Part shown: piece after piece, positions 1 through 54,083 of the stretch
Layout of the letters: every line of letters begins with the position of its first letter
Numbering within the stretch: position 1 is the first letter of the stretch
NCBI GenBank assembly: GCA_937981995.1
Contig: CALJNC010000057.1
Span: 1 to 54,083, forward strand
Direction of reading: 5' to 3'
From: an uncultured Chitinophagaceae bacterium
GTDB taxonomy: Bacteria > Bacteroidota > Bacteroidia > Chitinophagales > Chitinophagaceae
DNA: 54,083 nucleotides
The notes under the pieces: generated by a model
The model's input: the letters and a program-made list of their open reading frames with translations, nothing else
The model's database searches: none
What the model was told of the DNA's origin: nothing
Made by a program: the position numbers and the translations under genes

Positions 1-1155
1 GACCAAAAGCTCGTTGAAGATTATTGTAAGCAAAACAATATTCCTTGTTTTGTAAAAAAAGAAAATGCGCAGGATTATGCTAATGAAAAAAAGATAGGAA
101 TCCAGGAAGCAGCTAGAGAGATGCGCTACAATTTTTTTAGAGAAGTAATGGCAAAGGAGATTGCAACAAAAATCATTACCGCTCATCATGCTGATGATCA
201 AGTTGAAACTATTTTATTTAATCTATTACGAGCAAGTGGGATAAAAGGATTGGCAGGAATGCCCGTAGCAGAAAATGATATTTTGCGTCCGTTGATTTCT
301 ATTTCTAAAGAAGAAATTTATACTTACACTAAAGAAAATAATATTCCGTTTAGAGAAGATGTATCAAATGCTTCGGATAAATATCAACGTAACTTTTTGC
401 GAAATGATATTATCCCTAAATTGGAAGAGCGATTTCCTAATGCCAAAGAAAATATCCTGAAAAGTGCACACCATTTGAGTGGTGCATCCTTAATTTATAA
501 TCAGCGTTTGGAGCAAATTAAAAGCAAATTAATTGAGCAAGTTGATGAAGGTGCTTATCGATTACCTTTTAGAAAACTAAAGCACTATGAGCCACTAAAT
601 ACGGTGCTATATGAATGCTTCAAAGGTTTTGGATTGCAGCAAAATCAGATAGTTGAGCTAATAAAATTAATGGATGCGGAGAATGGTGCCAAGCTTGAAT
701 TGGCCGATTGTATCATCTACAAAGATCGAAAATTTTTATTGATTCAGTCTAAGAATCAGGAGATTCATAATGATGTTTTTATTGAATCTCGAAAAGGGAA
801 CGCACAATTAAAAAATGGAAAACTATCCTGGGAATTGATTGATGATCCTTTACAATCTGTAAAGTTTGACAAGAACGTTGCCACCTTAGATGCTAAAAAT
901 ATTCAACTGCCTTTTCGAGTTCGTTCAACTAAAGAAGGCGATTATTTTTACCCATTAGGAATGAAGAAGAAAAAAAAGTTGAGTCGTTATTTTATTGATA
1001 ATAAATTTTCACCATTAGATAAAGAAAATGCATTGGTAGTAGAAATGGATAAAAAAATACTTTGGTTAATTAGTCAACGTATTGATAATCGTTTTAGAAT
1101 TTCAGATAATACAAAGAGCTATTATAAGTTTACCTTTAAGCCATCAAAAGCATGA
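1..1155 (+). CDS. tilS: tRNA(Ile)-lysidine synthase, 5' end cut by the window
   Basis: This enzyme uses ATP to attach lysine to the wobble cytidine of tRNA(Ile)(CAU), so that it reads AUA. The reading frame is open from base 1, so 384 residues are visible; the missing N-terminus should hold the SGGxDS pyrophosphatase loop. Visible hallmarks are EAAREMRYNFF just before base 150, THE HHADDQ motif (AHHADDQVETILFNLLRASG) near bases 181-240, and a RNFLRNDIIPKLEERFP segment. The C-terminal TilS substrate-recognition domain (FRVRSTKEGDYFYPLGMKKK, then KLSRYFIDNKF) lies at about bases 910-1010. The first ATG inside the window (base 121) is internal to the conserved domain and is not the start. The stop overlaps the next start (ATGA at 1152-1155), so it is probably translated together with the kinase gene. 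Confidence 0.95.
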   Translation, partial: DQKLVEDYCKQNNIPCFVKKENAQDYANEKKIGIQEAAREMRYNFFREVMAKEIATKIITAHHADDQVETILFNLLRASGIKGLAGMPVAENDILRPLISISKEEIYTYTKENNIPFREDVSNASDKYQRNFLRNDIIPKLEERFPNAKENILKSAHHLSGASLIYNQRLEQIKSKLIEQVDEGAYRLPFRKLKHYEPLNTVLYECFKGFGLQQNQIVELIKLMDAENGAKLELADCIIYKDRKFLLIQSKNQEIHNDVFIESRKGNAQLKNGKLSWELIDDPLQSVKFDKNVATLDAKNIQLPFRVRSTKEGDYFYPLGMKKKKKLSRYFIDNKFSPLDKENALVVEMDKKILWLISQRIDNRFRISDNTKSYYKFTFKPSKA

Positions 1156-3791
1156 ATCATAAAGAAGCTTTACATGGGATAAGAAAAATTGCAGACGTTA
1201 GTGAGCGCTTAAACGCCATGCTTGCTTATGTATTTGAAATACGAAAGTATGATGCGGAAAAAGCGCTGGAGTTATGTGATGAAATATTAACATCAGCCAA
1301 AGAACATAACGTAAAAGAAGTTGCTGGTCGTGCATACAATCACAAAGCGTATTGCCATGCCATACATGCCGATTACACCTGGGGATTAGAATGTTTAGAG
1401 AAGGCTGAAAAGTTAGCGCGGAAAATAAATAACAAAGCGCTACTAGCTCGAGTGTTTAAAAATTATGGCACCATTAAAAGAGAGTTGGGTTTACTTTCTG
1501 ATGCCTTTACGTATTATGAAAAAGCTTTATTGCTCAATGAAAAATTAGGCGAAGAAATGGAGAAAGCCAATGTGCTACTTCAGATTTCTAACTTGCATTT
1601 GGATTTATATGAGTATGAAAATGCTCTTGAGTATGCCCAATTAGCCTTGCCGATTTTGGAAAACAATACCGATAAAAATCGAATTGCTGAGGCTTACTTT
1701 ACGCTTGGCAATATTTATTTTAAGCAAGAAAAATTTGACAAAGCTCGTAAGGCATATAAAAAGGTAAAACGAATGACTGATAAAGAGTCCAGAGGATTTA
1801 TGCTTGCCGAAATTGGTAGAGGCAAAGTGGCTTATAGAACGGAGAAAGAAGAAAAGGCGCTGGAAAGATTGCGCAATGGTTTAGCCTTAGCTGAACAGCA
1901 CGAAAACACCGAAGGGTATATTACATCTAATTTTTATATAGGTCGCGTACTATGCAAAATACAAGATTATGCAGGTGCCATGCAGCATATTCAAAAAGCA
2001 TTTGAAGCAGCAAAAACGCATTCGCGTAGACATGATGTAATGAGTATTCATGGTGTATTAGCCGAGCTTTATGAGAAGGTTAATGACTTGCCTAAAGCTT
2101 ATGAGCACTTAAAAAAGTATGAGCAATTAAAAGAAGAAATTTTCCAGGAGAATACAATTAATAAACTCCGACATTTACAAACCAAACAGGAAATACAATT
2201 AGCAACTAAGGAGAAAGAAGTAGCCGAAAAAACCGCGACACTCAAGCAACAGTTTATCGCAAATATGAGTCATGAAATTCGCACACCCATGAATGCGATT
2301 GTAGGGATGAGTAGAATGTTATGGGAGCGAGATCCAAAAGAGGATCAAAAGAAATATCTTAGTGCCATTAGGCAAAGTGCAGATAGTTTATTGGTAATAA
2401 TTAATGACATTTTAGATTTTTCTAAAATGGAAGCAGGTAAAGTACGCATAGAAAAAATAAATTTTTCGCTGAAAGATTGTCTTAAAAACGTTGTAAATAT
2501 TTTACGTATAAAAGCAGAAGAGAAAGGCCTGAAACTTTGGTTTGAAATGTCAGACAATGTACCCAAAAATGTAACAGGTGATCCCACGAGGCTTACACAG
2601 GTACTTATAAACTTAGTGGGTAATGCCATTAAGTTTACAGAGAAGGGTAGGGTAGATATACAAGTGTTTTTAGAGAAAGTAGAAAATGAAAGACACTATG
2701 TACATTTTCAGGTAATAGATACTGGTATAGGCATATCGGAGGATTATGTAAATAAGATTTTTGAAAGCTTTACACAAGCAGGTACAGACTTAGCTAGGAA
2801 GTTTGGCGGAACAGGTTTAGGCCTTACAATATCTAAAGAATTAATTAGTCTTATGGAGGGAGACATAAACGTAAAAAGTGTATTGAATGAGGGTACGACC
2901 TTTGAGTTTTGTATTCCTTTTGCCATTTCAAAAGGAGTGCATGTGGATGCAGTAGAGACTGTTTTTGAACTTACTAAAAAGGAGCTGTTATGCTTAAACA
3001 ATGCAACTATTTTATTGGCTGAGGATAATGAGTTTAATAGAATATTAGCGGAGGATATCTTGCTAGAAATGGCACCCAATATCAACATACTTTCTGCTGA
3101 AAATGGTATTGACGTTTTAGAGGTATTAGAGGAGCATGAGGTTGATTTGATTCTTATGGATATTCAAATGCCTGTAAAAAACGGATTGGAAGCTACAAAA
3201 GAAATTAGAGCATCAAATAAGACGCTGCCCATTATTGCAATGACAGCAAACGTGATGCAAGATGATATTGAAAATTATTTGGCAAATGGTATGAATGATC
3301 ACATTCCCAAGCCATTTATGAAGGAAGATTTGTTTACTAAAATGCTAGCGCAGTTAGATCAAGAAAAGATTTTGGCAGAAGCCCAAAACGAAATTCCCAA
3401 TCCTAAAAAGAATGAACTAGTTATTGAAGAAAAAGAAAATACGAATCCAATTATTGACGATACTTTTTTGAAATCATTTACAGGTGGCAACCCTGATAAA
3501 ATGAAAAAATACTTGAATCTTTTTAAAGATAATGCTCCCTTGCTTATGGATAAAATTGCATTGGGTATTCAAAATGAAACCTACGATGATATAAAAATTG
3601 GCGCACACTCTTTAAAGTCACAATTGCGTTATTTGGGTGTGCCCGAAGATGTATCAGGCGTATTACTGTTAGAGCAAATGGGTAACAATAATGCTGCAAT
3701 GAAATCGGTTAGAAAACAGTTTGATAAGCTAAATTCTATTTTCAGCAGATTAATAAAAGAGGTAGAGGAGCGAATAAGTGCTTTGACTTAA
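1152..3791 (+). CDS. TPR-containing hybrid sensor histidine kinase with receiver and HPt domains
   Basis: This 879-residue protein carries a phosphorelay on one chain. Residues of about 40-330 are tetratricopeptide repeats, followed by a Lys/Glu/Gln-rich coiled coil (about 330-370). The dimerisation/phosphoacceptor helix contains MSHEIRTPMNAIVG with phospho-His at 374. The ATPase domain shows the N box (NLVGNAIKFTEKG), DTGIGIS and GGTGLGLTIS. The receiver begins ILLAEDNEFNR and has phospho-Asp at 670 in LILMDIQMPVKNG. A C-terminal HPt domain has AHSLKSQLRYLG with His819. I see no signal peptide or membrane segment, so the sensor is probably cytoplasmic and the TPRs are the likely input surface. 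No DNA-binding output domain and no separate response regulator are adjacent. Its start overlaps the tilS stop by 4 bases. The signal sensed cannot be told from sequence. Confidence 0.92.
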   Translation: MNHKEALHGIRKIADVSERLNAMLAYVFEIRKYDAEKALELCDEILTSAKEHNVKEVAGRAYNHKAYCHAIHADYTWGLECLEKAEKLARKINNKALLARVFKNYGTIKRELGLLSDAFTYYEKALLLNEKLGEEMEKANVLLQISNLHLDLYEYENALEYAQLALPILENNTDKNRIAEAYFTLGNIYFKQEKFDKARKAYKKVKRMTDKESRGFMLAEIGRGKVAYRTEKEEKALERLRNGLALAEQHENTEGYITSNFYIGRVLCKIQDYAGAMQHIQKAFEAAKTHSRRHDVMSIHGVLAELYEKVNDLPKAYEHLKKYEQLKEEIFQENTINKLRHLQTKQEIQLATKEKEVAEKTATLKQQFIANMSHEIRTPMNAIVGMSRMLWERDPKEDQKKYLSAIRQSADSLLVIINDILDFSKMEAGKVRIEKINFSLKDCLKNVVNILRIKAEEKGLKLWFEMSDNVPKNVTGDPTRLTQVLINLVGNAIKFTEKGRVDIQVFLEKVENERHYVHFQVIDTGIGISEDYVNKIFESFTQAGTDLARKFGGTGLGLTISKELISLMEGDINVKSVLNEGTTFEFCIPFAISKGVHVDAVETVFELTKKELLCLNNATILLAEDNEFNRILAEDILLEMAPNINILSAENGIDVLEVLEEHEVDLILMDIQMPVKNGLEATKEIRASNKTLPIIAMTANVMQDDIENYLANGMNDHIPKPFMKEDLFTKMLAQLDQEKILAEAQNEIPNPKKNELVIEEKENTNPIIDDTFLKSFTGGNPDKMKKYLNLFKDNAPLLMDKIALGIQNETYDDIKIGAHSLKSQLRYLGVPEDVSGVLLLEQMGNNNAAMKSVRKQFDKLNSIFSRLIKEVEERISALT

Positions 3792-3798
3792 ACTTCCT

Positions 3799-4575
3799 TT
3801 ATTCACCTCTAAAACTAGGCTTTCTTTTCTCAAGAAAGGCGTTGACACCTTCTTGAAAATCATAGGTTTTTCCAGCTTCTGTTTGAGCTTCTTTCTCCCT
3901 TTGGAGTTGCTGGTCTAAATTGTTAGAGTAACTTTCATTCAATAATTTTTTAGTAAGTCCTAAACCTTTGGTTGGCATTTTTGCTAGTTTTTCAGCTATT
4001 TTTTTACTTCCTTCCACAAATTCTTCTTCATTAAATACTTTATAAATCATACCAACTCGCTCAGCTTCGGTAGCCGAAATGTTATCTGCTAGCATCATAT
4101 AAGCGCTTGCTTTTTGCATACCTATTAAGCGCGGCAAAAAGAAGGTGCCTGCACTATCTGGTATTAATCCAATTTTACTGAATGCTTGTATAAAGTTTGC
4201 GTTTTCATGCGCTACAACTATATCGCAACATAAAGCTATATTGGCACCTGCGCCTGCCGCCACTCCGTTTACAGCACATACTACTGGCTTTTCTAAATTG
4301 CGTATTTTGGTTATAATTGGGTTGTAATGTTCTTCTACAATTTGTGGAAGTTCGATGCCGTTATCATCAATTGCTTCGCCTAAATCTTGCCCTGCACAAA
4401 ACGCTTTACCTACCCCGCTTAAAAGAATAGAGCGCACTTCTTTATTGCCGTTGCAGGCATCAAGATTTTCCTGTAAGCTTAAAGCCATTTCTCTATTAAA
4501 CGAGTTAAATTTTTCAGGACGATTTAAAAAAATATGGGCTACGCCATTTTGAATATCTATTGTAATTGAACTCAT
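3799..4575 (-). CDS. paaG: enoyl-CoA hydratase/isomerase, PaaG-like
   Basis: A 258-residue crotonase-fold protein. The oxyanion-hole segments are AFCAGQDL (59-65) and NGVAAGAGANIAL (about 103-115). The active-site region reads FSKIGLIPDSAGTFFLPRL, with a single acidic residue, Asp140, where PaaG of the phenylacetate pathway has its Asp. PaaG isomerises ring-1,2-epoxyphenylacetyl-CoA to the oxepin-CoA and also acts as an enoyl-CoA isomerase. The assignment rests on this Asp and on paaH and paaY lying 6.7 kb away. The epoxidase (paaABCDE), paaZ and paaJ are not in the window, so a general fatty-acid isomerase role is the alternative. It converges on the kinase gene with a 7-base gap. Confidence 0.8.
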   Translation of the reverse strand: MSSITIDIQNGVAHIFLNRPEKFNSFNREMALSLQENLDACNGNKEVRSILLSGVGKAFCAGQDLGEAIDDNGIELPQIVEEHYNPIITKIRNLEKPVVCAVNGVAAGAGANIALCCDIVVAHENANFIQAFSKIGLIPDSAGTFFLPRLIGMQKASAYMMLADNISATEAERVGMIYKVFNEEEFVEGSKKIAEKLAKMPTKGLGLTKKLLNESYSNNLDQQLQREKEAQTEAGKTYDFQEGVNAFLEKRKPSFRGE

Positions 4576-4704
4576 GCAGTTTATTTGTTTTTACAAAAAA
4601 ACTAAATATTGACCCAACCCGCAAAAGAATTTTTACGTCTAGTAATTGTTGAGGAGTTGAAGACCGAAACAAACATTTATTGCGAACTAAAACTATTTAG
4701 TAAA

Positions 4705-7700
4705 ATGAAAAACTTTTTAAACGTCTTAATTGCTATTGCAATTATTGGATTGATACCGTCTTCAACACAAGCTTCTCACATAGCAGCAGGTGATATTTAT
4801 TATGAACATATGGGTGGTTTAAACTACCGTGTCCATTTAAAACTTTACCGGGATTGTAATGGTATCCCATTGAGTGGGACAGCTCAAGGTCATGCTAAGG
4901 ATAGTAGTTGTAATCAAACAACAATGGTTTTGAACTTTGATACCACAGGGGTAAACGATCCTTTGAATGGTCAATTATTACATAGCCTATGCCCTAATGT
5001 TGTATCACAATATAGCTGCGCAAACCCACCGCCAAATTTTACAATTTATCAATACTTTCATTATGCTGTAAATGTTACCTTACCCTATGCTTGTGCTGAT
5101 TGGAAATTTATGTGGCAGAGTTGCTGTAGAAATGGTGCAATTGCAAATATTACAAATCCCGGAGGAACGGGTACTAGAATTGTAGCCGAGTTAGATAATT
5201 CAATACGACCCAATAACTCCGTACGCCTTACTGCTAACCCTATTCCATACATCTGTTTAAACCAAGAGTTTCAATATATTACGGGTCCTAATGATGTGAA
5301 TGATTTGGACTCTTTAGTTGTAGAACCAATTTCTGCTTTGAATTGGAATATTACTAATCCAGCTGCAAGTATTGCTTACTATAATTCACCTGATGTTGTC
5401 TATAGCGGAACGAACACTTTTTTATCACCCTTGCCAGTTAGTCCCTTAGGATATGTGGCAAGTAGTTCTGCTGGAACGGCAACCTTTACTCCTACAATGG
5501 TAGGACAATATGTTTTAGCTTTTATAGCTACTGAATATGATCCAGTAACAAAACTAAAAGTAGGTTCTGTGCGTAGAGATGTTCAGGTAAGTGTAGTGGG
5601 ATGTACTACCACGCCACCAACACCTACTTCACCAGCGGGTAATACGTCTTTATCTTCCGTTATAAGAAATTTAAACGGTGCTATAGATTTAAGTACATCT
5701 AATGAAATTATTTTAGGCGTATGCCCTGGCGATGCCATGTCTTTTGATATTGAAGCAATAGGAGATACTTTAAATAATTTAGTAACTACGAGTTCTGACA
5801 ATGTAATTGCTGCTGTCAATTCAACGTATACTTCTAATCCATTATTAGGAGGCAATCCTGTTACTGGATCGTTTACTTGGACACCAACTGCAGCCCAAAT
5901 TGGTGGGCATACGGTAACGTTCTTTTTTAGAGATTCCACTTGTACTGCTGGTCAACCTATTATTTTAAATTCAAAAGTTACTGTTGTAATAAGAGTTTTA
6001 CGCGGTGTAAGTGCAGGGCCTGATTTGCCAATATGCGCAGTGGGAGATTCTATAATCTTACCTGCCTTAGGTCCAGAAGATATTACAGTTTGGACTTGGT
6101 CTGAGTTAGGCGTTTCGGGTGCACCTCACGGAATGAGTAACCCAAATGTTCAAAATCCTTTTGTAAGACCCAATAGAACAACAACTTATATTGTAAACAC
6201 AGATGCTCAGTCCGTATGTCAGAATAGTGATACCATAACTGTATATATTGACACCTCAGTAACGGTTACCGGTAGCGCATCGCCTTCTGTACTTTGTGAG
6301 CCAGGTATTACAAGTTTAAACGCTGCAGCAGATGGGCCGCCACCGTCTTACACTTGTGGGTTAGAGGGTATTGGTTGTGCCACACCTAGCACATTGTTTG
6401 CTCTAGGAAGCAACGCAACTTCTACAGCTAATGTTACCCCATTTTTAGGAAGTTATAATGGCGGTCGTTGTCAATTGATTTATACGCAAGCCGAGTTAGC
6501 CGCTATTGGTTGGAATGGCCCACGTAGGATTGACTCCTTAAGTTTTGATGTGATTTCTAAAAATTCCTTTGGAGAATTTAATATGGAAATACATATAGGT
6601 TGTACTTATGTTAGTGACATTAATAGTTTTATTCCTTCTGGTTTAACCAAAAAAGTTTTTGAAGAAGCTAATTATCAAACTGCTTTAGGAAAGAATACTT
6701 TTGAACTGCAAACACCTTATGTTTGGGATGGAGTAAGCAATTTAGTTGTTGATGTTTGTTTCTTTAATTTAAATGCAATAGGAGTTGATGAAGTAGCATC
6801 TACTTCCTTAGCGCCTAGCAATAGATATATAGGAGCCAACTCACCATTTGGAGGTTGTCAAATTCCTGATGCTGCCGGTTCTACTTTACCTACTATTTCT
6901 ACAAGCCGACCTAATATTGAGTTTTATGCTTGTGATTTACCCGCTACGCCTTGGTTATTCCAATGGTCTGGTCCGTATGTTTTTGATTCCACCTTGCAAA
7001 GTGCACAAGCTTATATCAATTCAGACCCTTCAAAATATGTAGTGTATACAAAAGGAGGCAATGGTTGTTTAGTATGGGATACTGTAACGGTAAATTTATC
7101 TAATCACGATGTGTTAGTTTCGCCAACGCAAGAAACAATTTGTTTAAACGATCGAGTGCGAGCAGTGGCTGAAGGCATTGGAAGTGTAACAGGTGAAAGC
7201 TTTGCATGGTCTGCAGATGCAAATTCTTCAATTTCTGATTTAAGTTGCACAAATTGTGCAACCCCAGAAATTACGCCTACATCAACTGGCTTACATGTGT
7301 ATACTGTAATACGGACCGATGGTTATGGCTGTATGGACACCGCTAGTGTAAGTATAAATGTACTAGCCTTACCTGATGTGGTAATAACGAATGGCGATAC
7401 AGCTATAGTTCGTTATGGCGATGAATTACAGTTAAACGCACAAGGCGCAAGCCGTTACTCATGGACACCAAGTTGGGGTATGAATAATCCTAACGTTTCT
7501 TCACCCAACATACAACCAAGTGAATCTGCTTTATATACCGTAAATGGTTTGGATGGCAATGGCTGTGGTAATCAAGATGAGATTTATGTAATTGTAGATT
7601 ATTCCCACAATGTATTTATACCTAATGCATTCTCCCCTAATGGCGATGGTCATAATGACGTGTTTAGAATTGCAAACTTTGGTTACCAGCGAGTAAGTGA

Positions 7701-7878
7701 ATTTAGGGTATACAACCGCTGGGGACAAGAAGTATTTAGTGCAAATGATAATGGAGGCTGGAATGGTACATTTAAGGGTGAGCCACAAGATCATGGCACC
7801 TACCATTATATAATCAAAGCAGCCTTTGCTGATAGTCATGTTCAGACATTTAAGGGCGACGTAATCTTGATGCGATAG
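4705..7878 (+). CDS. giant secreted protein with T9SS type B sorting domain (paralogue A)
   Basis: I start it at the ATG at 4705, because this gives a clean signal peptide (MKNFLNVLIAIAIIGLIPSS, cut after about Ala23) before mature SHIAAGDIYYE. The frame is open further upstream without an ATG. The 1057-residue product begins with a Cys-rich domain (LYRDCNG, CNQTT, CCRNGA) common at the N-terminus of Bacteroidota gliding-associated proteins. It continues with Ig/PKD-like segments, a central module (about 560-760; RCQLIYTQAELAAIGWNG, YVWDGVSNLVVDVCFFN) and further adhesin-like repeats. It ends with a CHU_C/gliding-motility C-terminal domain (970-1057: IPNAFSPNGDGHNDVF, YNRWGQEVF, GTYHYIIKA). 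This tail directs T9SS export, usually with surface attachment. The next gene is a full-length paralogue. The function is probably adhesin or surface structure, inferred from architecture only. Confidence 0.88.
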   Translation: MKNFLNVLIAIAIIGLIPSSTQASHIAAGDIYYEHMGGLNYRVHLKLYRDCNGIPLSGTAQGHAKDSSCNQTTMVLNFDTTGVNDPLNGQLLHSLCPNVVSQYSCANPPPNFTIYQYFHYAVNVTLPYACADWKFMWQSCCRNGAIANITNPGGTGTRIVAELDNSIRPNNSVRLTANPIPYICLNQEFQYITGPNDVNDLDSLVVEPISALNWNITNPAASIAYYNSPDVVYSGTNTFLSPLPVSPLGYVASSSAGTATFTPTMVGQYVLAFIATEYDPVTKLKVGSVRRDVQVSVVGCTTTPPTPTSPAGNTSLSSVIRNLNGAIDLSTSNEIILGVCPGDAMSFDIEAIGDTLNNLVTTSSDNVIAAVNSTYTSNPLLGGNPVTGSFTWTPTAAQIGGHTVTFFFRDSTCTAGQPIILNSKVTVVIRVLRGVSAGPDLPICAVGDSIILPALGPEDITVWTWSELGVSGAPHGMSNPNVQNPFVRPNRTTTYIVNTDAQSVCQNSDTITVYIDTSVTVTGSASPSVLCEPGITSLNAAADGPPPSYTCGLEGIGCATPSTLFALGSNATSTANVTPFLGSYNGGRCQLIYTQAELAAIGWNGPRRIDSLSFDVISKNSFGEFNMEIHIGCTYVSDINSFIPSGLTKKVFEEANYQTALGKNTFELQTPYVWDGVSNLVVDVCFFNLNAIGVDEVASTSLAPSNRYIGANSPFGGCQIPDAAGSTLPTISTSRPNIEFYACDLPATPWLFQWSGPYVFDSTLQSAQAYINSDPSKYVVYTKGGNGCLVWDTVTVNLSNHDVLVSPTQETICLNDRVRAVAEGIGSVTGESFAWSADANSSISDLSCTNCATPEITPTSTGLHVYTVIRTDGYGCMDTASVSINVLALPDVVITNGDTAIVRYGDELQLNAQGASRYSWTPSWGMNNPNVSSPNIQPSESALYTVNGLDGNGCGNQDEIYVIVDYSHNVFIPNAFSPNGDGHNDVFRIANFGYQRVSEFRVYNRWGQEVFSANDNGGWNGTFKGEPQDHGTYHYIIKAAFADSHVQTFKGDVILMR

Positions 7879-8081
7879 CAGTTTTGATTAAAATAATTCC
7901 CTTTCCCTTGGCGTATAACTATGGGAAATGGGCACTTTATGCACTTTTTGGTATTTTTTTTGGCTTTTTACCAACCCTTTCTATCCTGTTGCCGTCTTGA
8001 TAAAAGAATGGGCCTAAATGGGTGAATTTTATTGATTTCGCCTTATTTTTAAGTCCTATTTCGGTTAAATAGATATATACT
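7879..8081. other. intergenic region between the T9SS paralogues
   Basis: This 203-base AT-rich spacer separates the tandem paralogues. An imperfect pairing of CCCTTTCCC (about 7900) with GGGAAATGGG (about 7923) could form a weak hairpin behind paralogue A, but no T-run follows directly. I find no full TAnnTTTG box before 8082 (best match TATTTTTA at 8044-8051), so it is unclear whether paralogue B has its own promoter. A short minus-strand ORF here overlaps the signal peptide of paralogue B and is not credible. Confidence 0.4.
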
Positions 8082-11000
8082 ATGAAAAACGTTTTAAGAT
8101 TATTATTGGTATTGGCTGTTTTTTCTTGTTTTACTACAAGCACTAAAGCTTCTCACATTGCGGCAGCAGATGTTTATTATGAATATTTGAGCCCATTAAA
8201 CTATAGGGTACACTTGATACTGTATAGAGATTGTGGAGGAGCTGGTCTAGGAACAACCTACAATATGACTGCAATTGATAGTAGTTGTAACCAAACATCT
8301 GTTAGTTTCCAAGTGGACACGGCAGGTACAAATGATCCATGGAATGGAACAGCTCGTCATGGTATTTGTCAGAATCTTGTTTCTGCCAACCCATGTGCTA
8401 ACCCTCCAGCCCAATTTGATGTTTATCAATACTTTCATTACGCCGGAAATGTAACTTTGCCATACGCATGTTCTGATTGGAGATTTAGATGGTCTTTGTG
8501 TTGTCGTAACCCTAATTCAACGGGTCCTACTGCAAGTACTTGTGTATTTGCACTTTTAAATAATACAGTACGTCCTAATAACTCTACTGTTCTTACAGCA
8601 GAACCTATCCCTTATATTTGTTTAAATCAACCTTTCCAATATTTAAATAGTCCTGTAGATCCAGATTTGGATTCGGTAGTTTTTAGAGCAACAACTGCTG
8701 GGAACAATGTGGGTGCATTCAGTTGTACCCCATACGCAATTGCTAATTATAATGCACCATTAACACCATCTAACCCTGTAACAACAACACCTGCAACGGC
8801 GGCTAACTATGTGGTTGATCCAACAACAGGTACAGTTGCGTTTACGCCAACTTCACCCGGTCAGTATATATTAGCCTTTACGGCAACCGAGTATGATTAC
8901 GTAACAAAACAACGAGTGGGTCAAGTACAACGAGATGTACAAGTTACCGTAGTAGGTTGTACAACCTTCCCTCCAGGTATTCAAACGGGCGGACCAACAA
9001 ATTCTGCTATTCAAAATTTGACAGGTGCACAGCAATTAGCCACAGCGCCAACGATTGTGCTAGGTATCTGTCCTGGAGAAACAATGACGTTTGATGCTAT
9101 AGGAGTAGGTGATACCTCAAATAACTTAGTTAAAACGTATGCCAATGAGGCGGTTTCTTGTCCTGGTGCTACTTATACTTCGAATCCTTTAGGTGGAGGT
9201 AATCCTGTAACAGGATCCTTTAGCTGGACGCCTCCAGCCTCTCAAATTGGAGATCATACATTGATTATCACCTTTGTAGATTCTACTTGTTTAAATGGTC
9301 AACCAATTATTCTTAGATCTTATTTAGTTGTACTTATTAAAGTACTACGTGGTGTTAGTGCTGGCCCAGATTTACCAATCTGTGCTATAGGAGATTCTAT
9401 AATCCTTCCAGCTTTAGGGCCAGAGGATGTAACACAATGGACTTGGAGTGAATTAGGTAACAGTGGAACACCACACGGTTTAGGTAACCCAAATGCACAA
9501 AATCCATTTGTACGGCCTGATAGGACAACCACCTATATAGTAAATACTGATGCACAATCAGCCTGTAAGAATAGCGATACAATTATAGTATATATTGATA
9601 CTTCAGTAACCATAGCAGGTAGTGCCTCACCAGATATTTTATGTGAGCCAGGTATTACAAGTTTAAATGCTGTGCCTACAGGTCCACCACCTACGTATAC
9701 ATGTGGTATTGAGGGTATAAGTTGTGCTACGCCAAGTGCACTGGGTGCCATTGGGGCAAATGGAACTTCTACTTTTAATGTAACTCCATTCTTAGGAAGT
9801 AATAATGGTGGTCGTTGTCAATTGATATTTACTCAAGCTGAGTTAGCTGCTATTGGTTGGAATGGTCCACGTAGAATTGACTCAATTAGTTTTGATGTTC
9901 TTAATAAAACATCCTTCGGAGAGTTTAATATGGAAATTAATATGGGCTGTACTTTTGTAAGTGATATTAATAATTTTATACCTTCAGGTTTAACTAAAAA
10001 AGTATTTGAAAATGCTAATTATCAAACTAAATTAGGTACAAATACATTTGAATTGCAAACACCTTATGTGTGGGATGGAGTTCAAAATTTAGTAGTTGAT
10101 ATATGTTTCTTCAACCTAAACCCAGTAGGTATTGATGAAGTAGCTTCTTCAACTACAGCACCTGACAATCGTTTTATTGGAGCAACTTCTCCTTTTGGAG
10201 GATGTCAAATTCCTGATGCGCCAGGTTCTACCTTACCTACTATTTCTACAATGCGTCCAAACATTGAAATGTACGCTTGTGATTTACCAGCTACGCCTTG
10301 GTTATTCCAATGGTCTGGTCCTTATGTATTTGATTCTACTTTACAAAGTGCTCAAGCTTATATCAATTCAAACCCATCTAAATATGTAGTATATACAACA
10401 GGTGGTAATGGTTGTTTAGTTTGGGATACGGTAGAAGTATCATTGTCAAATCATGATGTATTGGTTTCGCCTTTAGAAGAAACAATTTGTTTAAATGATA
10501 GAGTACGAGCGGTAGCCTCTGGTGTAGGAACTACTGCTGGAGAGACTTTTGCATGGTTTGCAGATGCAAATTCAAGTACTGCTGATTTAAGTTGTACAAA
10601 TTGTGCAACTCCTGAAATTACCCCTACAACGCCAGGAGCGCACGTATATACTGTAGTGCGTACTGATAGCTATGGTTGTATAGATACGGCTAGTATTACT
10701 GTAAATGTTTGGGCTCTACCCAATGTTGTAATTACTAATGGTGATACAGCGGTGGTACGTTACGGAGAAGAATTACAATTAAATGCTCAAGGTGCGATTC
10801 GTTATTCTTGGACACCTAGTTGGGGGATGAATAATCCTAATATTTCTTCACCTAGCATACAGCCAAGTGAAACGGCATTGTATACCGTAAATGGTTTAGA
10901 TGCAAATGGTTGTGGAAATAATGATGAGATATATGTTATCGTAGATTATTCTCACAATTTGTTTATACCAACTGCCTTCTCACCTAATGGTGATGGGAAT

Positions 11001-11225
11001 AATGATTTGTTCCGTATTGCTAACTTTGGTTACCAGCGTGTAAGTGAGTTTAGAGTATACAATCGTTGGGGGCAAGAAGTATTTAACGCAAAGGATAATA
11101 GAGGTTGGAATGGTACATTTAAAGGTGAATCACAAGATAATGGTACATATCATTACATTATCAAAGCTGCCTTTGCTGATGGTCATGTACAAACGTTTAA
11201 AGGTGACGTAATCTTAATGCGTTAA
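8082..11225 (+). CDS. giant secreted protein with T9SS type B sorting domain (paralogue B)
   Basis: A 1047-residue paralogue of the preceding gene with the same architecture. It has a signal peptide (MKNVLRLLLVLAVFSCFTTS, cut near Ala23 before SHIAAADVYYE), a Cys-rich N-domain (LYRDCGG, CNQTS, LCCRNP), Ig/PKD-like segments, and the same central module (RCQLIFTQAELAAIGWNG, YVWDGVQNLVVDICFFN). The CHU_C T9SS type B domain is at 960-1047 (IPTAFSPNGDGNNDLF, YNRWGQEVF). From about residue 430 to the end the two proteins are nearly the same. The N-terminal 400 residues differ more, with indels. Third-codon positions differ throughout, so the duplication is not very recent. A strong terminator follows at 11248-11278. 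It is probably a surface protein, with function inferred from architecture alone. Confidence 0.88.
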   Translation: MKNVLRLLLVLAVFSCFTTSTKASHIAAADVYYEYLSPLNYRVHLILYRDCGGAGLGTTYNMTAIDSSCNQTSVSFQVDTAGTNDPWNGTARHGICQNLVSANPCANPPAQFDVYQYFHYAGNVTLPYACSDWRFRWSLCCRNPNSTGPTASTCVFALLNNTVRPNNSTVLTAEPIPYICLNQPFQYLNSPVDPDLDSVVFRATTAGNNVGAFSCTPYAIANYNAPLTPSNPVTTTPATAANYVVDPTTGTVAFTPTSPGQYILAFTATEYDYVTKQRVGQVQRDVQVTVVGCTTFPPGIQTGGPTNSAIQNLTGAQQLATAPTIVLGICPGETMTFDAIGVGDTSNNLVKTYANEAVSCPGATYTSNPLGGGNPVTGSFSWTPPASQIGDHTLIITFVDSTCLNGQPIILRSYLVVLIKVLRGVSAGPDLPICAIGDSIILPALGPEDVTQWTWSELGNSGTPHGLGNPNAQNPFVRPDRTTTYIVNTDAQSACKNSDTIIVYIDTSVTIAGSASPDILCEPGITSLNAVPTGPPPTYTCGIEGISCATPSALGAIGANGTSTFNVTPFLGSNNGGRCQLIFTQAELAAIGWNGPRRIDSISFDVLNKTSFGEFNMEINMGCTFVSDINNFIPSGLTKKVFENANYQTKLGTNTFELQTPYVWDGVQNLVVDICFFNLNPVGIDEVASSTTAPDNRFIGATSPFGGCQIPDAPGSTLPTISTMRPNIEMYACDLPATPWLFQWSGPYVFDSTLQSAQAYINSNPSKYVVYTTGGNGCLVWDTVEVSLSNHDVLVSPLEETICLNDRVRAVASGVGTTAGETFAWFADANSSTADLSCTNCATPEITPTTPGAHVYTVVRTDSYGCIDTASITVNVWALPNVVITNGDTAVVRYGEELQLNAQGAIRYSWTPSWGMNNPNISSPSIQPSETALYTVNGLDANGCGNNDEIYVIVDYSHNLFIPTAFSPNGDGNNDLFRIANFGYQRVSEFRVYNRWGQEVFNAKDNRGWNGTFKGESQDNGTYHYIIKAAFADGHVQTFKGDVILMR

Positions 11226-11247
11226 TAAATCGAATAAAATAACTTAC

Positions 11248-11278
11248 AATCCCTCTCGCTTTGCGGGAGGGATTTTTT
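11248..11278 (+). terminator. intrinsic terminator after T9SS paralogue B
   Basis: AATCCCTCTCGC (11248-11259) pairs with GCGGGAGGGATT (11263-11274) around a TTT loop, with one G-T wobble. A run of six T (11273-11278) follows. It separates the T9SS genes from paaH, whose ATG lies only 14 bases further on. Confidence 0.85.
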
Positions 11279-11284
11279 AATTTG
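11277..11284 (+). promoter_or_regulatory. candidate -7 box of the paaH operon, inside the terminator T-run
   Basis: TTAATTTG matches the Bacteroidota -7 consensus TAnnTTTG at 7 of 8 positions. It sits on the T-run of the preceding terminator and ends 8 bases before the paaH ATG. The upstream half would lie in the terminator hairpin, where I see no clear TTTG. The operon therefore appears to start here with a very short leader. Confidence 0.35.
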
Positions 11285-11292
11285 CAGTACGA

Positions 11293-12453
11293 ATGAAAGT
11301 AGGAATAATTGGAGCTGGAACAATGGGAGCTGGAATTGCTCAAGTGGCCGCTCAAAACGAGCATATAACTTTTGTATACGATCTTAAAACTGAAGTGCTT
11401 AATAGCGCTCAGGAGCGTTTAAAAGCAACAATGGTTAAGTTGGTAGCCAAAGGTAAATTTACCGAGGAGTCATCTGTTGCATTGCAGCAAAGGATACACT
11501 GGACTGATAAACTAGAAGACTTAAAAGATTGTAATATCGTAATAGAAGCAATCGTAGAAAATTTAGACGTAAAACAAAGCGTATTTAAAAGCTTAGAAGA
11601 TATTGTAAGTGATACCTGCATACTAGCAAGTAATACTTCATCGCTTTCATTAACCTCAATTGCTTCGGCCTGTAAAAATAGCACCCGGGTACTTGGAGTG
11701 CATTTTTTCAATCCTGCTCCTATCATGAAGCTAGTAGAAATTATTCCAGCTTTACAAACCAATGAGGCAATTGTAAAACAAACTAAGGAGCTGATAGATG
11801 CTTGGGGTAAAGTAACCGTAATTGCAAAGGATACTCCAGGTTTTATAGTAAATAAAGTGGCCAGACCATTTTATAGCGAAGCAATAAAAATGTTTGAAGA
11901 AGGGATTGGGTCACCTGAATTGATAGACTGGACATTAACGAATGACAATCCAGGATTTAGAATGGGGCCATTTACACTTACTGACTTGATAGGTCATGAT
12001 GTAAATTATAAGGTTACAGAAACTGTTTGGAAATCATTTTATTATGACCCAAGATACAAGCCATCATTTAGTCAAAAACGTTTGGTAGAAGCCAACTGGC
12101 TTGGAAGAAAAACGCAAAGAGGTTTTTTTACTTATCCTAAAGCACAAGTAGATTTTACTCCAACAGCTGAAATGAATGATATACTACGGGAAATAAAAGA
12201 TAGAGTAGTTTATATGCTTATTAATGAAGCAGCTGACACCTTATTTTTAAATATTGCAAGTCGTGATGATATTGATAAAGCAATGAAGTATGGTGTAAAT
12301 TACCCTAAAGGCTTATTAGAATGGGCAGATGAAAAAGGGATCCAGAACTGTGTAGATTATCTTGATGGATTGCATAAAAGATTTGGAGATGATCGTTATC
12401 GGTGTTCACCTTTGTTAAGAGAAATGGCTGCTGCCAATAAAAAGTTTTATTAA
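11293..12453 (+). CDS. paaH: 3-hydroxyacyl-CoA (3-hydroxybutyryl-CoA) dehydrogenase, PaaH-like
   Basis: It oxidises L-3-hydroxyacyl-CoA to 3-ketoacyl-CoA with NAD+. The 386-residue protein opens with a Rossmann motif GAGTMG (7-12). The catalytic dyad His137 (LGVHFFNPAP) and Glu149 (KLVEII) shows the family's usual 12-residue spacing. Two C-terminal 3HCDH domains follow (about 185-285, from GFIVNKVARPFYSEA, and about 295-380). This makes it longer than the clostridial-type enzyme of about 280 residues but shorter than E. coli PaaH. It is the first gene of a tight operon with paaY (10-base gap) and a DUF1569 gene. PaaY next door and a PaaG-like gene nearby favour phenylacetate breakdown, but a role in ordinary beta-oxidation is also possible. 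Confidence 0.88.
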   Translation: MKVGIIGAGTMGAGIAQVAAQNEHITFVYDLKTEVLNSAQERLKATMVKLVAKGKFTEESSVALQQRIHWTDKLEDLKDCNIVIEAIVENLDVKQSVFKSLEDIVSDTCILASNTSSLSLTSIASACKNSTRVLGVHFFNPAPIMKLVEIIPALQTNEAIVKQTKELIDAWGKVTVIAKDTPGFIVNKVARPFYSEAIKMFEEGIGSPELIDWTLTNDNPGFRMGPFTLTDLIGHDVNYKVTETVWKSFYYDPRYKPSFSQKRLVEANWLGRKTQRGFFTYPKAQVDFTPTAEMNDILREIKDRVVYMLINEAADTLFLNIASRDDIDKAMKYGVNYPKGLLEWADEKGIQNCVDYLDGLHKRFGDDRYRCSPLLREMAAANKKFY

Positions 12454-12463
12454 AACGATAATC

Positions 12464-13054
12464 ATGTTTTTTGAATATAAAGGAGTGAAGCCGGTTGTTG
12501 ATGAAAGTGCCTTTGTGCATGAGCAAGCCAATGTAACGGGTAATGTAATTATAGGTAAAAATGTATACGTAGGTCCGGGAGCTGCTATTCGTGGAGATTT
12601 TGGAAAAATTATTATTGAAGATGGCTGCAATGTGCAAGAGAATTGTACCATTCATATGTTTCCCGGTATTACTGTACTGCTTAAAGAAAATGCTCATATT
12701 GGACATGGCGCAATTATTCATGGTGCTACCATTGGTAAGAATTGCCTAATAGGTATGAATGCTGTTATAATGGATAATGTAACTTTAGGCGATGAATGTA
12801 TTGTAGGTGCATTAAGTTTCTTAAAAGCAAAGTCTTCTTTTGAAAAAAGATCTTTAATCGTTGGTAATCCTGCTAAGGTAATTAAATCAGTTTCTGATGA
12901 TATGATACATTGGAAAACTAAAGGAACGCAAGTTTATCAGCAATTAGCGAATGATGCGCAAGGCGAACTTAAAGCATGCGATCCTTTACGCGATATAGCT
13001 AAGCAAAAAAAAATGACACCTTTAGATTATAAAACATGGGACAAAACAAAATAA
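12464..13054 (+). CDS. paaY: gamma-carbonic-anhydrase-fold hexapeptide protein, PaaY-like
   Basis: A 196-residue left-handed beta-helix protein with hexapeptide repeats (for example VTGNVIIGKNVYVGPGAAI). The three metal-binding histidines of the gamma-carbonic anhydrase family are present: His64 (CTIHMFPG), His81 and His86 (IGHGAIIHGA), with the typical 5-residue spacing of the last two. Its length and C-terminal helix match PaaY, a thioesterase-like accessory protein of phenylacetate degradation, rather than the shorter general family members. It lies 10 bases after paaH and 4 bases before the DUF1569 gene, so the three are very probably co-transcribed. Confidence 0.8.
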   Translation: MFFEYKGVKPVVDESAFVHEQANVTGNVIIGKNVYVGPGAAIRGDFGKIIIEDGCNVQENCTIHMFPGITVLLKENAHIGHGAIIHGATIGKNCLIGMNAVIMDNVTLGDECIVGALSFLKAKSSFEKRSLIVGNPAKVIKSVSDDMIHWKTKGTQVYQQLANDAQGELKACDPLRDIAKQKKMTPLDYKTWDKTK

Positions 13055-13058
13055 TTAA

Positions 13059-13517
13059 ATGACTGAGAAAGAAGTATTTTTAAAAGAAGTCTTGGTGCCA
13101 ACATTATCTAAAATTGATTTAGACACCAAGGCTGTTTTTGGTAAAATGAATGTACACCAAATGATAGAGCATTTGACACATTCGGTTAAAATTGCAAGTG
13201 GTAAAATCATATTTGAAAATAAACAAAGCGATGAACTAACGGCTAAGATGTATAGGTTTATGATGAGCGAAAAGCCATTTAGAGACAATACGCCCAATTC
13301 TAATCTGCCTAATACACCCTTGGCTCCAACGCACGAAAACGTAGCAGATTCGTTACATGAATTGCAAGTTGAGATTGATAACTTTTTTAAAGAATATGAA
13401 CAGCCCGAACTTAGAATTGGGAATCCTTTCTTTGGAGAATTAAGTAAAAACGAACAGGTGCATCTCTTGAATAAACATGCAATGCATCATTTAAGACAAT
13501 TTGATTCAATGCCTTAA
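13059..13517 (+). CDS. DUF1569 (DinB-like fold) protein
   Basis: A 152-residue soluble protein. HQMIEHLTHS near residue 30 and NKHAMHHLRQF at the C-terminus are the conserved histidine patches of DUF1569, a relative of the DinB/YfiT four-helix metal-binding family. PFFGELSKNEQ is also typical of it. DinB-like proteins often act in thiol-dependent or detoxification transferase reactions, but no activity can be assigned here. It is the last gene of the paaH-paaY operon (4-base gap), which hints at a link with CoA-ester metabolism. Confidence 0.75.
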   Translation: MTEKEVFLKEVLVPTLSKIDLDTKAVFGKMNVHQMIEHLTHSVKIASGKIIFENKQSDELTAKMYRFMMSEKPFRDNTPNSNLPNTPLAPTHENVADSLHELQVEIDNFFKEYEQPELRIGNPFFGELSKNEQVHLLNKHAMHHLRQFDSMP

Positions 13518-13573
13518 AAAAGGAAACCCTACGCCTTAGCATGAGATTTTCATCTTCTATTTTTTATTTTGAT

Positions 13574-14281
13574 TTATTGCACGTTGTCAATAAACTGAAT
13601 GTTTAAAGAAGAAACAGCAGTCCCTGACGTATCAGAGTTGTAACCCGATACTACAATAGTATAAATACCTTGATTGGCTAGTGTAATAGGAGATGACAAG
13701 GAAGTAATATTAGAATCGCCAATTACTCTATAACCCAAAGCGTATGACCCCGCATTTAAAGGTGTAAATGCCGTTGCATTTTTATAAGCGATATTTCCAA
13801 ACACTACAGAAGAATCTGCCAAGTTTACAACATCAATAGATGGAGAATTGTGAGAGGCGTGTATTAAGCGTAAATGGCTTGTACCTAACGCCGGATCACT
13901 TAAGTCATCAGAAATGATTGCTGATTCAACTCTACTTATAGAATCCATGGTTATAAAAGTGTAGCTACCGTTTAAATCTAAATCTTCATCGCGCTCAATA
14001 ATATTTACAGCTGTACTATTTACATTTAGTTTAAGATTTTTCATGCCTGACCCAGATTGAATATAAGGTGAGCTTCCATTATAATTTACGGCATTTGCGT
14101 TTTGTAATACATCGTCAATATAAAAGTCATAACCAGCAGAACCGGGAGAGGCATTTACAACCATAATATTTGCCAAGGTCGATGTTACGTCATTATCGTC
14201 ATCGTCGGTTGAACATGAAGTGAAGAGTGTGCTTGTGCTTAATGCTAAGAAACTAAGAAATAAAATTACCTTTTTAGTCAT
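13574..14281 (-). CDS. DUF4397 lipoprotein, probably surface-exposed
   Basis: A 235-residue lipoprotein. A Lys-containing N-terminus, a hydrophobic stretch and lipobox FTSC put the lipidated residue at Cys23. The residues right after it (STDDDDND) match the acidic export signal that sends Bacteroidota lipoproteins to the cell surface. The rest is a DUF4397 fold with two related halves: MVVNASPGSAGYDFYIDD and LRLIHASHNSPSIDVV both follow the 'V/R-hNASP-S-DV-DV' pattern. DUF4397 proteins are common in this phylum and have no settled function. A good promoter lies upstream (14299-14329), divergent from the next gene. Confidence 0.8.
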   Translation of the reverse strand: MTKKVILFLSFLALSTSTLFTSCSTDDDDNDVTSTLANIMVVNASPGSAGYDFYIDDVLQNANAVNYNGSSPYIQSGSGMKNLKLNVNSTAVNIIERDEDLDLNGSYTFITMDSISRVESAIISDDLSDPALGTSHLRLIHASHNSPSIDVVNLADSSVVFGNIAYKNATAFTPLNAGSYALGYRVIGDSNITSLSSPITLANQGIYTIVVSGYNSDTSGTAVSSLNIQFIDNVQ

Positions 14282-14298
14282 ATTATTAATTTAAAAAT

Positions 14299-14329
14299 CA
14301 AAGGTACTTTATGTAAAATATAAAACAAA
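14299..14329 (-). promoter_or_regulatory. promoter of the DUF4397 lipoprotein gene
   Basis: Read on the minus strand: TTTG (14329-14326), 19 bases, then TACCTTTG (14306-14299), a full match to the Bacteroidota -33/-7 consensus. The -7 box ends 17 bases before the ATG. The divergent promoter of the next gene starts in the same 90-base gap. Confidence 0.6.
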
Positions 14330-14360
14330 GCATTGAGTTAAAACATGCTGTCCTTTAATA

Positions 14361-14368
14361 TATCTTTG
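14361..14368 (+). promoter_or_regulatory. -7 box of the small membrane protein gene
   Basis: TATCTTTG is a full TAnnTTTG match ending only 4 bases before the ATG at 14373, which points to a leaderless or nearly leaderless mRNA. The nearest upstream TTG (14333-14335) is 25 bases away, longer than usual. Confidence 0.45.
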
Positions 14369-14372
14369 AAAA

Positions 14373-14777
14373 ATGAAAACAAGTCCACTGCGCTTTATTC
14401 TAGCCCTTGCCATAGGTGTTTTTGTATCTTATTGCGTCGCTATTTTTTTTCAATCTTTTGCTCCTGCAATATTTTCTTATAATGAGTTGGATGAAAATAT
14501 AACTAGGGAATTGTATACCTCCTACTTGCATGCTTTGCCTCTGCGGGCAATCTTAGCTATTATTTTGGCAACTGCCTTAGGGGCTTTATCGGGTGCTTAT
14601 ACTGCAGCACGTATTGCTAAAGGTAGAAAAAGTGATGCCGCCTTAGGCGTTGGACTTTTTTCAGTAGTTATATTGGTTTTTATGGCAATAACTTTTGACT
14701 TTCCTTGGGTGTTAGGTCTGGGAATTTCATTGGTGCAAATTCCGTTAGCTTTGATAGGGGGCAAGCTTGCAAATTAG
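14373..14777 (+). CDS. small integral membrane protein, unknown function
   Basis: 134 residues. I see four hydrophobic segments: about 7-30 (FILALAIGVFVSYCVAIFF), 52-78 (LPLRAILAIILATALGALSG), 92-110 and 113-130. A short basic cytoplasmic loop (ARIAKGRKSD) joins segments 2 and 3. I do not recognise a family. A full -7 promoter box ends 4 bases upstream. Its stop overlaps the stop of the convergent gene (14774) by 4 bases. Confidence 0.65.
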   Translation: MKTSPLRFILALAIGVFVSYCVAIFFQSFAPAIFSYNELDENITRELYTSYLHALPLRAILAIILATALGALSGAYTAARIAKGRKSDAALGVGLFSVVILVFMAITFDFPWVLGLGISLVQIPLALIGGKLAN

Positions 14778-15091
14778 ATAGTCGGTTCATCCTTAAGCAA
14801 ACGCATTTTTCTAAGAATCTTTTTTTCATAATTCCAGAAAAACTTAAATTGACCAAAAGGAATTGAAACAATAAGTATGATAATTTGATACCCAAAAATT
14901 AGCATACCTACTCTTAATCCAAAACCAATCCACCAATCACCTGACCAAGTAATGGCATCGGAAACTCCAACCCATTTAGTTATTGCTTTTGAAATGTAAG
15001 CAGTAGTGGAACCCGTAATACCAAATACGCAGAATATTAGAAACAAATCTAGGTTACTAACCTTCCACTTTTTTTTCAATTTTTCTAACAT
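14774..15091 (-). CDS. small two-segment membrane protein (DUF6787-like)
   Basis: 105 residues: a basic N-terminus (MLEKLKKKWKVSN), a membrane segment (LDLFLIFCVFGITGSTTAYI), a loop with several Trp, a second segment (GLRVGMLIFGYQIIILIVSI), then PFGQFKFFWNYEKK. This pattern (KKWKV, then a membrane helix, then IPFGQF-FFW-YEK) matches a small Bacteroidota family that I recall as DUF6787; the name is from memory. It lies 8 bases downstream of nuoG on the same strand, so the two are probably one operon, which could mean a role near the respiratory chain. Confidence 0.6.
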   Translation of the reverse strand: MLEKLKKKWKVSNLDLFLIFCVFGITGSTTAYISKAITKWVGVSDAITWSGDWWIGFGLRVGMLIFGYQIIILIVSIPFGQFKFFWNYEKKILRKMRLLKDEPTI

Positions 15092-15099
15092 GAAGTAAA

Positions 15100-16158
15100 C
15101 TATTGTTTTTTATTCACTTCACTTACGTCATGAATATCCATAAGTAATTTTGGTTTGCGGCCTTGCATGATTTTGCTGAAGGTTTCTTCCCCCTTCGAAA
15201 AAGTACCACTATGATGTCCTTGATTGATAACACTATGACGGCTTACATCTGCTGGGCCTTCAATTGTCCATTCATCTGTTTTCTTTTTGTCAAATCTACA
15301 AGTATTGCATATCCAACCTGGCTTTCCGTCCTTTTGAGAGTCTTTCACTTCACCCCACTCATCTTTTCGTGCGGTAGCACGTAGGACATTTTCACCTCTA
15401 TTCCATAAAGTTACTTCACCACAACATTTGTCACAATCTCTATGTGCATATACTGGTTTGGTAAACCATACTCGATTTTTAAATCGGAATGTTTTATCAG
15501 TTAACGCTCCAACGGGACATACATCAATCATATTTCCGCTAAAATCATTATCAACTGCTTTTTCAATGTAGGTAGAAATTGCAGCATGATCTCCACGGTC
15601 TACAATTCCATGACCACGACTATCAGTTAATTGATCCGCTACATAGGTACAACGATAGCATAAAATGCAACGTGTCATATGCAGTTGGATATAAGGGCCA
15701 AAATTTTCTTTTTTAAAGGTTCTTCTTTCAAATTCATAACGCGTTCCTTCTGCGCCGTGCTCATAACCTAAGTCTTGTAAATGACATTCACCTGCCTGAT
15801 CACATATTGGACAATCTAAAGGGTGATTCATTAAAAGAAATTCAACTACACCAGCTCGTGCTTCTTTTACTCTTTCAGAAGTAATATTTTTTACTTCCAT
15901 ACCATCCATCACTTGCGTACGACAGCTAGCCATAAGCTTAGGCATTGGACGTTCGTCTCTATCACTCCCTTTACTTACTTCAACTAAGCATGTACGGCAT
16001 TTTCCTCCGCTGCCTTCTAGCTTGCTGTAATAGCACATTGCGGGTGGAGTTACATCGCCACCAATCTCACGTGCTGCTTGTAGTATGGTAGTACCAGGTT
16101 CTACTTCAACTGAAATATTATCAATTTTTACCTTAAACTTTTCTGCTTGCTCGCTCAT
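15100..16158 (-). CDS. nuoG: short NuoG-type iron-sulfur subunit of NADH:quinone oxidoreductase
   Basis: A 352-residue complex I subunit in the short Bacteroidota form, lacking the long molybdopterin-like C-terminus. Cluster ligands can be read directly. The 2Fe-2S site (N1b) is Cys42, Cys54, Cys57 and Cys79. The His-Cys3 4Fe-4S site (N5) is His112, Cys116, Cys119 and Cys125 in HPLDCPICDQAGEC. The second 4Fe-4S site (N4) is Cys164, Cys167, Cys170 and Cys214. CDKCC (242-246) and a later CNTC may hold a further cluster. It carries electrons from NuoEF to the membrane arm. No other nuo gene is in the window, which is unusual because nuoG normally lies between nuoF and nuoH. TATTTTTG (16178-16171, minus strand) is a full -7 match upstream. 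Confidence 0.88.
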   Translation of the reverse strand: MSEQAEKFKVKIDNISVEVEPGTTILQAAREIGGDVTPPAMCYYSKLEGSGGKCRTCLVEVSKGSDRDERPMPKLMASCRTQVMDGMEVKNITSERVKEARAGVVEFLLMNHPLDCPICDQAGECHLQDLGYEHGAEGTRYEFERRTFKKENFGPYIQLHMTRCILCYRCTYVADQLTDSRGHGIVDRGDHAAISTYIEKAVDNDFSGNMIDVCPVGALTDKTFRFKNRVWFTKPVYAHRDCDKCCGEVTLWNRGENVLRATARKDEWGEVKDSQKDGKPGWICNTCRFDKKKTDEWTIEGPADVSRHSVINQGHHSGTFSKGEETFSKIMQGRKPKLLMDIHDVSEVNKKQ

Positions 16159-16170
16159 GATTTAGAATTA

Positions 16171-16178
16171 CAAAAATA
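16171..16178 (-). promoter_or_regulatory. candidate -7 box of nuoG
   Basis: TATTTTTG on the minus strand is a full TAnnTTTG match ending 12 bases before the nuoG ATG. I see no TTTG at the usual distance upstream, so the -33 half is weak. Confidence 0.35.
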
Positions 16179-16209
16179 CATTAAAAAGGCATTCCTACTT
16201 GTGGCAGAA

Positions 16210-17133
16210 TTAGATATTCTGAGTGTCAAAGTTTACCAGTTCCACAAATTGCTGTATACGACCTTCAATATCACTTTGTGATACTTCTCTTACACGTTCT
16301 ACTCCAAATTTTTCTACAACAAAACTTGCCATAGCAGAGCCGATAATTACGGCTAGTTTCATATTTTCAAAGGAGATATCTCCTGTTTTAGCAATGTGTC
16401 CCATAAAACCGCCGGCAAAAGTATCTCCTGCTCCTGTTGGGTCAAATACATCAGCTAATGGTAGGGCAGGAGCAAAAAACATTTTCTCATCATGGAAAAG
16501 CAATGCACCATGCTCACCTTTTTTAATAATTAAGTATTTAGGCCCCATGGCTTTTATTTTAGCCGCAGCTTTAACTAAACTGTATTCGCCGCTTAATTGA
16601 CGTGCTTCACTATCATTCACCATTAAAAGGTCAACTTTTTTCAAAACATCTTTCAAGCCATCCATTGCTATATCCATCCAGAAGTTCATTGTATCTAATA
16701 CAATAAGTTCAGGTTTCTCAGTCAATTGCTCAATAACTTGCAATTGTACATTTGGAGCAAGGTTTCCAAGCATTACATACTTTGATCCTTGGTAAGAAGC
16801 AGGAACTTGTGGGTCAAATTTCTCCAACACATTTAGGTCGGTAACTAATGTGTCACGTGTATTCATATCTTCATGATACTTTCCACTCCAAAAAAATGAT
16901 TTTTCATCTTCAATTACATCTACACCTTCAAATTGAACTCCACGATCTTCTAATGCCTTAATCTCCTCTTTAGGAAAGTCTCCGCCTATAATAGAAATCT
17001 GCTGAATTGGTTTAGTGAAATGAGACGCGCTCCACGCAGCATAAGTTGCTGAACCACCAATGATTTTATCTGTTTTTCCAAAAGGCGTTTCGATTGCATC
17101 AAAAGCCATTGTACCCGTTATTAATAAAGACAT
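16210..17133 (-). CDS. PfkB-family carbohydrate (ribokinase-like) kinase
   Basis: A 307-residue cytoplasmic kinase of the ribokinase/PfkB family, which phosphorylates a sugar, nucleoside or vitamin alcohol with ATP. The C-terminal signature DPTGAGDTFAGGFMG is complete: the GAGD anion hole is at 234-237 with Asp237 the catalytic base. The N-terminal substrate Gly motif reads GGSATYAAWSASHF (26-39). LMVNDSEARQLSG is the usual pre-ATP-site strand. Similar Bacteroidota proteins are annotated only as sugar kinase, and the substrate cannot be fixed from sequence; a nucleoside is possible. It has its own consensus promoter (17150-17180). Confidence 0.85.
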   Translation of the reverse strand: MSLLITGTMAFDAIETPFGKTDKIIGGSATYAAWSASHFTKPIQQISIIGGDFPKEEIKALEDRGVQFEGVDVIEDEKSFFWSGKYHEDMNTRDTLVTDLNVLEKFDPQVPASYQGSKYVMLGNLAPNVQLQVIEQLTEKPELIVLDTMNFWMDIAMDGLKDVLKKVDLLMVNDSEARQLSGEYSLVKAAAKIKAMGPKYLIIKKGEHGALLFHDEKMFFAPALPLADVFDPTGAGDTFAGGFMGHIAKTGDISFENMKLAVIIGSAMASFVVEKFGVERVREVSQSDIEGRIQQFVELVNFDTQNI

Positions 17134-17149
17134 GTAATAAAAATTTTGC

Positions 17150-17180
17150 CAAAGGTAAGAGCCAAAACCGTAAGGGCAAA
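17150..17180 (-). promoter_or_regulatory. promoter of the PfkB kinase gene
   Basis: On the minus strand: TTTG (17180-17177), 19 bases, TACCTTTG (17157-17150). Both boxes and spacing match the Bacteroidota consensus. The -7 box ends 16 bases before the ATG. Confidence 0.6.
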
Positions 17181-17192
17181 AATTACAGGACG

Positions 17193-18455
17193 CTAGTAAT
17201 TATGCACCTTGTGTAGCTTAAGTAATTCGTTCCTTTTTTTTACTTGAAGAATATAAATACCCTTAGCATATCGGTTTAAATTAATAGATTGGCTTCCAAT
17301 TTTCAATGAACCATGATATATTCTTCTTCCATTAATATCAAGAAAGCTCAATTCAGAATTTCCAAAGTCATTATCTATTTTAATTTCATCTCCATATTGA
17401 GTTATTCTTATTTTATGAGTTGTTGAGTAATTAGAATTATTACTCGGGCTAATCATTATGGTTTGACATATACTGTCTGTTTTGCCACATAATGAGGTTA
17501 CTGTTAGACAAATGGTATAAGTTCCTGTACCAATTGGAAAGGTATGATTAGGGCTTGTAGAATTATTAACAGGTGATCCATCTCCAAAATTCCAAGAACT
17601 ATTTGAATAGCGCAATGAAGAGTTTGTACAAACTATCTGATTATAAAATCCAAGTTGAGGAATGATTGTAAAACTAGCATCCGGGATGCCGCCATACTGC
17701 TGCCAATTTTCTAAGCTATCCAGCACTACAGAACTTGCAACTTGTTGCATACTTAGAGCATCGCCATTTCCTACACCAGAAGGTAGATATTGGCTTCCCA
17801 CACAACTTTTTTTGAACATGGTACAATAAAAAACGCAAGCTGCTAGGTAGGTACCATTCACAGATGGATGAGAGCCATCAGCGTTATATAAATTAATCCC
17901 TGCGTGATTATCTCGCATTACCTTCCAAGCTGCACCTACAGGTGAAATAGTAGCATGTGCACTATCAGCAAATAAAGTATAGCCATTGCGCAAACGTTGT
18001 TGCATGGCATCGTATGTATCATTTGGATAATTTTGCAAATCTCCATTCATCCGCCCCCAAGTCATAAACATCACAGTTTCAGCACAGGTATTATTAGCTT
18101 GGATAAGACTATCCAAAGTCATTACATAAGGGTAGGTTTGAGCCAATACTTGGGCTGTAGAAAATGAAGGCTCTTGACTTTGACATTGAATAGCTACATA
18201 ATCCCAACCACCTTGTATTATTTTACTGATCGTTGTGGCATTGGTTGAATGTTGGTTAGCTGTATAGCCACCTGGAGTATTGTTATCATGAGTAAGTGTA
18301 TCGCCTAAGGATGTTGCTATGTTGGCAATCATATTTTGCATTCCACCATTAAAATAAGTGTAACTATTGCCAAGGAAAAGAGCATTTCGTTTATCCGCAA
18401 TTGAAGTATGCGATATGAGAAGTAAAATAACAAAAGTGGTGAATATTTTATTCAT
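17193..18455 (-). CDS. secreted SGNH-type (DUF4886-like) protein with PKD domain and T9SS type A tail
   Basis: I place the start at the ATG at 18455, which gives a clean signal peptide (MNKIFTTFVILLLISHTSIA) and 420 residues; an upstream in-frame start adds nine residues. The first domain has the SGNH-hydrolase-like block LFLGNSYTYFNGG (Ser nucleophile) and the late block YNADGSHPSVNG with the Asp-x-x-His pair, as in DUF4886. These enzymes usually act on esters of carbohydrates, but the substrate is unknown. A PKD-like domain follows (WNFGDGSPVNNSTSPNHTF). The C-terminus has a type A T9SS sorting domain (LSFLDINGRRIYHGSL, LNRYAKGIYILQVKKRNEL). It is probably secreted through the outer membrane. 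Confidence 0.8.
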   Translation of the reverse strand: MNKIFTTFVILLLISHTSIADKRNALFLGNSYTYFNGGMQNMIANIATSLGDTLTHDNNTPGGYTANQHSTNATTISKIIQGGWDYVAIQCQSQEPSFSTAQVLAQTYPYVMTLDSLIQANNTCAETVMFMTWGRMNGDLQNYPNDTYDAMQQRLRNGYTLFADSAHATISPVGAAWKVMRDNHAGINLYNADGSHPSVNGTYLAACVFYCTMFKKSCVGSQYLPSGVGNGDALSMQQVASSVVLDSLENWQQYGGIPDASFTIIPQLGFYNQIVCTNSSLRYSNSSWNFGDGSPVNNSTSPNHTFPIGTGTYTICLTVTSLCGKTDSICQTIMISPSNNSNYSTTHKIRITQYGDEIKIDNDFGNSELSFLDINGRRIYHGSLKIGSQSINLNRYAKGIYILQVKKRNELLKLHKVHNY

Positions 18456-18494
18456 AACAGGAAGAAGTTTTTTTAGAAGCAAATGTTAGTTTTT

Positions 18495-18525
18495 CAAAAG
18501 TAGTCATTTAAATTTCTTTACTTTG
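18495..18525. promoter_or_regulatory. divergent -7 boxes between the SGNH gene and yjjG
   Basis: TACTTTTG on the minus strand (18502-18495) is a full -7 match facing the secreted SGNH gene. TTACTTTG on the plus strand (18518-18525; 7 of 8) faces yjjG and ends 11 bases before its ATG. The -33 halves are not clear in either direction. Confidence 0.35.
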
Positions 18526-18536
18526 TTCGAGCTATT

Positions 18537-19232
18537 ATGAAATACACTCATATCTTTTTTGATTTAGATCATACACTTTGGGATTTTGAAAAAAATTCTG
18601 AGGAAGCAATGCATGAGGCTTACGATAAACTAAAAGTTGGAGACTTTTTAGAAGTTACTTATGATGAGTTTTATCCTATTTACAAAGAAATAAATTATAA
18701 GTATTGGGATCGTTTTAGAAAAGGCTTTGTAAGCCGAGAAGATTTGCGTTGGAAACGAATGCAATCAACATTTTTGGAGTTTAAAAAGTTTGATGACGCT
18801 CTTTCTAAACAATTAGGAGAAAGCTATTTAGAAATTTTACCTACCAAAACTTATTTATTTGATAATGCAAAAGAAGTCTTACAATATTGCCTTGATAAAA
18901 AATATGAGTTGCATTTAATAACCAACGGATTTGAAGGAACACAGAAGAAAAAAATTAAACAGTCAGGGATTGAACATTTTTTTGATGTAATGATAAGTTC
19001 GGAAGTTGCTATGGCATCTAAGCCAAAGCCTGAGATTTTTGAATATGCATTACAAGCTACAAATGCCAAAGCTGAAAATAGCTTAATGATAGGAGATCAT
19101 TATGATGTAGATATAGTTGGCGCACAAAATGCTGGTATAGATCAAGTATATTTTAACCCTAAAAAAAGGGAGAATAATAAAGGGGCGACCTATGAAATTG
19201 CAGCTCTTAATGAATTATTTGAAATAATATAA
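18537..19232 (+). CDS. yjjG: YjjG-family HAD nucleotidase
   Basis: A 231-residue HAD phosphatase. Motif I is FFDLDHTLWDF (Asp9 nucleophile and Asp11), motif II LITNGFEGTQ, motif III the Lys of ASKPKPEIFEYAL, and motif IV MIGDHYDVDIVGA. A helical cap follows motif I. The order and the NGF--TQ--K form match YjjG, which removes phosphate from non-canonical pyrimidine nucleoside monophosphates and thereby keeps them out of DNA. A related HAD phosphatase with another substrate is the alternative. rfbC follows after 2 bases, so the two are co-transcribed. Confidence 0.8.
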   Translation: MKYTHIFFDLDHTLWDFEKNSEEAMHEAYDKLKVGDFLEVTYDEFYPIYKEINYKYWDRFRKGFVSREDLRWKRMQSTFLEFKKFDDALSKQLGESYLEILPTKTYLFDNAKEVLQYCLDKKYELHLITNGFEGTQKKKIKQSGIEHFFDVMISSEVAMASKPKPEIFEYALQATNAKAENSLMIGDHYDVDIVGAQNAGIDQVYFNPKKRENNKGATYEIAALNELFEII

Positions 19233-19234
19233 TA

Positions 19235-19774
19235 ATGCAAATAGAAGAAACAAGCTTAAAGGATTGCAAGCTCATTAAACCAACAATTTTTGAGGATAGT
19301 AGGGGATACTTTTATGAGAGCTTTAATAAAGCAACGTTTGAACAAGCGCTGGGTACTACTATAAATTTTGTCCAGGATAATCGAGCAAAATCAGATTATG
19401 GTGTTGTGCGTGGTTTGCACTTTCAAAAAGGTACACATGCACAAGCAAAACTAGTAAGTGTAGTTAAAGGAAGTGTATTAGACGTAGTAGTAGATTGCAG
19501 AAAAGACTCAAAAACATATCTAAAAACATTTTCTGTGGAGTTATCAGATAAGAATCATTATCAATTGTTTATTCCTCGAGGTTTTGCACATGGATACGCT
19601 GTGCTTGAAGAAGGAACAATTTTTTCTTACAAATGCGATAATTTTTATAATAAAGAAAGTGAAGGAGGTATCAATCTGGCTGATAAACAGTTGAATATTG
19701 ACTGGAAAATCCCTATTCAGGAAATGATTATTTCTGATAAGGATAAGGATTTGCCTGGCTTAGATGCTTTATAA
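19235..19774 (+). CDS. rfbC: dTDP-4-dehydrorhamnose 3,5-epimerase
   Basis: A 179-residue cupin-fold epimerase of dTDP-L-rhamnose synthesis, needed for surface polysaccharides. Conserved elements are FEDSRGYFYESFN, VRGLHFQKGTHAQAKLV with catalytic base His62, and FIPRGFAHGYAVLEEGTIFSYKC with the catalytic Tyr132. The length is normal. It starts 2 bases after yjjG. The other rhamnose genes (rfbA, rfbB, rfbD) are not in the window, so this copy is separated from a standard sugar cluster. Confidence 0.92.
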   Translation: MQIEETSLKDCKLIKPTIFEDSRGYFYESFNKATFEQALGTTINFVQDNRAKSDYGVVRGLHFQKGTHAQAKLVSVVKGSVLDVVVDCRKDSKTYLKTFSVELSDKNHYQLFIPRGFAHGYAVLEEGTIFSYKCDNFYNKESEGGINLADKQLNIDWKIPIQEMIISDKDKDLPGLDAL

Positions 19775-19828
19775 GTAAGGGGGTTTATAGTCAATTGGTG
19801 CATTTTTAACTTCTACTTTGAATTAAAA

Positions 19829-19860
19829 TTGGTTATTGCCATTTCCTTTTTTTACATTTG
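19829..19860 (+). promoter_or_regulatory. promoter of the small lipoprotein pair
   Basis: TTG (19829-19831), 21 bases, then TACATTTG (19853-19860), a full -7 match. It ends 19 bases before the ATG at 19880. The A-rich leader has no Shine-Dalgarno site. Confidence 0.5.
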
Positions 19861-19879
19861 AGGGTAAATAGACATTATT

Positions 19880-20119
19880 ATGAAAAAAATCAAATTACTT
19901 TTCTCTGTTGCAGTTATCTGTTTCGGGATGGCATCTTGTGGAGAAGCACAGGTTGACCAAGATGCTTTGAACTTAAAAGTTCAAGAGCGATCTGCAGTTT
20001 TAATTGAGCAAGCTAGTGAAGAATATACTGCTAGTTGTGAAGCTCGTATGACTACGGAATTAAAAGCAACAACAGATTCAATTTTATACGCCCGCAGAAC
20101 AGCAGCAGCTGCTCAGTAA
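19880..20119 (+). CDS. small lipoprotein, related to the N-terminus of the next gene
   Basis: 79 residues. A basic N-terminus (MKKIK), a hydrophobic segment and lipobox GMASC give lipidated Cys20. The mature part is helical, about 59 residues, with one more Cys (TASCEARM). Its pattern (D-D-A-L-KV--R---LI-QA---Y-ASCEARM--E) resembles the N-terminal part of the neighbouring lipoprotein (DAEIDAKVTELVDQRKAEME, then AQCDADL), so the two look like paralogues. No known family recognised. It is probably anchored in the envelope facing the periplasm. Confidence 0.7.
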   Translation: MKKIKLLFSVAVICFGMASCGEAQVDQDALNLKVQERSAVLIEQASEEYTASCEARMTTELKATTDSILYARRTAAAAQ

Positions 20120-20144
20120 TTTTTAAATTTTAAAAAGTAACGAT

Positions 20145-20639
20145 ATGAAAATAAATAAGAAAGTAATAATAGCAGGAGCAGCATTGTTAACCTTTGCAGC
20201 TTGTAAAACTGAAATGAAACAACCTACGGATGCTGAAATTGATGCAAAAGTAACTGAGTTGGTAGATCAAAGAAAAGCTGAAATGGAAGCACAATGTGAT
20301 GCTGATTTGTTAGCGGCAGCTAATATGGAAGCGGATAAAATATTATTGGCTGAAGCAAATAAGCCGGCTCGTGTGGTAACAGCACCTGCGCCTGCACCAG
20401 CTCCGGCACCTGCTCCAGCGGCTAAGAAAAAAGTAGTACCAAAGAAAAAGGTAGTGAAAAAAGCACCACCTGCTCCTAAAACAAATCCTAAAGCGGATCG
20501 TTTTAATAATAAAGGAGGGAAGAAAGTTGTAACTAAAGAAGAGACGCAAAAGAAAGCGGATCGTTTTAAGAAAACAACTGAAAAGAAAGTAGTTACTCCA
20601 GAAGCAACTAAAAAGAAGGGAGATCGTTTTAAAAAATAA
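20145..20639 (+). CDS. lipoprotein with Ala/Pro linker and Lys-rich KADRF-type repeats
   Basis: 164 residues. Lipobox TFAAC puts the lipidated residue at Cys20. A helical segment (about 25-70) resembles the whole mature part of the preceding lipoprotein, including an internal Cys. Then comes an Ala-Pro linker (PAPAPAPAPAPAAKKK), a Lys-rich stretch (VVPKKKVVKKAPP), and three copies of a K(A/G)DRF unit spaced by VVT-(K/P)E-T-KK. The C-terminal half is very basic. Such a layout suggests anchoring in a membrane while the basic tail binds an acidic partner such as peptidoglycan, LPS or nucleic acid; that is inference. It lies 25 bases after its paralogue and is followed by a strong terminator. Confidence 0.72.
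   Translation: MKINKKVIIAGAALLTFAACKTEMKQPTDAEIDAKVTELVDQRKAEMEAQCDADLLAAANMEADKILLAEANKPARVVTAPAPAPAPAPAPAAKKKVVPKKKVVKKAPPAPKTNPKADRFNNKGGKKVVTKEETQKKADRFKKTTEKKVVTPEATKKKGDRFKK
20490..20639 (+). repeat. three imperfect KADRF-coding repeats
   Basis: The sequence gcggatcgtttta occurs twice (about 20493 and 20557) and the variant ggagatcgtttta once (about 20620), coding KADRFNN, KADRFKK and KGDRFKK. Spacing is about 63 bases. The repeats form the C-terminus of the lipoprotein. Confidence 0.6.
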
Positions 20640-20662
20640 TTTCTAATCTTTTTTAAATAACT

Positions 20663-20694
20663 AAGCCATTATGCTCAAGCATAATGGCTTTTTT
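20663..20694 (+). terminator. intrinsic terminator after the lipoprotein pair
   Basis: AAGCCATTATGCT (20663-20675) pairs perfectly with AGCATAATGGCTT (20678-20690) around a 2-base centre, followed by more T (20691-20694). Confidence 0.88.
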
Positions 20695-20838
20695 CATGCT
20701 CTTTATTACTATGCTTATTCTTTAATTATATTGACCTTAAGCCTAAAGGTTACCTTTCTTTATAATACTAAGGTCGTAAGCTTAATGAATAAGTATGAAG
20801 TTACAAGTAAAATAAAAAGACAATTTTAAGGCATGTAC
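20695..20838. other. intergenic region between two terminators
   Basis: About 145 bases of AT-rich DNA between the plus-strand terminator and the minus-strand terminator of the convergent genes. I see no convincing ORF, promoter or structured RNA in it. Confidence 0.4.
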
Positions 20839-20840
20839 AA

Positions 20841-20870
20841 AAAAGAAACCACCCGCACAGCGGGTGGTTT
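20841..20870 (-). terminator. intrinsic terminator after the EGF-like lipoprotein gene
   Basis: AAACCACCCGC (20846-20856) and GCGGGTGGTTT (20860-20870) form a perfect 11-base stem with loop ACA. On the minus strand a T-rich run (TTTCTTTTTT) follows the stem. Confidence 0.85.
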
Positions 20871-20894
20871 AAAATGTTTAATTAGGAGCTAGAT

Positions 20895-21413
20895 TTAGTT
20901 CCAAGCACCAGTATAAGTCAATGTACTGATAGTAGCTATTTCAGTGATTGAGTAATCCCAGTCAATATTACCAGTAGTTTCATTATAAGTACCAGATCCA
21001 GTTACAGAGTAACCATCGTTATCTGGTTGTTGGTTAGGTATTGTAATTGTATTTCCTGTTACAGTAGCGCTAATAGTATTAGTGAAATAAGAATCGCTAA
21101 AATCAGCAGAAACAATTACGTCATCAATTGTAGCACCATCTGCTATTAAACAAGTGTATACTAATGGAGTTGTAGATCCAGTTTCAGTATCAGTTGCGTT
21201 CCAGTTTTTGATGAATTTAGTTTTTGATAAAGACTCACAAGATTCGCCTTCATAACCTGCAGGACAATCACACGTACCGTCATCAACGTTACATAATCCT
21301 CCATTTTCACAAACTACATCTTTACATTTATCTTCTGTACATGATGTAAATACCATTGACAATGTTGCAACACCTAGCATTGCAGTCATTAAATACGTTT
21401 TCATTTTTTTCAT
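20895..21413 (-). CDS. lipoprotein with an EGF-like domain
   Basis: I start it at the ATG at 21413; the in-frame TTG three codons upstream is less likely. This gives 172 residues. The signal peptide ends in lipobox VFTSC (Cys25), followed by TEDK. A single EGF-like module follows directly: CKDVVCENGGLCNVDDGTC, then CPAGYEGESC, six Cys in the EGF pattern. The remaining 110 or so residues (KFIKNWNATDTETGSTTPL and onward) are a beta-rich domain rich in Thr, Ser and Asn. Lipoproteins of this layout are common in Bacteroidota; the function is unknown, and a role in binding is plausible. Promoter at 21434-21465, terminator at 20841-20870. Confidence 0.75.
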   Translation of the reverse strand: MKKMKTYLMTAMLGVATLSMVFTSCTEDKCKDVVCENGGLCNVDDGTCDCPAGYEGESCESLSKTKFIKNWNATDTETGSTTPLVYTCLIADGATIDDVIVSADFSDSYFTNTISATVTGNTITIPNQQPDNDGYSVTGSGTYNETTGNIDWDYSITEIATISTLTYTGAWN

Positions 21414-21433
21414 AAAATTCAATTTTTATACCT

Positions 21434-21465
21434 CAAATATGAGCTTAGTTTGGCAAATGAACAAA
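21434..21465 (-). promoter_or_regulatory. promoter of the EGF-like lipoprotein gene
   Basis: On the minus strand: TTTG (21465-21462), 20 bases, CATATTTG (21441-21434), a 7 of 8 match to TAnnTTTG. It ends 20 bases before the ATG at 21413. Confidence 0.45.
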
Positions 21466-21506
21466 TGCAATTTATCCTTTGACATTTACTTTACACCCCA
21501 AAGCCT

Positions 21507-23300
21507 TTAGTCATCAAGTTTTAGCACCGCCAAAAAAGCTTCCTGAGGGATCTCAACATTACCTATTTGACGCATACGTTTTTTACCTTCTTTTTGTTTT
21601 TCAAGTAATTTACGTTTACGCGAGATATCTCCACCATAACACTTCGCAGTTACATCTTTACGCATAGCAGAAATATTAGTACGAGCTAATATCTTAGCGC
21701 CTACAGCTGCTTGTATCGCAATTAAAAACTGCTGACGAGGCAAAAGTTCTTTAAGTTTATCACATAATTTACGCCCAAAGTCTTGCGCTCTATCTCTGTG
21801 AATTAAAGCGCTTAGTGCATCTACTTTTTCACTGTTTAATAGAATATCCATTTTTATGATGTCACTATCTCTATAACCAATAGGTGTATAGTCAAATGAA
21901 GCATAACCACGTGTTTGGCTTTTTAATTTATCATAAAAATCAAATACAATCTCAGTCAAAGGAAGCTCAAATTCAAGTTCTACACGGCTTTCGGTAATAT
22001 AGTTTTGATGAAGAATTACGCCACGCTTGCCAATGCATAGGTTCATAATATTACCAATGTACTCAGGTTTTGTAATAATTTGCCCTTTGATAAATGGCTC
22101 TTCAATGCGTTGTAACAAATTAGCAGCCGGCATCTCAGAAGGATTATTTACTGTGACAATTTCATCCTTAGTCGTATGTGCTATGAAGCTTACGTTAGGA
22201 ACCGTGGTAATAACCATTTGATTATACTCTCGATCCAAACGTTCTTGAATAATTTCCATGTGCAATAAACCAAGGAAACCACAACGGAAACCAAAGCCTA
22301 ATGCCTGCGAAGTTTCTAGTTCAAATGTGAGGGAAGCATCGTTTAATTGAAGCTTTTCCATACACTCTCTTAATTCCTCAAAATCATCGGTATTAACTGG
22401 GAAAATACCTGCAAAAACCATTGGTTTTACTTCTTCATATCCTTTTACAGCAAGGGTTGTAGGATTTGTGGCACTTGTAATTGTATCACCTACTTTTACT
22501 TCTTTGGCGTTTTTTATACCGGTAATTATATAACCTACATCGCCTGCCTTTAAAATTTCCTTTGGCTCAGGTTTTAGTTTTAATACTCCAATTTCATCGG
22601 CGGTATAATCACTATCCATATTAAGGAATTTGATTTTTTCACCTTTGCTAATCGTTCCTCTAAATATTCTATAATAAATAATAATCCCTCTAAAGCTATT
22701 AAATACACTATCAAAAATTAGCGCCTGTAAAGATTCTTTTTCATCACCGTTTGGCGCTGGAATTCTTTTTATAACCGCTTCTAATATTTCATCAATCCCA
22801 ATACCGTTTTTGGCACTTGCCAAAAGAATATCTTCTTTTTTGCCACCTATCAAATCAATGATTTGATCTTGCACCTCCTCAATCATTGCACCTTCCATGT
22901 CAATTTTATTAATCACTGGTATGATTTCTAAATCATTTTCAATGGCTAAGTAAAGATTGCTAATTGTTTGTGCCTGAATACCTTGCGCTGCATCTACTAA
23001 TAATAAAGCTCCTTCGCAAGCAGCTAAAGCACGACTTACCTCATAACTAAAGTCAACGTGCCCAGGTGTATCTATTAAGTTTAAGGTGTATTGCGTACCG
23101 TCCCGCTCATAGTCAATTTGTATGGCATGACTTTTAATAGTAATCCCTTTCTCACGTTCGAGGTCCATATCATCAAGGAGCTGATTTTTCATATCGCGCT
23201 CTCCAACGCTTTGAGTATGCTCTAATAATCTATCTGCCAAGGTACTTTTACCATGGTCAATATGTGCAATAATGCAAAAGTTGCGAATGTTTTTCTGCAT
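21507..23300 (-). CDS. lepA: elongation factor 4 (back-translocating GTPase LepA)
   Basis: A 597-residue translational GTPase that binds stalled ribosomes and can move them back one codon; it also affects ribosome assembly. The G motifs are complete: [10 protein letters not shown] (G1), [10 protein letters not shown] (G2), DTPGHVDF (G3), NKID (G4) and SAKNG (G5). The LepA-specific C-terminal domain is present ([20 protein letters not shown] and [19 protein letters not shown]). Length and ends are normal. TACTTTCG (23324-23317, minus strand) is a 7 of 8 -7 box, 16 bases before the ATG. Confidence 0.97.
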
Positions 23301-23382
23301 AGTATAATTGAAAAAACGAAAGTAATCTTTTAATATAAGATAACCTTGATTGTAAATGCTAAGAATCTCTTAGTGGCCAAAC

Positions 23383-23865
23383 TTACCAAGTCTGCGCATC
23401 GTCATTGGCCGAAGGATTCTCTACCTCCTTATTGTCGGCTAGGGTTGGTTGCTCAATGGCCGGAGTTTTAATTTCTTCGGCTTGTTCATAGGCCACCGCT
23501 TCAACCTGCGTAGCTTCAGGTGTGTTTTCTACTGCTAATGGAACAATCTCTACAGGTGCTGATGCAGTATGAGGAGGCGGGGTAAAATCATCATGACTAA
23601 AAGCGTCAAAGTCAAAATCTGGCATTAATTCAGTTTTTACATGATTAATAGTTTCATTAAGCGCATCAATAAACTTATTAAAGTCTTCTTTATATAAAAA
23701 AATCTTATGACGATCATAGCCTTCGCTATCGTATCTCTTCTTGCTTTCAGTAAGGGTTACAAAGTAATCGTTGTTTTTTGTTGTTCTAACGTCAAAAAAA
23801 TAGGTTCTTCTTTTCCCTGCTCTTAGTCTTTTGCTAAATATATTCTCATTATTGTAATCGCTCAT
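23383..23865 (-). CDS. PUR-domain (DUF3276) nucleic-acid-binding protein
   Basis: 160 residues from the ATG at 23865 (the preceding in-frame GTG adds one residue). The N-terminal 80 or so residues are a PUR repeat as in DUF3276 and Borrelia BpuR: SKRLRAGKRRTYFFDVR, DYFVTLTESKKR and IFLYKEDFNKFIDALNE. These domains bind single-stranded DNA or RNA as dimers. The C-terminal half is an acidic, Pro/Ala/Val/Glu-rich tail with no fold visible. It lies 82 bases upstream of lepA on the same strand. TAAATTTG (23895-23888, minus strand) is a full -7 match upstream. Confidence 0.85.
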   Translation of the reverse strand: MSDYNNENIFSKRLRAGKRRTYFFDVRTTKNNDYFVTLTESKKRYDSEGYDRHKIFLYKEDFNKFIDALNETINHVKTELMPDFDFDAFSHDDFTPPPHTASAPVEIVPLAVENTPEATQVEAVAYEQAEEIKTPAIEQPTLADNKEVENPSANDDAQTW

Positions 23866-23887
23866 CACTATCTATATTTTACTTTCC

Positions 23888-23895
23888 CAAATTTA
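23888..23895 (-). promoter_or_regulatory. candidate -7 box of the PUR-domain gene
   Basis: TAAATTTG on the minus strand is a full TAnnTTTG match 22 bases before the ATG at 23865. No clear -33 TTTG is seen. Confidence 0.35.
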
Positions 23896-24013
23896 TGGGA
23901 TTAATTTTAAATGATGCATTGGATTGTCATAATAATTTTACCCAAATGTGATATACTTTATTTTCATAAAGTGATTAATAAAGCGTACTTTAGCCCTGTT
24001 AAAATACTTAGAA

Positions 24014-26797
24014 ATGAATATTAAATCTATACTACTATCTGCTCTTGGAGCAGCCCTTATTCTTACCATTGCCTTGACTTTGGATACAGAAAAAAAGTAC
24101 AATAGCTATTTCGCAAAAGCGAAAGCGGAAAAGTCTGTTAAAGAAGCAGCTGAAGCACAAGGAAGCTTTGACTTTTTTCAGGAAATGAGAGCAAATCCAT
24201 TGACCGGAAATATTGAGGCTGAGGATATTGAAGATGCTTTGCGTCAAGTAAAGATTAATAGAAACAATGTAAGCAAAACAACTGCATTGCCTAATTTAGA
24301 ATGGCAAGAGCGAGGACCTGATAATATTGGGGGAAGAACAAGAGCTTTACAAATAGATGTAAATAACCCTAGCAAACTATATATGGGGCAAGTTACGGGT
24401 GGTTTCTGGTCATCAACAGATGGTGGAGATACTTGGAGCGGAATGGCAGGATTTGATTCTTCAACTCGAATGAGTGTAAGTACAATTACGCAAGCTCCTA
24501 ATGGAGATATTTATTACGGTACAGGAGAAAGCTTTGCTGATATTAGCGGAACAGGAATGAACGGAAGTATGCCAGGCGGTGGAATTTTTAAATCTACTGA
24601 TGGTGGTTTAACGGCTAGTCTTTTACCAGCCACTAAGCCAGCTTTTGATAATACGACTGGTATATGGTCTTATATTAATAGATTAGCTTCAGATCCAAAT
24701 GATGCTAATCATATATATGCAGCCTTGGGCCGTGGTTTTTATGAGACTAAAAATGGCGGAACAACTTGGACCCCTATAGTAGCTTCAATTCCAATGTTGG
24801 ATGTAAGTGTATCTACTAATGGTAACGTTGTTTTAGCTTCAAGTGGTTCACAAATGTTTTTGTCTGTTGACGGCGGGGCTAATTTTACTTTAGGTATTAA
24901 TTCTACTTCGCGTGGTTTACCTGGTTCAAGCGGTATTAACAGAATTGAAGTAGCAGTTGCTCCTAGTAACGAAAATTACTTGTATTGTGTAATGAGTACT
25001 GGTGGGCAAACAAAAGGAATTTATAGATCAACCGATAAAGGGCAAAACTGGACTGTGATTGGACAGGGTGGATCACAAGCATTTAATCCTTTAGGGGATC
25101 AAGGTGGTTACAATATAGCACTTGGAGTACACCCAACAAATCCTGAATTAATTTTTGTAGGTGGTCAGTTAGACTTATATCGTTTTGACGGAGCTACATC
25201 AGTTTGGCAGCCTATTGCCTATTGGGTTAAGTCATCGAATAGTGTAAGCGGTGGTACATACGTACATGCGGATATGCATGGTATTGAATTTAGTACAAGT
25301 AATCCAAACGAAATGTATGTGCTTACTGATGGTGGGTTCTTTAAAACTACAGATTGTACTGTACCAACACCATTTTTTGTTGAAAAAAATAAGAACTATG
25401 CTACAGCACAATGTTATGGTGTAGCTGCTAATAGCTTAGGTCATATAATTTTTGGTACGCAGGATAATGGCACAAACTTAATCAATGGCTCAGTTCAAAA
25501 CTCACCAAACCAAAGTAAAGATGCAATGGGCGGCGATGGTATGAGAGGAGCAGCAAGTGATATCAACACAAACTTTTTGTTTGGAACATCTCAGTTAGGC
25601 GTTCTTCGAGTGGCAAGAGATGGAGGATCAAGCACAGCGGCTTTCCAATCAGCTTTTGATAAAAATATTGATAATTTACCTTTAAATAATGCTGATGGAA
25701 GTCCTGACGAAGGCGGACCATGGATTTCTCCAGTAACCTTACAAGAAAATTTTAATGGAACCGTAACTAAATCTGTTTTATTTATTGGTTTAAATAATAA
25801 TGTTTGGTTTAGTCAAAATGCAGTGAGTCCGGAATCAAATATCTGGTTCCCATTACATACTCGTACGGGAGCACGTTATTCTGCTATTGCCTTAAGTGAT
25901 GATGGTAGTACTGCTTTTGTAGGTACTTCAGGAGGACAGGTTTACAGAATCACAAATATTGATTTATTTGGAACAAAATATGTGTACGATGATACAGTCT
26001 CAAATTTATTAACAGATGGGTTTGCGCAAGATTCAAACTTTGTAACAACTCAAATCACAGGACCATGGTCTGGTCAAATTACAGATTTAGAGTGTAATGC
26101 AACAGGTAGTGAATTATTGATTACTACACCAAGATATGGTGTTGCAAATCATGTATTTCGTTCAACAAATGCACTGGCTCCAACGCCTACTGTAACTTCA
26201 ATACAAGGTGTAGGAGCAGGTCGTTTACCATCAATGCCGGTATATTCAGCGGCTATCTTAAGCCAACCTAATAGTTATTTAGTAGGTACTGACTTAGGTG
26301 TATGGGGTACGGATAATGGAGGTGCTTCTTGGACTGAGTTAAATAATATTGCTACAGGACCTGAGGCTGAATGGCACCCAAGAGCTGCAGTATTACAAAT
26401 AGCTGTAAAACCTTTCTTGAATGGCACAAATGGTTACTATGCAGGCGATGTAATTTATACGGGTACATATGGTAGAGGAACATTCCTTTCTACAACGTTA
26501 GCTACTCAATGGCCTACAACAACTAAAGACTTTGAACAGGCTGCAGCTAATAGATTGAACATTTATCCTAATCCAGTAAACACTGTAGCAACTATTAATT
26601 ATAATGCTACTAAAGCGGGTGAAGGAATGATTAAAGTAACAAGCTTGAATGGCAGAGTTATCAAATCTACATTTGCTGATTTACAAATAGGAGAAAATAA
26701 ATTAAGTGTTGACTTATCAACTCTTTCAAAAGGTGTTTATATGGTATCGCTTAGCTCTTCTAATGGAGTAGTTACTTCTAAAGTAGTGAAACGATAA
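24014..26797 (+). CDS. large secreted beta-propeller (BNR/sortilin-like) protein with T9SS type A tail
   Basis: 927 residues. An N-terminal signal or anchor segment (IKSILLSALGAALILTIALT) is followed by a helical stretch (about 25-95) and then repeated beta-propeller blades. Blade signatures include WSSTDGGDTWSG, FKSTDGGL, FYETKNGGTTWTPI, FLSVDGGANFTLG, YRSTDKGQNWTVIG and WGTDNGGASWTEL, the Asp-box pattern S-x-D-x-G-x-x-W of sialidases and VPS10/sortilin proteins. The tail has a type A sorting domain (LNIYPNPVNTVATINY, SLNGRVIKS, LSKGVYMVSLSS). It is probably exported by the T9SS. Catalytic residues of sialidases are not apparent, so a binding role or an uncharacterised glycosidase is possible. 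A terminator follows at 26818. Confidence 0.85.
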   Translation: MNIKSILLSALGAALILTIALTLDTEKKYNSYFAKAKAEKSVKEAAEAQGSFDFFQEMRANPLTGNIEAEDIEDALRQVKINRNNVSKTTALPNLEWQERGPDNIGGRTRALQIDVNNPSKLYMGQVTGGFWSSTDGGDTWSGMAGFDSSTRMSVSTITQAPNGDIYYGTGESFADISGTGMNGSMPGGGIFKSTDGGLTASLLPATKPAFDNTTGIWSYINRLASDPNDANHIYAALGRGFYETKNGGTTWTPIVASIPMLDVSVSTNGNVVLASSGSQMFLSVDGGANFTLGINSTSRGLPGSSGINRIEVAVAPSNENYLYCVMSTGGQTKGIYRSTDKGQNWTVIGQGGSQAFNPLGDQGGYNIALGVHPTNPELIFVGGQLDLYRFDGATSVWQPIAYWVKSSNSVSGGTYVHADMHGIEFSTSNPNEMYVLTDGGFFKTTDCTVPTPFFVEKNKNYATAQCYGVAANSLGHIIFGTQDNGTNLINGSVQNSPNQSKDAMGGDGMRGAASDINTNFLFGTSQLGVLRVARDGGSSTAAFQSAFDKNIDNLPLNNADGSPDEGGPWISPVTLQENFNGTVTKSVLFIGLNNNVWFSQNAVSPESNIWFPLHTRTGARYSAIALSDDGSTAFVGTSGGQVYRITNIDLFGTKYVYDDTVSNLLTDGFAQDSNFVTTQITGPWSGQITDLECNATGSELLITTPRYGVANHVFRSTNALAPTPTVTSIQGVGAGRLPSMPVYSAAILSQPNSYLVGTDLGVWGTDNGGASWTELNNIATGPEAEWHPRAAVLQIAVKPFLNGTNGYYAGDVIYTGTYGRGTFLSTTLATQWPTTTKDFEQAAANRLNIYPNPVNTVATINYNATKAGEGMIKVTSLNGRVIKSTFADLQIGENKLSVDLSTLSKGVYMVSLSSSNGVVTSKVVKR

Positions 26798-26817
26798 AAA
26801 GTAAATACAAGATATTT

Positions 26818-26849
26818 AAAAAGGCTGTCTATTTAGACAGCCTTTTTTT
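26818..26849. terminator. bidirectional terminator between the propeller gene and lon
   Basis: A perfect 14-base stem, AAAAAGGCTGTCTA (26818-26831) with TAGACAGCCTTTTT (26834-26847), has a T-run on both strands. It serves both convergent genes. Confidence 0.9.
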
Positions 26850-26863
26850 AATTACATTCCTAC

Positions 26864-29272
26864 TTAAAATGCCAATTGAAGTACCTCTGCCATTTTATCT
26901 ACATAGTGGAATTTTAAACCGCGTATAAACTCCTGCGGTATTTCAAGAATGTCTTTTTCATTATCCTTACAAAGGACTATGGTTTTGATACCTGCACGCT
27001 TAGCAGCTAATATTTTTTCTTTGATTCCACCTACTGGTAATACTTGCCCTCTCAAAGTAATTTCGCCACTCATGGCCACATTCTTTTTTACTTTTTTACC
27101 TGTTATGATTGAATATAAGGAAGTAAGCATGGTTACACCAGCACTTGGTCCATCTTTTGGAGTAGCGCCTTCTGGTACATGTATATGAAAATGATTATTC
27201 TCCAATACGCCCTCTTTTATATTAAATTGTTCAGCATGTGCTTTCAAAAAAGTTAATGCGGTCATGGCGCTTTCTTTCATTACGTTACCCAAATTTCCTG
27301 TAAGGGTTAAGCCTGCTTTTCCTTTACTCATAGCTGTTTCTATGAATAGGATATCTCCGCCAACATAAGTCCAAGCTAATCCTACGGCTACACCGGTCGG
27401 ATTATCTTTTTTATACAATTCAATATTGTATTTAGCCTTGCCTAATATTTCAACAATATCTTCTGGAGCCAGTTTGAATTCTTTTTTTCTAGGATTGGTT
27501 GCTACACGCATGGCAATATTGCGCATTACGGACGCTATTTGCCTATCTAGTTCTCTTACACCACTTTCGCGGGAATAGTCCTCAATAATTTTTCTTACTG
27601 AAGGATTGCCCATTACTATTTTATGGTTTTTTAAGCCATGCGCTTCTTTCTGTTTAGGAATTAAGTGCTTCTTGGCAATTTCAATTTTCTCCTCTACAGC
27701 ATAACCATTTAAATGTATAATTTCTAAACGATCACGCAACGCAGGTTGAATGTCTTGCAAACTATTTGCAGTAGCTATAAAAAGGACCTTACTTAAATCA
27801 TACTCAAGCTCTAAGTAATTATCATAAAAGGTGTGATTCTGTTCGGGATCCAATACTTCTAATAGTGCCGAGCTGGGGTCACCTCTAAAGTTGTTACCTA
27901 TTTTATCAATTTCATCAAGTATAAATACGGGATTTGATGTTTTTACTTTTCTCAGAGATTGAATTAAACGACCTGGCATAGCGCCAATATATGTTTTGCG
28001 GTGACCGCGAAGTTCACTCTCATCATGCATTCCGCCCATGCTCAATCTTGTGTATTTACGATTGATAGCGTGTGCTATACTTTTACCAAGAGATGTTTTT
28101 CCAATACCTGGAGGGCCTACAAAACAAAGTATAGGAGACTTCATATCACCTTTGAGCTTAAGTACTGCTAGGTACTCTAATAAGCGGTCCTTTATTTTAT
28201 GCATACCATAATGATCACTATCTAGTATTTTTCTTGCTTTAGGTATGTCATAGGTATCAGTAGTATAGGTATCCCAAGGTAGGTCCAATACAAGGTCCAA
28301 ATGATTATACGTAATAGAGTAGTCAGGTGTAGTAGGGTGCATGCGCTCAAGCTTAGAGATACTTTTATCAAAAAGTTCTTTTGCCGTTTTGCTAAGTTTT
28401 ACCTTCTCAGCACGTTGTACCAGGTCTTTAATCTCTCTATCATTGCTATCGCCACCTAGCTCTTCTTTGATAGATTTCATTTGTTGCTGCAAAAAATATT
28501 CTCGCTGTTGCTTATCAATATCTTGCTTGGTACGATCCGTAATTTTATTTTTTAATTCTACATGATGCAGTTCTACTTGCAATAGTTGCAAAAGCATTTC
28601 AGTCCTTTTTTGGAAATCATCCATTTCAAGCATCTCTTGTTTTTCAACCAAGGTGCTATTTAGGTTAGAAGATATAAAGTGATTTAGGAAAGCCACATTT
28701 TCAATATTCTTAAGAATGATCCCTGCTTCCGGCGGTACATTTTGAGATTTTTTCATAATCTGCTCCGCCATATCACGCACATTATCTGTCATTGCCTTAA
28801 ACTCCTTATTGGGTTTAGGCATTTTATCTTCAAGATAATTTACATCTGCTTTAAAGAATGGTTCTTCCTGTGAGAATTGCGTAACCTCAAATCGTACTTG
28901 ACCACGAATAAAAATGGTGATGCTATCATCAGGCATTTTAATGGTCTTAATGATTTGAGCAAGAGTTCCTTTGGTATATAAATCACCTCCCTTTGGCTGA
29001 TCTACCTTATCATCACGCTGCGCAAGTACACCAATGTATTTTCCATTTTTATCAGCAAATTTTACTGCCTTCATTGATTTCTCACGCGAAACTGTAATGG
29101 GAATTACTACATTTGGGAATAATACCATATTGCGTAAGGTAAGAATGGTCAAACCCTCGGTAGGGAGATTTTTTTTCTCTTCATCACTTAGTTCTTCTTC
29201 TGTAAGCGGAACTATTGGCATAACATCCATATCTTCTCCTTGATTTGCGAAATATTGTCGGTCAAAACTCAT
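26864..29272 (-). CDS. lon: ATP-dependent protease Lon
   Basis: An 802-residue Lon protease that degrades misfolded and regulatory proteins in the cytoplasm. The N-terminal LON substrate-binding domain starts near residue 40 (LTILTLRNMVLFPNVVIPI). The AAA+ domain has Walker A GPPGIGKTSLGKS and Walker B PVFILDEIDK. The C-terminal protease domain has the Ser-Lys dyad: Ser710 in PKDGPSAGVTM and Lys753 in GGIKEKILAA, 43 residues apart as in E. coli Lon. Complete, with normal length. I find no TAnnTTTG box upstream. Two 11-base direct repeats lie 30-60 bases before the start (29302-29332). Confidence 0.97.
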   Translation of the reverse strand: MSFDRQYFANQGEDMDVMPIVPLTEEELSDEEKKNLPTEGLTILTLRNMVLFPNVVIPITVSREKSMKAVKFADKNGKYIGVLAQRDDKVDQPKGGDLYTKGTLAQIIKTIKMPDDSITIFIRGQVRFEVTQFSQEEPFFKADVNYLEDKMPKPNKEFKAMTDNVRDMAEQIMKKSQNVPPEAGIILKNIENVAFLNHFISSNLNSTLVEKQEMLEMDDFQKRTEMLLQLLQVELHHVELKNKITDRTKQDIDKQQREYFLQQQMKSIKEELGGDSNDREIKDLVQRAEKVKLSKTAKELFDKSISKLERMHPTTPDYSITYNHLDLVLDLPWDTYTTDTYDIPKARKILDSDHYGMHKIKDRLLEYLAVLKLKGDMKSPILCFVGPPGIGKTSLGKSIAHAINRKYTRLSMGGMHDESELRGHRKTYIGAMPGRLIQSLRKVKTSNPVFILDEIDKIGNNFRGDPSSALLEVLDPEQNHTFYDNYLELEYDLSKVLFIATANSLQDIQPALRDRLEIIHLNGYAVEEKIEIAKKHLIPKQKEAHGLKNHKIVMGNPSVRKIIEDYSRESGVRELDRQIASVMRNIAMRVATNPRKKEFKLAPEDIVEILGKAKYNIELYKKDNPTGVAVGLAWTYVGGDILFIETAMSKGKAGLTLTGNLGNVMKESAMTALTFLKAHAEQFNIKEGVLENNHFHIHVPEGATPKDGPSAGVTMLTSLYSIITGKKVKKNVAMSGEITLRGQVLPVGGIKEKILAAKRAGIKTIVLCKDNEKDILEIPQEFIRGLKFHYVDKMAEVLQLAF

Positions 29273-29301
29273 ATATAAGTATCTTTTTGTCAGTAAATTG
29301 G

Positions 29302-29332
29302 GTAGTTATACTCATACCAGAGTAGCTATACT
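29302..29332. repeat. paired 11-base direct repeats upstream of lon
   Basis: GTAGTTATACT (29302-29312) and GTAGCTATACT (29322-29332) differ at one base. They lie 20 bases apart, about two helix turns, in the gap upstream of lon. This is what a regulator binding the same DNA face would need, but the regulator is unknown. Confidence 0.4.
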
Positions 29333-29378
29333 ATATAGGTCAATTGGCGTGCCACATATTAAAAAACTAAGAATTTTA

Positions 29379-29693
29379 TTAAGCATCTAGCACGAAGTAT
29401 TTGTATTGAAATAGAATAAGACTAAAAAGTATACAATTGATTATTATACTAGCCCAATTTTTGGGAAAGCCTACTTTTTTTGAATAGTGCCTTACGCCAT
29501 CGAGGATTAGAAAGAATAAAATGTAGTAAGTAGGAAAGATCACAAGAAGGTTAGGGATAAGAAATATCCATGCCATATCTATTTCAAGGTTAGTTAAAAT
29601 ATGATCTAACAATAATCCAAGAACGATTGCATTAGTAAGGCTCAAAATTAGTGCAACTAAATAGTTGATGAAATTCTGGGGAAATGACTTCAT
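29379..29693 (-). CDS. small membrane protein, unknown function
   Basis: 104 residues with three hydrophobic segments: about 9-30 (INYLVALILSLTNAIVLGLL), 40-64 (AWIFLIPNLLVIFPTYYILFF) and 80-98 (ASIIINCILFSLILFQY). No motif or family recognised. It lies between the degP terminator and lon on the same strand as both. I see no good promoter directly in front of it. Confidence 0.6.
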   Translation of the reverse strand: MKSFPQNFINYLVALILSLTNAIVLGLLLDHILTNLEIDMAWIFLIPNLLVIFPTYYILFFLILDGVRHYSKKVGFPKNWASIIINCILFSLILFQYKYFVLDA

Positions 29694-29710
29694 TGATTCT
29701 TTAAATATAC

Positions 29711-29743
29711 AAAAAAAGAGGGCTCATAAAATGAGCCCTCTTT
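29711..29743 (-). terminator. intrinsic terminator after degP
   Basis: AAAGAGGGCTCAT (29715-29727) pairs perfectly with ATGAGCCCTCTTT (29731-29743), loop AAA. On the minus strand a T-run follows (A-run at 29711-29717 on the plus strand). It sits just after the degP stop. Confidence 0.9.
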
Positions 29744-29767
29744 ATAAATAATAGTTTGTAATAGAAC

Positions 29768-31258
29768 TTATTGCATTCTAAAACTATAGAAGTAGTTACT
29801 GCCTGATCCAGGATAAAAACCTCCTACTTGAAAATCTTTTTGATTTGAGTTAAATGCCTTTTTTAATTCTGCTACGTTTTTAATAGGGCTTTCATTTACG
29901 CTTGTAATAATAAAGCCTTTCTTTATACGCGAATAGGCCATTACACCTCGCTGTAAATCCGCAACTACTACGCCTGTAGAATTATATCTTCTTTTTTCGC
30001 TGCTACTTAAATCTCTAAAGCTTGCACCTAAATTTTCAAAAACCGCAGTGGCTTGTTTTTTTACAATTTTAGTATTGCCTAAGTTATTTCTTAGCTCTAC
30101 GCTTTTGGTAAGTTGTCTTCCATTGCGGTCAATAAGTAAATTTACACGCTCACCAGGACGTTTACCTGCAATACGCTCTTGCAATTGCGTACCTGTGCGT
30201 ATCGGTTTGTTATTAATACTTTTGATTACGTCGCCTTCTTTTAAACCTGCTTTAGAAGCACCGCTTTGTTCTACAACATTTGCTACTACTACACCTTCAA
30301 TATTATCAAGGTTGTACTTTTCGCGCATTTCTTTTGTAGCGCTTTTACCATCTATAAAGTTTACTCCAAGGTAGGCACGTTGTACATTACCGTACTCAAT
30401 CATGTCATTTACTACCTTTTTTACCAAGTTAGCAGGTATTGCGTAAGAATAACCTGCATAGCTACCGGTTGGAGAAGCAATTGCCGAGTTGATTCCTATC
30501 AATTCGCCTCTTGCATTTACAAGCGCACCGCCTGAGTTTCCAGGGTTTACCGCTGCATCGGTTTGAATAAAACTTTCTACTGCACCCGTTCCGCTTTTAC
30601 GCTGATTGATTCCTATATTCCTATGCTTTGCGCTTACGATACCCGCTGTAACTGTAGTCTCTAAATTTAAAGGATAACCTACTGCCAAAACCCACTCGCC
30701 TAATTTTACATTGTCAGAGTTGCCGTAGCTAAGTGTAGGAAGGTTTTTTTCTTCTACTTTTAAAACAGCTAAATCAAAAGCTGCATCTTTTCCTACAACT
30801 TTTGCGGTCACAGTTCGTTTGTTTTTAAAAGTTACTTCTACTTCGCTTGCTCCATCTATTACGTGGTTATTAGTTACTATAAAACCATCGCCTGAAATGA
30901 TTACACCCGAACCTGAAGAGGACTGAGGTTGTCTTTGCATTCTTTGACCAAAAAAACTTCCAAACATGTCTTGAAAAGGATCATTATTATAGCTAGTAGC
31001 TCTTGCTTTAGATTTTGTTTTGATATGTACAACTGCTTTCGTTGATTTTTCTGCAGCTGTTTCTAAGTTTACATAACCGCCTCCGTGAGGTATTGGTGCA
31101 GGAGTTTCTTCATTAAAGCTTGTGTTTTTCATTTCATAGCCGTGGTTATTAATTTGAGCTACTTCTTTTTTAGTATTAAAAAAGAAACTTTTTGCAATTG
31201 CTAATGTTGTAATTGTGGTTAGTGCTGCCACTAAAATTATTCCAAATATTCTCTTCAT
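29768..31258 (-). CDS. degP: periplasmic Do/DegP-type serine protease
   Basis: I start it at the ATG at 31258; the longer frame begins with TTG and would overlap the promoter. The 496-residue protein has a signal or anchor segment (IFGIILVAALTTITTLAIA), a trypsin-like domain and two PDZ domains. The catalytic triad is His132 (VTNNHVIDG), Asp162 (AAFDLAVLKV) and Ser242 (NPGNSGGALVN). PDZ1 starts near AYLGVNF and includes GASKAGLKEGDVI; PDZ2 is more diverged. It degrades or refolds damaged envelope proteins. The promoter TAATTTTG (31284-31277) carries a palindrome, so regulation is likely. Terminator at 29711-29743. Confidence 0.92.
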   Translation of the reverse strand: MKRIFGIILVAALTTITTLAIAKSFFFNTKKEVAQINNHGYEMKNTSFNEETPAPIPHGGGYVNLETAAEKSTKAVVHIKTKSKARATSYNNDPFQDMFGSFFGQRMQRQPQSSSGSGVIISGDGFIVTNNHVIDGASEVEVTFKNKRTVTAKVVGKDAAFDLAVLKVEEKNLPTLSYGNSDNVKLGEWVLAVGYPLNLETTVTAGIVSAKHRNIGINQRKSGTGAVESFIQTDAAVNPGNSGGALVNARGELIGINSAIASPTGSYAGYSYAIPANLVKKVVNDMIEYGNVQRAYLGVNFIDGKSATKEMREKYNLDNIEGVVVANVVEQSGASKAGLKEGDVIKSINNKPIRTGTQLQERIAGKRPGERVNLLIDRNGRQLTKSVELRNNLGNTKIVKKQATAVFENLGASFRDLSSSEKRRYNSTGVVVADLQRGVMAYSRIKKGFIITSVNESPIKNVAELKKAFNSNQKDFQVGGFYPGSGSNYFYSFRMQ

Positions 31259-31276
31259 GTGTCTTATTGTTTTGCT

Positions 31277-31304
31277 CAAAATTAGGAATGAATCCTAATT
31301 CAAA
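31277..31304 (-). promoter_or_regulatory. degP promoter with an embedded 8+8 palindrome
   Basis: On the minus strand, -7 box TAATTTTG (31284-31277) is a full match, and TTTG (31304-31301) lies 16 bases upstream, shorter than usual. Between and over them is the inverted repeat AATTAGGA-N5-TCCTAATT (31280-31300). A protein bound there would block RNA polymerase, so it is a candidate operator. Confidence 0.45.
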
Positions 31305-31390
31305 AAACTGTTCTTAATTTTTTTAACGGAGTTTTATAGCAAGTGTGAAAGAAAGGCTAAGCGTTAACATCACTAAGCCTTAGCTGGTCA

Positions 31391-31690
31391 TTATACAGTT
31401 TTATCTCCTGCGTCTGTTTCTTTTTTCTGGGCAAAAAGCTCTTCAAAAAATCCTTCGGTGGTTTCCATGATGTCTTTCATTGCATCGCCACTTTTGCCCA
31501 TCAATTCTTCAAAGTAACCTTCCGTCTTTTCGGCGGCCTCAGATGCTTGTGTTTTAAATTCTTCGGCTTTTGCCTTGAATTTTTCCGTCATTTCTTCTTT
31601 CTCTTCTTCAGACATTGTTTTGTACTTTAAGAAGGCAGCTCCTGCTGCAGCACCTAATAAAAAGGTGGCCATATGTTTTGCGTTTACCAT
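31391..31690 (-). CDS. YtxH-like small envelope protein
   Basis: 99 residues. A short membrane segment with a Gly/Ala stretch (ATFLLGAAAGAAFLKYKT) precedes a long charged coiled coil (SEEEKEEMTEKFKAKAEEFK), as in YtxH-domain proteins, which are often induced by general stress. The C-terminal part repeats itself: TEGYFEELMGKSG and TEGFFEELFAQKK. It lies 110 bases upstream of degP on the same strand, which fits a stress context. The function is unknown. Confidence 0.7.
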   Translation of the reverse strand: MVNAKHMATFLLGAAAGAAFLKYKTMSEEEKEEMTEKFKAKAEEFKTQASEAAEKTEGYFEELMGKSGDAMKDIMETTEGFFEELFAQKKETDAGDKTV

Positions 31691-31817
31691 AATTTATAAT
31701 TTTTAAGTAGGCTTAATATAATAATATTTTTGGTGTTAGAAAAGCGTCTTGGAGCTCTTAACTAAGGATTTGCCATAAAGGCTTTGGTCAAAATATTTCT
31801 AATCGCTGGAATAGGGC

Positions 31818-31825
31818 TAATTTTG
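31818..31825 (+). promoter_or_regulatory. candidate -7 box of miaB
   Basis: TAATTTTG is a full TAnnTTTG match ending 9 bases before the ATG at 31835. It lies inside the longer possible reading frame and so argues that translation starts at 31835. No -33 TTTG at the usual distance. Confidence 0.4.
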
Positions 31826-31834
31826 GCAACCATA

Positions 31835-33265
31835 ATGAGTTCGAGAGGAGAGTTATTAGATGAGAAAAAACAAGGTGAAGCTTTTGAACCGATTGATAAA
31901 ATCAATCAGTTTGAGAAAAAGTTTTACATAGAAAGTTATGGCTGTGCTATGAATTTTAATGATAGCGAAATCATAGCGAGTATACTATACGAAAGCGGTT
32001 ATGGTGCCACCAAAGATTTTACCGAAGCCAATTTGATTCTTTTAAATACTTGTTCGATAAGAGATAAAGCGGAGCAAACAGTACGCAATAGGTTAACTCA
32101 TTTTAAAGGCTTAAAAAAGAAAAAGAAAAGTCAACGACCCTTAGTAGGCGTATTGGGTTGCATGGCTGAACGATTAAAAGCAAAACTACTAGAAGAAGAA
32201 AAACTTGTGGACATGGTAGTTGGTCCTGATGCTTACCGTTCCTTACCTAATTTAATTGCCGAAGCTAGCGGAGGACAAAAAGCAGTAAACGTTTTACTGT
32301 CACGAGAAGAGACGTATGCAGATATTTCTCCTGTACGCTTAGATAGTAATGGAGTGAGTGCTTTTATTTCTATTATGCGTGGTTGTAATAATATGTGTAC
32401 GTTTTGTGTTGTGCCTTTTACTAGAGGTAGAGAGCGCAGCAGAGACTATCGATCTATTTTGGCAGAAGCACAGGATTTATACGATAGAGGATATAAGGAA
32501 GTAACCTTATTAGGTCAAAATGTAGACTCTTACAATTGGACAAGTAATTCAATAGACGATAAAGGAGAATTAGAAACCGAAGAAGTAAATTTTGCTGATT
32601 TGTTAGAAAAGGTTGCTCTAGTAGGAAGTGATTTGCGTGTGCGTTTTAGTACATCGCACCCTAAGGATATTACAGACGATGTTTTATACGCTATTAAGAA
32701 ACACGATAATATTTGTAACTACATTCACTTGCCTGTACAAAGTGGAAGTACAAGGGTGTTGCAATTAATGAATCGTACGTATACGCGTGAGTGGTATTTA
32801 TCTAAGGTAGATCGTATCAAAGAATTGATTCCCGACTGTGGGATTAGTACCGATATTATAACTGGCTTCTGCACGGAGACGGAAGAAGAGCATCAAGAAA
32901 CGATGAGTATTATGGAATACTGTAAATACGATTTAGCATATATGTATTTTTATAGTGAGCGCCCTGGTACTTTAGCCGAACGCAGATACGAAGACGATAT
33001 ACCCGAAGATGTAAAAAAACGAAGACTTGCCGAGGTAGTGGCCTTACACAGAAAGCATGCTTTAGAAAGCAATGAAAAAACAGTTGGCAAAACCTATAAA
33101 GTTTTAGTAGAAGGCCCAAGTAAAAAGAACCCTGAGGAATTTCAAGGACGCACGGATCAAAATAAATTAGTAATTTTTCCTAAAGGAAATACCGAGAAAG
33201 GTGATTACGTAAACCTTAAAATTGTTCGAGCAAGTTCTGCTACTTTGTTTGGGGAGATTGTTTAG
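31835..33265 (+). CDS. miaB: tRNA-2-methylthio-N6-isopentenyladenosine synthase
   Basis: A radical-SAM enzyme that adds the methylthio group to i6A37 in tRNAs reading U-starting codons. I choose the ATG at 31835 (476 residues): the protein then starts [18 protein letters not shown], like other Bacteroidota MiaB, while the upstream TTG would add a hydrophobic stretch that the family lacks. The N-terminal 4Fe-4S cluster uses Cys37, Cys73 and Cys109. The radical-SAM cluster uses Cys184, Cys188 and Cys191 ([13 protein letters not shown]). A C-terminal TRAM domain ends the protein ([14 protein letters not shown]). The regulator, lptE and tlpA-like genes follow, a common Bacteroidota gene order. 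Confidence 0.95.
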
Positions 33266-33381
33266 AGAAACTATACCTTTTATCAAGGAGATTTTTTAAA
33301 TAATTATCCATTCGTCTCTCTCAATTCTCCATTAAATAAGGAATTAGCAAGATTTTATACACTTCTTGTCATACTTCTCTG

Positions 33382-33389
33382 TATTTTTG
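33382..33389 (+). promoter_or_regulatory. candidate -7 box of the sigma-54-type regulator
   Basis: TATTTTTG, a full TAnnTTTG match, ends 17 bases before the ATG at 33407. The nearest TTG (33366) is only 13 bases upstream, so the -33 half is doubtful. The 141-base gap after miaB otherwise shows nothing clear. Confidence 0.35.
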
Positions 33390-33406
33390 TCATTCTTTTC
33401 AAGATT

Positions 33407-34690
33407 ATGCTCAAAGATCAAGAATTACAGGCAATTAAAAACCGATATGGTATCATTGGAAACGACCCAGCGCTCAATTATGCATTGGGTGTAGCTAACC
33501 AGGTGGCTAATACGGATTTAACGGTGCTTATTCTAGGTGAAAGTGGTGTAGGTAAGGAGGTTTTTTCTAAAATTATTCATAGCAATAGTAGTCGCAAACA
33601 TGAACCGTTTATTGCGATTAACTGCGGAGCAATACCTGAAGGAACTATCGATAGTGAATTATTTGGGCATGAGAAGGGTTCTTTTACCTCAGCGGTTGGT
33701 GATCGTAAAGGATATTTTGAAACCGTGAATGGTGGTACTATTTTTCTTGATGAAATAGGAGAGATGCCTATTGGTACGCAAGCCAGATTATTACGTGTTT
33801 TAGAAAGCGGAGAATATATAAAAGTAGGGAGCAGTAAAGTACAAAAAACTAATGTGCGTGTAATAGCCGCCACTAATAAAGATTTAAAAGAGCGGTCTCA
33901 ATTAGGAAAATTTAGAGAAGATTTATTTTATCGTTTGAGTACGGTTCCAATTCGGGTACCTGCCTTGCGCGATCGTAAAAATGATATCTCATTATTATTC
34001 AGAAAATTTGCTTCAGACTTTGCTGAGAAGTATAGAACAGAAACAGTTCATTTAGATGAAGCAGCTCAGCAATTATTAGCTACTTATTCTTGGCCAGGAA
34101 ATATTCGTCAACTCAAAAATATGGCGGAACAGATCTCGGTTTTGAGCCCGTCTAAAAAATTAAATGCTCAGGAGTTGCAATTTTTTATACCTGAAGATAA
34201 TCAAGTAAAATTGCCTGCTTTAATTCCTACAGAAGGTGTAGAAAAAGATAATTCTAATTTTACATCAGAAAGAGATTTGCTTTATAAATTATTCTTTGAT
34301 ATGAAAAAGGATGTAACGGATGTAAAGAAAATGTTTTTTGAGATAATGAAAAATCCTTCCGCAGCACAAGCATATCAAGGGGAGCAAAGTTTTCAGCATG
34401 AAAATAGAGAAGTGCAAACATCCTATATTCCTTCTGGAAACCTTGGACCAGAAAATGAGATGCACCAAGAGGAAGGAGGTAGCCAGCCTATAATTATATC
34501 ACAGGGAAATCAGGCAACAAGCAGTGTACAAGAGGTAGAAGATGTATTGGACTTAGCTGAAAATGAAAAAACACTTATCATTAAAGCCTTAAAAAAACAC
34601 AGAGGACGCAGAAGAAATGCAGCCGCAGAATTAGGCATAAGTGAGCGAACCCTATATCGAAAAATTAAAGAGTACGATGTTGATATTTAA
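33407..34690 (+). CDS. sigma-54-type AAA+ transcriptional regulator without sensor domain
   Basis: 427 residues. The AAA+ domain begins almost at once: Walker A GESGVGKE (44-51), Walker B TIFLDEIGEM (111-120) and the DLFYRLSTVPIRVPALRDR arginine-finger region. The sigma-54 contact loop, usually GAFTGA, reads GSFTSA (91-96). A linker of about 130 residues with low conservation follows. The C-terminus is a Fis-type helix-turn-helix (about 390-424: NAAAELGISERTLYRKIKEY). There is no receiver, PAS or GAF domain at the N-terminus, so activation may be through protein level or a partner. Its 3' end overlaps lptE by 14 bases. Confidence 0.88.
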   Translation: MLKDQELQAIKNRYGIIGNDPALNYALGVANQVANTDLTVLILGESGVGKEVFSKIIHSNSSRKHEPFIAINCGAIPEGTIDSELFGHEKGSFTSAVGDRKGYFETVNGGTIFLDEIGEMPIGTQARLLRVLESGEYIKVGSSKVQKTNVRVIAATNKDLKERSQLGKFREDLFYRLSTVPIRVPALRDRKNDISLLFRKFASDFAEKYRTETVHLDEAAQQLLATYSWPGNIRQLKNMAEQISVLSPSKKLNAQELQFFIPEDNQVKLPALIPTEGVEKDNSNFTSERDLLYKLFFDMKKDVTDVKKMFFEIMKNPSAAQAYQGEQSFQHENREVQTSYIPSGNLGPENEMHQEEGGSQPIIISQGNQATSSVQEVEDVLDLAENEKTLIIKALKKHRGRRRNAAAELGISERTLYRKIKEYDVDI

Positions 34691-35192
34691 AAAGAGCCAT
34701 ATACAAGTTGTTTTATGTATGCTTGCCATAAGTTTGTTAACATCTTGTGGGTTTTATAGTCTAACGGGTGCAGCTATTAGTGGTGATACAATTAATATCC
34801 ATTTCATTGAAAATAAAGCACCAACCGTGGCGCCTTCTTTAAGCGCAACCTTTACTCAAAAGTTGCGTCAGCATTTGACGTCGCTTTCTTCCTTGGCGCA
34901 AGTTGATAATGATAAAACGGATTATGATATTAAAGGTTCTATTACTACCTATAATGTTACAGTTGCATCTATCACAGGCACTGAAACTTCAGCAAAGAAT
35001 CGTTTAACGATTGGTGTAAGCATTACGTTTGAAGATAGAAAGGATAAAGAAAAAAACTTCACACAAACCTTTTCACGATTTGCAGATTTTGATGCATCGC
35101 AAAATTTCCAAAGCGTGGAGTCGTCTTTAATAGAAACAATAACCGATGAATTAAAAGATGATATTTTTAATCGTGCTTTTGTAAATTGGTAG
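34677..35192 (+). CDS. lptE: LptE-family lipoprotein (LPS assembly)
   Basis: I take the ATG at 34677 (171 residues), because it gives a proper signal peptide; an upstream in-frame alternative start does not. Lipobox LLTSC puts lipidated Cys at 24, followed by GFYSLTGAAISGDTINI, the start of Bacteroidota LptE-like proteins. The rest is an alpha/beta domain with DYDIKGSITTYNVT and TSAKNRLTIGVSITFED. LptE plugs the LptD barrel that places LPS in the outer membrane. It overlaps the regulator gene by 14 bases, the usual neighbour in this phylum. lptD is not in the window. Confidence 0.82.
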   Translation: MLIFKKSHIQVVLCMLAISLLTSCGFYSLTGAAISGDTINIHFIENKAPTVAPSLSATFTQKLRQHLTSLSSLAQVDNDKTDYDIKGSITTYNVTVASITGTETSAKNRLTIGVSITFEDRKDKEKNFTQTFSRFADFDASQNFQSVESSLIETITDELKDDIFNRAFVNW

Positions 35193-35240
35193 GTATCTTG
35201 TTAGATTGAAAGTTATTTAATTTGAAAACGTCTTATAGTT

Positions 35241-35714
35241 ATGAATAGAAATATGTTGCTTTTGGTTCTAATTGTTGTCATTGCCGGCGGGTGTTTTGTT
35301 TTTATGAAAAATAAAGCTACCGTAGGAGAGGAAACTCCAGAAGTAGCATCTGAGCTAATCACAGGTGAAGATTTTAAACTTTCAAGCCTCAAGGGCAAGA
35401 CGGTCTATTTGGTTTTTTGGGGTAGTTGGTGCCCACCGTGCAGAAGAGAATTACCACATTGGGTTGAATTTTATAATAATAAATCAGACGATAATATTGA
35501 AATTGTAAGTATTGCACTGGAAAAAAAAGAAGGAGCTTCTAAAGCTATTGCTGAGTCAATGGGTTTTCCATGGTCGTATCAATTAGAAGAAAAAAGTGGA
35601 TTTGTGGCTACCAATGGCTTAGCTAGAAAATATGGTGTAAAAGATATACCAGCTGCTTTTAAAATTAACCCGGACGGTACCTTGGCCGAGAAAATTACCG
35701 AGGTGCCTCATTAA
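35241..35714 (+). CDS. TlpA-like membrane-anchored thioredoxin
   Basis: 157 residues. An N-terminal hydrophobic segment (NMLLLVLIVVIAGG, then Cys18) anchors it; AGGC could even be a weak lipobox. The thioredoxin domain has WGSWCPPCRREL with redox Cys64 and Cys67, and the cis-Pro loop KDIPAAFKI. It probably reduces or oxidises thiols in periplasmic proteins or in cytochrome maturation; the partner is not visible. It ends right against the stop of the convergent membrane protein (35715). Confidence 0.85.
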   Translation: MNRNMLLLVLIVVIAGGCFVFMKNKATVGEETPEVASELITGEDFKLSSLKGKTVYLVFWGSWCPPCRRELPHWVEFYNNKSDDNIEIVSIALEKKEGASKAIAESMGFPWSYQLEEKSGFVATNGLARKYGVKDIPAAFKINPDGTLAEKITEVPH

Positions 35715-37484
35715 TTAATCATTGAATCCTATAACCTTAGCATTCCTAAATCGTAACTCTTGCTTGCTGCCACTATTCCATAAATGTAGTTTGGCGTAAT
35801 CCCATTCTTTAGGAGTTTTTATATCAAAAAATAGATTTTTAGTCTCTCCATTATTAATAAAACGGTGTAAGCGAATCCCGTTCGTTTGGACTCCTTCCGA
35901 TTTATGATAAAAAATAATTCTATACTGAGCTTGCTTCCATTCATCCCATTCTTTGAATATGCAGTCAAAATCGGCTGAGATTCTAAACCATTTATAGGCT
36001 GCATTGTTATTTTTAAATTGATAATTTTCACTAAGCTGTCTTAGTTCGTTTACATAATCATATTCCGTAGTATCATTGGCTAAGCTATTGGTATAAAGTA
36101 CTGTTGGATTATTAGGTTGGCCTTTGAATATATGACGGGTGTCTAATAATTTTTTTGTTTCGTCTTCTGCTGTCCAACGACCAATTACCGCCCAGTAATA
36201 TTGACGCGTCCCACCCGAAAGTTGAATGTTGCCATCTCCTGCGCGTATGCCCCAAATGTTTATGTAAGCAAATAGTAAAGCAATTGGATAAAATATGTAT
36301 TGGGATGTTTTTTTCTCATGTACCTTTTCAATTAAGGCTGCAAAAGGAAAGGCGAGTACCACGTAATATTGAACCATTGCTCGGCCAGCGGTGCCACCAT
36401 AGTCCCAAACATCCCAAGCAATGGTTACATAAAATGCAAGAAAAGAAAATAAGATAACAGCCCATTTATTTTTACCACCTTTAAAATAAAAGTAGAAACC
36501 AATAAAAGGTAAAAACATCATAGGGCAATAGCGCAGCCAGCCACAACGATAGCTCATAGTATAATCCCAGAGGTGTGGCTTTAAAAAACTAAATCCTTGA
36601 TCTTGATAGCTATAAACAATCCAATCGCCAGTAGCATAATGCCAATAAAAAGGTTGGATGAAAACGATAAGAATAAAAAGGAAAGCCGCTAAAATAAGTT
36701 TGCTATAATGCTTTGAAAAAAAAGTGAATCGTTCTTTAAATTCTTCTAATGTTGAAACGCCCCATAGGATTGGTATCAGAATTGAAATAAGCTCAGTAGG
36801 GCGTATTAAAGTAGCTAGGCCGCATAAGATGCCAATTAGGATGCCAGAAGATGTTTTCTTTTTTTTATAAAAATGAATGCAGGTCCAAACAAGAAGTGCG
36901 TAAATTGTAAAAAGAGAATTGTGCGTCATGGCTTGATCCACACTGCTATAATTTAAATAGTTCGTACCAAAAACATAGAGTAAAAGCAAAATGGCAACTG
37001 TGCTATCTCTAAAATAAAGGATTAATATTTTTCTTAAAACAAACAAACCCAAAAAAGCAATTAAAAACATACCAACACCTAATGTGACTTGATAAGGGAA
37101 TGAAAAACCGTCTGCTGTATAGCTAGCTGAATTTAAAGCCCATGTATGCCCAATGGCAAAAAACGGCGCCATAATTACCGCTTGCCCTGCTGCATATTTC
37201 ATTACATAATTGCCCGATGCCTCATGCATAAATGCTTGTTGGAAATCAGGCGTAGGATAATATTGTTTGAGGATGCTATCCTTAAAACTGCATTGCTTAA
37301 TATCCTTATAAATAAAAAGGGCGGGTAGGTACATATAATAGCCCGATACATCCCAACTAATGGTAGCCTCAGTGTTTTTTTCTTTCCACCTTGGGTGATA
37401 CACAAAGGCTGTGTAGCTCATAAGCAAATAGCAAGCAATAAGCGCTATGCTTGAGTAGCTAGTATTTTTTGATTTATTTATCAC
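35715..37484 (-). CDS. polytopic membrane protein, GT-C glycosyltransferase-like
   Basis: 589 residues with about 11 hydrophobic segments and a soluble C-terminal domain of about 150 residues. After the first segment there is a loop with an acidic residue (ISWDVSGYYMYLPALF), as in GT-C enzymes (PMT/GT39-like) that transfer sugars from lipid carriers outside the membrane. I see no family signature good enough to name it. The start is a GTG at 37484, since the next in-frame ATG would remove part of the first segment. The stop codon abuts that of the convergent tlpA-like gene. It is probably involved in envelope glycan assembly. Confidence 0.6.
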   Translation of the reverse strand: MINKSKNTSYSSIALIACYLLMSYTAFVYHPRWKEKNTEATISWDVSGYYMYLPALFIYKDIKQCSFKDSILKQYYPTPDFQQAFMHEASGNYVMKYAAGQAVIMAPFFAIGHTWALNSASYTADGFSFPYQVTLGVGMFLIAFLGLFVLRKILILYFRDSTVAILLLLYVFGTNYLNYSSVDQAMTHNSLFTIYALLVWTCIHFYKKKKTSSGILIGILCGLATLIRPTELISILIPILWGVSTLEEFKERFTFFSKHYSKLILAAFLFILIVFIQPFYWHYATGDWIVYSYQDQGFSFLKPHLWDYTMSYRCGWLRYCPMMFLPFIGFYFYFKGGKNKWAVILFSFLAFYVTIAWDVWDYGGTAGRAMVQYYVVLAFPFAALIEKVHEKKTSQYIFYPIALLFAYINIWGIRAGDGNIQLSGGTRQYYWAVIGRWTAEDETKKLLDTRHIFKGQPNNPTVLYTNSLANDTTEYDYVNELRQLSENYQFKNNNAAYKWFRISADFDCIFKEWDEWKQAQYRIIFYHKSEGVQTNGIRLHRFINNGETKNLFFDIKTPKEWDYAKLHLWNSGSKQELRFRNAKVIGFND

Positions 37485-37535
37485 GAAACTATTTCACAAT
37501 TTAGGTATGAATTTTATTATTTACTCCAAATAGAC

Positions 37536-37543
37536 CATCTTTG
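37536..37543 (+). promoter_or_regulatory. candidate -7 box of the M42 peptidase gene
   Basis: CATCTTTG matches TAnnTTTG at 7 of 8 positions and ends 7 bases before the ATG at 37551, suggesting a very short leader. Confidence 0.35.
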
Positions 37544-37550
37544 TTAGTCT

Positions 37551-38654
37551 ATGGCAAAAGCGAAAAAGAAAAAGGAATTTTTTGGAAAGAAGTCAATGGA
37601 CTTTATTCAAAAGTATATGAATAATTATGCACCTACGGGTTTTGAAGCGCCGGGGCAACGCATTTGGCTTGATTATATTAAGCCTTACATTGATGAGTAT
37701 TTTGTAGATAATTATGGTACGGCTGTTGGTGTTATAAATCCTGATGCAAAGTTCAAAGTGGTTATTGAGGCACATGCCGATGAAATTGCTTGGTATGTAA
37801 AATATATTACGAGTGATGGTTTTATACACGTGGCACGTAATGGAGGGAGTGATCATCAAATTGCACCCGCTATGCGCGTACATATTCATACAAGAAAAAA
37901 AGGATTAGTAAAAGGTGTATTTGGTTGGCCAGCAATTCATGTGCGTCCTCGTACGAATGAAAAAAAACCAACAACATCAACTATTTGGTTAGATACTGGA
38001 TGTAAAACTAAAGAAGAAGTAGAAAAATTAGGTATAGAAGTAGGCAACGTAATTACATTCCGCGATGGTTTTGAAGAAGGGAATAACGGACACTGGATTG
38101 CTCGTGCGCATGATAACAGAATGGGTGGTGTGATTATTGCAGAAGTAGCCCGCATGTTGAAAGAAAGCAAAACGAAATTACCTTTTGGCTTGTATATAGT
38201 AAATGCCGTGCAAGAAGAAGTGGGACTGAATGGTGCAAAAATGATTACAAATACTATTAAACCAAACGTGGCAATTGTAACTGATGTAACCCATGATACT
38301 ACTACACCCATGATGAATAAAAAAGCACAAGGTGAAGCAGAAGTAGGCAAGGGCCCTGTTTTGACAATTGCCCCTGCAGTGCACAATATTCTTTTGGATA
38401 TTATAAGAGAAGCGGGAGATAAAGCTAAACTTCCCTATCAATTACAAGCATCTTCGCGTGTTACTGGTACTGATACCGATGCTTTTGCATTTAGTAATGG
38501 AGGCGTACCTAGTGCATTAATTTCTTTGCCGTTACGCTATATGCATACTACGGTTGAAACAGTGCATAAAGATGACGTGGAAAATTGCATTAAGCTTTAT
38601 GTTGCTTCGTTGAAAAAAATTACACCGAAAACAAACTTTAAATATTTAAAGTAA
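37551..38654 (+). CDS. M42-family metallopeptidase (glutamyl/deblocking aminopeptidase type)
   Basis: 367 residues. The metal-site motifs of M42 are present: EAHADEIAWYV (His75, Asp77 region), ARAHDNRMGGVIIAEV, NAVQEEVGLNGAK (the EE catalytic pair) and ITDVTHDTT-like VTDVTHDTTTP. The C-terminal metal ligand region reads RYMHTTVETVHKDD. M42 enzymes form large tetrahedral complexes and trim peptides from the N-terminus. A few extra residues at the N-terminus (KAKKKKEFFGK) are strongly basic. The thioesterase-like gene begins with the base after its stop. Confidence 0.88.
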   Translation: MAKAKKKKEFFGKKSMDFIQKYMNNYAPTGFEAPGQRIWLDYIKPYIDEYFVDNYGTAVGVINPDAKFKVVIEAHADEIAWYVKYITSDGFIHVARNGGSDHQIAPAMRVHIHTRKKGLVKGVFGWPAIHVRPRTNEKKPTTSTIWLDTGCKTKEEVEKLGIEVGNVITFRDGFEEGNNGHWIARAHDNRMGGVIIAEVARMLKESKTKLPFGLYIVNAVQEEVGLNGAKMITNTIKPNVAIVTDVTHDTTTPMMNKKAQGEAEVGKGPVLTIAPAVHNILLDIIREAGDKAKLPYQLQASSRVTGTDTDAFAFSNGGVPSALISLPLRYMHTTVETVHKDDVENCIKLYVASLKKITPKTNFKYLK

Positions 38655-39053
38655 ATGAAAAATCCTTTCAAAAAAGGAGATACAAAAGAATATAGCATTG
38701 TGGTGTCTGAAAATGATATTGCAAAATTTGAAAGTGGAGTAGTACATAATGTATACTCCACTTTTGCTTTGTGTCGAGATGCTGAATGGAGTGGAAGATT
38801 GTTTGTTTTAGAAATGAAAGAAGAGGGTGAAGAAGGAATAGGGACTGGTATAAGTATTCAACATAAATCGCCAGCCTTTGTAAATGACAAAGTAGTTTTT
38901 ACTGCAACTTTTGAGGAGATTAAGGAGAGTGGAGAAATTATAAATTCCTTTGAAGCAAGAGTGGGTGATCGTTTAATAGCTCAAGGAACTCAAGGGCAAA
39001 GGGTGCTTCCCAAGGATAAGATTGATACTATTTTTGATAAGTTGAAAACATAG
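38655..39053 (+). CDS. hot-dog-fold thioesterase-like protein
   Basis: 132 residues. The pattern VHNVYSTFALCRDAEWSGRL, then EGIGTGISIQHKSPAFVNDK and VVFTATFEEIKESGEI, matches hot-dog thioesterases of the fluoroacetyl-CoA thioesterase (FlK) type, which cleave acyl-CoA or remove toxic CoA esters. The substrate is unknown. Its ATG directly follows the stop of the M42 peptidase (no gap), so it is translated from the same mRNA. Confidence 0.65.
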   Translation: MKNPFKKGDTKEYSIVVSENDIAKFESGVVHNVYSTFALCRDAEWSGRLFVLEMKEEGEEGIGTGISIQHKSPAFVNDKVVFTATFEEIKESGEIINSFEARVGDRLIAQGTQGQRVLPKDKIDTIFDKLKT

Positions 39054-39191
39054 CATGAGTATAGATGCTTATTTAAAGTTAGAATCACAAACTATTCAGT
39101 AAGAGGTAGAATTTACTATCGGTTGCTTTCGAACATTTTAATTGATACCTATCTTAGATAGGGCTTAATTTAAGTGGGCTACTACTTCTAA
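39054..39191. other. convergent intergenic region with a small palindrome
   Basis: 138 bases between convergent genes. CCTATC-TTA-GATAGG (39148-39162) is a perfect 6-base inverted repeat, but no T-run follows on either strand, so I do not call it a terminator. Confidence 0.35.
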
Positions 39192-39785
39192 CTAAGAGTT
39201 GTCAGTAATTATTTTTGCGGCCTTCTCAGCCCATAGCTTATACATCGTTCCTGTTAAGTGCAGTTTATCTTCTGTAAGATATGCTTCATCTTTTGCGTAT
39301 TGACGCGTTAGTGGTGTAATATCAATAAAGGGACAACCAAAGTGTTCCGCCCATTTCTTTTTTATTGCATTGTAAGCATCTATATCTTTCGAGGTTTTTG
39401 TTACATCACGTTTCGTATTAAATGGTGTCATACCCCAATCGGGTATAGATAAGACAATGACTCTGGATGCTCTGCCATTGGCAAATAGAATACTTTGAGC
39501 CAATAAATTATACAATTCCTGTTCGTATAATTTTATATCCTGGCCTCTATATTGATTATTTACGCCTATAAGGAGAGTGACCCAATCGTAATTGTTTGGA
39601 GGTTTTTCTTTTTCAATTGCTTCATTCAGCTCACCAGTTGTCCAACCAGTTACGGCAATTATCTTGTCTAGCACAAGCTGAATATCTTGCTTGTTTACTA
39701 TACTTACTATTTGGTTTGGAAAGTTGTCTTTAGCTTCTACCAATTCACCAATGGTATAACTATCTCCTAGGGCTAAGTACTTCAT
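39192..39785 (-). CDS. SGNH/GDSL hydrolase
   Basis: 197 residues. Blocks of the SGNH family are clear: LALGDSYTIGE with nucleophile Ser9 (block I), LIGVNNQYRG (block III) and DKLHLTGTMY with the Asp-x-x-His pair (block V). The lack of a signal peptide suggests a cytoplasmic esterase or lysophospholipase. Its ATG overlaps the stop of the upstream lipoprotein gene by one base (TAATG at 39785), so they are translated together. Confidence 0.85.
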   Translation of the reverse strand: MKYLALGDSYTIGELVEAKDNFPNQIVSIVNKQDIQLVLDKIIAVTGWTTGELNEAIEKEKPPNNYDWVTLLIGVNNQYRGQDIKLYEQELYNLLAQSILFANGRASRVIVLSIPDWGMTPFNTKRDVTKTSKDIDAYNAIKKKWAEHFGCPFIDITPLTRQYAKDEAYLTEDKLHLTGTMYKLWAEKAAKIITDNS

Positions 39786-40345
39786 TATTTCTTTTCAATA
39801 AATTTTATGCTGTTTACAATGCTATCAAAAGTTGGCAAGTACATTTCAAATTGTGTCGCAACAGCTGTGCAACTTATATTAATAGCTTTGTCTTTTTGTA
39901 AAACGATATACATTCTTGATTTAAAATCAGCTCCGCCTTCTTTGGGTCTGTAAAATGTATAAACCGATGTTGGGATATTGTTGATTGAGATACTATCCTC
40001 ATTAGTAATTTCTATTTCAGGTATTTCAAGTTTTAGTTTAGTTTTAGCTGCTTGTACAAAATCTTTAAAGGAAACTTCAATGTTTGCAGGTAGCGGCTCA
40101 ACATTAAAAAGAACATTTTCAGGGTAGCGATCGTTTATTGAATCGGTAATTTTTTCAAAGAATGAAATGGGAACATATTGGTTGAAATTTTCTTTTGCTT
40201 CAAAGGTTTTGGGGTAGTCTATGCTAAAGCCTAAATCATCTGATGTATATGTTTTAAAGTTTTTTGTTGGATTCGATTCTTCATTTTTACAAGAAGTAAA
40301 ACCTATGACAAAAAATATTACAAAAACTGCTATTGAAATTCTCAT
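39785..40345 (-). CDS. lipoprotein of unknown function (PsbP/DUF1795-like fold possible)
   Basis: 186 residues. The signal peptide ends with lipobox GFTSC, lipidated at Cys19, followed by KNEESNP. The core (YTSDDLGFSIDYPKTFEAKE, then FKDFVQAAKTKLKLE and NNIPTSVYTFYRP) resembles the PsbP/DUF1795 pattern, in which a short alpha/beta domain follows a FSIDYP strand. The function is unknown. It is the first gene of a coupled pair with the SGNH hydrolase and lies behind the rpsP terminator. Confidence 0.7.
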   Translation of the reverse strand: MRISIAVFVIFFVIGFTSCKNEESNPTKNFKTYTSDDLGFSIDYPKTFEAKENFNQYVPISFFEKITDSINDRYPENVLFNVEPLPANIEVSFKDFVQAAKTKLKLEIPEIEITNEDSISINNIPTSVYTFYRPKEGGADFKSRMYIVLQKDKAINISCTAVATQFEMYLPTFDSIVNSIKFIEKK

Positions 40346-40354
40346 TTGGTAAAA

Positions 40355-40388
40355 ATAAAAAACCCCGAAGCAAAGCTTCAGGGTTTTT
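40355..40388 (-). terminator. intrinsic terminator after rpsP
   Basis: AAACCCCGAAGC and GCTTCAGGGTTT (about 40360-40386) form a 12-base stem with one mismatch and a short loop. On the minus strand a T-rich run follows. It separates rpsP from the lipoprotein pair. Confidence 0.8.
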
Positions 40389-40405
40389 TGTAAAATTTAT
40401 AAAGT

Positions 40406-41077
40406 TTATTCTGCGTCGTCTTTCTTCTCCTCTTTAGCTTCATCAGCAGGAGCTTCTTCTTTAGCTTCTTCAGAAGGAGCCTCCTCTTTAGCTTCTTCAG
40501 CAGGAGCCTCTTCTTTAGCTTCATCAGCAGGAGCCTCTTCTTTTACTTCAGCAGCTGGTGCTTCTTCAGTAGCAGGTGTTTCAGTAGTTGCCTCAGCAGT
40601 TTCAGCTGGTGCTTCTTCAGTAGTTTCCACCGGAGCTTCCTCAACAGGAGCTTCTTCAGCTACTGCAATTTTCTTAATGATTGGCTTTTGTTTCTTAGAC
40701 TCTTTGTCTTTTTTGTGCTGGCTTTGACGTTCAGCAACTAATTTTTCATGATCCTCATTCCAAGTATCAAATTTTTCTGCTACTGCACTTTCATCAAACA
40801 AGCCTAGCTCAACCCCACGCATTAAGTGCTTAAGGTATAATACACCTTTAAAAGAAAGAATTCTTTTGGTAGTATGCGTTGTTTGTGCTCCTTTGTTTAA
40901 CCAATGCAATGCGCGTTCGCGGTTCATTTCAATAGTAGCAGGAACTGTCAATGGATTGTATGTACCTAACTTTTCAATGAATTTACCATCACGCGGAGAG
41001 CGAGAGTTAGCGGCAACAATAAAATAAAATGGACGTTTCTTAGATCCGTGTCTTTGTAGTCTGATTTTTACTGGCAT
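40406..41077 (-). CDS. rpsP: 30S ribosomal protein S16 with long acidic repeat tail
   Basis: 223 residues, against about 80-90 in most bacteria. Residues 1-80 are S16 ([41 protein letters not shown]). A basic linker follows ([16 protein letters not shown]), then a tail of about 85 residues rich in Glu, Ala, Pro and Thr, ending in four or five copies of a 9-residue unit (EEAPADEAK). Such S16 tails are known in Bacteroidota, though the repeat number varies. The tail is surely disordered and exposed on the ribosome. TACATTTG (41123-41116, minus strand) is a full -7 match, giving a leader of about 35 bases. Confidence 0.95.
40433..40567 (-). repeat. 27-base tandem repeat in the rpsP tail
   Basis: Five 27-base units code for [36 protein letters not shown] and EEAPADEAK (residues 171-215). 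Repeats this alike can gain or lose copies by slippage. Confidence 0.8.
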
Positions 41078-41115
41078 ATAATAAAGATTATTAGCGTTTT
41101 AGTTTAATTGGTCGG

Positions 41116-41123
41116 CAAATGTA
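41116..41123 (-). promoter_or_regulatory. candidate -7 box of rpsP
   Basis: TACATTTG on the minus strand is a full TAnnTTTG match, 38 bases before the rpsP ATG. The -33 TTTG is not clear. Confidence 0.4.
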
Positions 41124-41198
41124 AATTGCTTTTTATTAAAATCCATATTTGAGTACAAATATCTATAAATATCTGAGATTCTTAAATATTCTATAAGC

Positions 41199-41232
41199 TT
41201 TGTTACTATCAGGGTTGAAGTCCTTACTTTTG
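41199..41232 (+). promoter_or_regulatory. promoter of the mlaEF operon
   Basis: TTTG (41199-41202), 22 bases, TACTTTTG (41225-41232), a full -7 match. It ends 8 bases before the mlaE ATG, so the leader is very short. Confidence 0.55.
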
Positions 41233-41240
41233 AAATACCA

Positions 41241-41984
41241 ATGATCAAAGGATTCTTAACACATTTTGGCCGTTATATACTTATGCTCAAGCAGATGTTT
41301 CGGCGTCCGGAGAGCGGTAGGGTGTATTATAAGGAGTTTTTTCATCAGTGCAATGAGATTGGTATTGGGTCTTTATGGATAGTAATCATTATTTCTTTGT
41401 TTTTGGGAGCTGTAACTACTGTTCAGACTGCTTATCAGCTTGTTAGTCCCTTGGTAGGATTGGAGCTAATTGCCACTATTATTAGAGATAGTACCTTTTT
41501 AGAGCTTTCACCAACGGTTACTTGTATTGTATTGGCAGGTGTAATTGGCAGTAAAATTTCGAGCGAGTTAGGTAATATGCGCGTAAGTGAGCAAATTGAC
41601 GCTTTAGAGATAATGGGTATCAATACACATACTTTTCTCATTCTGCCTAAAATACTAGCTTCTATCTTCGTAATACCTTGTTTGATTGTGCTTTCTATGT
41701 TTTTGAGTGTACTTGGCGGCTATTTGGCTGGTACTTGGAGTGGAATTTTAAATCCTACACAGTTTGAAATGGGCTTACTTTTAGATTTTGTGCCTTTTAA
41801 TTTATTCTTTGGATTGATTAAGGCTTTTGTATTTGCATTTATCATTACCTCCGTATCCGCATATTTTGGGTATTACGTTAAAGGGGGCGCATTAGAAATT
41901 GGTCGTTCGTCAACCAAAGCAGTGGTTGTAAGTTGTATAATTATTTTACTAGCTGATTATGGTTTGGCAGCCTTATTATTATAA
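41241..41984 (+). CDS. mlaE: MlaE-family ABC transporter permease (phospholipid transport)
   Basis: 247 residues with about five or six hydrophobic segments. Family marks include LWIVIIISLFLGAVTTVQTA, ELSPTVTCIVLAGVIGSKI, LGNMRVSEQIDALEIMGIN (the coupling helix; MlaE has ELG-M-V-EQIDALE) and the C-terminal GYYVKGGALEIGRSSTKAVV. MlaE is the inner-membrane part of a system that moves phospholipids between the membranes and keeps the outer leaflet asymmetric. The ATPase gene starts 4 bases later. The MCE-domain protein (MlaD) is not in the window. Confidence 0.9.
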   Translation: MIKGFLTHFGRYILMLKQMFRRPESGRVYYKEFFHQCNEIGIGSLWIVIIISLFLGAVTTVQTAYQLVSPLVGLELIATIIRDSTFLELSPTVTCIVLAGVIGSKISSELGNMRVSEQIDALEIMGINTHTFLILPKILASIFVIPCLIVLSMFLSVLGGYLAGTWSGILNPTQFEMGLLLDFVPFNLFFGLIKAFVFAFIITSVSAYFGYYVKGGALEIGRSSTKAVVVSCIIILLADYGLAALLL

Positions 41985-41987
41985 ATT

Positions 41988-42755
41988 ATGATTGAGGTTA
42001 AAAATTTATCGAAAGCGTTTTCAGGAAAAGTTGTTCTTGACAATGTAAGCTGCAATTTATATAAAGGCAAGATGAATCTCATTATTGGTACCAGTGGTAG
42101 TGGAAAATCTGTTTTTATGAAATGTATGATAGGACTCATACAACCAGAAAAAGGGCAAATATTTTTTGACGGCAAAGATTTGCTAGAGATGAATAAAGAC
42201 GATAAAAAGGAACTGAGAAAAAACATAGGCATGTTATTTCAAGGATCTGCTCTTTTTGATAGCATGACGGTTGAGGATAATATCAAATTTCCACTGGATA
42301 TGTTTACCAATCATACTTTAAAAGAAAAAAAGAATATTGTAAACGGGGTTTTGGACAGGGTAAATATTGACGGTGCCAATAAAAAATTTCCTTCTGAAAT
42401 TAGTGGTGGAATGCAAAAACGGGTTGCACTAGCAAGAGCAATTGTTTTGAAACCAAAGTTTTTATTTGTTGATGAACCAAACTCTGGTTTAGATCCTAAA
42501 ACAAGTTTAGTAATTGACAAGTTGATTATGGAGCTTACCCGTGAGTATGAAATTACCACGGTGGTAAATACCCATGATATGAATACCGTGCTCGAAAGTG
42601 GCGATAATATTTTGTACTTAGACTATGGTAAAAAAGGATGGGAGGGCACTAAGGAAGAAATAATCTTCAATGATAATGCCCGTTTAAATGATTTTATTTT
42701 TGCTTCAGACTTTTTGCGTGCAGCAAAAGAAAAACGAATGAAAGAATTGAGCTAA
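41988..42755 (+). CDS. mlaF: MlaF-type ABC transporter ATPase
   Basis: 255 residues. Walker A is GTSGSGKS (34-41), the Q-loop lies in GMLFQGSALFDSM, the signature SGGMQKR, Walker B FLFVDEP and the switch His in VVNTHDM. LFQ-GALFDSMTV-(D/E)N is typical of MlaF rather than other ABC families. It drives MlaE and starts 4 bases after its stop. It converges on nhaB with a 10-base gap. Confidence 0.92.
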   Translation: MIEVKNLSKAFSGKVVLDNVSCNLYKGKMNLIIGTSGSGKSVFMKCMIGLIQPEKGQIFFDGKDLLEMNKDDKKELRKNIGMLFQGSALFDSMTVEDNIKFPLDMFTNHTLKEKKNIVNGVLDRVNIDGANKKFPSEISGGMQKRVALARAIVLKPKFLFVDEPNSGLDPKTSLVIDKLIMELTREYEITTVVNTHDMNTVLESGDNILYLDYGKKGWEGTKEEIIFNDNARLNDFIFASDFLRAAKEKRMKELS

Positions 42756-42765
42756 ACGTTTATTT

Positions 42766-44241
42766 TTATAAAAAGTAAATAATACCTATCAATCCTAATA
42801 CGCCTAAAACAATTGTATAGGGCAATGCCATTTTAATCATTTTAAGATAAGATAACTTAATTGCCGGTGCTAAGGCTGAGGTTAGCAAGAATAAAAATGC
42901 TGCCTGTCCATTTGGCGTAGCAACACTAGGTAAGTTCGTTCCTGTATTAATGGCTATAGCCATTGTTTCATACTCAGCCTGTGTTATTGTACCTGCTTTA
43001 AATGCTGCCTGTACTTCATTAATATAAACTGTAGCTACAAATACATTGTCGCTTATCATGGATAAAATACCATTGGCTCCATAAAATAATGCGGGTTGTA
43101 TAGATTTATCTTGCTCTAGTACCCAATGAATAATTGGCTTGAATAAATGTAAATCATGAATCATACCTACTATCACAAAAAATACTGCAAGTAAGGCAGT
43201 GAATGGAAGTGCTTCTTCAAATGCTTTACCTAAAGAGTGTTCTTCTATAATACCCGTAAAGGCAGTTTGAATAATAATAATTCCTAAACCAATTAATCCT
43301 ACCGGCGCTAAGTGAAAAGCCAATGCGGCAATTAAAAAGATAGCGGATAAGGCTTGAACCCATAAAGCAAAACGTTCTTTGCTTGTGCGTTTTTCATCTT
43401 CTTCAGTTATATAGCCATGTAATATTTTATTTACCTGTACAGGCAATTTAGCGCCAAAACCAAATGTGCCTGTTACTTCTAATAAAATACATGTGAGTAA
43501 ACCGGCTGCAAGAACTGGTAAAGTTACCGGTGCCATTGCCATAAAAAATTCTACAAAGTCCCAACCAAGTTTGTCACCAATTAATAAATTTTGTGGTTCG
43601 CCTACAATGGTACATACACCACCAAGAGCGGTACCTACCGCGCCATGCATTACTAGAGATCTTAAAAAACTTCTAAATTGTTCTAAGGTTTCTCCACTTA
43701 GTTCTTCTCGATCCAGTACACCACTAGCATCTAAATCAGAGTCGCTTGATGCTACCTTGTGATAGACTTGATAAAAACCTACAAACACACTTATTAAAAC
43801 GGCCGTAACCGTAAGGGCATCCAAAAACGCACTTAGAAAAGCAGAAAGAAAACAGAAAAGAAATGATAAAGCAATTTTTGATTTTATACGTAGAAAGATT
43901 TTACCAAAAATGAACATCAATAGAGGCTTCATGAAATAAATACCTGCTACCATAAATACAAGTAAAAGGATTACTTCAAGATTGCCATCAATCTCATGAA
44001 ATACAGTGGCAGGACTTGTAAGTTTTAAAAGAATAACTTCAAAAGCAATGAGTCCGCCTGATTGCAATGGATAGCACTTAAGCGCCATTGCTAAGGTGAA
44101 AATAAACTCTCCAATAATTAGCCAACCCGTTGCTGTAGGCCCAGCTGTAAATAACAGAATGGGATTAATTATTAAAAATAAAATAATGGTTGTTTTAAAC
44201 CATTTGGGAGAATTCCCAAGAAAGGACTTCATAAATTCCAT
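42766..44241 (-). CDS. nhaB: Na+/H+ antiporter NhaB
   Basis: 491 residues, polytopic (about 12 segments). The N-terminal region ([57 protein letters not shown] and [19 protein letters not shown]) matches NhaB closely, including the phylogenetically conserved SAFLDALTV stretch. NhaB exchanges Na+ for protons and helps keep pH and sodium balance, in line with a marine life style. An acidic, charged loop interrupts at about residues 160-190 ([16 protein letters not shown]). TAATATTG (minus strand, about 44273-44266) is a 7 of 8 -7 box. Confidence 0.92.
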
Positions 44242-44369
44242 GCGAACTACTTAAGTGAATAGCAATATTAATCTTGAAATCTAAGCTTATCAAACAAGTT
44301 TTATACAAATCGTGCATAGTATGCGTAATACATTGCCTAAGCTTTTAATTTATATACATTAACTTCGTC

Positions 44370-45290
44370 ATGTTCATGAAATTAGCTGCCATAGACATCG
44401 GTTCCAATGCTGCACGACTTTTTATATCCGAAGTGCGAATTTATACTGATGGTAGCCCTGATTTTACAAAAGTGAGTCTGGTGCGTGTTCCATTGCGACT
44501 AGGTTTTGAGGTTTTTGACACGGGCGAGATATCTCCCGCCAAATCAAAAAAGCTATTACAAACCATACATGCCTACAAGCATTTATTAGATGTTTTTGAT
44601 GTAACGCATTGCCAAGCTGTGGCCACAAGTGCTATGCGCGATGCTAGTAATGGTAAAAAGTTAGTAAAACAAATTAAAAAGGAAACTGGTATTGATATTG
44701 AAATTATTACCGGTAAGCAAGAGGCTGAATTATTACTTCAAACCCAATTGCGTGAAAATTTTTCACCTGAAAACCATTATTTGTATGCCGATGTAGGTGG
44801 TGGGAGCACAGAGATTACAATTTTTAAAAGTTCTAAAATATTAGCACAAGAATCTTTTAATGTAGGAACGATACGTTGGTTAAAAGATCAAGTAAAAGAA
44901 GCAGAGCTTACTGCAATGCAAGCTTTCATAAAAAAAGCAACAAAAAAATATAAGAACGTTTTAGCTGTTGGTTCTGGCGGGAATATTAATAAAGTATTTT
45001 CTATTTCAAAACAAAAAACGGGCTTGCCTATAAGTAATGACTTACTGCGTTTTTATTATAAAGATTTAAAAAAAATGACGGTACAAGAGCGTATTCATAG
45101 TTATAGGTTGCGTCATGACCGTGCCGATGTAATTGTACCTGCATTGAAAATTTATTTGTCAATTTTAAAGTGGGGAGGCTTTGATGAGATACTTGTACCG
45201 CAAGTTGGTTTGGTTGATGGCATTATTAAAAAAATGTACACCGAGAATTATTTTACTTCCTTAAAAGGAAAAAAGAAAAAGACTAAGTAG
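44370..45290 (+). CDS. ppx: Ppx/GppA-family exopolyphosphatase
   Basis: 306 residues. It has the ASKHA-fold phosphate loops AAIDIGSNAARL near the N-terminus and YADVGGGSTEITIF, plus VATSAMRDASNG and VGSGGNINKVF. It removes phosphate from polyphosphate, or the gamma phosphate of pppGpp. It is short: the C-terminal HD-type domain of large E. coli Ppx is lacking, as is common for this family. The ATG at 44370 lies only 2 bases behind a 7 of 8 -7 box (TAACTTCG, 44360-44367), so the ATG two codons further on (44376) is as likely. Its end overlaps the convergent exonuclease by 8 bases. Confidence 0.85.
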   Translation: MFMKLAAIDIGSNAARLFISEVRIYTDGSPDFTKVSLVRVPLRLGFEVFDTGEISPAKSKKLLQTIHAYKHLLDVFDVTHCQAVATSAMRDASNGKKLVKQIKKETGIDIEIITGKQEAELLLQTQLRENFSPENHYLYADVGGGSTEITIFKSSKILAQESFNVGTIRWLKDQVKEAELTAMQAFIKKATKKYKNVLAVGSGGNINKVFSISKQKTGLPISNDLLRFYYKDLKKMTVQERIHSYRLRHDRADVIVPALKIYLSILKWGGFDEILVPQVGLVDGIIKKMYTENYFTSLKGKKKKTK

Positions 45291-45786
45291 CTAAGTCTTG
45301 AGAGATTAAAAATAATTTAGCGCAAGCTTTTGCATCGCTTAAGGCATCATGATGTTTTAATTCAATACGATGTCGCTCACAACAAGCCGCTAAGTTATTT
45401 TTCTTAAATCCAAGTTTCCTAAAAATCTTAACGGTGCATTCCCATTTTTCTGCCGTGTCTAATTCTGAATGATGAATATTATAATCTTGCATACTTTTTA
45501 AAAGTACGCCTCTGTCAAAACCTTCATTATGTGCTACCACTAATCGACCGTTTAAACGCTGTGCAATATCCGGAAATACCTCGCTAAATAAGGGGGCGTC
45601 ATACGTATCATCAGGTGTGATACCATGTACGCGTATGTTGTAGTAATTATAATCATTATAGGGTGGCTGAATTAGTTGGTGGTATTCTTCTACAATTTGG
45701 CCATGCTCCACTGTTACGATTCCTACTGAGCAAACATTATGCCCGACAGCGGTTTCAAAATCAATAGCTGAGAAAGTAGTATTCAT
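45283..45786 (-). CDS. DnaQ-like 3'-5' exonuclease
   Basis: 167 residues of the DEDDh exonuclease fold. Exo I reads FSAIDFETAVG (the Asp-x-Glu pair), Exo II HNEGFDRGVL (Asp) and Exo III HHDALSDAKACAKL (the His-x(4)-Asp pair). The loop RVHGITPDDTYDAP is typical of DnaQ epsilon-like proteins and RNase T relatives. It is a stand-alone exonuclease, not fused to a polymerase. Its C-terminus overlaps ppx tail to tail by 8 bases. Confidence 0.85.
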   Translation of the reverse strand: MNTTFSAIDFETAVGHNVCSVGIVTVEHGQIVEEYHQLIQPPYNDYNYYNIRVHGITPDDTYDAPLFSEVFPDIAQRLNGRLVVAHNEGFDRGVLLKSMQDYNIHHSELDTAEKWECTVKIFRKLGFKKNNLAACCERHRIELKHHDALSDAKACAKLFLISQDLAT

Positions 45787-45822
45787 ATGTAGTTTAAAAG
45801 TAATTTTTACTGTGTAACTAAA

Positions 45823-46527
45823 TTAAAATGGATTTGTAGCCCAAACAGTTACTTCAGGAATAAACCCTTTGTCGCGCATTTCTACAACAGATAAAATGGT
45901 ATGGGCAATATCTTCCCCACCTAGTTTCTTAGCAGCTTCTTCGCGCTCAGCTCGATCTTCTGCATTAAATGCTGTAGTTACTTCACTAGGATTTACAAGG
46001 CACACTCTAATATTATCTTTTCGTAATTCTGCTTGCCAAGATTGTGTCATGCCGCGTACTGCAAATTTTGATGCAGCATAAACCGAACCTCTTGCAAAAC
46101 CTTTCAATGCGGCAGTGGAACCTATATTAATAATCGTTCCTGCTTGTTGTGTTTTAAACGTAGGTAAAAATTCTTGCGTAAGCAATGCCAAACCAAACAC
46201 GTTGGTGGTATAAACTTGCATTAAATCTTCTTCGCTTATTTCTCCTAAAACGGGGAAGTTTCCAATACCCGCATTATTAATAAGTACATCAATTTTACCT
46301 CCGAGTATTTCTAAGGTTTCTTTTGCCTTAGCGGGGATTGCTTTTAAATCGCTAATATCAAAATGTAAAGGCGTTGCACCAATTTCATGTGCTACCGTAT
46401 CAAGCTTTTCTTTATTCCTACCCGTAATGACAACTTGAGCACCCTGCTCAACAAATAATTTTGCCGTTGCTTTTCCTATTCCTGAGCTACCACCTGTGAT
46501 TAATACCGTTGCGTTTTTTACATTCAT
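45823..46527 (-). CDS. short-chain dehydrogenase/reductase
   Basis: I start it at the ATG at 46527 (234 residues); the GTG two codons upstream overlaps a 7 of 8 -7 box (TACCTTCG, 46540-46533), so it would not be transcribed. Classical SDR marks are the cofactor motif TGGSSGIG, the NNAGIG strand and the catalytic triad Ser in IGSTAALKG with Tyr and Lys in YAASKFAV. Arg and no Asp at the end of the second strand (TGRNKEK) suggest NADP preference. The substrate is not predictable; it resembles uncharacterised YdfG/FabG-like reductases. Confidence 0.85.
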   Translation of the reverse strand: MNVKNATVLITGGSSGIGKATAKLFVEQGAQVVITGRNKEKLDTVAHEIGATPLHFDISDLKAIPAKAKETLEILGGKIDVLINNAGIGNFPVLGEISEEDLMQVYTTNVFGLALLTQEFLPTFKTQQAGTIINIGSTAALKGFARGSVYAASKFAVRGMTQSWQAELRKDNIRVCLVNPSEVTTAFNAEDRAEREEAAKKLGGEDIAHTILSVVEMRDKGFIPEVTVWATNPF

Positions 46528-46532
46528 GTACA

Positions 46533-46540
46533 CGAAGGTA
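46533..46540 (-). promoter_or_regulatory. -7 box of the SDR gene
   Basis: TACCTTCG on the minus strand is a 7 of 8 TAnnTTTG match that ends 5 bases before the ATG at 46527, so the mRNA may be nearly leaderless. Confidence 0.4.
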
Positions 46541-46586
46541 GGTATACCATTGAAAAAGCTATTCGATTCGTATCAGAGACTTTAAG

Positions 46587-48041
46587 CTACTTTTTGTTTT
46601 TTAGAATGCTGCCTCTGGGTTGATCGCCAGGCAGCAGTACGAGCTCAGAATGTAAAAAAGTGGCTGCTGCAGCTGAATCTTGAACTTTAATGGAAGTGCG
46701 TTCTAGCATTTCAGCTTCAAATTCGTTTAAAACACTTTTTCTTATTCCTTGTTTGCGCCAGTTAGATAATGGTCTGCAATTGTTAGTAATGCTGCGTGCA
46801 AGGGCCAGAGCATCTAACAATGCTTGGTTAGCGCCTTGTCCTTTAAACGGACTCATAGGATGTGCTGCATCGCCTAATAAAGTAACCATTCCGGCCTGTG
46901 CAATTTCACTTGGTCTTAATACAGCACGATCATAAACAGGATAACCTGAAACTTGAGTTGCATTAGTTGCATTTAAAATTTCGGGGATTGGTTTGTGCCA
47001 AGGACATCGCCGAATGGCTTCCGCTTTTAATGCAGATGGTCCTTTTTTACTTAACGCGTTGGCATCATTTTCTGGCATAGGAAAACTAAGCTGCCACATA
47101 ATAGCATCTTTAGTAAATGGCATCATGTAAATGCGTTCAATCCCATTGGCCGTTTGAAAAATAGTAGCACCATCTATAAGAGGATTTTTTAATCCTTTCA
47201 GATTTTCTAATGGGCATATGCCTAAGATTACAATACAATCTAAATAGTTTAAAGGAGCGTTCTTTTCTTTAAAAAGGACGTTGCGTACTGAACTACGAAT
47301 ACCATCCGCTCCAATTAAAAGATCTGTTTTTGTTTTTATTGTTTTGCCGTCAACCTTAAAACTTAGTTCAACGCTTTGAGCATTCGTTTCTTGAAAATCT
47401 ATTAACTGATGGCCCCATTGAACTTTATCGTGGCCACCTAATTGTTCAAGCAATTCCATGCGCAATGCTTGGCGTGCAATATGAATATTGCTTTTTTGAC
47501 CATGTTTATTATTTTCTTTTTTCAACCATTTGCGCATGCCCCATTCTCCTAGAACCTTACCTTCAGTAGTATGCATTAGATGTCTTGTGGATACTACGCC
47601 CTCTTTTAAATATGGAAGACCAAGGCCTGCCATGGCTCTACTTGCTTGTTGTAGGGTAAGGCCATAACCTTGAGCGCGTGCATCAAAGCTATGGTCGCGC
47701 TCGTAAAGGGTAAAAGGAATGCCCCGGTGCAAACAAGCTATTGCAAGTGCCGTGCCGCCAATGCCGCCACCTATTATTGCAAGGTGAGGGTAGTTTTCAG
47801 TGTCAGCTACTGTAGGTTGGTTACTTGAATTTAATCCACTGCCATTACAATTTTCGCAAGGATATAAGGCTCCTTTGGGTTGAATAGGTGCAGTTTCTTT
47901 TTTGTTTGACTTTTCAAATTGTTCAAGCTCTTGTTGATATTGTAGGCGCGCTTTTTTACGCACGCGTCTTCTTTTTTTGCCGCGTCCTTGGCATGTTGGG
48001 CAAGTGGTCCAATTTGTATTTTTATTTATTTCTTGTTTCAA
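46587..48041 (-). CDS. FAD-dependent monooxygenase with N-terminal DnaJ-type zinc-binding module
   Basis: 484 residues. Two DnaJ-like CxxCxGxG motifs, CPTCQGRG (Cys14, Cys17) and CENCNGSG (Cys62, Cys65), flank a basic coiled segment (KKRRRVRKKARLQYQQELEQ). Together they have the four Cys of a single zinc centre. The rest is a class A flavoprotein hydroxylase (PHBH/UbiH fold): GGGIGG (91-96), the DG motif LIGADGIRSSVRNV, and GDAAHPMSPFKGQGANQAL near the C-terminus. The only in-frame start is a TTG at 48041, which overlaps a full -7 box (TAACTTTG, 48046-48039), so the true start or promoter is uncertain. The substrate is unknown. Confidence 0.85.
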   Translation of the reverse strand: MKQEINKNTNWTTCPTCQGRGKKRRRVRKKARLQYQQELEQFEKSNKKETAPIQPKGALYPCENCNGSGLNSSNQPTVADTENYPHLAIIGGGIGGTALAIACLHRGIPFTLYERDHSFDARAQGYGLTLQQASRAMAGLGLPYLKEGVVSTRHLMHTTEGKVLGEWGMRKWLKKENNKHGQKSNIHIARQALRMELLEQLGGHDKVQWGHQLIDFQETNAQSVELSFKVDGKTIKTKTDLLIGADGIRSSVRNVLFKEKNAPLNYLDCIVILGICPLENLKGLKNPLIDGATIFQTANGIERIYMMPFTKDAIMWQLSFPMPENDANALSKKGPSALKAEAIRRCPWHKPIPEILNATNATQVSGYPVYDRAVLRPSEIAQAGMVTLLGDAAHPMSPFKGQGANQALLDALALARSITNNCRPLSNWRKQGIRKSVLNEFEAEMLERTSIKVQDSAAAATFLHSELVLLPGDQPRGSILKNKK

Positions 48042-48104
48042 AGTTAATTGGAATTGATTTAGATCCTAACATCCGCCGTAGGGTGGTTTGCAATGTGCAT
48101 TTTG

Positions 48105-48581
48105 TTAACTGCTTTTTTTAATTGATCTATCCCTAATTACACGAACTATTCTCTTCGCCTCAATTCTATGAGGAATAATAATTTCAAAATTCTGATAATC
48201 AATTATTTTTTCATCTTCTTCCTCAATATGCATGTTTTCATTCGAAAATAAATTACCAAACTCCTTTATAAAATCTGAGTAACTATAGAATTTATGATGT
48301 TCAGCCCCTTGTCCAATAGAGAACCAATCTCCAGCATGAATAGGAAAGTCTTTCTCTTCTAGTTTGAAAACAAATCCGTTGAAATTAGAATTTATTTTCC
48401 TCCAAGATTTTAAATTGCTTTTCCAGCTATTGTTTAACGTCTTGTTTCGGGTATAAGGAAAACACCAAACACCCTTCAATTCATTCTCATCGTAGTCCTT
48501 ATTCTTCCTACGCTTTGGTTTAATGCCATTTTTTACAATGTCATTGGTATTATTCTGTTTTGTCCAATGTATTAAAAGCAT
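48105..48581 (-). CDS. protein of unknown function, possibly ADP-ribosyltransferase-like
   Basis: 158 residues, no signal peptide, Lys- and Asn-rich. The beginning (LLIHWTKQNN, then DIVKNGIKPKRR) has the H-x-T...I-x-x-x-G-(I/L) shape seen at the start of many ADP-ribosyltransferase-fold proteins. Tyr99/Tyr101 (FYSYSDFIKEF) and Glu133 in NFEIIIPHRIEAKRIVRV could be the further positions of the pattern, the last strand looking like 'E-x-x-I-P-x-x-I'. I do not recognise the family, and this match is only a pattern by eye. It stands alone; no obvious antitoxin is adjacent. Confidence 0.5.
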   Translation of the reverse strand: MLLIHWTKQNNTNDIVKNGIKPKRRKNKDYDENELKGVWCFPYTRNKTLNNSWKSNLKSWRKINSNFNGFVFKLEEKDFPIHAGDWFSIGQGAEHHKFYSYSDFIKEFGNLFSNENMHIEEEDEKIIDYQNFEIIIPHRIEAKRIVRVIRDRSIKKSS

Positions 48582-48686
48582 ATTTTCTTAGCGTAGTTAC
48601 GGAGGTGAATCACCATTACATTTTGGCTCGTTCATTCGCTAATTTAAGAAACTATACCCACAATGAATTCTATTTCTCTTTTTCCG

Positions 48687-48694
48687 TACTTTCG
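48687..48694 (+). promoter_or_regulatory. candidate -7 box of the PNP gene
   Basis: TACTTTCG is a 7 of 8 match to TAnnTTTG, 17 bases before the ATG at 48712. The -33 half is not clear. Confidence 0.35.
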
Positions 48695-48711
48695 CCTTTT
48701 ATTTATTTATC

Positions 48712-49536
48712 ATGGAAAATCTAAACGTAGCCAAGCTAAAAGAAACTGTTGCTTATTTAAAAACACAAATAACGCAAGTGCCTAAGGCGGGAATTATTTT
48801 AGGTAGTGGTTTAGGTGGCTTGGTTGATGCTGTTGAAATTGAAAAAGAAATTGAATATGGCCAGATTCCAAATTTTCCTGTATCTACCGTAAAAGGGCAT
48901 GGCGGCAAATTAATTTTTGGAACCATTAATGGCGTACAAGTTGTAATGCTAAGTGGTCGTTTTCATTATTATGAAGGCTATAATATGCAGGAGGTAACCT
49001 TTCCGGTACGAGTAATGCATCAGTTAGGTGCTGAGTATCTTATGGTAAGTAATGCAGCAGGTGGTATGCACCCTGATTTTAAGGTAGGTGATTTAATGAT
49101 AATTGACGATCACATTAATATTTTCCCCGAGCATCCCTTGCGTGGTAAAAATGACGAGAGTATTGGTCCGCGCTTCCCTGATATGACGGAACCTTATGAA
49201 CATGATTTAATAGCCGAAGCAAAAAAAATAGCACAGGAAAAGGATATTAAAGTGCATCAAGGTGTTTATATTGGTTTGCAAGGGCCCACCTTTGAAACCA
49301 AGGCTGAGTATGTGTGGCTACGCACCATTGGCGGCGATGCTGTGGGTATGAGTACTGTGCCGGAGGTTATTGTAGCCAAGCATAGCGGTATGAAGGTGTT
49401 TGGTATGAGTGTAATCACTGATTTGGGCATTCGTGATGAGATGAACGAGATTACCCATGAGGAAGTATTAGAAGCAGCAAATGCCGCAGCTCCTATCATG
49501 TCAGGAATCTTTAAGGATTTATTGGGTCAATTGTAA
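48712..49536 (+). CDS. punA: purine-nucleoside phosphorylase (trimeric, class II type)
   Basis: 274 residues. It cleaves inosine, guanosine and their deoxy forms with phosphate to base and ribose-1-phosphate. The trimeric PNP marks are IILGSGLGGLVD, GRFHYYEGYN, VSNAAGGMHP, GLQGPTFETKAEY and GDAVGMSTVPEVIVAKHSGM; the final Asn/Asp region (VITDLGIRDE) carries an Asp where many enzymes have Asn. Length is normal. The promoter of the next gene lies over its 3' end. Confidence 0.93.
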   Translation: MENLNVAKLKETVAYLKTQITQVPKAGIILGSGLGGLVDAVEIEKEIEYGQIPNFPVSTVKGHGGKLIFGTINGVQVVMLSGRFHYYEGYNMQEVTFPVRVMHQLGAEYLMVSNAAGGMHPDFKVGDLMIIDDHINIFPEHPLRGKNDESIGPRFPDMTEPYEHDLIAEAKKIAQEKDIKVHQGVYIGLQGPTFETKAEYVWLRTIGGDAVGMSTVPEVIVAKHSGMKVFGMSVITDLGIRDEMNEITHEEVLEAANAAAPIMSGIFKDLLGQL

Positions 49537-49555
49537 TTACACCATTCTACATTTG
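49522..49555 (+). promoter_or_regulatory. promoter of the Porin_10 gene
   Basis: TTG (49522-49524), 23 bases, TACATTTG (49548-49555), a full -7 match. It begins inside the PNP reading frame and ends 6 bases before the ATG at 49562, implying a near-leaderless mRNA. Confidence 0.5.
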
Positions 49556-49561
49556 TGTAAT

Positions 49562-51535
49562 ATGCTTAATCGGCTTTATGCCTTTCTTTTTCTATTTGTG
49601 CTTTGTGTTTTTGCAAATGCAACATTGCATGCGCAAATTTCTAATATCAAAGGCGCCGATAAAAGTATTGTAGATAAGCAAACGGTAGTATCTGACACAA
49701 CAAAAGGTTTTGCCGAGAAAGGAATGGATTATGCAGTGACCATTTATTATTTAAATCCTGCAGGCGAAAAAAAAGAACTGGATAGTACCATAGAAAGCAT
49801 TCATAATCCTGGCTTATTAAATCCTTGGCAGCGTGACTTAGGAAATTTAGGAACAGCCTACCAATCGCTTAAGGCTGAGGTAAGGCTTCCTGCAGAGTAT
49901 ACCTTGTTGCCTACGCAGTGGGATGCTTATAGATTTAGCAGTAAGGGCTTACAGTATTTTAATACAACCAAACCCTACTCAGAGGTGCGTTATTCATCAG
50001 GCTCAAAACAAGAGCAAATCTTGGAGCTTTTTCATACACAAAATATTAGCCCTAGGTGGAACTTTAGTACCAATTATCGTAAAATAAATTCACTTGGTTT
50101 TTTTAGTGCACAGCGTAGCAATATTGATAATTTTAAATTTGTATCCAATACAGTTTCTAAAAACAAACGCTATACATCACATGCAGCTTTTATCTACAAT
50201 AAAATACAGCAGGATGAAAATTTAGGAATAGTGTCTGATACTTTTTTAGCAAATCCGTTTTACTCTAATCGTTCTATTATTCCGGTAGGTGCTAATGTTT
50301 TATCAAACTCCACCCGATCAACTATCTTAAACTACAGGAGAGATGCCAGTGGATTGTATGAGCATTCATATTCAATTGGTAAAACAACGGTAAGCTATGA
50401 TGAGGATAGTTTAAAAGAAACAACATTTAGCCCAATACTTACATTTGGTAATAAGGTGTATTATAATGCGGAGCGCTACTGTTTTAGTAATAGTGTGTTA
50501 GATTCTTCCTTTCAGAATAATTATTTAGATGTTGCTTATGATTTGGCTGACACCTTATTTATACGCTATGATAACAATACGGTGGGCACTTCTTTCTCAG
50601 CAGAGGGGACTGTTTATCTCAAGGAAAAAGTATTTAGTTTAGAAGGTGGGATAGGTATTGAATATCAAAAAATTGGAGGCTGGGCAAGCGAGCGTGATGC
50701 ATTAAATAATTATGTTTTTGGAAGTTTGAATAATAGAAAAAGTACGGATTCAAGTTGGGTGTTGGATGCTAATGTGAAATTGTATTATACCGGTTTGCCA
50801 AAAGGGAATTTAAGTTTTGATGCCTTGCTAAGTAAATCGCTACCTAAAAATATAGGATCGATTGGTTTAGAAGCTTCGCAATATATTCAACAACCATTTT
50901 ATGTTTCAGAATCTATTCAGGTAAATCAAATTAATAAAACAACTGATTTGCAATCTCAGATTAATACTTCGCTCGGAGGATTTTATAAAAATGATAAATT
51001 GAAATTAAAAGTTTCGGTTCGTTCGCTTCTTTTTAATCAACTGATATATAGTAGTGGTTTGGAACCAAATTATAGTAATTACTCTTTAGCTATAAGTGTA
51101 CAACAAGCTCAATTGGATAAAGATTTTAGTTTTGGAAAGTGGCGTATGCACAATGAAGTGTTGCTTCAAATCTTAACTCAAAATACACCTGTTCAATTAC
51201 CTTTTTTAGCAAGTTTTCATAGGTTGGCTTATCACGATTTTATATTTAAACGCAAAATGCAAATGAGCACGGGTTTAGATATTTATTATAATACTGCTTT
51301 TACTAATGATACGTATCAACCCGTATTTCAATCGTTTAATCCGCAGCAAACTACAACGTATACTATGATACCCCGTGTGCATCCTTTTTTTAATTTTAGG
51401 GTGAAACGTTTTAGGGCGGGCTTAAGCTTTGATCAGCTGCAGCATTTTATTACAAATAATAATTTGAATTATCAAAGTTACGCGGCGCAGAATCCTTTAT
51501 TTCGATTCAATCTCCGTTGGATCTTTATCAATTAA
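49562..51535 (+). CDS. outer-membrane Porin_10-type beta-barrel protein
   Basis: 657 residues from the ATG at 49562, which gives signal peptide LNRLYAFLFLFVLCVFANAT cut before QISNIKG; a longer frame starting inside the PNP gene has no signal peptide. The product belongs to the putative porin family Porin_10: WQRDLGNLGTAYQSL, EVRYSSGSKQEQILE and FHTQNISPRWNFSTNYR. Alternating aromatic/hydrophobic strands and the last residue set (RFNLRWIFIN) fit an outer-membrane barrel. It may be a general or substrate-specific channel. Its last 39 bases overlap the end of the convergent WecA-like gene. Confidence 0.82.
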   Translation: MLNRLYAFLFLFVLCVFANATLHAQISNIKGADKSIVDKQTVVSDTTKGFAEKGMDYAVTIYYLNPAGEKKELDSTIESIHNPGLLNPWQRDLGNLGTAYQSLKAEVRLPAEYTLLPTQWDAYRFSSKGLQYFNTTKPYSEVRYSSGSKQEQILELFHTQNISPRWNFSTNYRKINSLGFFSAQRSNIDNFKFVSNTVSKNKRYTSHAAFIYNKIQQDENLGIVSDTFLANPFYSNRSIIPVGANVLSNSTRSTILNYRRDASGLYEHSYSIGKTTVSYDEDSLKETTFSPILTFGNKVYYNAERYCFSNSVLDSSFQNNYLDVAYDLADTLFIRYDNNTVGTSFSAEGTVYLKEKVFSLEGGIGIEYQKIGGWASERDALNNYVFGSLNNRKSTDSSWVLDANVKLYYTGLPKGNLSFDALLSKSLPKNIGSIGLEASQYIQQPFYVSESIQVNQINKTTDLQSQINTSLGGFYKNDKLKLKVSVRSLLFNQLIYSSGLEPNYSNYSLAISVQQAQLDKDFSFGKWRMHNEVLLQILTQNTPVQLPFLASFHRLAYHDFIFKRKMQMSTGLDIYYNTAFTNDTYQPVFQSFNPQQTTTYTMIPRVHPFFNFRVKRFRAGLSFDQLQHFITNNNLNYQSYAAQNPLFRFNLRWIFIN

Positions 51536-52597
51536 GCCACCTTCTCTGGTCATGGAGTGATCGCCACTTTTCATATGTACCTGGTGCTTTTTATAAAAAA
51601 TATAATACGAGATAGTATATAAAGCTACATAGCTAAAAGCTAGAATTACCAATACCAAATGATTGCTATAAAACTGAATGGCAATAAGATTATTAATCAA
51701 TACAAATGGGAGTATGATTAAGGTTGTCATTGGATTGTTTTTCTTAGCTAAGTAAATAAATACAAACTGATGTATGTGATACGGGTCGGGGTTAAACGGT
51801 GATTCTTTTTCAATAACTACTTTTCTAAAGAAGGAAAAAATTACCTCATACACAGGGTGTATTAAAGTACAAAGTATAAACCAAGGAGAAATGTTTGTGC
51901 CGGCTTCATTGCTATTTTTATTAAGCAAAATAGCTACTACGGCTAGCATAAAACCAATAAAATACGCACCACCATCGCCAAGGAAAATTTTACCCTTGGG
52001 ATAGTTGAATACAAAGAAGCCCAGTAAAGTGGCTACACATATAAGGCTTATAAATTCAATATCTACATCGCCTACAATTCTACTTATAAAAAAGTAAGTC
52101 ATGAAAATGATAATGGCGATACCTGATGATAAACCATTAATACCATCAATTAAATTGGTCCCATTAATCATTCCTATAATAGCTACTATGGTTATTACCA
52201 CACCAATTTCAAGAGGCACTTTAAAAAATGCAAAGTCAGTAACCACAACGCCCAACAAATAAATAGCCATTACAGCCGAAACGAGCATGATCACTAAGCG
52301 TCGACCCGGGCTAATTTTAGCAAACAAATCCTCTAAAAAACCAGATACAAATGCGGGCACCGATGCTAGCATAAGGAATAAACCGATCTCAGTATTGACC
52401 ATTAAAAAAAAGCAACCAATAAAAATACCTAAGCCTCCAATACGTGGGGTAGGAGCCGTATGAAATTTTTGAGGAAGGTCACTTACATTGTCATCAATGA
52501 AAATGCCTTTTTTGTAAGAAAGGTCTATTACAAGGTATTGCAACATAAAGCTTGTTAAAAAAGCTCCAAACAGATAGAAATAAAAATTATCAATCAT
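51497..52597 (-). CDS. WecA/TagO/MraY-family undecaprenyl-phosphate sugar-1-phosphate transferase
   Basis: 366 residues from the ATG at 52597; the longer frame reads through the -7 box, and an AGGAGG site sits 6 bases before this ATG. About 10 membrane segments. Family motifs: DLPQKFHTAPTPRIGGLGI, NLIDGINGL (catalytic Asp), FLGDGGAYFIGF and HPVYEVIFSFFRK. The enzyme couples a UDP-amino-sugar to the lipid carrier and thereby starts O-antigen, capsule or wall-polymer synthesis. Which sugar is not predictable. Its 3' end overlaps the porin gene by 39 bases, tail to tail. Confidence 0.87.
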   Translation of the reverse strand: MIDNFYFYLFGAFLTSFMLQYLVIDLSYKKGIFIDDNVSDLPQKFHTAPTPRIGGLGIFIGCFFLMVNTEIGLFLMLASVPAFVSGFLEDLFAKISPGRRLVIMLVSAVMAIYLLGVVVTDFAFFKVPLEIGVVITIVAIIGMINGTNLIDGINGLSSGIAIIIFMTYFFISRIVGDVDIEFISLICVATLLGFFVFNYPKGKIFLGDGGAYFIGFMLAVVAILLNKNSNEAGTNISPWFILCTLIHPVYEVIFSFFRKVVIEKESPFNPDPYHIHQFVFIYLAKKNNPMTTLIILPFVLINNLIAIQFYSNHLVLVILAFSYVALYTISYYIFYKKHQVHMKSGDHSMTREGGLIDKDPTEIESK

Positions 52598-52603
52598 ACC
52601 AAT

Positions 52604-52622
52604 CCTCCTACGCGCAAATATA
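52604..52622 (-). promoter_or_regulatory. -7 box and rare Shine-Dalgarno site of the WecA-like gene
   Basis: On the minus strand, TATATTTG (52622-52615) is a full -7 match, and AGGAGG (52609-52604) follows 6 bases before the ATG at 52597. An SD site this strong is rare in this window and settles the start. Confidence 0.55.
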
Positions 52623-52681
52623 GCGTAAATCAATTCAATTTTTTAAATACTATTTAAGAACAGTTCGTTGCTCGTTTTGGG

Positions 52682-52689
52682 TATTTTTG
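52682..52689 (+). promoter_or_regulatory. -7 box of mnmE
   Basis: TATTTTTG, a full TAnnTTTG match, ends 9 bases before the mnmE ATG at 52699. The nearest TTG (52668-52670) is only 11 bases upstream of it, so the -33 element is not typical. Confidence 0.4.
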
Positions 52690-52698
52690 CTTTTGTAA

Positions 52699-54083
52699 AT
52701 GAGTTTAAAAAATAAGGATACCATTGTAGCCTTGGCTACACCGCCGGGAGTTGGGGCTATAGGTGTTGTGCGGCTTTCGGGAGATGAGTCCATAAAAATT
52801 GCCGATGAAATATTCTTGGGTAAAAAGCTTGCAAAGCAAGAAAGTCATACGCTGCATTTTGGGGTAGTTAAGGATAGCGAAGTTGTTATTGATGAAGTAT
52901 TAGTATCCCTATTTAAAAATCCACACTCTTTTACTGGCGAGGATAGCATTGAAATATCAGCTCATGGCTCACCCTATGTTTTACAGCAAATTGTGCGTTT
53001 ATGCATTAAAACTGGTGCACGCTTAGCTGAAGCGGGAGAGTTTACACAGCGCGCTTTTATGAATGGTAAATTAGATTTGAGCCAAGCGGAAAGTGTAGCG
53101 GATATAATAGCTGCCGAAAGTGAAGGGCAGCACGCCTTGGCTATAAAGCAAATGCGTGGAGGTTATTCTGAGCAGATTGAAAGACTCCGTCAAGAATTAA
53201 TTGATTTTACGGCGCTTATTGAATTAGAGCTTGACTTTAGCGAAGAGGATGTAGAGTTTGCAGATAGAGAAAAATTCTTTGCTTTAATTCATACAACTAA
53301 TGGTGTATTAGAAAGTTTGATAGATTCATTCAGATACGGGAATGTATTAAAAAATGGCGTGCCGGTAGCTATAGTGGGTGAGCCCAATGTAGGAAAGTCA
53401 ACCTTGCTTAATGCTCTCTTGAATGAGGAAAAAGCCATCGTAAGCGACATAGCCGGAACCACTCGTGATTTTATTGAAGATGAACTTACGATAGAAGGAA
53501 TAGCGTTTCGATTTATTGATACAGCAGGTATTCGAGAGACAGAAGATGTATTGGAGTCAAAGGGAATAGAGCGTTCGTTTCAGAAATTGAAAGATGCTAG
53601 CATTGTACTTTACCTAGCTGATATTAATAAACCGCACAAAGAATTAGCGCAAGATGTGCGAGCAATAAAATTTGCTACAGAGCAGGATGTAATTGTACTC
53701 CTTAATAAATCTGATACGATGAGCAGCTCTTGCAATGTTTTTGATATAGAAGAAGCGGTCTCAGTTTTAACGAATTATCCTGCCCTAGAAATATCGGCTG
53801 CCAAAGAACGAAATCTTGACAAACTTAAAAAGCTTTTGGTTCAAACGATTGAAAATAGAAAAGTGCAAACTGATATTCAAGTAAGCAATGCCCGTCATCT
53901 AACAGCTTTGCAAACAGCACAGGGATCTTTACAAAAAGTAGAAAGTGGTTTAAGAAATAGTGTAAGCGGCGAGTTTATTTCTATTGATGCTCGAATTGCT
54001 TTAGATGCGCTTGGCTCCATAACAGGTAAGATAACCAATGAGGATGTTTTGAGCTCGGTGTTTTCTCGTTTTTGTATCGGGAA
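52699..54083 (+). CDS. mnmE: tRNA modification GTPase MnmE (last codon and stop cut by the window)
   Basis: MnmE works with MnmG to modify the wobble uridine (cmnm5U) of certain tRNAs. 461 codons plus two bases are visible; the end reads FSRFCIGK with the Lys codon cut, so only that base and the stop are missing. N-terminal domain: IVALATPPGVGAIGVVRLSG. The helical domain surrounds a G domain with GEPNVGKST (G1), IAGTTRDF (G2), DTAGIRETED (G3) and LNKSD (G4). The C-terminal CIGK motif is needed for activity with MnmG. It is divergent from the WecA-like gene. Confidence 0.96.
   Translation, partial: MSLKNKDTIVALATPPGVGAIGVVRLSGDESIKIADEIFLGKKLAKQESHTLHFGVVKDSEVVIDEVLVSLFKNPHSFTGEDSIEISAHGSPYVLQQIVRLCIKTGARLAEAGEFTQRAFMNGKLDLSQAESVADIIAAESEGQHALAIKQMRGGYSEQIERLRQELIDFTALIELELDFSEEDVEFADREKFFALIHTTNGVLESLIDSFRYGNVLKNGVPVAIVGEPNVGKSTLLNALLNEEKAIVSDIAGTTRDFIEDELTIEGIAFRFIDTAGIRETEDVLESKGIERSFQKLKDASIVLYLADINKPHKELAQDVRAIKFATEQDVIVLLNKSDTMSSSCNVFDIEEAVSVLTNYPALEISAAKERNLDKLKKLLVQTIENRKVQTDIQVSNARHLTALQTAQGSLQKVESGLRNSVSGEFISIDARIALDALGSITGKITNEDVLSSVFSRFCIG

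Follow-up and report, generated by a model that had tools for sequence, protein, structure and literature searches.

The locus studied here lies on a contig of an uncultured Chitinophagaceae bacterium (CALJNC010000057.1, assembly GCA_937981995.1), from which a stretch of 54,083 nucleotides, referred to as the window, was analysed. One of its genes encodes a protein in which a putative zinc module precedes a flavin monooxygenase domain. Class A flavin monooxygenases normally work without such a zinc part. The locus raises the question of what the module does in front of the enzyme, and whether the fusion is a peculiarity of this gene or the property of a family.

Gene structure and class of the flavin domain

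The gene occupies positions 46587..48041 on the minus strand. ORF translation and family alignments defined an intact reading frame running from 48041 to 46587, which specifies 484 residues from a TTG start with the stop codon within the span; across the same positions the plus strand, read in frame 1, is interrupted by many stops. The coordinates given by the first-pass annotation were right; it had left the strand unstated. All features described below are on the minus strand. The two CxxCxGxG motifs which that annotation had placed ahead of the flavin domain were recovered in the translation as claimed: CPTCQGRG with Cys14 and Cys17 (residues 14-21, 47979..48002) and CENCNGSG with Cys62 and Cys65 (residues 62-69, 47835..47858), both also recognised from conservation. 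They belong to an N-terminal module of residues 10-75 (47817..48014), delimited by its predicted fold and its four cysteines. Between the motifs lie a basic stretch (residues 22-34, 47940..47978) and, according to DSSP on the predicted models, a helix separating the two knuckles (residues 29-44, 47910..47957).

In order to compare the family, 111 distinct full-length sequences, the window protein included, were aligned. They were selected as frames of 420-620 residues with the QGYGL and GDAAHP motifs and take in all 80 loci of a scan of named genomes; 11 loci were omitted, being weak matches or other proteins. The TTG start of the window gene is located 13 codons before Cys14 and is the sole ATG, GTG or TTG codon upstream in frame. 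No in-frame ATG precedes the first cysteine in 65 of the 111 sequences; all 65 have a GTG or TTG upstream, situated 10 or 13 codons before that cysteine in 60 of them, so the TTG of the window is usual for the family. The other 46 have some upstream ATG, which in some of them lies only inside the module, the nearest 1 or 4 codons before the cysteine. Gene callers restricted to ATG would remove the module. A misread start joining an unrelated upstream stretch, or motifs arising by chance, was considered on account of the non-ATG start in the window. The same fused frame with all four cysteines in 111 of 111 sequences, the purifying selection described below and the family-wide use of GTG and TTG exclude chance motifs and leave this explanation with a negligible probability.

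Behind the motifs, a class A FAD monooxygenase domain had been proposed, and both a Pfam match above cut-off and the predicted fold bear this out. FAD_binding_3 was matched over residues 88-419 (46785..47780) with 58.2 bits against a cut-off of 22 (E 1.1e-15), and the best Foldseek match reached E 1.1e-25. Alignment located GGGIGG at residues 91-96 (47754..47771), which we take to be the dinucleotide-binding motif of the flavin part, GADGIRSSVR at residues 244-253 (47283..47312), presumably the DG motif of class A flavin monooxygenases, and GDAAHPMSPFKGQGANQ at residues 390-406 (46824..46874), presumably their GD motif. All of 58 family members matched FAD_binding_3 at E 0.1 or better. Among 26 aligned sequences, the GxGxxG motif reads GGGIGG or GAGIGG, with GMGMAG in one, and GADG(I/V)RS and GDAAHPMSPFKGQGANQ are present too.

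The flavin part resembles AbsH3, the tropone monooxygenase TrlE and Tet(X), by sequence and by fold. It shares with the TetX, HpxO, TrlE and AbsH3 enzymes the FAD motifs and the flavin fold (Foldseek E down to 1.1e-25, with 19-25% identity among the 50 matches listed); we know of no enzyme of this type that carries such a zinc module. Against NCBIfam equivalogs, the protein fell far below the cut-off in the best 25 of 83 models, the top score being 123.9 bits against 400. An identity as Tet(X) tetracycline destructase was rejected, at 57 bits against a cut-off of 750. Judging from sequence and predicted fold, the window protein is most likely a TetX/HpxO-like class A hydroxylase.

Conservation and distribution of the fused family

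The four cysteines (Cys14, Cys17, Cys62 and Cys65) as well as Gly19, Gly21, Gly69 and Pro55 are kept in 111 of 111 sequences, and Pro52, Gly67 and Trp11 in 99%, 97% and 96% of them. The first-pass annotation had reasoned that a zinc module would be refuted if homologues lost the cysteines freely; loss was seen in none of the 111 distinct sequences, and no frame of 420-620 residues with QGYGL and GDAAHP lacked a CxxCxGxG motif. At least two exact motifs were found at 77 of the best 80 loci (out of at least 568 relatives), and at the remaining three (L059, L100 and L106) the second motif reads CxxCxAxG, with alanine for the first glycine. The basic segment pointed out between the motifs is equally real: the net charge of residues 18-34, which is +10 in the window protein, is positive in every one of the 111 sequences (+5 to +11, mean +7.7).

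The module is under purifying selection, with a summed dN/dS of 0.19 against 0.13 for the flavin part (simple counting over 152 and 154 non-independent pairs, respectively). In the alignment of 111 sequences, the mean share of the majority residue was 0.84 in the first motif, 0.72 in the linker, 0.77 in the second motif, 0.60 in the tether and 0.84 in the flavin part. By this measure, the motifs stand out from the adjoining tether, yet over its whole length the module does not exceed the enzyme in conservation.

The distribution of the family was examined at several taxonomic depths. Within the order of the window, 10 of 149 genomes matched at E 1e-30, its own included, and the other nine proteins are 59-65% identical over nearly the full length. 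A database search with the module alone, as proposed in the first-pass annotation, returned 22 of 395 genomes of the phylum, and the full protein returned the identical 22, again with the genome of the window among them. Every module match in the phylum is part of an open frame 477-513 residues long, and none was found apart from the flavin protein at E 0.001 in the 395 genomes. A search of 198 genomes of the phylum with a limit of E 1e-20 and at most eight candidates scored per genome gave nine matches, all below E 1e-250, and no module-less relative; the fused family is thus sharply bounded. Relatives outside the family were likewise absent at E 1e-20 from 210 genomes of the class of genome G1064 (at most seven candidates scored per genome) and at E 1e-30 from 369 genomes of the class of G525, a bin named as a gammaproteobacterium (at most four per genome); these two genome sets overlap. 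In the own genome of the window, the sole other match had E 1e-5 and covered part of the flavin domain.

The scan of named genomes gave at least 568 relatives, and the module was present in all of the best 80. These are mostly from Flavobacterium, and also from Aequorivita, Gillisia, Gelidibacter, other Bacteroidota and two bins named gammaproteobacteria. The genome of Flavobacterium sp. ZT3R18 encodes the fused enzyme twice, in two differing copies. In the class of G525, 3 of 369 genomes matched, namely both bins and one more. Of 249 genomes of its phylum, four, one of them the bin itself, have the module at E 1e-30 or near, and all four of these strong matches lie in frames of 483-515 residues with the flavin part fused. 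Five weak module matches (E 0.005-0.007) occurred in four further genomes and in G1021; at one of the weak matches (L157), no frame of more than 300 residues contained the motif. The suspicion that the architecture is recurrent rather than unique was therefore correct, with 22 of 395 phylum genomes, 80 of the 80 best named-genome relatives and a few proteobacteria carrying it.

The six proteobacterial sequences fell in two groups, with supports of 92 and 94, when the flavin part was placed in a quick tree with midpoint rooting only. Both groups emerge with Bacteroidota groups at one unresolved fork; 44 of the 108 branches are open and the branch of the window protein is long. This placement and the patchy occurrence of the family suggest that the fused gene was transferred horizontally. 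Plasmid records matching the full protein numbered 141, all with less than 60% identity and none over more than 80% of the protein, and the viral contigs gave one distant match of 25% identity. The module alone matched no plasmid and no viral contig, and one phage record at E 0.6. On the low identity of the plasmid matches and the lack of any plasmid or viral-contig match for the module, plasmid or phage cargo was rejected.

For the gene neighbourhood, ATG-started frames within about 4 kb of the 80 loci (some flanks being shorter) were clustered and the 25 largest clusters compared. None of them is a conserved neighbour across the 80 loci; the commonest, read as a serine hydrolase, occurs near 14 of 80, on either side. 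In the window, a short-chain dehydrogenase (SDR) gene follows 54 bases downstream on the same strand, and then an RNase T-like exonuclease gene. This arrangement is absent from the 25 largest clusters; relatives of the SDR gene may be present in an SDR cluster found near 5 of the 80 loci. Just upstream of the fused gene, a minus-strand frame of 158 residues (48108-48581) had no Pfam match at E 1. Two Bacteroidota bins (L105 and L132) share their direct upstream and downstream neighbours, the downstream one being read as a DsbA-like protein of thioredoxin fold.

No published description of a fusion between such a zinc module and a flavin enzyme was found in the open-licence literature searched. 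The fusion is real and recurrent, and it forms a strictly conserved, discrete family, a variant on a known enzyme class.

Predicted fold of the module and its relation to zinc hairpins

The full-length model had a mean pLDDT of 81 and a pTM of 0.83. Over residues 11-90, the tether included, the block averages were 83-93. The module alone (residues 8-78, modelled with 58 sequences) reached a mean pLDDT of 90.3 and a pTM of 0.57. Its predicted topology is E-E-H-E-E, in which strand, motif and strand are followed by the helix and by a second strand, motif and strand, so that a hairpin is formed at each CxxCxGxG motif. The two hairpins would probably share one zinc ion. The first-pass annotation had also named, as a refuting outcome, a predicted structure that leaves the four cysteines apart; the hairpin predicted at each motif speaks against this indirectly.

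The description of the module as DnaJ-like holds for the fusion of two motifs to a flavin enzyme, and it does not hold in the sense of a DnaJ domain proper. DnaJ_CXXCXGXG (PF00684) scored 21.6 bits with the whole protein and 24.1 bits with the module alone, in two stretches, against a Pfam cut-off of 32.7, and was matched at E 0.1 by 39 of 58 family members. Still weaker Pfam names obtained with the module alone include anti-TRAP, RNase E/G and BSD2. No J domain appeared among the Pfam matches of the window protein down to E 1. With two motifs in 484 residues, a profile score below cut-off and no J domain, an identity as DnaJ protein or J-domain cochaperone was rejected.

The DnaJ cysteine-rich domain and BSD2 have the CxxCxGxG motifs and the hairpins in common with the module, and both profile and fold matches are weak. 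The DnaJ domain has four motifs and two zinc ions, whereas the window module has two motifs, one presumed zinc and a basic helix between them. In DnaJ, motifs 1 and 4 pair to form the outer zinc site and motifs 2 and 3 the inner one. The DnaJ protein encoded by the genome of the window has four motifs, with the outer pair spaced by 57 residues and the inner pair by 26; the two motifs of the window module are spaced by 48. By analogy rather than shown descent, the module may be pictured as the outer DnaJ zinc site, with the basic helix in place of the inner one. ZnJ2 likewise is a four-motif domain (PMC5818400).

Searches of solved structures gave no match to the module at a Foldseek E of 0.001 and none at Z 4 with a second aligner. 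The Foldseek matches, all weak, were headed by BSD2 (6ekb, E 0.10), DNAJA2 (0.25) and lambda Q (0.88); further rows were UvrA at E 1.6 and worse, with an rmsd of 1.6-2.4 in four of five rows, and anti-TRAP at 2.3. The 21 rows also include a Ycf2-FtsHi complex, cystatin B and a phycobilisome. The second aligner gave Z values of 3.9 for DNAJA2 (7zhs_A), 3.3 for BSD2, 3.0 for lambda Q, 3.0 for anti-TRAP and 2.8 for UvrA, a range in which the predicted module and these structures may share a common arrangement alone. These five are cysteine-knuckle proteins that presumably interact with nucleic acids or other proteins, the matched regions presumably being their zinc sites. UvrA, lambda Q and anti-TRAP are other proteins in other contexts, lacking a flavin domain, and their matches are too weak for kinship. 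In a sequence search of the PDB, the top matches of the module were PPR repeats, aligned piecewise via the helix (three among the matches listed), and were regarded as artefacts; other matches were a DnaJ chain (1exk) at E 0.008 and anti-TRAP at 0.12. The second motif gave a short match to a Q-like PHROG at E 2.8e-5.

Two other frames of the same genome carry related motifs. One on contig C7 near position 14984, read as RNase G/E-like, has a single CPSCDGTGK resembling the first motif. Another (contig C56, 27215-27472) is a short, mostly acidic lipoprotein-like frame with many tandem CxxCxGxG-like units.

Candidate roles of the module

By analogy with its family, the protein would act as a single-component class A flavin monooxygenase: the GGGIGG and GD motifs would bind FAD, NAD(P)H would reduce it, and the substrate would be oxygenated via a flavin hydroperoxide. 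The N-terminal module would consist of two CxxCxGxG hairpins around one zinc ion with the conserved basic helix between them, and its basic face would be the site at which an acidic partner docks. Candidates for this partner are a carrier protein, a substrate that is itself protein or nucleic acid, and a partner with a regulatory function. Recruitment of a protein or RNA substrate, as suggested in the first-pass annotation, is thereby a candidate role. That the module docks an acidic partner or substrate through this face is the interpretation we tentatively favour, at not quite an even chance. It is consistent with the constant association of module and flavin part and with the four cysteines and the basic stretch being kept in all 111 sequences. 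The confident prediction of module and tether, the low dN/dS of the module and the cysteine-knuckle proteins at the top of the weak fold matches fit it too. Against it stand the lack of conserved neighbours (the commonest cluster being near 14 of 80 loci only), the weak fold matches with unrelated proteins among them, and a linker less conserved than the flavin part (0.72 versus 0.84).

The tether between module and enzyme is short and confidently predicted (residues 71-90, block pLDDT of 88 and 93), which a purely structural role would suit equally well. In that case the zinc module would be a cap that stabilises the flavin domain or its dimer and has no binding partner. In RNase E/G, a single CxxCxGxG motif serves assembly, and the RNase G-like frame with CPSCDGTGK provides an example in the same genome; the absence of free-standing module matches from the 395 phylum genomes also fits. 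A cap would have no need of a strongly basic stretch that is positive in every sequence, and none of the class A enzymes among the fold matches listed is known to carry such a module. It is for the first of these reasons, the invariant positive charge, that docking is favoured over a structural role, which we consider somewhat less likely; the basic stretch might also lie against an acidic patch within the protein itself. A redox switch, in which the four cysteines free zinc on oxidation and thereby turn the enzyme on or off, is quite unlikely. A four-cysteine site would be well placed beside a flavin able to leak peroxide, and Hsp33 and the zinc chaperone Ruc offer precedents, zinc release on oxidation being reported for Ruc (PMC7448276); Ruc is largely disordered, whereas the module is predicted to be ordered. 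Less probable still is a DnaJ-like chaperone or Hsp70-client module acting on unfolded protein. DNAJA2 and BSD2 do head the fold-match lists and 39 of 58 members do match PF00684 weakly, but the module has two motifs instead of four, lacks a J domain and stays below the Pfam cut-off. Chaperones are also not alone among its weak fold matches, where proteins related to nucleic acids appear as well.

A more specific form of docking would be a hydroxylase whose basic one-zinc module recruits the substrate to be oxidised, either a macromolecule or a compound bound to a carrier. This version, which we regard as unlikely, would make the protein in principle the prokaryotic equivalent of MICAL, the eukaryotic flavin monooxygenase of actin, with a DnaJ/UvrA-like zinc domain in place of LIM. 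The likeness is one of idea: MICAL joins its flavin monooxygenase part to zinc (LIM) domains and to domains for protein docking, but it is eukaryotic and has a different zinc domain at the other end of the protein.

Among the sequences compared, which come from at least two phyla, not one has lost the cysteines or the basic face. As they are invariant in an enzyme class that normally does without such a part, an unusual substrate or an unusual control is to be expected. If the module does recruit a protein, a nucleic acid or a carrier protein, bacterial flavin hydroxylation would extend beyond small free molecules.
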